The position numbers and the translations under genes are program-made. From a virus, in the IMG/VR virus record IMGVR_UViG_3300033149_005458, positions 1 to 29,287 of that record: a stretch of DNA of 29,287 nucleotides; one strand, 5' to 3'. This document shows positions 1 through 29,287 of the stretch, piece by piece. How positions within the stretch are numbered: position 1 is the stretch's first letter; every line of letters starts with the position of its first letter. The notes beneath the pieces are model-generated. The model saw nothing but the letters and a program-made list of their open reading frames with translations. It did no database searches and was not told the DNA's origin.

Positions 1-2
1 AT

Positions 3-107
3 TTAACTTGGTACAATGCTAATATACCTTGTGAGGAATGTGCAAAGAAGAGAAATAACCCAACCAAAGAGACTAATAAAACTTATGAAGAAAGAGAAGA
101 AAATTAA
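3..107 (+). CDS. C-terminal fragment of a hypothetical protein (runs off left edge)
   Basis: Frame 3 is open from the left edge to a TAA at 105-107 and encodes the last 34 residues of a protein. The fragment holds a CxxC pair (PCEECAKKRNN) near its start and then a charged Lys/Glu/Asn-rich tail ending in EEREEN. A CxxC followed by basic residues fits half of a zinc-binding site, but the rest lies outside the window. Function is unknown. That this is a real coding end rather than chance rests only on the open frame and on its position before the next plus-strand genes. Confidence 0.4.
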   Translation, partial: LTWYNANIPCEECAKKRNNPTKETNKTYEEREEN

Positions 108-164
108 AAATCCTTTAAATTACCCAAAAGAGGAACAGGATTAAAAGAAAGATACATTTCATTA

Positions 165-550
165 CTTAAAAGGTCGGTTAATAAAAAATAATTATCTTTT
201 GGTTGTTAATAGCACCCAAAAGATGAGAAATATGGAAAAAAAGAATGGAAAAAAAGATTTGTTAAACGCTACTATTAGCTCAAACGGATGGGAAATAGAA
301 TATAGCAGTTATGAGGGGACAACTTGGGATTACTGGCAAGATTACTGGTATCCTTATGTAATAAAAGAGAGTTATCCAGTATATATTCAAGAAAAAGCAA
401 TAGACAAAGGAAGAAAGGCTTTTGAGATAATTAAAATGTTGAGAGACAAAAAATTATTGGAAGTAAATACAGTTAAAAAGTTTATTGAGCTAATGGATAC
501 TTTAATAAAAATTTTATAAAAGGTCGTTAAAAAAATAATTAAGATTTTGT
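165..550 (+). repeat. Pair of similar AT-rich leader sequences flanking a gene
   Basis: A segment at about 168-200 (AAAAGGTCGGTTAAT, then an A-rich run and AATTATCTTTTG) recurs in closely similar form at about 517-549 (AAAAGGTCGTTAA, then an A-rich run and AATTAAGATTTTG). The copies lie just upstream of the gene at 223 and just after its stop, where they would lead into the next small ORF. They may be duplicated promoter or leader sequences. Imperfect AT-rich similarity makes this a modest call. Confidence 0.35.
223..519 (+). CDS. Hypothetical protein, aromatic-rich
   Basis: An ORF of about 98 residues that I do not recognise. It starts basic (MRNMEKKNGKK), then has a run rich in Trp and Tyr (WDYWQDYWYPYV), and ends in a helical part with KAFEIIKMLRDKKLLE and an amphipathic tail. 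The helical end could form a small coiled or oligomeric unit. The start is uncertain: a TTG at 199 and ATGs at 223 and 232 are all in frame, and none has a good ribosome binding site, though GATGAG lies just before 232. It is probably an early or accessory gene on the same strand as its neighbours. Function unknown. Confidence 0.55.
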   Translation: MRNMEKKNGKKDLLNATISSNGWEIEYSSYEGTTWDYWQDYWYPYVIKESYPVYIQEKAIDKGRKAFEIIKMLRDKKLLEVNTVKKFIELMDTLIKIL

Positions 551-578
551 CTCCTAATTGGAGGAACGAAATCTATAT

Positions 579-769
579 ATGAAAAAAGAAAGTAAAACAA
601 TTAAAGAGGAGAGCAGATCTATGCTGTGCTTCATCGCACTATTCAACGCTTTATAAAAGAGAAATATAATGAATATAAAAAATTATATCCGTATACCTTT
701 GAGGGTGGAAGTTGGAGAGGTGAACCTACTTTTTTGGATTGGCTATTAAAAGAAATCAACCAAAAATAA
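579..769 (+). pseudogene. Small hypothetical gene with a frameshift
   Basis: An ATG at 579 opens MKKESKTIKEE and the frame soon ends at TAA 654-656. A different frame stays open from just after a TAA at 602 to TAA 767-769. It reads EQIYAVLHRTIQRF, then a hydrophilic Tyr-rich part, GGSWRGEPTFLDW, and the end KEINQK. Joining the two frames around the GAGGAGAGCAG stretch at 606-616, by losing the AG dinucleotide or gaining one base, gives one protein of about 60 residues. Upstream, CTCCTAATTGGAG (551-563) is a small hairpin containing the GGAGG, but its spacing to ATG 579 is long. It may be a broken gene, a sequencing error, or two unrelated ORFs. Function unknown. Confidence 0.35.
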
Positions 770-819
770 ACAAAATGGCTAAAAGAAAACCTATTTTTAA
801 TTAAATTTTGGGAGGTAAA

Positions 820-1239
820 ATGATAATTTATATATTATTAATACTATTCTGGTTGCTCGTCGCTGTTTTATATTTAAGTTCATCAAAAGGTGAAATTAGA
901 ATTAAGCCAGAGAGCAATCCTGATGTTGCCTATATTAAAAGATTCAGAAACGAAAAAGGGGAAGGTGGGCTTATAATTTACAAGAAAGACATTGAAAGAA
1001 TGAAGAAAAGACCACCATCAAAAAGAAAATATGGCGAATTTTCTATGAAATCAAAAGAATATAAATATTGTGAAAAATATGGACATATTTGGGATACAAT
1101 AAGTCAATATCCACACCTAAACCATATTACAACTGGTTGTAGTTATTGTGGGCTTGATTGTTATGAGCCTAAGAAGAAACAAAAGAAAAAAAATGACTAT
1201 GGAAAGATGACAGACTATCTTGTAAACTTAATGTCGTAA
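820..1239 (+). CDS. Small membrane-anchored protein with Cys/His cluster
   Basis: The start is ATG 820, not the in-frame TTG at 808, because GGGAGG at 810-815 sits at proper spacing. The product is 139 residues. Residues 1-20 (MIIYILLILFWLLVAVLYL) form one hydrophobic helix, a membrane anchor or uncleaved signal, followed by a charged soluble part. The C-terminal third has His and Cys residues (YCEKYGHIWD, then HITTGCSYCGLDC), which look like a small zinc site, then a Lys-rich stretch. It ends two bases before the convergent gene on the other strand. I do not recognise the family. A role at the host membrane is possible but not shown. Confidence 0.65.
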   Translation: MIIYILLILFWLLVAVLYLSSSKGEIRIKPESNPDVAYIKRFRNEKGEGGLIIYKKDIERMKKRPPSKRKYGEFSMKSKEYKYCEKYGHIWDTISQYPHLNHITTGCSYCGLDCYEPKKKQKKKNDYGKMTDYLVNLMS

Positions 1240-1241
1240 TA

Positions 1242-1505
1242 TTAACTTCTGGCGAGTATATCGTTAATATCAACTTCATCTTCTAAGGGAAATGGTCTGC
1301 GGTTAGTTGCTCTGCGGTGTTTATCAACTTTTCTTGCCTCTTCGTCATCTAATTCAGTACATTCGTCAGAAGGATCAGTACTTAGAAAGGCCATTACTAC
1401 TTCACCTCCCCTCTTTTCCAAAAAAGTGTAAGCATTATCCGGCTGATACTTGTTTTTCCAATCTTTTAAAGAGACGATTTTTTTCACCCACTTAAAACTT
1501 GACAT
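1242..1505 (-). CDS. Small acidic hypothetical protein downstream of the replication gene
   Basis: An 87-residue protein beginning MSSFKWVKKIVSLKDW and ending in an acidic stretch (LEDEVDINDILARS). It also has a cluster of Asp, Glu and Cys (DPSDECTELDDEEARK). Its ATG lies one base after the stop codon of the upstream replication initiator gene on the same strand, so the two are almost certainly co-transcribed and translationally coupled. It may assist replication, but nothing in the sequence shows how. No known domain recognised. It converges with the membrane protein gene, with about two bases between the stops and no visible terminator. Confidence 0.6.
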   Translation of the reverse strand: MSSFKWVKKIVSLKDWKNKYQPDNAYTFLEKRGGEVVMAFLSTDPSDECTELDDEEARKVDKHRRATNRRPFPLEDEVDINDILARS

Positions 1506-1506
1506 C

Positions 1507-2298
1507 TTAGTTCTTAATCCAGTCTTTGGCGTAAGATGGAATTACGAAATCTTCTTCCAACTTCCCACCAGAGAATTCTGGTAATTTAATTTTTATTGTA
1601 TTGATAGTCCAATTATCCGTCCATTCTTCCTCAGATTCTTCAAACCATTCCATACACTTGATTATCTCTTCTGGTTTTCTTTTGGCAAGGAACATACTTT
1701 TAATTGCCTGCATTATTGGATCAAACTCTGGTCCGTGCAATTCTACTCCTTTCAGCTCTTGGTATGCTTTTAAGACAGCATCATACCATTCCTTGGGAAA
1801 TGTCGTAGTTGTCCTTAAGGATTTTTTCTTTTTTTCGGTTGGTTTTTTAACCAACCTATTGTAATAGTTTCTTTTGTAATAGTTTCTTTTGTGTGTCCGC
1901 TGGGCTTTACTATTACTAGTCCGCTGGAATTTACCATTACTAGTCCGCTGGGCTTTACTAGTTAAGCGTGGGCGACTAGTCCATTTTTCGTAATTTTTTT
2001 GGAATCCATACCTGTTAATTCGTTTTTTCTTTTTATTTAATAGTCCGCTAGACTTAACTAGTAAAGCCTGCTTAACTAGTTCTTTAATAGCAAAACAGAC
2101 TGTTGGTCTTGATAAATTTGTACCTTCTTCAATTTGAGTCAAAGATATGTTGTCTTCTTTTTTGTGCCAACCATAAGTTTTGCGCAGAATAAACATTAAA
2201 ACTTGCCACTGACTGCTTGTCAGGTTTAATTTTGCCAATTTTTCAATTATTTCATTGGCGATTGCGGTGTAACCATTTTCTTTTTGTGGATTAGCCAT
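1507..2298 (-). CDS. Phage replication initiator, lambda O-like
   Basis: A 263-residue protein whose first about 100 residues match the phage replication protein O N-terminal family: GYTAIANEIIEKL, then SSQWQVLMFILRKTYGWHKK, then a winged-helix DNA-binding part with the recognition helix near residues 58-75 (NLSRPTVCFAIKEL). In lambda this domain binds iterons located in the O gene itself. Here residues 109-145 are low-complexity and repetitive (SKAQRTSN-type octads, KRNYY twice), because the DNA beneath is a repeat array. The C-terminal part (about 165-263) is a separate domain with EWYDAVLKAYQ and KCMEWFEESEEEW, possibly recruiting the host or phage helicase. No ribosome binding site precedes the ATG, only an AT-rich stretch, so translation may be leaderless or weak. 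A DnaD-like initiator is an alternative. Confidence 0.8.
   Translation of the reverse strand: MANPQKENGYTAIANEIIEKLAKLNLTSSQWQVLMFILRKTYGWHKKEDNISLTQIEEGTNLSRPTVCFAIKELVKQALLVKSSGLLNKKKKRINRYGFQKNYEKWTSRPRLTSKAQRTSNGKFQRTSNSKAQRTHKRNYYKRNYYNRLVKKPTEKKKKSLRTTTTFPKEWYDAVLKAYQELKGVELHGPEFDPIMQAIKSMFLAKRKPEEIIKCMEWFEESEEEWTDNWTINTIKIKLPEFSGGKLEEDFVIPSYAKDWIKN
1861..2080. other. Probable replication origin: iterons inside the initiator gene
   Basis: A dense repeat cluster inside the replication initiator gene. Two perfect 15-bp tandem copies (GTAATAGTTTCTTTT) lie at 1861-1875 and 1876-1890. Three tandem 24-bp copies beginning GTCCGCTGG start at 1895, 1919 and 1943, and a diverged fourth (GTCCGCTAGACTTAAC) starts at 2043. 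The palindrome ACTAGT occurs six times, at 1915, 1939, 1957, 1975, 2057 and 2075, with spacings of 24, 18, 18, 82 and 18. A very AT-rich stretch at 1983-2040 separates the repeat groups and could be the melting element. Lambdoid phages keep their origin in the same place, within the O gene. Origin function is inferred. Confidence 0.7.
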
Positions 2299-2322
2299 TT
2301 TTTTATAATATAATATAATAAA

Positions 2323-2407
2323 AATCAGCCCTTAACGCCCCGATAGGATATGCACAAACATATACCGTGTCCGATAGTATTGCCTATCGGGGGGTTAAAA
2401 GCTGATT
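2323..2407. repeat. Long inverted repeat with 25-bp arms
   Basis: The left arm at 2323-2347 (AATCAGCCCTTAACGCCCCG, continuing ATAGG) and the right arm at 2383-2407 are inverted copies differing at only about four positions. A 35-base loop separates them. The motif CCGATAG or its complement occurs four times (about 2340, 2371, 2383 and 2435). A second inverted pair, TATGCACAAA (about 2349) and TTTGTGCATA (about 2419), crosses the first. The structure lies just upstream of the initiator gene. On the minus strand it is followed by a T-rich run, so it could act as an attenuator or 5' leader structure. It could also be an operator array or part of the origin. Confidence 0.65.
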
Positions 2408-2470
2408 GTTGATATACTTTGTGCATAAATAGTGCTATCGGCTATTGTCAGTTTAACAAATCGCTAAATC

Positions 2471-2516
2471 TTTGTCAAGTGGATAAACTTGACAAATTTG
2501 GTGAGTTGAGGATAAT
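2471..2516 (+). promoter_or_regulatory. Strong sigma70-type promoter overlapping an operator-like palindrome
   Basis: TTGACA at 2489-2494 and GATAAT at 2511-2516 are separated by 16 bases, close to the sigma70 consensus. The -35 box lies in the right arm of a perfect inverted repeat: TTTGTCAAGT (2471-2480) and ACTTGACAAA (2487-2496) with a 6-base spacer, the usual shape of a repressor operator. Because the palindrome is symmetric, the minus strand also carries TTGACA (2478-2473), with TAAACT 17 bases further on as a weaker -10. A divergent promoter pair sharing one operator is therefore possible. The plus promoter would drive the packaging genes. Its predicted start (about 2522-2524) leaves almost no leader before ATG 2528. 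Confidence 0.65.
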
Positions 2517-2527
2517 AAAAGTGAACC

Positions 2528-2680
2528 ATGAAAAAGAAAACAAAACAAAGAGTGCCAAGAGCAGGAACACCGGCTGGTTATCGTGCTGGTCTTTGGGGCA
2601 GAAAAATTAGATCGAAAGGCAGGGGCAGAGGTCTCGGGATCGGCAGAGGCAGGGGCCCAATCGGCAGGAGGAGAAGATGA
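2528..2680 (+). CDS. Small Arg/Gly-rich basic protein
   Basis: A 50-residue ORF from ATG 2528 to TGA 2678-2680, overlapping the next gene's ATG (2677) in an ATGA arrangement, which supports its reality. It opens MKKKTKQRVPRAGTPAGYRAG and continues as a repeating Arg-Gly tract ending in four arginines. It is extremely basic with no acidic residues. Such a peptide would bind nucleic acid non-specifically and could be a virion DNA-condensing or RNA-binding protein. The AGGAGG near its end doubles as the ribosome binding site of the HNH gene, so the Arg-rich tail is partly constrained by that. It lies only a few bases from the predicted transcription start. Function is not established. Confidence 0.55.
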   Translation: MKKKTKQRVPRAGTPAGYRAGLWGRKIRSKGRGRGLGIGRGRGPIGRRRR

Positions 2681-3018
2681 AGCCGATAGACAAAGAGCTT
2701 GACAGGCTCTGGTCGGAAATAATCAGAAAAAGAGGAAAATGCGAACGATGCGGCAGGACTGACAGGCTTCAGGCGGCTCATATTATCTCCCGCTCCCATC
2801 GGAACACTCGTTGGGATCTTATGAATGGTCTATGTCTGTGTGGAGGCTGTCATATCTTTTTTGCGCACAAAGAACCATTAGAATTTGCGGAGTTTGTAAA
2901 GAAAAAATTGGGCAAGAAAGAGTATGATAACTTAAGAGCCAGAGGGCAAATGGTAGTTAAAAATCAGGACAAAGAGGCAATTAAGATGTATTTAAAAAAA
3001 GAATATGAGAAACTTTAG
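2677..3018 (+). CDS. HNH-type endonuclease, NinG-like
   Basis: A 113-residue protein with the zinc-stabilised beta-beta-alpha metal layout. A CERC pair (Cys22, Cys25) is followed by AAHIISRSH (His35), then WDLMNGLCLCGGCH with Cys55, Cys58 and His59. This resembles lambda NinG and phage HNH proteins. HNH genes next to terminase genes are common in phages that cut at cos sites, where the nuclease assists the terminase. The product may therefore act in genome packaging, though a recombination role like NinG's is the alternative. The start at 2677 is supported by AGGAGG at 2666-2671. The end overlaps the next gene by 14 bases. Confidence 0.8.
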   Translation: MKPIDKELDRLWSEIIRKRGKCERCGRTDRLQAAHIISRSHRNTRWDLMNGLCLCGGCHIFFAHKEPLEFAEFVKKKLGKKEYDNLRARGQMVVKNQDKEAIKMYLKKEYEKL

Positions 3019-3280
3019 GTGGTATGAAGAAGAATTTAGCAGAAAAAGACTGCATAGGCCTGCTTGGCCGGCAGACAGGCCTGCCTCGTCGGCAGATAGG
3101 TTTATGATTACGAGTAGAGTTTTCTATTCTTCAGGAATTTATGATTGGGAAAAAGAAAGAAAAAGGTCTTTAGCTCTCAGACACTTAAAAGGGCAGCATC
3201 AAGCCAGAAAAGAAGGACTTAAAAAGTTATCCACAGATGATATAATTGATTTTAGTGAGAAATTAGAGAAATTATTATGA
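3005..3280 (+). CDS. Hypothetical protein carrying an in-frame palindromic repeat insertion
   Basis: A 91-residue basic protein of no family I recognise. It begins MRNFRWYEEEFSRKRLH. Residues about 18-32 (RPAWPADRPASSADR) are encoded by two overlapping 24-bp palindromic units at 3056-3100. The remainder (VFYSSGIYDWEKERKRSL, LKGQHQARKEGLKKLSTDDI) is a charged helical protein. The inserted stretch spans 45 bases, a multiple of three, so the frame survives. The gene overlaps the HNH gene at its start and the next small ORF at its end (ATGA). Its place between the HNH and terminase genes suggests a packaging-related role, without direct evidence. Confidence 0.6.
   Translation: MRNFRWYEEEFSRKRLHRPAWPADRPASSADRFMITSRVFYSSGIYDWEKERKRSLALRHLKGQHQARKEGLKKLSTDDIIDFSEKLEKLL
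3056..3100. repeat. Palindromic repeat, two overlapping units (copy 1)
   Basis: Two 24-base units, 3056-3079 and 3077-3100, share the pattern AGGCCTGC-(5 bases)-CGGCAGA-Y-AGG and form CCTGC/GGCAG hairpins. They stand out as G+C-rich in an AT-rich gene. Related units occur at 15836-15858 and 16985-17028. The repeat lies inside a reading frame without breaking it, as Rickettsia palindromic elements do. Confidence 0.7.
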
Positions 3281-3438
3281 CCAAGAAGATTGAATGTGCT
3301 ATCACTCGTGATTATAGAGGCAATCCTAAAATTAAGATAACGCAGGATTGTCCACAGATAACTTTAGATGTCTATACGGACGATATTAACTTACTTCAAA
3401 GTTGGGTGGACGAGGAGTTGATAATATGTCAAAAATAA
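3277..3438 (+). CDS. Small hypothetical protein between HNH and terminase genes
   Basis: A 53-residue ORF from ATG 3277, overlapping the upstream stop as ATGA, to TAA 3436-3438. It reads MTKKIECAITRDYRGNP, then KIKITQDCPQITLDVYTDD, then INLLQSWVDEELIICQK. Its end overlaps the small terminase start by 13 bases, and the GAGGAG inside it (3412-3417) serves as the ribosome binding site of that gene. This double coupling supports a real gene. The alternating beta-type start and short helical end suggest a small folded domain. No family recognised. Confidence 0.6.
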   Translation: MTKKIECAITRDYRGNPKIKITQDCPQITLDVYTDDINLLQSWVDEELIICQK

Positions 3439-3761
3439 TTAGCAATGACGAACTTAAAAAACAATTTGTGGAGTATTACAAGAATGTGCCTGTAATTAAA
3501 TATGGGGCAATGAGAATCGGAAAAGATAGAGGTACTATTTATAACTGGTTAAAGAAAGATTCAGCGTTTTCAACCCAGGTCAAGAGAGCCAGAGCTGAAT
3601 GGGTTAAAAAAACACTTAAAAATGCAAATTCAGAATTTAAACTTTCCAAATTAGAAAAGAAATTATTTGGTGAGTTGGGAAGTGAAGAAAATCCACAGGC
3701 ATTAAGAATAGTTTTAACTGATGAAAAGAAAGAAAATAGAGCTTCATCCGAAGCAGAGTGA
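3426..3761 (+). CDS. Putative terminase small subunit
   Basis: An 111-residue protein, placed at ATG 3426 rather than an upstream GTG in the same frame because GAGGAG at 3412-3417 is correctly spaced. The N-terminal half has a helix-turn-helix pattern (FVEYYKNVPVIKYGAMRIG, then KDRGTIYNWLKKDSAF) like the DNA-binding domain of small terminases. The C-terminal part is charged (LSKLEKKLFGELG). Small terminases recognise the packaging site and regulate the large subunit. The call rests mainly on the HTH pattern and on the position directly before the large terminase, whose ATG lies inside this gene's last 41 bases. Confidence 0.65.
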   Translation: MSKIISNDELKKQFVEYYKNVPVIKYGAMRIGKDRGTIYNWLKKDSAFSTQVKRARAEWVKKTLKNANSEFKLSKLEKKLFGELGSEENPQALRIVLTDEKKENRASSEAE

Positions 3762-4986
3762 GATTTATAGATCCCCTGCAAGATTTAAGATTATTAGAGC
3801 AGGTAGAAGATTTGGTAAGACATTTTTTTGCGTTGCGGTTCTAATTGAAAAGGCAGGCAGGGGAAAAGGGAGAAGAGAATACTGGTTTGTGGCACCTTTT
3901 TACAAGCAAGCCAAAGAAATAGCTTGGCAGATGCTTTTGGATATGATGCCCAAAAACTGGACATTGAAAAAAAATGAAGTTGATCTGTCTATTGTTCTGC
4001 GTAATGGGTCCACCATTAAATTAAAGGGAGCGGACAATCCAGAATCACTGAGAGGAGTAGGAGTGGCGGGAGCCATTCTTGATGAATATGCTTTTATGCG
4101 TCCTTATGTGTGGGAAGAAGTTATCCGTCCTATGCTTTTTGACTCGGGCGGCTGGTGCATTTTTATTTCAACTCCGAAGGGATACAATCATTTCTACGAT
4201 CTGTGGAAAGAAGCTCTTGGACAGAACGACTGGGCAAGATTTCATTACACCAGTTATGATAATCCATATCTTTTAAGAGAAGAATTAGATAAATCCAAGG
4301 CAGAAATGAGTGAAGAGAGATTTGAGCAAGAAGTGATGGCTGAATTTACGCGGAAGAGCGGTGCGGTTTGGCCAATGTTCAGAAGAAAAATTCATGTCAA
4401 AAAGAGAAGAGAACCAAAAGCAGATGCAATTATTGTGGGATCAATAGATTTTGGCTTTGCGGTCGGACATCCGACTTCAGTTCTCTGGCACGAGATAGAT
4501 GGAGAATATATTTATACATTTGATGGTTTTTTGGAGGAGGGTCGAACCATTGAAGAGATTGATGAAAGAATGAAAGGACAAGTGCAGGGACTTGTGGTGC
4601 GGGGAATTTATCCTGATCCCTCCAGACCAGATTTAATAAAAGCATTGACAGACAGAGGATGGAATTGTCTTGAAACACAGACGGATGTTGAACTGGGAAT
4701 TACTAAGGTGGCGGAATATATGAGCGTCAATCCGCTTACAAAAAAACCGCGTTGGACTATTTCAGAACACTTAGAGGATGAAATAAGACAGATAGAGGAA
4801 TACGAGTGGATGGAAGTAAGAGGGAGAGACGGCAAATTTAGGCAGTTTCCTAAAAAAGAAAATGATGATTGTCCGGATGCACTTAGATACTTTATTTTTT
4901 CCTACCTTAAACCAAAGAAAGAAGAAGCATATTATCATGAAGAATACCAAAGACAAAAAGCGAACAAATACACAGGATATGCCTAA
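3721..4986 (+). CDS. terL: Terminase large subunit
   Basis: A 421-residue packaging motor with both domains. The ATPase domain has Walker A RAGRRFGKTF (26-35), Walker B AILDE (118-122) and coupling motif ISTPKG (149-154). The RNase H-like nuclease domain has acidic residues at SIDFGF (Asp243), YPDPSRPD (Asp299) and DDCPDALRY (Asp386). Length and motif order are normal for the family. It translocates DNA into the prohead through the portal and cuts concatemers. No clear ribosome binding site precedes the ATG; the 41-base overlap with the small subunit gene suggests translational coupling. Its last eight bases overlap the first gene of the sugar cassette. Confidence 0.95.
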   Translation: MKRKKIELHPKQSEIYRSPARFKIIRAGRRFGKTFFCVAVLIEKAGRGKGRREYWFVAPFYKQAKEIAWQMLLDMMPKNWTLKKNEVDLSIVLRNGSTIKLKGADNPESLRGVGVAGAILDEYAFMRPYVWEEVIRPMLFDSGGWCIFISTPKGYNHFYDLWKEALGQNDWARFHYTSYDNPYLLREELDKSKAEMSEERFEQEVMAEFTRKSGAVWPMFRRKIHVKKRREPKADAIIVGSIDFGFAVGHPTSVLWHEIDGEYIYTFDGFLEEGRTIEEIDERMKGQVQGLVVRGIYPDPSRPDLIKALTDRGWNCLETQTDVELGITKVAEYMSVNPLTKKPRWTISEHLEDEIRQIEEYEWMEVRGRDGKFRQFPKKENDDCPDALRYFIFSYLKPKKEEAYYHEEYQRQKANKYTGYA

Positions 4987-5782
4987 ATATCTAATTACAG
5001 GTGCCGGAGGCACTTTGGGCAGAGAATTTGTCAGGCAGCTGATGGACAGGGCAGAAGTCACCGCACTTGACAATAATGAATGGGCACTGGCTGAAATGAA
5101 AGAATGGGAGGGAAAAGTAAAATTGGTTCTTAGGGATTTCGTAAATGCCGAAATTAAGAATCATATTATTATCCATTGTGCCGCTTACAAGCATGTTGAT
5201 TTATGTGAGCAAAACAAAGATGCCTGCACGGAAAATAATGTAGAAAAAACCAAAGTAATTCATTCAAGAGCAATGTGGCAGAAAAAAGATTTTATTTTTA
5301 TCTCTTCGGATAAAGCAGTAGAGCCGGAAGGACACTACGCTGAAACAAAAAAAGTAATGGAAGATATAATCATAGCGAGCGAATACGGCAAGATAATCAG
5401 GTTGGGTAATATTTATGGTTCTTCGGGTTCTGTTATCCCTGTTTGGGAAAAACAAATCAAAGAGGGTAAACCGCTTACTATCACTGATTTGAGAATGAAG
5501 CGGTTTTTTATTGATGTGCGGGATGCGGTAGCCAAAATACTTCAGCTAATCCCTGAAATGAAAAATGGACAGATAGGAATTCCTGAAATGGGTAAAGCTA
5601 TTACTCTTGAAGATTTACGCAATAAAGTTTTAAGTATGCACGGGCTGAACAAGAATTACTTATGCCATATCATAGGCAAAAGAGAGGGTGAAAAAATGGA
5701 AGAGAAACTGGTAGGCAAAGATGAAAAAGAAGTGTTAAGCATTAAAGGAATCGGAAAAGTTTATGAAAAAACAAACACATAA
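4979..5782 (+). CDS. NAD-dependent sugar-nucleotide dehydratase/epimerase, CapD/PseB-like
   Basis: A 267-residue extended SDR enzyme. It has a Rossmann motif GAGGTLG (8-14), the CapD/PseB signature HCAAYKH (66-72), SSDKA (109-113), and catalytic YAETK (Tyr120, Lys124), followed by FFIDVRDAV. In this family these belong to UDP-GlcNAc 4,6-dehydratases and C4/C5 epimerases, the first step towards deoxy-amino sugars. It is shorter than typical PseB enzymes (about 330), with a reduced C-terminal substrate region, so the substrate is uncertain. The start at 4979 gives a protein that begins directly with the Rossmann strand (MPKYLITGAGG) and overlaps the terminase stop (ATGCCTAA). An upstream in-frame ATG at 4937 would add a basic tail and is less likely. 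Confidence 0.82.
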   Translation: MPKYLITGAGGTLGREFVRQLMDRAEVTALDNNEWALAEMKEWEGKVKLVLRDFVNAEIKNHIIIHCAAYKHVDLCEQNKDACTENNVEKTKVIHSRAMWQKKDFIFISSDKAVEPEGHYAETKKVMEDIIIASEYGKIIRLGNIYGSSGSVIPVWEKQIKEGKPLTITDLRMKRFFIDVRDAVAKILQLIPEMKNGQIGIPEMGKAITLEDLRNKVLSMHGLNKNYLCHIIGKREGEKMEEKLVGKDEKEVLSIKGIGKVYEKTNT

Positions 5783-6002
5783 AGGCAGGCGTTCTTGCAG
5801 ATATTTGCGGATTGAACTTATTGCTCCTTGGGATAAAGATTATTTAAAAGCCAGAGGAATTAAACAGATAGATTCTTACTTTCCTACGATTGAGATACCG
5901 CATAGATGTCCCCAACTTCGGAAGGACGGCAGTTGTAAGTTAGGAAATAAGAAACCAAAAATTTGTAAAAGGAGACATTATGAAAATTTTAATTACCGGT
6001 GA
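5763..6002 (+). CDS. Small cysteine-containing protein
   Basis: A 79-residue basic protein overlapping both neighbours in other frames (20 bases at its start, 23 at its end). It carries a conserved-looking cysteine pattern, HRCPQLRKDGSCKLGNKKPKIC, spaced like part of the metal site of YkgJ-type proteins (C..L...G.C.L...KP..C). That may bind zinc or an iron-sulfur cluster, though only three Cys are in this block and a fourth (Cys12, RRSCRYL) is far upstream. Its place between two sugar-nucleotide enzymes suggests an accessory part in that pathway. The function is not known and the YkgJ likeness is weak. Confidence 0.55.
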   Translation: MKKQTHKGRRSCRYLRIELIAPWDKDYLKARGIKQIDSYFPTIEIPHRCPQLRKDGSCKLGNKKPKICKRRHYENFNYR

Positions 6003-7842
6003 TTGCGGTTTTATTGGAACTCACACCAAAAGAGCACTAAAGAAAAAAGGGTATGAAGTAATAGGGTATGATATTAAAAGAGATCCGCGAGAAGACATCT
6101 GTAATTCTGAACATTTGTCTTATTTTATTGAGAAAGGGGATAAGATACTTCATTTAGCGGCTGTGTCTCGGTTTAGAGATGCCGATAATAATCCAGCTGA
6201 GGCATGGAGAACTAATGTAGGCGGCACTGCTTCAGTTCTGGAAACAGCCACCAAAAAGAAAGCAGAACGGATAGTGTATTCATCAACAGGTTCGGCACTT
6301 ATGCCTATCTGGACTAATCCCATCACAGAACACAATACAGACCTTGAAGGTAATTCGCATTATGGTATGACTAAGGCGGCGGCAGAAAAATTGTTCAGAC
6401 TTTCACAATACAAAGTTCCTTATGTGATTTTGAGATATGGACACATATACGGCAAAGGAAAAATAGGACACGGAGCTGTTAATATTTTCATTGAGAGAAT
6501 GGAAAGAGGACTGAAACCGGTAATATATGGCGGAAAACAATCCAACGAGTTCTGTCTGTCTGGAAAGACTAAAATTTTAATGAGTGATTTTAGTTGGAAG
6601 AATATTAAAGATATTAAAATTGGAGAGAAAGTAATATCTTTTGATGAACAACCAATTAATAAAAAAAGAAAGTTTAAAATTTCAAAAGTAGTAGCTAATT
6701 CAAAAAGAAAAGATATTTTATATGAGATAAAAACAACAGATGGGACGATAAAGGCGACAAGAAAACATCCATTTTTGACGGAAAAGAACAGATATTCAAA
6801 GGTAGAGAATTTGGTTGATAAAAGTAAGTTAAGAAAATTTAGTCAGCCAGTAGATTTTAAAGAAAACAATAAATATAGACAAGGTTATATCGCAGGAGTA
6901 TTTGATGGAGATGGAAGTATAGGGGTTTATCAATATAAAAACAAGCCAAAAAATTATAGGGCGACCTTATTTGTTACTGATAAAGATTTTTCAGACTATT
7001 TTACTAAATGTTTAAAATGTTTTGACCTAAAACCCATTAGGGCTGAGAGACAACCAAATTATCCCAATGCTAAAAGAGAATATGGAGTATTGATATGTAA
7101 AAAGTCTGATTATGAAAAAGTCTCAGCTATTATTAGAAATAAGGACTTTGGAAATGAAGATTTTTGTAAGGGTTGGTTAGCTGGTATATATGATTCTGAG
7201 GGTGAGTCAATGGCAAATAAAATACATCTGATTGTAGCTTCTAATAATAATGATAAAATAATAAAAAGAATAGAAAGTATATTAGAAAAATTTAATTTTA
7301 AATTCTCAACTCATATCAAAAAAGATGGTTGTAAACTTGTGCAAATGTTGGGTGGATTAAACGAGCATATTAGATTTTTTAGTTTATTCAGACCTTCCAT
7401 TAAAAGGAAATATCCAGATATAAAAAAGAGAGAAGTTAAAGGCAAAAAGGCGAATATTATTTCTATAAAGGAAATTGGAATTGATAATGTTTATAACTTA
7501 GAAATTGAGAATACTCACACTTTTATTGCTAATGGTTTTTTAACTCATAACTGTTATATCAAGGATATTGTTCAGGCAAACATTAAAGCACTTGAAACTG
7601 AAAATACCAATGAAGTATACAATATAGGGTATGGTAAGGATTATACTATTCAAGAAGTTTATAATATCATCAACAAAATTTTAGATAAAAATATTAAACC
7701 AGAATACGGGCCAGCCAGAGTGGTTGATGCTCCTTTTTTCGCCTATGATATTTCAAGAGCAAGGAGAATGTTGGGATACAGACCAAAATGGGATTTAAAG
7801 GCAGGTATCAAAGATATGATAAAAGAAATGGGGATTAAATGA
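5980..7842 (+). CDS. NAD-dependent sugar epimerase interrupted by an intein
   Basis: A 620-residue precursor. The exteins (1-191 and 525-620, together 287 residues) make a full extended SDR of the UDP-glucose/GDP-mannose epimerase-dehydratase type. They show Rossmann GDCGFIG (7-13), catalytic YGMTK (Tyr128, Lys132), RYGHIYG, and the C-terminal VYNIGYGKDYTIQEV and MLGYRPKWDL blocks. The intein is inserted in the family's conserved RDFvyVdDv-like motif: NEF before and CYIKDIV after. Splicing would restore SNEFCYIKDIVQAN. A likely job is the second sugar-nucleotide step after the CapD-like enzyme. AGGAG at 5970-5974 supports the start. The stop overlaps the next ATG (ATGA). Substrate is not assignable. 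Confidence 0.9.
   Translation: MKILITGDCGFIGTHTKRALKKKGYEVIGYDIKRDPREDICNSEHLSYFIEKGDKILHLAAVSRFRDADNNPAEAWRTNVGGTASVLETATKKKAERIVYSSTGSALMPIWTNPITEHNTDLEGNSHYGMTKAAAEKLFRLSQYKVPYVILRYGHIYGKGKIGHGAVNIFIERMERGLKPVIYGGKQSNEFCLSGKTKILMSDFSWKNIKDIKIGEKVISFDEQPINKKRKFKISKVVANSKRKDILYEIKTTDGTIKATRKHPFLTEKNRYSKVENLVDKSKLRKFSQPVDFKENNKYRQGYIAGVFDGDGSIGVYQYKNKPKNYRATLFVTDKDFSDYFTKCLKCFDLKPIRAERQPNYPNAKREYGVLICKKSDYEKVSAIIRNKDFGNEDFCKGWLAGIYDSEGESMANKIHLIVASNNNDKIIKRIESILEKFNFKFSTHIKKDGCKLVQMLGGLNEHIRFFSLFRPSIKRKYPDIKKREVKGKKANIISIKEIGIDNVYNLEIENTHTFIANGFLTHNCYIKDIVQANIKALETENTNEVYNIGYGKDYTIQEVYNIINKILDKNIKPEYGPARVVDAPFFAYDISRARRMLGYRPKWDLKAGIKDMIKEMGIK
6553..7551 (+). mobile_element. Intein with LAGLIDADG homing endonuclease
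   Basis: A 333-residue in-frame intein. Block A starts with Cys1 (CLSGKTKIL). Block B is TRKHPF with His72. Dodecapeptide motifs GYIAGVFDGDGSI (111-123, acidic Asp120) and GWLAGIYDSEG (208-218, acidic Glu216) mark a LAGLIDADG endonuclease. Blocks F/G are VYNLEIENTHTFIANG and LTHN, with His332 and Asn333, followed by Cys as the +1 residue. Every residue needed for class 1 splicing and both endonuclease acids are present, so it looks active. The DNA is visibly more AT-rich than the flanking extein DNA, suggesting a separate origin. Confidence 0.95.
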
Positions 7843-8633
7843 AAAAAATCTTAATTTTAGGTGCCGGCGGTCCAGCGGGAGTATTGCTTACAAGATGTCT
7901 GAAGGATTTTGATGTTTATGGGACAGATGATGGAGTATGGGCTTCAAAGATGATAGAAGCAAAGACAGACAATGTAATACCTGATTTAATTTTTCCTCTG
8001 CCTGATAATTTAATTGTGGCTTATGCCACTTGTCCACAATGCTTTTTGCCTGACCAGAAAGAGATAGAATTATGTCAAGATAAACCGAAACTTGTTAAGG
8101 TTTTGCGGGAACTTGCACCTAAAACTATTTGGGAAAGAGAGACAAAAGGTGCAGGCGGTAAAGGTTCAAGGATGGGTTCAGAATACCTACCCGGCAGGAA
8201 TATATCTTGTGAAATGATATTTAAGAATGGCAAATTAGAAGCATACTTTCAAAAACACAGACTTTCTTATCTTGTTAAAAAGGTAGAACCAAGAGTATTT
8301 AGGGGAATTGGAAGTTCAGCAGTCGCAAAGTGTATTGATGACCGCGAAATATTGGATGTTTCTTTAAAGGCTGTGAGCAGAATCTCCAGAAAACCGCAAG
8401 GGATTTATGCTGTTGATCTTAGAGAGGATGAATATGGAAATCCTAAAATTACTGAAATCAATGCGGGACGATTTCTGACAGCTTCTTATGTTTTTTACTA
8501 CAAGGCATACAATTTGCCTAAACTATTTGTGGAGCTTGCTCTGGGGTTAAAGAAGAGCAAATTAGGAGAATACCCAGAAGGCAAAGGTATAATTAGGCAG
8601 ATAGATCAAGAACCATATTTTGGAGAATTATGA
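7839..8633 (+). CDS. ATP-grasp family ligase
   Basis: A 264-residue protein with a Rossmann-like N-terminal domain (MKKILILGAGGPAGVLL) followed by ATP-grasp features. GAGGKGSRMG (104-113) is the flexible nucleotide-binding loop. YAVDLREDEYGNPKITEINAGRF (about 190-212) carries the metal and ATP ligands Asp193, Glu206 and Asn208. The ending resembles CarB/PylC-type enzymes, which join a carboxylate to an amine by an acyl-phosphate. It is compact for the family (300-400 typical). Its ATG overlaps the epimerase stop, and its stop overlaps the next ATG. In this cassette it might acylate or aminoacylate an amino sugar, or make a precursor. The substrate is unknown. Confidence 0.8.
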   Translation: MKKILILGAGGPAGVLLTRCLKDFDVYGTDDGVWASKMIEAKTDNVIPDLIFPLPDNLIVAYATCPQCFLPDQKEIELCQDKPKLVKVLRELAPKTIWERETKGAGGKGSRMGSEYLPGRNISCEMIFKNGKLEAYFQKHRLSYLVKKVEPRVFRGIGSSAVAKCIDDREILDVSLKAVSRISRKPQGIYAVDLREDEYGNPKITEINAGRFLTASYVFYYKAYNLPKLFVELALGLKKSKLGEYPEGKGIIRQIDQEPYFGEL

Positions 8634-8905
8634 GAATTTGCATAGACCTTGATGATACAATTATGGATTATGAGAGCGGGGAGATGATTGCAGGTGCAGA
8701 CAAAGCGATTAGGGATTTGAAAAAGAAAGGGCACAAAATAATTGTATTTACTGCTAACTGGCTTACTCACAAAGGAATAATTAAAGGTTGGTTAAAATCC
8801 CATAATATCCCTTATGACGATATAGTAATGGGTAAGCCAATATTTGATATTTTGATCGACGATAGGGCTCGGCAATTTAAGGGTTGGGATAAGAAGTATT
8901 TATGA
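8630..8905 (+). CDS. Minimal HAD-superfamily phosphatase
   Basis: A 91-residue protein with the four HAD motifs and no cap domain. Motif I is DLDDT (nucleophile Asp6, general acid Asp8), motif II is VFTAN (Thr41), the lysine is in MGKP (Lys69), and motif III is IDDRA (Asp77, Asp78). This minimal form is known in capsule and sugar-biosynthesis clusters and in phages. It could remove a phosphate from a sugar-phosphate intermediate in the cassette. The start and stop both overlap neighbouring genes in ATGA arrangements (ATGA at 8630, ATGA at 8902), so it is part of one coupled operon. Confidence 0.82.
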   Translation: MRICIDLDDTIMDYESGEMIAGADKAIRDLKKKGHKIIVFTANWLTHKGIIKGWLKSHNIPYDDIVMGKPIFDILIDDRARQFKGWDKKYL

Positions 8906-9834
8906 AAATACCATTCAGTAAACCCACACTCGGACGAGAAGAAGAGAAAGCAGTTATCAAGGTTCTGCGTTCTAACTGGCTGGCGGCTGGGTCAAAAACA
9001 GAAGAATTTGAAAAGAAGTTTGCTGATTATGTGGGGGTGAAGTATGCGATATTTACCAACTCTTGCACAAGTGCTTTGAAGATGGCTTTTAAGTATCTTA
9101 AAGAAGAGGAGTATTATAAAAGTTATATCTGCCCTGAAAATACTTTTTGCGCTACTTATGCTGCCGCAGAGGAGATAGGATTAAAAAGAATGTCTGGTGG
9201 ATATAGATCAGTGATAGTAGCAGTTCATTATGGCGGGATATTAGATCCAGTTTATTCTGAAACTTGCGACATTGAGGACTCCGCCCATCGCATAGAAAAA
9301 AATGACCCTTTAATGGGCAAAATAAGATGCTACAGCTTTTATGCCACTAAAAATATGACTTCAATCCAAGGCGGTATGTTGGTAACAGATGAAAGAAAAA
9401 TATACAACAAGTGCAGATTATATTGGCGAGATGGACTATCAAGCTCAACCGCAGATAGATTAAAAGGTAAATCTTGGAAGTATGAAGTAAAAGCAATGGC
9501 AGGCGGATATGACTGCAATGATGTTTGTGCCGCAGTCGGACTTGAACAGCTTAAAAAGCTCCCAGAATTTACTAAAAGGCGGAATGAGATAAGAGATAAA
9601 TACAATAAGGCGTTTGACACTGACTGGAAGGGTAATCATTTGTATATTTATTTTGTTAAAGAAGTAGATAAATTCATAGAATATATGGCTAAAAATGGTA
9701 TTCAGTGCGGCTATCATTATCCAGGGACAGGTTGGAAGGGAGTAAGTTTGCCCATATATCCTCTTTTGAAAGATAAAGAAGTGAGATATATAATAAATAA
9801 AATTTTAGAATGGAGGAAAAATGAGAACGATTAA
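8902..9834 (+). CDS. DegT/DnrJ/EryC1-type sugar aminotransferase
   Basis: A 310-residue PLP-dependent enzyme. It starts with the family opening IPFSKPTLGREEEKAV and has FTNSCTSALKMA for cofactor phosphate binding. IEDSAH holds the aspartate facing the PLP ring (Asp126), and YSFYATKNMTSIQGGML gives the Schiff-base lysine at Lys150. YDCNDVCAAVGLEQLKKL is the typical later block. The family adds an amino group to keto-sugar nucleotides, the natural step after a 4,6-dehydratase. It is shorter than usual (about 370), mostly between the PLP-binding blocks. It follows the HAD gene by overlap and precedes a small gene with a strong ribosome binding site. Confidence 0.9.
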   Translation: MKIPFSKPTLGREEEKAVIKVLRSNWLAAGSKTEEFEKKFADYVGVKYAIFTNSCTSALKMAFKYLKEEEYYKSYICPENTFCATYAAAEEIGLKRMSGGYRSVIVAVHYGGILDPVYSETCDIEDSAHRIEKNDPLMGKIRCYSFYATKNMTSIQGGMLVTDERKIYNKCRLYWRDGLSSSTADRLKGKSWKYEVKAMAGGYDCNDVCAAVGLEQLKKLPEFTKRRNEIRDKYNKAFDTDWKGNHLYIYFVKEVDKFIEYMAKNGIQCGYHYPGTGWKGVSLPIYPLLKDKEVRYIINKILEWRKNEND

Positions 9835-10147
9835 ATCTTTTGAGGAAATTAAAAACATTCTCAGAAAATTCAAAAGAGCCAACGGTGTGGGTTATGTAAT
9901 CACTCCGCAACTTTTACTAATTGGTGAAAAGATTGGTCTTTTTGGATACAGCGAAGCTCTTGCTAAATGGAGAGAAGGAAGTGTTTTCACAGAAAAGGTG
10001 TGTGAAAAAGATGAAAGGATTGGCATACCATCTGGGCTTTTTATCAGTTGGAATGGTCCCTCTCTTATCAGGAATGGAGAGAGAATTTTTTTGGGAATTG
10101 AAAAAGCAATAGAAGAGATCGAAGAAGCATTGAAAGGATTTTCTTAA
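9821..10147 (+). CDS. Hypothetical protein in the sugar cassette
   Basis: A 108-residue protein starting MRTIKSFEEIKNILRKF, with GGAGG (about 9811-9815) just before the ATG. It overlaps the aminotransferase stop by 14 bases, and its own TAA overlaps the next ATG as TAATG. The central part (NGVGYVITPQLLLIGEKIGLFGYSEAL) looks like a beta-rich fold and the end (EKAIEEIEEALKGF) is an amphipathic helix. I do not recognise the family. Coupling on both sides suggests it works with the sugar enzymes. Confidence 0.65.
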   Translation: MRTIKSFEEIKNILRKFKRANGVGYVITPQLLLIGEKIGLFGYSEALAKWREGSVFTEKVCEKDERIGIPSGLFISWNGPSLIRNGERIFLGIEKAIEEIEEALKGFS

Positions 10148-11805
10148 TGAAAAAACAAACTTTTAGTATAATTATGCCTGTCTATAAGGACGCCTATAAG
10201 ACCATAGGGCGAGCAGTTTATTCTTTGCAAGACCAAGATTTTGAGAATTGGGAACTTGCCATTGTTTTTGACGGCGAAAATAAAAAAGGCATAAAAGCAC
10301 TTAAAAAGGGATTTAATTTAGAAACTCACGGCAAGAAATATACTATTAAGCCGTTAAAAGATAAAAGAATTAAGTATTATGTTAAACCTTGGGGTGGAGC
10401 AGCTGATACCAGAAATTATGGAGTTAGAAAAACTTCGGGAGAATACATTGCTTTAATTGATCCTGATGTCTATCTTTATCCGGGGACTTTAAGAGAATGG
10501 TTCGGGGAGCTTGAAAACGATAAAGATATTGATTTTGTCTATGGACATTATGACATTGTCGGCGGTGAACAGATACTTGCAAGAGAATTTTCAAGAAAAG
10601 CACTTGAATCCACTAACTATATTTCAGGAGCATTTCCGATAAGAAGATCGGTGTGGGAGGACCAAAGAAAAGGACTTAAAGCATTGCAGGATTGGGATAT
10701 GTGGTTAACGCTTACAGATAAGGGGTGCAAAGGTAAATTTATTGATAAATCTTTTTTTATCACTGAACCGCCGGGAGAAATTTCTAAGTATTCTCATACC
10801 CATTGGAAAGAACTTACATCTAAAATTAGGAAATGGCATAACATTCCTAAATCGGATTTAGTAGTCTGTTCTCTTGGTGCAGAGTGGCATGCCATCAATA
10901 CCGCAGAGATTTTAGGGAGTGATGTCTTGCCAATCGTCTCACTTAAACCTCATAATTACAGAACAATTTATTTGTTGGGATTCTATCCTTCTGCCGTCAA
11001 GGCACACATAGGAATGTTTATGAATGACTTTAGAAGTTTTATGGCAGGCGGTTCAGTTGATGGAAAACCCATCAAAAGAGCAGATGCTACGAAGATAATT
11101 CATTGGATAGGAACTGATATTTTTCAAATGAAAACAATAGTTTCTTTTGATTCTTTACAGGGACTGAAGAGATTGTTTGAGGATTTTGGTATAATACATT
11201 TGACAGAAGCAAAGCATACGCAAGCCGAAATGAAGGAATTGGGAATAAAAACAAAAGTTGTGCCACTGCCTCCGAATAAATTATTCAGGTGGAAACAATT
11301 TAAACAGCCGAAAAAATTTGTAGTTGCCAATTATATCAATCCTACACAATCAGAGATGTACAAAGAAGAATTTATGAAAGATGTGGCTGACCATATGCCT
11401 GATGTAGAATTTATGTTTTTTGGGGATAAAAATAAAGTTTATAAAGAAAATAATTGCAATTATGTGGGATGGAAACCTATTGAGTGGATTATTAAAAACT
11501 CCTCTATACTTACAAGAATGGTTGTCCACGACGGACTACCCCACTCTCCTTTGCAGTTTTTAACTGCCGGCAGACGGGTAATATCAAATGTTAAAATAAA
11601 GTATTTTGATTATTGTCCTGTGGACAGAAAGGCAGTTATAGAAAAAATACGCAAACTTAAAAAGAATCCAATCGCACCCAAAAAAGCCAGTGATTTTTGG
11701 CGTAAAGAATTAGACCATAAGAAATTTAAGAAAAGAATAGAGAATTTAGTAAAGGAACCCTATGCCAAAAGAAAAAGAAACACCAAAAAAAAGACCAGAA
11801 GTTAA
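10147..11805 (+). CDS. Two-domain glycosyltransferase (GT2-like plus GT-B-like)
   Basis: A 552-residue fusion. Residues 1-230 are a GT-A family 2 domain: FSIIMPVYKDAYKTI, then the metal-binding LIDPDVYL (Asp105, Asp107), then ALQDWDMWLTLTD near the acceptor side. Residues about 237-530 look like a GT-B glycosyltransferase: VVCSLGAEWHAINTAEILG, EKHTQ-like helical spacers, then VPLPPNKLFRW, FFGDKNKVY, SPLQFLTAGRRVISNV. The C-terminus is strongly basic (KRKRNTKKKTR). Such fusions can add two sugars in succession or build a glycan from a nucleotide sugar made by the neighbouring genes. The acceptor is unknown. It overlaps the next small gene at its 3' end. Confidence 0.82.
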   Translation: MKKQTFSIIMPVYKDAYKTIGRAVYSLQDQDFENWELAIVFDGENKKGIKALKKGFNLETHGKKYTIKPLKDKRIKYYVKPWGGAADTRNYGVRKTSGEYIALIDPDVYLYPGTLREWFGELENDKDIDFVYGHYDIVGGEQILAREFSRKALESTNYISGAFPIRRSVWEDQRKGLKALQDWDMWLTLTDKGCKGKFIDKSFFITEPPGEISKYSHTHWKELTSKIRKWHNIPKSDLVVCSLGAEWHAINTAEILGSDVLPIVSLKPHNYRTIYLLGFYPSAVKAHIGMFMNDFRSFMAGGSVDGKPIKRADATKIIHWIGTDIFQMKTIVSFDSLQGLKRLFEDFGIIHLTEAKHTQAEMKELGIKTKVVPLPPNKLFRWKQFKQPKKFVVANYINPTQSEMYKEEFMKDVADHMPDVEFMFFGDKNKVYKENNCNYVGWKPIEWIIKNSSILTRMVVHDGLPHSPLQFLTAGRRVISNVKIKYFDYCPVDRKAVIEKIRKLKKNPIAPKKASDFWRKELDHKKFKKRIENLVKEPYAKRKRNTKKKTRS

Positions 11806-11914
11806 ATGGGGAAAATGCGAGAATTGTGGATATAAGGGGCCTGTTGGTAAAAATGGTTGTCCAAAATGCAATGCGGATTATTGGTGGCATGAATTGTGGC
11901 ATGAAAAAAAATAA
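11762..11914 (+). CDS. Small zinc-ribbon protein
   Basis: A 50-residue ORF from ATG 11762 to TAA 11912-11914, lying in the overlap region between two glycosyltransferase genes. It has two CxxC pairs, KCENCGY and GCPKC, a zinc-ribbon arrangement, then an aromatic-His stretch (DYWWHELWHEKK). The N-terminal part is basic (MPKEKETPKKRPEV). The well-formed zinc ribbon makes it likely to be real. It may be a small nucleic-acid-binding or protein-contact factor. It overlaps the upstream gene by 44 bases and the downstream gene by 14. Confidence 0.7.
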   Translation: MPKEKETPKKRPEVKWGKCENCGYKGPVGKNGCPKCNADYWWHELWHEKK

Positions 11915-12683
11915 ACCTTTTTTCAGTATTGTTACGCCAACTTTCAACAGAGCAGATTACCTCTCTCAGCTAATAGAGGGAGTTTTGAGTCAGACTTACA
12001 AAAACTGGGAGCATATTATTGTTAATGACGGAGGGACTGACTCCTCTCCCGACCTTATACATTGGTATCAAAAAAAGAATAAAAACATTAGATATTTTGA
12101 GAGAAAAAAAAATATGGGGATTGGCTTTACCAGAAATGAAGGAAATTCTTATGCAAAGGGAAAATGGATTGTGGTAGCTGACTCTGATGATATTTGGCTG
12201 CCTAACCGACTGGAAATTCTTTATAGATATATAAATTTAGATGATAAAAAAATTAAACTATTGTTTCCAACCCCGCATTTAGGACTGCTTAAGAATTTTT
12301 GCAATCCTTGGGAAAAAGTAGATTTAATCTATGGCGGCATGCTTTGGATGGGCAGGGAAGGTAGAGCAGTCCGCCAATACTGGAAACCAACATCTCTTAC
12401 CGCTGAAAAATTAAGAAAAGGCAATCAAGTGATAATACATGGTGCCTGTGCTTACAGAAAATGGGTGGCTGATAAAATAGGTTACAGAAATGAACAGAGA
12501 AAAAATGATGATTTTTGGTTTGTGGTTGACTGCTGGAACAGCAAAGTAAAGTTTGGTTTTGTCAATCAACCTTTAATGGGATACAGAATACTGGAAGATG
12601 GAGTTTCCAGAGTTAATTATCAGTCAATCAGGCGGGAAATGAAAAGAAAACTTAAATATGAAAAAATCAAAGACAGAATATAG
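11901..12683 (+). CDS. Glycosyltransferase family 2
   Basis: A 260-residue GT-A enzyme. ATG 11901 gives the typical start FFSIVTPTFNRADYL; an in-frame start at 11826 adds a run with no GT likeness. Family features include SQTYKNWEHIIVNDGGTD (nucleotide contact), GFTRNEGNSYAKGKWIVVADSDDIW with the metal-binding DSDD at 94-97, and RKNDDFWFVVDCW near the acceptor end. Length is normal for a single GT2 domain. It lacks any membrane segment, so it would act on a soluble or nearby acceptor in the cytoplasm. Its 3' end overlaps the next gene by 26 bases. Confidence 0.88.
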   Translation: MKKNKPFFSIVTPTFNRADYLSQLIEGVLSQTYKNWEHIIVNDGGTDSSPDLIHWYQKKNKNIRYFERKKNMGIGFTRNEGNSYAKGKWIVVADSDDIWLPNRLEILYRYINLDDKKIKLLFPTPHLGLLKNFCNPWEKVDLIYGGMLWMGREGRAVRQYWKPTSLTAEKLRKGNQVIIHGACAYRKWVADKIGYRNEQRKNDDFWFVVDCWNSKVKFGFVNQPLMGYRILEDGVSRVNYQSIRREMKRKLKYEKIKDRI

Positions 12684-12915
12684 GACAACTGATATTTCGC
12701 TTGTTGCTTATCTCTGCCTCCGAGGTTATAAGATTAAAGAAATTAAAAATGTAGGTACGAATATTGTACTTTATGAATTTGTTGTTAATTGCGATAAAAA
12801 AGAAGCAAAAAAATATCAAGATGAATTCTTAACTTCGGAGTTTAGAACCTATTATAAGGCCATTGAAGACATAAAATATCTGATGAGAAATTATCGGGAA
12901 CGAGAAAGGGCTTGA
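12658..12915 (+). CDS. DUF5659-like small protein
   Basis: An 85-residue protein with the look of the DUF5659 family: an N-terminal TTDISLVAYLCLRGYKI, a central IVLYEFVV strand, then FRTYYKAIEDIKYLM. That family is common in phage and prophage genes of unknown function. It overlaps the glycosyltransferase end and is the last gene before a hairpin and the portal gene. It may be a structural accessory, but nothing shows its function. The family assignment is from the pattern alone. Confidence 0.65.
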   Translation: MKKSKTEYRTTDISLVAYLCLRGYKIKEIKNVGTNIVLYEFVVNCDKKEAKKYQDEFLTSEFRTYYKAIEDIKYLMRNYRERERA

Positions 12916-12940
12916 CAAGTAATTAGTATTGTGCAAGAAT
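12912..12940 (+). promoter_or_regulatory. Possible promoter before the portal gene
   Basis: TTGACA (12912-12917) is followed after 17 bases by AAGAAT (12935-12940), a four-of-six match to the -10 consensus. It sits at the very end of the preceding gene and before the portal gene, so it could launch a head-gene transcript. The -10 element is weak, so this is only a candidate. Confidence 0.4.
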
Positions 12941-12968
12941 AGAAAAAACAAACCAAATCCATATCAAA

Positions 12969-13005
12969 AGACAGCAAACAAAATATCCGCTGTCTGTTTT
13001 ATTTT
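12969..13005 (+). terminator. Terminator-like hairpin abutting the portal start
   Basis: AGACAGC (12969-12975) and GCTGTCT (12989-12995) are perfect 7-base inverted arms with a 13-base loop, followed by GTTTTATTTT (12996-13005). This resembles a rho-independent terminator with an imperfect T-tract. The portal ATG at 13006 follows directly, with no ribosome binding site. It could end the cassette transcript, or fold in the portal leader as an attenuator. The large loop weakens the terminator call. Confidence 0.5.
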
Positions 13006-14724
13006 ATGAAAAAAAGTGAAAATAAAGTACTTGCTCAAGTCAAAGATGATTTTAATTCCGCTAAACAATTCAGAGCAGGTAAAGAAAGTAAATGGACTGA
13101 ATTTTATAAACTCTATCGTGCTTACCTTGATGAAAGCAGGTATCCTTGGCGTTCTAATTTATTTATACCTTACTCTTTCTGGACTATTGAAACTATAGTC
13201 CCTCGACTTGTGGCCCGGAAACCTAAACTTTTAGTGCTTCCACGAGAAGAAAAAGACGAACAGCAGGCTGATATTATTGAAGAATTGATAGATTATGAAT
13301 GGAAAGAAATAGGAATGGATCAGATAATTGAAGATATGGCCAGAGAGGGACTTAAATACGGCACTTCTTTTGTAAAAGTAGGTTGGGATCAAGAAGCGAT
13401 GATGCCAAAAGTAGAAAACATTGACATATTAGACCTATATGTTGATCCGTATGCAACCTCTATTGAAGATGCCCGTTTTGTAATTTTTAGAACATTTAAG
13501 AGTAAAGAAGAGATAAAAGCCAATCCAAACTATAAAAATACCGCGCAATTAGAAGGATTAGAAGGCGTAGATAAAGAAGGAAATAAATCACAAAGATATG
13601 CGATACAGAAAATGTCTGATCCGACTGCTTCTGGAATTAGATCGGAAAAGAAAATAGAAATTATTGAACATTGGACAAAAGACAGCCTTAAAGTCGTAGC
13701 CGCAGAAAAAATAGTTCTTAGAGACGATGAAAATCCGTTTAAAGATAATAAAATTCCTTTTGTTGTATTTAAAGATTACCCTGTTGCTTTTGAGTTTTAT
13801 GGTATTGGTGAAATAGAACATCTTGAATCTTTACAGAACGAAGCCAATTCAATCAGAAATCAAATTCTTGATGCTAATAACTTGATTATCAATCCAATGT
13901 ATGAGGTCGATCCGACTTCTAATGTCAATATACAGAATTTAATTTCAAAGCCGGGAGCAATTCTTCAAAAAGGGCTTAAACCAGTAAGACAACCTATTTT
14001 ACCGGCTCATGCCTTTCAGCTTGAAAGAGATATTAAAAATGATGTCCAGCAAACTACGGGAGTTACCGATTATCAGATTGGAGGAACAAGTGAAAGATCT
14101 CCGCTTAACAAGACAGCAACAGGCGTTTCTCTTATACAGGAAGCAGGAAATCAAAGATTTAAGCTTAAAATAAGACATCTGGAAAATTCCATTAAAGAAT
14201 TGGGTTCTATGCTGCTCGCCAGAAATCAGCAATATATGGTTAAAACCAAAACAATCAGAATTATTGGAGAAAAAGGACTGGAATTTAAAAAAATTAAGCC
14301 AAAAGATATTGGTGGAAATTATGACATTATTCCAGAAGCAGGTTCGACAGAACCAGTAGATAAAACACTTGAAATCGCAAAAATGAAAGATTTTATGCTG
14401 CAATTAAGCAAGATACAGCAAACAGGGCAGATAAATGTAAGATGGTATGAGCTTGCGAAAAAGTTGGCTGATAAATATGATATTCAAGGAATTGAAGATA
14501 TTATTCAGGAAACACAACCAGCCGCTGAGGAAGAAGTAGCCCCTGAAGTTATAACAATGTTAAATAAACTTGGTCCGGAGGGAACGGCTGAAGAAATTTC
14601 TAAAATGTCGCCTGCGGATCAGGAAATAATGAAAAATCAATTAGCTAAACTTGGAGGTCAATATGCCGGTGGAAATAGAGCGCAAACTCAGAGCCCAAGC
14701 CCGCAAGAAATTCCCCAAGAATAA
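13006..14724 (+). CDS. Portal protein
   Basis: A 572-residue head-tail connector of the phage portal superfamily, as found in podovirus-like phages. It starts with a helical part (KESKWTEFYKLYRAYLDESRYPWRSNLF), then IPYSFWTIETIVPRLVARKPKLLV. A portal core follows, with IDILDLYVDPYATSIEDARFV and KIPFVVFKDYPVAFEFYGIGEIEHL. Later LESLQNEANSIRNQILDANNL, then DYQIGGTSERSPLNKTATGVS, matches the helical clip and crown-forming regions. The C-terminus is Gln/Pro-rich. Twelve copies would form the ring through which DNA enters. No ribosome binding site is visible, only a hairpin tail. Confidence 0.85.
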   Translation: MKKSENKVLAQVKDDFNSAKQFRAGKESKWTEFYKLYRAYLDESRYPWRSNLFIPYSFWTIETIVPRLVARKPKLLVLPREEKDEQQADIIEELIDYEWKEIGMDQIIEDMAREGLKYGTSFVKVGWDQEAMMPKVENIDILDLYVDPYATSIEDARFVIFRTFKSKEEIKANPNYKNTAQLEGLEGVDKEGNKSQRYAIQKMSDPTASGIRSEKKIEIIEHWTKDSLKVVAAEKIVLRDDENPFKDNKIPFVVFKDYPVAFEFYGIGEIEHLESLQNEANSIRNQILDANNLIINPMYEVDPTSNVNIQNLISKPGAILQKGLKPVRQPILPAHAFQLERDIKNDVQQTTGVTDYQIGGTSERSPLNKTATGVSLIQEAGNQRFKLKIRHLENSIKELGSMLLARNQQYMVKTKTIRIIGEKGLEFKKIKPKDIGGNYDIIPEAGSTEPVDKTLEIAKMKDFMLQLSKIQQTGQINVRWYELAKKLADKYDIQGIEDIIQETQPAAEEEVAPEVITMLNKLGPEGTAEEISKMSPADQEIMKNQLAKLGGQYAGGNRAQTQSPSPQEIPQE

Positions 14725-14878
14725 AAAAAGGCAAGATGCCTATGTTTACGGGACACTTCGCAAGTTGGGATGGAAGCCGAGAAGAGAAAAGTATAAAACA
14801 TCTAAACAGGTTAAAAATAGGATTGAGAGGTTATTAAATGCGAGAAAAAGACATCATCGAAAGAGGCGAAGCAGTTGA
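14663..14878 (+). CDS. Small basic head-region protein
   Basis: A 71-residue, strongly basic protein from ATG 14663 with GGAGG at 14653-14657; the in-frame TTG at 14651 is less likely. It overlaps the portal 3' end by 62 bases. The sequence MPVEIERKLRAQARKKF, RQDAYVYGTLRKLGWKPRR and the ending RKRHHRKRRSS suggest a helical nucleic-acid-binding protein. I know of no family with a set function. Position between portal and scaffold suggests a role in the virion or DNA packaging. Confidence 0.6.
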   Translation: MPVEIERKLRAQARKKFPKNKKRQDAYVYGTLRKLGWKPRREKYKTSKQVKNRIERLLNARKRHHRKRRSS

Positions 14879-15071
14879 GATAATGTCTCTGACAGAGGGT
14901 TGGAAAATCATCAAAAAATGGTTAGAGGAACAATCTGATCCAATTCGTTTGTTGGGAGCAAATGAGGATAATTTTATTGCCATAAAAACTGAAATAAAAA
15001 CATACGATAGTGTTTTAAAGAAGGTAGAAGAAATAATCAATGCTAAAAATGATGAGATAGAAAATAAATAG
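14838..15071 (+). CDS. Small hypothetical protein
   Basis: A 77-residue protein starting MREKDIIERGEAVEIMSL with GAGAGG just upstream. It overlaps the previous gene by 41 bases. The sequence is helical and acidic to the end (KKVEEIINAKNDEIENK). The C-terminal half looks like a short coiled coil. It lies just before the scaffold gene, so it may assist capsid assembly. Function unknown. Confidence 0.6.
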   Translation: MREKDIIERGEAVEIMSLTEGWKIIKKWLEEQSDPIRLLGANEDNFIAIKTEIKTYDSVLKKVEEIINAKNDEIENK

Positions 15072-15083
15072 AATAGGAGGATT

Positions 15084-15830
15084 ATGGCAGAAGAAGCCAA
15101 AACCCAAGGTGAGGGAGCAGAAACTACACCTCCCGCAGAAACCGAGGGCGGTTCAGACGAAACTCCTGAACCTTCCACGGAACCCTCAGAAAAAAAAGAG
15201 GAAACTTCCGAAAAACTCTATGCAGGTAAATTTAAAACTCCAGAGGAGTTAGAAAAAGCCTACAAAGAGAGTGAAAAAAGAATGCACATTGCTGCACAGG
15301 AAGCAGCGGATGCCAGAGCGGTAGCTGAAGATCTCTACAAATTTAATGAGACAGCACCCTCTGAAACAACCGAACCTGCTCCTGAAGAATCTCTACTTGA
15401 ACAACAGACTTACGAAGAAGAGTTTAATCGGAGAGTAGAAGAAAAAGCGAGAGAAGTAGTAAATCAGACAGTGGGACCACCTCTTGCACGGCTCGAAGTG
15501 GCTGAAGCTCAAGCCAAATACGGTAAAGATTTCGACCGATTAAAAGAACATGCCAAGAAGATTTACAGAGAATTCCCAGAACTTCGTAAGCCTGGAAATC
15601 TTGACAGGGTATTGAGGATGGCTAAAGCCGAGCTCATACCCGAGGTAGAAGAAGCAGCAAAAGAGAAAGGTTCAAAGGAAACCCTTGCAAAGGTAAAAGA
15701 GGGAAGGCGAGCTCAAACAGAGTCGTCTAAAGGCGGAGGACGAGAGTCTAAAGTCACTCTTTCACCCGAGCAAAGGGAGAAGATGTCCAGTGCTGAACTC
15801 TTGAAGTATTTGCCTAAAAAAGAAGAATGA
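15084..15830 (+). CDS. Putative scaffolding protein
   Basis: A 248-residue, very charged protein placed directly before the major capsid gene, the usual position of a scaffold. Residues 1-45 are an acidic Pro/Thr/Glu-rich disordered head. YAGKFKTPEELEKAYKESEKRM then leads to long helical coiled-coil-like segments (EEEFNRRVEEKAREVV, KYGKDFDRLKEHAKKIY). The C-terminus is basic and Lys-rich (LLKYLPKKEE). The 'YAGKFKTPEELEKAYKE' phrase is common in phage scaffold or head-morphogenesis proteins. Scaffolds guide capsid assembly and leave before maturation. AGGAGG at about 15075-15080 supports the start. Residues 205-230 (SSKGGGRESK) form a linker. Confidence 0.78.
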   Translation: MAEEAKTQGEGAETTPPAETEGGSDETPEPSTEPSEKKEETSEKLYAGKFKTPEELEKAYKESEKRMHIAAQEAADARAVAEDLYKFNETAPSETTEPAPEESLLEQQTYEEEFNRRVEEKAREVVNQTVGPPLARLEVAEAQAKYGKDFDRLKEHAKKIYREFPELRKPGNLDRVLRMAKAELIPEVEEAAKEKGSKETLAKVKEGRRAQTESSKGGGRESKVTLSPEQREKMSSAELLKYLPKKEE

Positions 15831-15835
15831 CAAAG

Positions 15836-15858
15836 AGGCCTGCCGATAGGCAGGTAGG
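15836..15858. repeat. Palindromic repeat (copy 2)
   Basis: AGGCCTGCCGATAGGCAGGTAGG contains the arms CCTGCC (15839-15844) and GGCAGG (15849-15854) around the loop GATA. It matches the units at 3056-3100 and 16985-17028. It lies in the 71-base gap between the scaffold stop and the capsid start. There is no T-tract after it, so it is not a standard terminator. Confidence 0.7.
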
Positions 15859-15901
15859 GTCGAAGCACTGGTTTAAAAGTTAATGATATGTGGAGGATAC
15901 T

Positions 15902-16924
15902 ATGGCATATGGAGGCACAGATACAGCTGAAGCTGGTATGGCTGCCTTGATGCAAGAGTATTATGACAAAGTGGCTTTGGAGACTTTAGTTCCCGAACTT
16001 GTTGCATATAATCTTTGCGAGAAGAAGAAAATTCCTAAAAATTCAGGCAAAATAGTAAAGTTCCACAGATATACAACATATTCAGGCGGAAAGTCGAACA
16101 AAGTTTCTGCGTTTTCTCTTACTGAAGGCGGTTCAGGTGCTTGGCCGACTTGGACCAAAGTATCTGCGGTAACCGTCTCAGCAACTCTCTTGCAATATGG
16201 TGATGCTAAGCAAACAACTGATCTGTTGGATATGACAGCTGTTTCAGATATGGTAACTGATACTCTTAAGGTTTGCATGATGGAAGCGGCTGATATAATT
16301 GACCAGAAAGTTCTTGAAGTTGCTTATGGCACTTCTTGCCGTTCTGGCAGTGATACAGCTATCCCATCAGGTGAGGGCTTTTTAATGTCTTGGCCATCAG
16401 CTCAAGGATATGAGATCGGAGCACTTTCAACTTTAACTTCTGCTTGTATTATGGATGTCAAGGCGGTGAAAGAGGCGGTTAAAGACTTGAAAGTTCTTAA
16501 TGCTCAACCACGACAGAATGGGTATTACGCTATGATTGCCCACCCAGTTCAGACCAATGCTTTGATGAATGATAGTGCTTGGCAAAATGCTTACCAGTAC
16601 ACTGACGCTGAGAATCTGAGAAAAGGACATGTAGGTAAAATCTATGGAGTAGAAGTCTTTGAAACAACGAATATCCACATGACTGCTTCAGGAACGGGTA
16701 ATCCCAATACCACTTCTGCTTATTTTGCAGTTATTCTTGGCCGAGGTGCGTTGGCAGCAACTGAAATTGATGGTGGCAACCTGCAAACTTATGTGAAAAG
16801 ACCGAACCAGTATGATACAGCTAATCCGCTGAATCAGTGGTCATCTATTGGATGGAAAATCACCTTTGTTCCAGTTATTCTTAATGCTTCAGCAGGTCGT
16901 ATCTTAGTCACAGCCGATGGATAA
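15902..16924 (+). CDS. Major capsid protein, N4-gp56-like
   Basis: A 340-residue protein from ATG 15902, where GGAGG (15892-15896) is correctly placed; the GTG at 15890 lies over that site and is not the start. Features of the N4-gp56 family: an N-terminal DTAEAGMAALMQEYYDKVALETLVPELVAYNL, KIPKNSGKIVKFHRYTTYSGG, TLLQYGDAKQTTDLLDM, and a long helix TDTLKVCMMEAADIIDQKVLEV. Later FVPVILNASAGRILV closes the fold. This is a HK97-type shell protein found in podovirus-like phages. No cleavage or decoration domain is evident. It follows the scaffold and precedes an inserted glycosyltransferase gene. Confidence 0.9.
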   Translation: MAYGGTDTAEAGMAALMQEYYDKVALETLVPELVAYNLCEKKKIPKNSGKIVKFHRYTTYSGGKSNKVSAFSLTEGGSGAWPTWTKVSAVTVSATLLQYGDAKQTTDLLDMTAVSDMVTDTLKVCMMEAADIIDQKVLEVAYGTSCRSGSDTAIPSGEGFLMSWPSAQGYEIGALSTLTSACIMDVKAVKEAVKDLKVLNAQPRQNGYYAMIAHPVQTNALMNDSAWQNAYQYTDAENLRKGHVGKIYGVEVFETTNIHMTASGTGNPNTTSAYFAVILGRGALAATEIDGGNLQTYVKRPNQYDTANPLNQWSSIGWKITFVPVILNASAGRILVTADG

Positions 16925-16984
16925 ATCTTAAATAATAAAAATTTAAGTGGCTATGGGGCAAGCCTGAGTGGAAACCCTGACTGC

Positions 16985-17028
16985 CCTGACTGCCGTTAGG
17001 CAGGCCTGACTGCCGTCAGACAGGTCAG
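16985..17028. repeat. Palindromic repeat, tandem units (copy 3)
   Basis: Two adjoining related units lie between the capsid and glycosyltransferase genes. One is 16985-17004, with CTGCC and GGCAG around GTTA. The other is 17005-17028, with CTGAC and GTCAG around TGCC, followed by ACAGGTCAG. A partial unit (CTGACTGCCC) precedes them at about 16977-16986. A run of A follows rather than T, so no rho-independent terminator is implied, but the hairpins could protect the capsid transcript's 3' end. Confidence 0.65.
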
Positions 17029-17058
17029 AAAGTGAGTCCACAGCCCCACACAAACCAC

Positions 17059-18132
17059 ATGGAAAGAAAATTACGCATATTCACACCAATCATAGAAGAT
17101 TCTGGTGTGGGCTTTTATCGAATAGCCCAGCCAACTAAAAATTTTGCTGAAAAGGAAAAGGCTTATGTTATGAGTTCGCCTTTCACAGGACAAATGCAAA
17201 TTAAAGATATTGATGGCGGACTCTTAGAGCAAGGTGCAAAATGGGCAGATATAATTTTTATGAATACTGCCAAAGACGCAAGGATGTTGGTTACAATAAT
17301 GGCACTTAGAGATTGGCAGAGAAAAAAACTTGTGATTGATGTTGATGATAATTTGATAAATTTAGATCCTGATCATCCTTCTTACAAAGCATATACCGAT
17401 CCGCAAAAAAATCCGTCATTGTTTGCCCAAAAATCTCTTATGTATGCAGATATGGTGGTTGTTTCGACAGAATACTTAAAAGGTTTTTACGGAGATCTTA
17501 ATAAAAATATATATGTTAATCCCAACTCAATAGACTTCAAAATCTGGAAACATAAGAAAAAAAAGCATAAAAAACTCCGTATTGGTTGGGCTGGAGCTGC
17601 GGGACATAAAGAAAATTTAGAAATGGTAGCAAAACCTCTGCAGAAAATCAAAAAGAAATACAAAAATGTAGATATTGTAACATTTGGTGAAATTCCCAGA
17701 GGTTTCAAATCGGATTGGCATAAAAAATGGGTTCCTTTTGCCAAATATTCCAAAACATATGCAAATCTCGGTTTTGACATTATAATTGCTCCGCTTAGGG
17801 ACAGCAGATATAACAGAGCTAAATCTAACCTTAGATTGATTGAAGCAGGAGCTCTTAAAATACCGGCCGTGGCATCACCAGTAGAACCATACAAGAACTT
17901 CCCTTGTTTGTATGCCAAGGAAGAAGAAGATTGGTTTAACCAGTTAGAGAAATTGATTAAAGACAGAACATTGAGAAATAAGATAGGCAGAATGGCTTAT
18001 CAAGAAGTCAAAGAAAAATATGAAATAAATAAAAATTCGGAGGCACTATTAAAGAAATTTCAACAACTAACAAAGAGGAAATGGATAGACAGGAGACCTC
18101 TGATACCACGATATTCCGAAGTGCGGCAATAG
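17059..18132 (+). CDS. GT-B-type glycosyltransferase downstream of the capsid gene
   Basis: A 357-residue GT-B (GT4-like) enzyme. Its N-terminal domain has KLRIFTPIIEDSGVGFYR and KKLVIDVDDNLINLDPDHPSY. The C-terminal domain has LRIGWAGAAGHKENLEMVAKPL, VTFGEIPRGF, and the nucleotide-sugar-binding end YNRAKSNLRLIEAGALKIPAVAS. ATG 17059 (MERKLRIFTP) is chosen over GTG 17032, whose extension (MSPQPHTNH) looks non-coding; neither has a clear ribosome binding site. Unlike the other glycosyltransferases it lies inside the head and tail genes. Its neighbours suggest it acts late, and the capsid or tail could be the acceptor (inference). Confidence 0.85.
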   Translation: MERKLRIFTPIIEDSGVGFYRIAQPTKNFAEKEKAYVMSSPFTGQMQIKDIDGGLLEQGAKWADIIFMNTAKDARMLVTIMALRDWQRKKLVIDVDDNLINLDPDHPSYKAYTDPQKNPSLFAQKSLMYADMVVVSTEYLKGFYGDLNKNIYVNPNSIDFKIWKHKKKKHKKLRIGWAGAAGHKENLEMVAKPLQKIKKKYKNVDIVTFGEIPRGFKSDWHKKWVPFAKYSKTYANLGFDIIIAPLRDSRYNRAKSNLRLIEAGALKIPAVASPVEPYKNFPCLYAKEEEDWFNQLEKLIKDRTLRNKIGRMAYQEVKEKYEINKNSEALLKKFQQLTKRKWIDRRPLIPRYSEVRQ

Positions 18133-18560
18133 AAGACATTAAAGAAAAAATAGCGGAACTGGATATAAAGGCTGAAAAAAGAGACCCCACAAAAAAGGAG
18201 ACCGAACTTATTATTGAAGGACTGAAGACGAGTGAACCAGCTTTTTCTGTATATGGTAAGGTCAAAAAGTATCCATATACAGCTAAATATTTTGGATTAG
18301 AAATGCTTTACGGAAAGGCGGAAAGAATAGATAAGCAAATAGATTATTTAGATAAATATATTGCTGAAGAAATCAGGGACGAAAGGCTTGAAAATACCAC
18401 CAAAGCGGCAGATAGCATTTTAGAAAAATTGCAAAGAGATTTGTTCTTACCAGAACATCTTGACTCTTTTGAGAAAATAAAAAGATTAAATGAGTTTGCA
18501 AAAATTTTAAGGGAAGAGAAAAAATTAAAAGAAAGAAAAATGAAACTTTTAGGAGGTTAA
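18081..18560 (+). CDS. Hypothetical helical protein
   Basis: A 159-residue, highly charged protein beginning MDRQETSDTTIFRSA and overlapping the glycosyltransferase by 52 bases. It is helical throughout, with possible coiled coils (EDIKEKIAELDIKAEKRD; YLDKYIAEEIRDERLEN) and an ending EEKKLKERKMKLLGG. AGAGG upstream supports the ATG at 18081. It precedes the connector gene, so it may be a head-tail joining or scaffold-like protein, but no family is recognised. Confidence 0.6.
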   Translation: MDRQETSDTTIFRSAAIEDIKEKIAELDIKAEKRDPTKKETELIIEGLKTSEPAFSVYGKVKKYPYTAKYFGLEMLYGKAERIDKQIDYLDKYIAEEIRDERLENTTKAADSILEKLQRDLFLPEHLDSFEKIKRLNEFAKILREEKKLKERKMKLLGG

Positions 18561-18561
18561 T

Positions 18562-19227
18562 ATGGATTTTTCAACAATGGTGGATGCGGTGCAGGACACC
18601 GTTGACGATACAAGCAGCAGCGGAGAGGCAAGAATAAAAAGGTATCTTAACTGGGCACAACAAGACATTGCTTCCCGCAAAGATTGGCACTGGCTTAAAA
18701 GTTCAAAGACGCTTACCACTACCAGCGGCACAGAAGAATATTCTCTTGATTCAACTTGCCATAAAGTTATTGCAATGAAAGATGAAACTAATGAAACTTA
18801 TTTGCGTCCTATCAATGCAAGAGCTTTTGAAGTTTCAGAACCTTATGTTGATACCAGTTCGGACACAGGAAAGCCAAGATATTGGTATCCTTCGGAAATT
18901 GATTCAAGCGAGAATCAGCAAGTTAAGTTTTACCCTGTCCCAAACGGATCTTATACTATTCGCTACCGCTTTTACAAAAGATTATCTGATATGTCTGCAG
19001 ATACTGATGTTTCAAGAGTACCAGCCAAATACCATAAATTATTGGTTGATTTTGCCTGTGGTAAATATTTACAGAAAGAACAAGACCCGCAAGCCAATCA
19101 CTTTCTGGTTGAATATGAAAATGGCATAGCCAATATGGCTTCAGATATGATGGCTGAAACAGATGCTATTCCATCTGTTATACCAGCCCAGCATCAAAAA
19201 CAAGCAGTTAGAGATTTAAGGTTTTAA
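18562..19227 (+). CDS. Head-tail connector (adaptor) protein
   Basis: A 221-residue protein resembling T7-type tail tubular protein A and gp11-type adaptors. It starts with a helical bundle (FSTMVDAVQDTVDD, then IKRYLNWAQQDIASRKDWHWL), then a beta-rich part (TTTSGTEEYSLDSTCHKVIAM), then YRFYKRLSDMSADTD. It would bind the portal's lower face and link it to the tail. AGGAGG lies six bases before ATG 18562. The following gene begins two bases after its stop. Confidence 0.75.
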   Translation: MDFSTMVDAVQDTVDDTSSSGEARIKRYLNWAQQDIASRKDWHWLKSSKTLTTTSGTEEYSLDSTCHKVIAMKDETNETYLRPINARAFEVSEPYVDTSSDTGKPRYWYPSEIDSSENQQVKFYPVPNGSYTIRYRFYKRLSDMSADTDVSRVPAKYHKLLVDFACGKYLQKEQDPQANHFLVEYENGIANMASDMMAETDAIPSVIPAQHQKQAVRDLRF

Positions 19228-19229
19228 AT

Positions 19230-22200
19230 ATGCCAATAGGAAAACTTAAATTACCACCTATCTCACAACAGGATTACTTGAGACAAGAAATCAAGGATTT
19301 TGTTGGTATGAATAATACCTTACATCCTTCACTTTTGTCGGATAACCAGCCAACCAGGCTCTTAAATTCATATTTTGAAAATGGGATTTTGAAAAAAAGA
19401 AATGGTTATGCCAAAGAAGGTGATTATTTAACAGCCAAACATACAGAGAATTTTACTTCTACTACTTACAGAGACGGGACAAATACTACAGGAGACTGGA
19501 CGACTGATGGCACGGCCAATCTTTTGACTAATACAGATGATAATGTGGATACTTCCACCATTAGTGCCGCGACTGGTTATTCAAAAGACAGACATGTGGT
19601 TATAGATTCTACTACCAATTATATTGTTATGCTTTACCAAGATGGTACAACTGGACTTCGGGCTGTGAAATCTGAAGATAATGGGGCGACTTGGGTCAAA
19701 TTAGACGGCACTGCCGGACAGACTACCATCACCAGCGATAAAAATTCCTATTTTTCTATCTGGATTGACGGAAATGAGGATATTCATGTAGTTTACCAAT
19801 CCGATGATTCAACCTCAAGAGTATATTACAGAAAACTAACCTATTCTGGTGGTGATTGGTCGGTAGGTGATGAAAAGCTGATTTATGCCATGTCAGGTTA
19901 TCATGGTGGACACCCTACCATAACTGTTACTTCGGCTGGAAAAATTTGGATTAGTATATGGACTACTCCGGGGGTTAAAACATATTATTCAAATGATGGT
20001 GGCTCAACCTTTATATGTGATACAACTTTCTTTATTGATACTTATCCTGATACCAATGTTTATCCAGCGTTGATACTAAACAATGATGAACCATTTTTAG
20101 TTGTTCAAAGGAGAGATGCCTCTAACAATCTCACAACCTACAAGTCCTATGAATATGATGGCTCGCATTGGGGAGATGCAGTTCCTATTGCTACCACAAC
20201 CGTAAATGCTGACAGACAATTCTCACTTACCAGAAAAGGCGACGATGATTTATGGCTTGTTTGGAAAGGGGCTAATGGCATATATGTTCATAACTTCACT
20301 GGCGGGCTTTGGGAAAATTGGCATACAATTACTTCTCAATCCAATGATGTCTATCCTCAAATTTCTACAGACGGAACTAATCTTTGGGTAATTTTCAGCC
20401 GTTATATAAGTTCTTATGTTTATGAGATAGATTATAGAATATATAGTAATGGAAGTTGGGATGCATGGCCGGCCATTGTTTCTGACGACAAGCATAATCA
20501 TTATATTTCAATACCTCTTACTATTTCAGGTCAAACTTTTATGCCTCTTGCGTATAGGGAAGGCACGGCATCTCCTTGGACAATCAAGACAAGATGTATT
20601 CAGCTTTCAGGAGTTATCCAGTCAACAGGATATAATTCAGGGGCTGGTTCTCAAACTTATTCAGCAGAAACAGTCACTACTGCTAATGGGGGAACGGTAG
20701 GAGATTTCTATTATTCAGAATCGTCTGATGATGGTTCAACCGATCCTTACAGTTCTTGGACAACTGACATTTCAGCCCTCAGTGAACAATACATAAAGTT
20801 TAAGTGCACTCTTAGCACTACCCGGCTTGATACTTCCCCTACTATTTCAAGAGTATCTATTACTTATGGCGGTGCTAAAGTGGTTTCACTTCACTCTTTT
20901 ACCAGAAGCGATGGAGAAAATTATCTTCTGGCGATTGCAGGAAGTGAAATATATGTCAGAGAATCTGGCACAAGCTGGGTCTCCATTAAATCAGGACTCA
21001 CAGCTGACATTCCTTGTACAGATTGTGTATTTGAAAACTTTTTAATTATGACAAATGGCACGGATAATGTAATGAGATTTGATGGGGCGGTTGAAGATGG
21101 AACGATTGCAGTAACTCAAAATGACGCTACTGTTGTAGGAACTGGCACCAGTTGGAATACTCAAGGATCGGGGGAGCTTGTGGCGGGCGGTTCAATTAAA
21201 CTTCCTGATGGGAACTGGTGGACTATTGATTCAGTTACAGATGATACACATTTGGAGCTTACTTCTAACTGGACAGGAAATACTGAATCTGGAAAAACAT
21301 ATACTGCTTATGCTGTCAAAGATTTGGAAGGTTCGCCTCCAACCGGCAAATATATAAGCAGTCATAAAAATCATGTCTTTATTACAGGAAATTCAACCCA
21401 TCCTACTCGTCTTTATTGGTCAAATATTGGAGATGCAGAAGCATGGACTACTGCTTCAGATTTTATTGATATAGATACCGATGACGGACAGCTAAATACA
21501 GGGCTTGCTTCGCTTCGCGACACTCTATTGATTTTCAAATACGACTCCAAAGGACAGAAAAAATCAGTTCATGGTCTATTCGGCTCATCTTCTTCAGATT
21601 TCTCAGTCAGACCTCTTACTACTGCCTACGGGGCTGTCTCTGGATATGCTGTAGTCACAGCACCCAATGCTGTTTACTTTTTAGATCGTTTTGGGATAAT
21701 TGAAACAGATGGAATCAATTTCAGGAATATTTCTAAATATGATATCCAAAGTACTATAGATAACTGGAACCACCAATATTTAGATAAAGCTACGGCTGTA
21801 TTTTTTGACGAGAAAGTTTTTTTTGCCATTCCTTATTCAAGCTCAACTACCAATAACAGAATCTTGGTGTATGATTTAAGGGAAAGAAAGGGTTGGGGAG
21901 AACATTCAGGCCTCAATCCTTCCACTTTTGCGGTTTATACTTCCTCAAACACTCCAGAACTTTATTTTGGAGATCAAACAGCGGTTTCTACCATTTTTAA
22001 GTGGAATTCAGGAACAAATGACAATGACGCAGCCATTGATTGGATAGTAGAAACTAAAGAATTTAATTTTGATGATTATTTTGCAAAAAAGAAATTTAAG
22101 TATTTGTATGTTTTCTTTGAGCCGACCGGTGCTTATGATGTTACAGTTTCATATGCTTTAGACGGCGAGAGTTCTTATACCGATCTTAATGAGACAGTTG

Positions 22201-22361
22201 AAACAGATTCAGGTACTGATGATGTGATAAAAAGATGGAATTTAAGCGGTCTGTCTGGTTCAAGTATCAGATTCAAATTTAGAAATAATGCCGCTGATGA
22301 GCCAATATCACTGGTTAAGATTGGATTAGTGGCAATACCTAAAGGAATTAGGAGGACATAA
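19230..22361 (+). CDS. Large beta-propeller tail hub / nozzle protein with receptor-type repeats
   Basis: A 1043-residue beta-rich protein. The N-terminal opening (EIKDFVGMNNTLHPSLLSDN, then SYFENGILKKRNGY) matches tail tubular B or stopper-type hub proteins. Residues about 85-470 form an extra domain with Asp-box-like motifs (SEDNGATW at 148-155, YSNDGGSTF at 253-261), as in sialidase and BNR propellers. About 560-1043 returns to the hub pattern: LYWSNIGDAEAWTTASDF, LRDTLLIFKYDSKG, VYFLDRFGIIETDG. The hub lies at the tail end, where the DNA passes. The inserted region may bind or cleave a host glycan. It is much larger than T7 gp12. Confidence 0.72.
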   Translation: MPIGKLKLPPISQQDYLRQEIKDFVGMNNTLHPSLLSDNQPTRLLNSYFENGILKKRNGYAKEGDYLTAKHTENFTSTTYRDGTNTTGDWTTDGTANLLTNTDDNVDTSTISAATGYSKDRHVVIDSTTNYIVMLYQDGTTGLRAVKSEDNGATWVKLDGTAGQTTITSDKNSYFSIWIDGNEDIHVVYQSDDSTSRVYYRKLTYSGGDWSVGDEKLIYAMSGYHGGHPTITVTSAGKIWISIWTTPGVKTYYSNDGGSTFICDTTFFIDTYPDTNVYPALILNNDEPFLVVQRRDASNNLTTYKSYEYDGSHWGDAVPIATTTVNADRQFSLTRKGDDDLWLVWKGANGIYVHNFTGGLWENWHTITSQSNDVYPQISTDGTNLWVIFSRYISSYVYEIDYRIYSNGSWDAWPAIVSDDKHNHYISIPLTISGQTFMPLAYREGTASPWTIKTRCIQLSGVIQSTGYNSGAGSQTYSAETVTTANGGTVGDFYYSESSDDGSTDPYSSWTTDISALSEQYIKFKCTLSTTRLDTSPTISRVSITYGGAKVVSLHSFTRSDGENYLLAIAGSEIYVRESGTSWVSIKSGLTADIPCTDCVFENFLIMTNGTDNVMRFDGAVEDGTIAVTQNDATVVGTGTSWNTQGSGELVAGGSIKLPDGNWWTIDSVTDDTHLELTSNWTGNTESGKTYTAYAVKDLEGSPPTGKYISSHKNHVFITGNSTHPTRLYWSNIGDAEAWTTASDFIDIDTDDGQLNTGLASLRDTLLIFKYDSKGQKKSVHGLFGSSSSDFSVRPLTTAYGAVSGYAVVTAPNAVYFLDRFGIIETDGINFRNISKYDIQSTIDNWNHQYLDKATAVFFDEKVFFAIPYSSSTTNNRILVYDLRERKGWGEHSGLNPSTFAVYTSSNTPELYFGDQTAVSTIFKWNSGTNDNDAAIDWIVETKEFNFDDYFAKKKFKYLYVFFEPTGAYDVTVSYALDGESSYTDLNETVETDSGTDDVIKRWNLSGLSGSSIRFKFRNNAADEPISLVKIGLVAIPKGIRRT

Positions 22362-22927
22362 TGGCAATTATACCTTTAGACGAGAGAGTTCAGAGGTTAG
22401 CAAGCAAAGGTGATCCTATTGCTCAAGCAATTACCTCTGTTTACAGATTTTTAGGTTCGCAGCAACTTGATGAGGCAAATATTGCTTTTAAAAGTATAGA
22501 TACAAAAAATATTAAAGACAATGCCGTTGACAAGACAAAAATAGCTCATACATTCGGCGCAAGCAATAAAGCTCCCTTAAATTATGTTCCTCTTTCTTCT
22601 GATGATGTGGTAATGAACAACAATAGTGAGGTTGACTGGACCGATTTAGATCTGACAAGCAGTACCAGCTCCACTGCAACCGTTGTCCACCTTTATCTGC
22701 AAATTAAAGACAACACAAAGTTTAGCTGGCTTGGAGTAAGGACAAACGGAGGCGGACATACTCGTTATCTGCAGGTAGGGGAGACGGATGTCTATCACCG
22801 CCAAGAATTTATAATTCCAATGGATTCCAATCAGATTATTGAATATGCAATTGATGATGCAGGAGGGAGTGCGGTTACCTCTGCATCTATAATTGTCTGC
22901 GGCTATTTTGAGCCGATGTATAAATAA
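22361..22927 (+). CDS. Tail-associated structural protein
   Basis: A 188-residue protein that starts with a helix (MAIIPLDERVQRLASKGDPIAQAITSV) and goes on with NIAFKSIDTKNIKDNAVDKTKIA. The C-terminal about 110 residues are beta-rich (TATVVHLYLQIKDNTKFSW, YLQVGETDVYHRQEFIIPMDS). The short helical neck followed by a small beta domain resembles a tail appendage tip. AGGAGG precedes ATG 22361, and that ATG overlaps the hub stop as TAATG. Function is inferred from position. Confidence 0.6.
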   Translation: MAIIPLDERVQRLASKGDPIAQAITSVYRFLGSQQLDEANIAFKSIDTKNIKDNAVDKTKIAHTFGASNKAPLNYVPLSSDDVVMNNNSEVDWTDLDLTSSTSSTATVVHLYLQIKDNTKFSWLGVRTNGGGHTRYLQVGETDVYHRQEFIIPMDSNQIIEYAIDDAGGSAVTSASIIVCGYFEPMYK

Positions 22928-22942
22928 AATAGGGAGGTATTT

Positions 22943-23443
22943 ATGGCATACCCAAAACTAATTCGGGAAGTCGGCAGGCCTCATGTCTATGAACTTGGCC
23001 CCGGCGGAGTTTATTCCCATGTCCCTTCAAAAAAAGAGTTTCTAAGAAGAGGATATAAGTTCAAGGATGTGCAGGAAGTCCCAAATATCGGGCAATATAT
23101 GTATGAACCTCTTTACGGCGCTTTAGAAGAAAAAATCAAAGGGTATTATGGTACTCTTGAGGAGCAGCTGGGAAAGAAACTTCAGAGCGAATATGCTAAA
23201 AGAGGTATTCTCGAATCTGGGCTTTATGGCAAAGCATATGCAGAACAGACAGGGGCAATCGAAAGACAGAAAGCGGCAGAATTGGCAAAAATTGCCCTTT
23301 CAAAACTCGAAGCCAGAACCACTGGTATGGAAAGAGGTATGGAATGGGGCAGAGAAGCACAAAGATTTAAATGGGAAGCAAAATCTCAGAAACAACAACA
23401 ACAATGGGATATGTTCCAAAAATTATTAGCAACATTAACATAA
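22943..23443 (+). CDS. Putative internal virion protein, coiled-coil
   Basis: A 166-residue protein with an N-terminal basic globular part (AYPKLIREVGRPHVYELGPGG) and a long helical second half (YGALEEKIKGYYGTLEEQL; KSQKQQQQWDMFQKLLATL). The small Gly/Ala spacers (GILESGLYGKAYAEQTGAIERQ) recall T7 gp14-type ejection proteins. GGGAGG lies before ATG 22943. It sits between a tail protein and the large ejection-type protein, as in podovirus operons. Function inferred. Confidence 0.6.
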   Translation: MAYPKLIREVGRPHVYELGPGGVYSHVPSKKEFLRRGYKFKDVQEVPNIGQYMYEPLYGALEEKIKGYYGTLEEQLGKKLQSEYAKRGILESGLYGKAYAEQTGAIERQKAAELAKIALSKLEARTTGMERGMEWGREAQRFKWEAKSQKQQQQWDMFQKLLATLT

Positions 23444-23453
23444 GGAGGTAAAG

Positions 23454-23861
23454 ATGCCAAGAATGATCACAAGAGAACAATATGGCAAATTTTTTGATAA
23501 AGATTTTCCTATTGATTATGACACTTTTGTTTCGCTTGTGAACAGAATAAGAGCATCAAGATTTACAGGCAGGAGTTATGGAAGGAGTTATGGAAGCAGC
23601 GGTAGAAGTACCTCTGATTTCTATGGCAGAAGTCCTTGGAGAGAAGAGTTAGCTATTGATTTGGAGAATGCAGTTAAAGATTGGTATAAAAGAGAAAAAA
23701 GCAGACTGGCAAATAATGAACCTCCTGGTTGGGAATCAGAAGATATTTATATTCCCATGCTTCAAGCAAAGTATGGTCATCTTACAGGTATGAGTCCAGC
23801 AAAAGTTGCCAGAATGTTCTATTCAGCAAGGCGACCGTATGAATCAGGTTTAAGGAGGTAA
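23454..23861 (+). CDS. Putative internal virion protein
   Basis: A 135-residue protein starting MPRMITREQYGKFFDKDFPIDY with AGGAGG just before it. Residues 37-52 form an Arg/Ser/Tyr/Gly repeat (GRSYGRSYGSSGRS) from a perfect 12-base tandem repeat at 23572-23595. The rest looks globular (SPWREELAIDLENAVKDWY; LQAKYGHLTGMSPAKVARMF). Its stop is two bases before the next gene. No family recognised. Position suggests an internal virion or head-filling protein. Confidence 0.6.
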   Translation: MPRMITREQYGKFFDKDFPIDYDTFVSLVNRIRASRFTGRSYGRSYGSSGRSTSDFYGRSPWREELAIDLENAVKDWYKREKSRLANNEPPGWESEDIYIPMLQAKYGHLTGMSPAKVARMFYSARRPYESGLRR

Positions 23862-23862
23862 A

Positions 23863-26800
23863 ATGCCTATTAACTGGGGTGCGGTTTTTAAAACCATTGG
23901 AAAAGATAAAGAATTTAAGAAAAGAATACAACAGCGTCAAGCTCAGAGGAAGCATGCTTTTAAGGTAGGAAAAAGTTTAAAACTGGGACAACCAATCAAT
24001 TCGGAGATAATAGCCAAAGCAGAAAGAGCTCAAGAATTTCTTAAGCAACCCTGGTATAAGCAATTAGGCAGAATGGTTACAGGCAGAGCAAAGGAATTTA
24101 GACCAACAGCCAAAGAACTATTTAAAGAAGCGGGCAAGGAAGTTGCCGGCAGAGGAATAAAATGGCTTAGCGATATGCTTTTAGCTCCAGAGACCGCTTT
24201 TGCACCAGGAAAGAAAGGTTTGACCAAGGAGCAGATAGAAAGAGCAAGGGCGGAGAAAAGAACAGTACCTCGCAGAATGGTAGGAGGAGCATTAGAAGCT
24301 GCCTCATATATTACAACCCCTGGTATAAGTAAGGGATTTTTGGGTGTGACAAAAGGACTTAAGGCAGCCAAAATCCCCTTATGGAGAAAAATAGGTAGAG
24401 CTGCTTATAGTGGTGCTAAAGAAATCGCTCCACTTGGTGCTTTAATAGGTGGGGGAGCTGAAGCAAGAAAAGTCAGAACTACCCCCGGCAGAATTTTAAA
24501 AGAAACAGGAAAAGGTTTTATTGGTGGTGCTGTTACTGGTGCAGCGACAGCTCCTCTTGGATTAGCAAAATGGCCGTGGGGTAGAAAAGGCACGAAAATT
24601 GCTAAATTGCCTCCTAAAAGAACCCCTTTTAAAGAAGGAACTAAAAAAGTAATCAGTCCTGTTTCTAAAGTTCCGAAAGAATTAGAGCCATTAGCAAGAG
24701 AGGCGAGGAAGTATAAGAGTGCGGAGGAGTTTGTGAATTATTTTACAAAAAACAAAAAAAACATTCCGCTGTCAAGAGAATATAAAAAGTATTTATCTGA
24801 ACAACAAGATTTTGTTAGCCGAGAAAAAGCAATTTATTCTAAATTAAAGAAATTGAAAAATAAGTATAAGGGGATAAAAGCAGAAGAAGCGACTCCGTCT
24901 CAAATTAAACAAGAAAAAATAGACAGAGAGCAATATATTAAATTAAATAATGAACTTAAAACAATTTTAAGCAAAAAAACATTAGCAAAAATCCCAGAGA
25001 CACCGATTAAAATTCATATTGGAGAAAAGGAATTAAGGCAACAACTTAAATCTTTCTACAACCAAGCAGTCAAAGGAGTAAAAGAAGTTAAGCCAGTTTC
25101 TAAAATTGTTCCAGAAGCAAAAAAATTCATCCCAGAGGCAATTTCAAAGAAAAAATTAACAATAAAAGATTTTAAAACAGATGATGATTGGTATAATTTT
25201 GGTGAAGTATTAAGTGGGAAAGAATTAAAAGGATTACCCGCTAAACAAAAAGATATAGTAAGTTTAGCAAAGAAATATAATACTACTCAAGAAGTAATAG
25301 AAAAAGCAATCAATAGGTATCAAGGTTTTATTCCTAAAATAGAAGGGGTAAAAGAGGCCAAAATAAAAGTTCCTGAAAAAGTTATCAGGCGAAGAGCAGT
25401 GGGTGAAATAGGAGAACAACGAGTCGGGGGCAGACCTCAGTGGTGGAAAACAGAACTTCCCAAAGAAGCAAAAGAAATTTCAGTTGAGGGTAAAGAAGCA
25501 GTTGAAGCAACTCCTTTTATGGAATGGATTGGAATGAAGCCGATGCGTGAAATTGGCAAAAGACATCCTGTGGCCGGGGATATAGTCAAGATGGGGAGAG
25601 AAGCACAACTTGGTTATGCCTTTGAAAGGCAGATTGGTTGGGATAAGGCAGAAAGTTTCTTCAAAGGATTATCAGAGAAAGAAGGAGCACTGGCAGTTAA
25701 TATCCAAGAACAGGGAATTAAAAATTTATCTAAATATCCCGAGAAAATTCAAAAAGCAGTTAAAGGAATGAGATGGTTTAACAAACAAATCAAAGAAATG
25801 GCAAGAAAAGAATTCGGAATTGATACTTCCAAGTGGGGTTTCACAGAAGAAAACTATTTCCACCATATGTGGACAGGAGATCAAGCGGTAGTGGCTGATG
25901 GTAAGATAATTGGTTTTGGTAAAATGAAAGATGCTTTCAAATTGGCACAGCAATACAAAGCTGTGCATAAAACTGCCAATGTGGTAATCAAGCCAAAATT
26001 TGTGATGAAAGATACTCCCACTACTCTACTTTCTCAAAAAGGTTTTTGGTCTTTTGTGAATAAAATAGCAGATAGAGTGGCGGTGACTCCTGAAGAACTT
26101 TTACAAGAGATGCGAGGAGTGGCAGCCATTAAACCGAGAGCTAAGTTTGTTGGTGCTTTTTTGCCAAGAAAAGCCAATCTTGAAAATTATATTAAAAATC
26201 CAGAATATGTCTATAAAACTCTTTGGAACAGAATATCAAGGAAAAAGTGGTTTGAACCATTTTCAAGAAAAGCTACTTTCAATCTTTCTAAAATTGAAAA
26301 TCCAGCTCTTAGAAATGAAATAGCGAAATATATTGAAGCAGTTTCTGGTAAATTTTATGAGCCAGTTTCAGTCTTGGGAGTGGATATTTCAAGACTTACT
26401 TCAGTTATTACAAAACTTGAATCATACTTAAAATTGGGTTATCGTCCTTCCACTGCTTTTGTTAACAGACTTCAGCCGCTTCAGATGACTTATCCCATTA
26501 TTGGTAATGACCTCTTTAGGGGTTCATTGATGCGTTTTACAAAATTGGGCAGGAAACTTATTAGGCAATCAAAAATTTTGGCTGAACAACCTAAATACTA
26601 TGCAGGTGAATTTATCCCAGCCAGAAAAGAGAAACTTTGGAACTTTCTTTATCTTTTTGGCAAGGCGGAGCAAGCCAACAGAGAAGAAACTCTGCTTGGC
26701 GGTTATTTATTCGCCAAAAGAAAATTTGGATTTGATAATAAAAAAGCTCTTGAATTTGGAAAAGATTTAGTGGCTGCTACTCAATTCATTTATGATGCTT

Positions 26801-27687
26801 CAGATATTCCCAGAATTATGCGTTCTCCCATTGGTAGAATGGCATTTCAGTTTAGACCATTTGTGATTAACTATCTCTATAATGCTAAAAATATCTTACT
26901 CGGCAAAGAATTAGGGGGACTTGAAAGGTATGGTATTAAACTTAGTAAAATGGACAAGACCACAAGAGCCATAAAGTGGCTTGGGGCTAACTTTGCCGTA
27001 GGCGGGCTCAGAACCATCTCTATGCTTGGTAAATATGCCTCAGTTGGTTTTCTTTCTTACTTGGCAATCAAACATCCTAAAGTTTTTCAGGGGGCATTAA
27101 ATTATGCAGGAATTGATATATCTGCAAGAGCAGGTGCAAATCCTATGGAGCTTATACCGGAGAGCGGCTGGGAGCTTTTGGGTATTCTGCCGGGAGATAT
27201 ACAGAAATTTTATAAGGCGATTAAAAAGAAAGATTTTAAAGAGGCAATGAAAATCAGTCCTATGGCTTGGAATGTTTATCAAGCACTTACCGTAGAAAAA
27301 GAAGCGGCGGTTCAGCCAACTACTTATGAAAGAATTCTGACTGCAGCGGGCTTCAAACCAGCCAGATTATCAACAGTTAGGGAAGCCCAGAGATATATTA
27401 AATACTTAAGAGAAGACCAAAGAACTTCTGTTTGGCAAATGCCCACTAAAAAAGCAATCCAGAATATGATCTACAATATCCAAGAAAGTAAAACTTATAC
27501 GGATGAAAAAAAGAAAGAAATTATCAGAGAGATTTTGAAACAATTAAAAATTCCTGAATCAGATTATCCTTATTATTTAGAACAGAGGAAAATAAGAATG
27601 CGAGAATCAAGAAAAAGAAAAGAAAAACAGCCAGAAGAAGAAGAACAGCCAAGAGGGTATTTTAAAACACTATTTAAATCTTTTTAA
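23863..27687 (+). CDS. Large internal virion (DNA-ejection) protein
   Basis: A 1274-residue protein in the position of T7 gp15/gp16-like ejection proteins. Residues about 75-235 are Ala/Gly-rich and hydrophobic (ALGALIGGGAEARK-type segments, GFIGGAVTGAATAPLG), which could insert in the host envelope. Residues about 270-505 are Lys/Ser-rich and charged, with the KSAEEFVNYF motif known from phage polyvalent proteins. They are also more AT-rich than the flanks. From about 540 on there are long alpha-helical stretches with aromatic clusters (ENYFHHMWTGDQAVV; YRPSTAFVNRLQPLQ). No polymerase, transglycosylase or protease motif was seen. AGGAGG lies 6 bases before the ATG. Confidence 0.65.
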   Translation: MPINWGAVFKTIGKDKEFKKRIQQRQAQRKHAFKVGKSLKLGQPINSEIIAKAERAQEFLKQPWYKQLGRMVTGRAKEFRPTAKELFKEAGKEVAGRGIKWLSDMLLAPETAFAPGKKGLTKEQIERARAEKRTVPRRMVGGALEAASYITTPGISKGFLGVTKGLKAAKIPLWRKIGRAAYSGAKEIAPLGALIGGGAEARKVRTTPGRILKETGKGFIGGAVTGAATAPLGLAKWPWGRKGTKIAKLPPKRTPFKEGTKKVISPVSKVPKELEPLAREARKYKSAEEFVNYFTKNKKNIPLSREYKKYLSEQQDFVSREKAIYSKLKKLKNKYKGIKAEEATPSQIKQEKIDREQYIKLNNELKTILSKKTLAKIPETPIKIHIGEKELRQQLKSFYNQAVKGVKEVKPVSKIVPEAKKFIPEAISKKKLTIKDFKTDDDWYNFGEVLSGKELKGLPAKQKDIVSLAKKYNTTQEVIEKAINRYQGFIPKIEGVKEAKIKVPEKVIRRRAVGEIGEQRVGGRPQWWKTELPKEAKEISVEGKEAVEATPFMEWIGMKPMREIGKRHPVAGDIVKMGREAQLGYAFERQIGWDKAESFFKGLSEKEGALAVNIQEQGIKNLSKYPEKIQKAVKGMRWFNKQIKEMARKEFGIDTSKWGFTEENYFHHMWTGDQAVVADGKIIGFGKMKDAFKLAQQYKAVHKTANVVIKPKFVMKDTPTTLLSQKGFWSFVNKIADRVAVTPEELLQEMRGVAAIKPRAKFVGAFLPRKANLENYIKNPEYVYKTLWNRISRKKWFEPFSRKATFNLSKIENPALRNEIAKYIEAVSGKFYEPVSVLGVDISRLTSVITKLESYLKLGYRPSTAFVNRLQPLQMTYPIIGNDLFRGSLMRFTKLGRKLIRQSKILAEQPKYYAGEFIPARKEKLWNFLYLFGKAEQANREETLLGGYLFAKRKFGFDNKKALEFGKDLVAATQFIYDASDIPRIMRSPIGRMAFQFRPFVINYLYNAKNILLGKELGGLERYGIKLSKMDKTTRAIKWLGANFAVGGLRTISMLGKYASVGFLSYLAIKHPKVFQGALNYAGIDISARAGANPMELIPESGWELLGILPGDIQKFYKAIKKKDFKEAMKISPMAWNVYQALTVEKEAAVQPTTYERILTAAGFKPARLSTVREAQRYIKYLREDQRTSVWQMPTKKAIQNMIYNIQESKTYTDEKKKEIIREILKQLKIPESDYPYYLEQRKIRMRESRKRKEKQPEEEEQPRGYFKTLFKSF

Positions 27688-27690
27688 TTT

Positions 27691-28020
27691 ATGTCAACTC
27701 AACACAGACATCATTTAAGCGAACAAGAAGCAGTAAATATCGGTTGGGATAATACTTTTGATGTGCCGGTAACTTTACCAGTGGAGTCAGACGGCACAAA
27801 TATAAGAAGAGCCCAGACTAAGTTAATGGCAGTTAAAGTTACTATCAGCGGTGATGATACTTATGTTGCTTATGCTCCTATCGGCACAGCACAATCTTCT
27901 GCCGCTTGGCAGTGTAAAAAAATAGCAGTTTCTGGTTCAGATATAACTATCACTTGGGCTGATGGCAATGCAAACTTTGACAATGTTGCCACGGATTTAA
28001 CAGCATTAAGTTATTCATAA
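27691..28020 (+). CDS. Small beta-rich virion-associated protein
   Basis: A 109-residue protein from ATG 27691, three bases after the ejection protein stop, ending at a TAA that overlaps the tail fibre ATG. It begins MSTQHRHHLSEQEAVNIGW and is beta-rich (KLMAVKVTISGDDTYVAYAP, GSDITITWADGNANF). It could be a fibre adaptor or small tail protein. No family recognised. The translational coupling with the fibre gene supports a linked function. Confidence 0.6.
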   Translation: MSTQHRHHLSEQEAVNIGWDNTFDVPVTLPVESDGTNIRRAQTKLMAVKVTISGDDTYVAYAPIGTAQSSAAWQCKKIAVSGSDITITWADGNANFDNVATDLTALSYS

Positions 28021-29287
28021 TGGCAAAACCACATTTTGACAATTTACTTTCAGAAATGGTGATGCACGACCATACCCTTACTGAACTAAGCGATGTTAAC
28101 GCGGGAAGCCCCTCTGACAACCAAGCTCTTACTTGGGATGCGGCGACTTCTAAATGGGTGCCTGAAACAATTTCAGGTTCGGGTGATGTCGTTGGTCCCG
28201 CCTCAGCAACTGATAACGCTGTTGTCAGATTTGATTCAACTACTGGAAAATTGATTCAGAACAGCGGAGTAACGATTGATGATTCAGATAATGTGACTCT
28301 TACGGGAAACATAACTATTGATTCTGATTCAGCAGGGATTGTCTTTGGCGATGAGCAAGACGCCACCCTTAAATGGGACAATACCAATGATATAGTTGCT
28401 CTGAACGAAGATTTGGAAATTGAAAGACTGGGTATTGGTTCGCACGATTTTTCTTTTGAAGGGACTAAACTTATAGCTGAAAATGACGGCGACCATTCAG
28501 TAGGGTTGTTCATCAGCCATAATAGTCTGGGAGATAACAGAGCAGGCGGGTTGTTAATGGGAATGAGCAGGGGGACTAAAGCCTCTCCCTCGGCAGTGGT
28601 AAGCGGAGACAGGCTTGGCTATTTCTTGGCAAGAGGTTATGATGGAAGTGCCTGGCAGCACCCCGCAGGAATCAACTATATCTCCGAAGGAACAATCTCA
28701 TCTGGCAATGTACCCTGTAAGGTAGAATTTCTGACTGGCTCTAATTCAAGCAACCGTTCAGCAAGATTAACCATTTCAAGCAGCGGGACAATAACCACCA
28801 CTGGAGCTTTCAATGCCAATAATTCAACATTCAATATCGGCAGTTATGGGAGTAAGCTCTTTGGCGATGTCGGTGTAACAATCAAAAAAGATGTCAATGC
28901 GGTGGCAGGCGTTGAGATGCACAATTCAAGCACAGGCGGAAATGCCGACTTCCGCTTTATGGTCTTGGATACAGCAAAAAAGTTCTATATGGCTTATGCA
29001 GTCCCTGGAAGCGGAAACACTGCCAGTTTATTCGGACTTACGAGGAACGCCACGGCATATATTTTCACCAATGTCGCCAGCGGAGGCACGGCAAGGGATT
29101 TCGCCATTGGCACGGTTGACGCCAAGGACTTGTATTTTGCCACCAACAACACCCAGCGGGTAAAAATAGCCAGTAATGGTAATGCATATATTGGCGACGG
29201 AGGAACTACTAATTATCTTGAAATAAAATCTGACGGTGAAATTAACTTACACGGAACAGCCAGAGTTACAAAGGATTTATGGATTGA
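28020..29287 (+). CDS. Tail fibre, 5' part (runs off right edge)
   Basis: An open frame from ATG 28020 to the window end (422 codons and no stop). It begins MAKPHFDNLLSEMVMHDHTL and then has repeated fibre-type strings: LSDVNAGSPSDNQALTWDA, GDVVGPASATDNAVVRFDS, GKLIQNSGVTIDD, and near the edge YIGDGGTTNYLEIKSDGEI. Such GPxSATDNAVVRFD segments are common in phage tail fibres and other receptor proteins. The DNA is visibly richer in G+C than the genes to its left, in keeping with frequent exchange of fibre ends. The overlap of its ATG with the preceding TAA supports the start. The receptor-binding end lies outside the window. Confidence 0.82.
   Translation, partial: MAKPHFDNLLSEMVMHDHTLTELSDVNAGSPSDNQALTWDAATSKWVPETISGSGDVVGPASATDNAVVRFDSTTGKLIQNSGVTIDDSDNVTLTGNITIDSDSAGIVFGDEQDATLKWDNTNDIVALNEDLEIERLGIGSHDFSFEGTKLIAENDGDHSVGLFISHNSLGDNRAGGLLMGMSRGTKASPSAVVSGDRLGYFLARGYDGSAWQHPAGINYISEGTISSGNVPCKVEFLTGSNSSNRSARLTISSSGTITTTGAFNANNSTFNIGSYGSKLFGDVGVTIKKDVNAVAGVEMHNSSTGGNADFRFMVLDTAKKFYMAYAVPGSGNTASLFGLTRNATAYIFTNVASGGTARDFAIGTVDAKDLYFATNNTQRVKIASNGNAYIGDGGTTNYLEIKSDGEINLHGTARVTKDLWI

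Follow-up and report, generated by a model that had tools for sequence, protein, structure and literature searches.

The DNA analysed here (the window), a linear IMG/VR virus record 29,287 bases long, represents an incomplete fragment. An ORF on its minus strand (1507-2298) encodes a Rep_O-type replication initiator of 263 amino acids, which matched the Pfam family PF04492 (Phage_rep_O) with an E-value of 2.4e-22 (79.7 bits, cut-off 28.7) and PHROG 277, annotated as 'replication initiation O-like', with an E-value of 1e-24. The placement of a set of repeats and ACTAGT hexamers within an O-like gene, as proposed in an initial annotation made from the sequence alone, is thus confirmed. Other matches of the initiator were to MarR_2, weakly, in Pfam and to the DnaD-type PHROG 16826 (E 3e-17). 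The AlphaFold2 model of the protein comprised a winged helix at residues about 15-99, modelled confidently (pLDDT about 88-98), a linker at about 107-165 predicted to be disordered, and C-terminal helices at 169-225. The nearest PDB structures to the modelled winged helix were MarR-type regulators, some of them DNA-bound, and DnaD, including its N-terminal structure, while a search of the PDB by the initiator sequence gave a single chance match, BlaR1 (E 0.23). Downstream of the initiator gene in this linear fragment, the ORF at 1242-1505 matched no Pfam or PHROG family and no known helicase loader.

Just upstream of the initiator gene, four CCGATAG heptamers were detected on both strands at 2340-2441, in a region that looks like an operator. 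An inverted repeat of 82% (2314-2347 with 2383-2416) was also found there, and promoter-like sites near the heptamers point both ways (2450-2478 on the minus strand and 2489-2516 on the plus strand). Elsewhere in the window, a nucleotide-sugar and glycosyltransferase block lies between the terminase and portal genes (4937-12683), encoding Polysacc_synt_2, a DegT aminotransferase and family 2 glycosyltransferases, and an NAD-dependent epimerase (5980-7842) is split by an intein that carries a homing endonuclease domain of the LAGLIDADG type. Another glycosyltransferase follows the capsid gene (17032-18132). Short tandem repeats of 20-21 bp, rich in G+C, were identified at 3056-3100 and 16975-17024 in the otherwise A+T-rich fragment.

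Repeated sites and an A+T-rich element within the initiator gene

ACTAGT occurs six times within 166 bp, at 1915, 1939, 1957, 1975, 2057 and 2075, and these copies, all inside the initiator gene, are the only ones in the window. From shuffled sequences 4.7 copies would be expected in the whole 29 kb and about 0.03 per 166 bp. When the codons were redrawn from phage usage with the protein kept fixed, the mean was 0.44 ACTAGT and six were reached in 0 of 5000 trials; permutation of the gene's own codons gave a mean of 1.1 and never reached six.

The sites fall into two groups. The linker cluster (1915-1980, minus strand) has four ACTAGT at spacings of 24, 18 and 18 bp, read as Thr-Ser (TS), and lies within tandem 24-bp repeats, of which three copies were found at 1895-1966 and a diverged fourth at 2043-2066, as the initial annotation had described. 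The inner pair of predicted initiator sites (2057-2080, minus strand), two ACTAGT 18 bp apart, lies in winged-helix codons, is read as xLV and is arranged as the inverted repeat ACTAGTTAAGC-AG-GCTTTACTAGT. Such an 18-bp pair was also present in the winged-helix codons of three other Rep_O genes (L086, L025 and L366). By direct reading of the sequence, a degenerate site, AATAGT, was located at 2039-2044, 18 bp from the next ACTAGT. The relatives with ACTAGT had spacings of 18, 22 and 24 bp in common, and in nine of the 11 ACTAGT genes displayed, the window's included, at least one copy precedes the conserved Trp codon.

The 15-bp tandem repeats described initially were likewise found, at 1859-1892. 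All periods had been thought to keep the reading frame; this is true of the 15-, 18- and 24-bp spacings but breaks down between the site groups, as a 49-nt block is present twice in the gene, 100 bp apart, and the frame of the sites at 2057 and 2075 is not that of the other four. Since one motif is thus read in two frames, as xLV in the winged helix and as TS in the linker, the DNA is what is conserved. Inverted and out-of-frame repeats in this gene numbered 17, against 3.7 expected. The idea that the repeats keep frame and shape a repetitive linker was half right: neither the sites nor the A+T-rich element described below is confined to one reading frame, and the repetitive linker peptide looks like a by-product.

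The proposed DNA unwinding element, 5'-ACACAAAAGAAACTATTACAAAAGAAA (1868-1894, minus strand), contains the 15-bp repeats and directly adjoins the linker sites on their C-terminal side. It was identical to the A+T-rich element of the lambda origin, ACACAAAAGACACTATTACAAAAGAAA, at 26 of 27 bases. A search of the window with the lambda 27-mer, at up to three mismatches, returned this single place, and none was returned in 100 shuffles. The distance from the conserved Trp codon to the element is 86 nt in the window and 88 nt in lambda. The initial annotation had pointed instead to an A+T-rich tract separating the site groups; by composition such a gap exists (1981-2038), but it is not the tract that matches lambda. 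We rejected it as the unwinding element because the lambda 27-mer matches 1868-1894 only; it encodes the wing and the conserved K..W segment and is probably coding sequence.

In an alignment of eight O genes the core of the element was invariant, although it is read in three frames, as HKRNYYKRNYY in the window, TKDTITKE in lambda and IQKKLLQKK in L020; most of the genes that match it closely read it as TKETITKE. At least 21 of the 27 bases matched in 71 genes, against 32 from synonymous permutation alone, and the peptide therefore explains part of the conservation of the element but not the genes that read it in other frames. Of 227 genes, 122 had the sequence ACAAAAGA within 100 codons after the Trp codon and one had it before that codon. 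When IMG/VR was scanned for the exact 25-mer ACAAAAGAAACWATTACAAAAGAAA, it lay inside a Rep_O gene at 80 of 80 loci among the matches listed, 77 times in an ORF that matches the Rep_O profile and three times in a truncated ORF judged by eye to be of the Rep_O kind; these loci are redundant, many being near-identical, and among the matches listed only 14 non-redundant proteins were absent from the 240-gene set described below. Close matches elsewhere were seen in an O gene in an Omnitrophica genome (L050, 24/27) and in one from the phylum of a Phycisphaerae genome (L493, 26/27). As near-identical elements occur in distant O genes, the sequence is likely a functional motif, beyond mere A+T-richness. 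In the open-access literature we found no report of the element outside lambdoid phages.

We assembled 240 representative Rep_O genes (<75% identity) from viral contigs, genomes and phage records, and counted identical 9-mer pairs, inverted or in different frames, against 100 synonymous shuffles per gene. All 100 shuffles were exceeded in 148 of the 240 genes, compared with 9 of 240 ORFs taken as controls from these loci; lambda, in which iterons are annotated, also tested positive. Over all Rep_O genes 5207 pairs were observed and 886 expected, and inverted copies contributed 955 pairs against 401 under the synonymous expectation. Of the 148 positive genes, about 140 had repeat members in the linker and 90 had them in the wing.

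Residue 66 and the sequence of the sites

Each Rep_O gene carries its own sites, and therefore protein and sites can be compared, and a recognition code might be read from sequence alone. For 222 genes, we took the repeated 6-mers of the linker DNA after the Trp codon and, for each column of the N-terminal domain, compared residue sharing with motif sharing, overall identity having been removed. Up to Trp, the column that ranked first was residue 66, with a partial r of 0.146, the next column reaching 0.063; columns 109-113, which ranked high too, are the linker itself. In the window this residue is Thr66 (codon 2101-2103, minus strand), which comes third in the predicted recognition helix (64-76).

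Among genes repeating GGTAAC, 21 of 26 had His at this position. Asn66 accompanied GATAAC in 11 of 17 genes, Gln66 accompanied AATTAG in 11 of 14, and ACTAGT occurred with Thr66 or Ala66 in 11 of 12. His and Asn set against GG and GA gave a table of 20, 1, 0 and 11. In the H, N and L groups the half-sites often form inverted repeats of the form rc-N6-half, an arrangement that suits a dimer; ACTAGT is itself a palindrome, and the T/A group, to which the window belongs, departs from this spacing. In three lambdoid proteins with His66 (L543, L586 and L584) the motifs repeated in the linker are TCCCGAA or GCTAAT-type ones instead of GGTAAC, and the relation therefore depends on context or on the rest of the helix. 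When a second recognition column was sought conditional on residue 66, columns 25, 65, 20 and 46 emerged, weakly and unstably.

The genes compared are related, and the correlation could reflect shared ancestry instead of direct contact, an explanation that bears on the family-wide code only and that we consider unlikely. It would fit the independent-pairs sign tests on supported branches, which went in the same direction but were not significant, being underpowered with few pairs. It would also fit the second set of loci, found via the unwinding element, which was too small for validation (14 non-redundant, 12 aligned and one informative, N with GATAAC). As independent pairs were too few, motifs were simulated along a tree built without the helix, and there the associations gave p values of 1e-4 (H), 5e-4 (N), 3e-3 (T/A) and 2e-3 (Q), with 0.02 for T66 with CTAGTA. 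Shared ancestry also does not readily account for residue 66 keeping the top rank as the identity limit was lowered from 60% to 30%, above all columns up to Trp even in pairs below 30% identity. It ranked first in 287 of 300 half-samples, its value exceeded the largest of any column in 300 permutations, and the linker DNA used, which begins after the Trp codon, is over 100 nt away from codon 66.

The covariation suggests that residue 66 helps to choose the DNA letters bound by Rep_O. We think it probable that this residue sets the central half-site bases (GGTAAC with H, GATAAC with N, ACTAGT or AGTAA with T/A, and AATTAG with Q) while the lambda-like element stays constant, in more than one frame, across phages of several bacterial phyla. 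The code is correlative and apparently new, as no report of a residue-to-iteron code was found in the open-access literature.

The locus as a probable replication origin

Taken by its sequence, the locus can confidently be placed in kind among lambda-type origins, and we hold it very probable that the segment is a lambda-type theta replication origin overlapping its own initiator gene. This upholds the initial reading of a lambda-style origin inside the initiator gene as the best one, given a Rep_O protein, sites selected as DNA and a lambda element with one mismatch. By analogy with lambda, from which we infer binding, wrapping, opening and helicase loading, Rep_O would bind the six ACTAGT-centred sites through its winged helix, probably as dimers, two of the sites lying within the codons of the winged helix and four within those of the linker. 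The bound protein array would then wrap the DNA and strain the flanking A+T-rich 15-bp repeats at 1868-1894, which would open and admit the replicative helicase. GC skew, proposed initially as a check, was computed over the fragment and dropped as origin evidence: it tracks gene orientation with no origin-specific turn, and on an incomplete linear fragment it speaks neither for nor against an origin.

The MarR-like fold, and the fact that transcription can be blocked by intragenic sites, would suit an autoregulatory operator only, at which the winged-helix protein represses its own gene while replication starts elsewhere. We regard this as very unlikely, since it leaves unexplained both the lambda-like unwinding element beside the sites and, among the matches listed, the restriction of that element to Rep_O genes, and since a separate candidate operator array lies upstream; autoregulation could nevertheless coexist with origin function. 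Also very unlikely is that the repeats are a protein feature, a tandemly duplicated linker kept for its amino acids with the DNA motif as by-product, for although the tandem copies of 24 and 15 bp keep the reading frame and the A-rich tract is read TKETITKE in most relatives, the linker is predicted to be disordered, one DNA is read in different frames within the gene and between genes (window, lambda and L020), and inverted copies exceed the synonymous expectation.

With the origin reading, the lambda arrangement, together with nearly the same unwinding sequence, would extend to a distantly related environmental phage, and for many uncultured phages that have a Rep_O gene the origin could be located from sequence. 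The Rep_O family, in which each gene has its own target sites, would offer a natural experiment on how winged-helix DNA specificity changes. What appears worth following is the recognition code across the family, together with the unwinding element kept in several frames; both are correlative.

Comparison with known origins

Lambdoid phages have long been known to carry origins inside their O genes, and structural homologies between such origins were reportedly described by Grosschedl and Hobom in 1979.

The DnaD-type initiators of Gram-positive bacteria and phages share a winged-helix N-terminal domain with the window's protein, as reflected in its PHROG 16826 match and PDB neighbour, but Rep_O is its best family and no DnaD C-terminal domain was found in it by Pfam. 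Iteron plasmid origins of the P1, RK2, R6K and pSC101 type also have arrays of initiator sites adjoining an A+T-rich unwinding element. However, their iterons are mostly direct repeats bound by monomers and are accompanied by DnaA sites (PMC5043065). We rejected a plasmid-type origin for the window because its initiator is a Phage_rep_O protein (MarR_2 weakly) with the sites inside its gene, and not a plasmid-type Rep with outside sites.

Closer to the window are the lambdoid Stx phages 933W and P27, which have six sites in the O gene and an A+T-rich region; the binding of Stx phage O proteins to six lambda-like iterons has been shown (PMC7466680). Unlike in the window, the iterons and O of these phages are nearly identical to those of lambda, and the additional iterons make for a longer linker and lie outside the winged helix.

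In the lambda origin, which lies within O, inverted-repeat iterons are bound by O dimers, and after them comes a 40-bp A+T-rich region, which opens when the DNA is negatively supercoiled (PMC5043065). The window differs from lambda in having sites with an ACTAGT core rather than the TCCCTCAAAACGAGGGA type, and six of them at 18 or 24 bp rather than four annotated iterons. It further differs in that two sites lie in the winged-helix codons, the unwinding element is in another frame and no P gene is recognisable downstream in the fragment. Like the lambda origin, it combines a PF04492 initiator and sites placed in the gene between the winged helix and the C-terminal part with an A+T-rich element, nearly identical in the two, on the C-terminal side.
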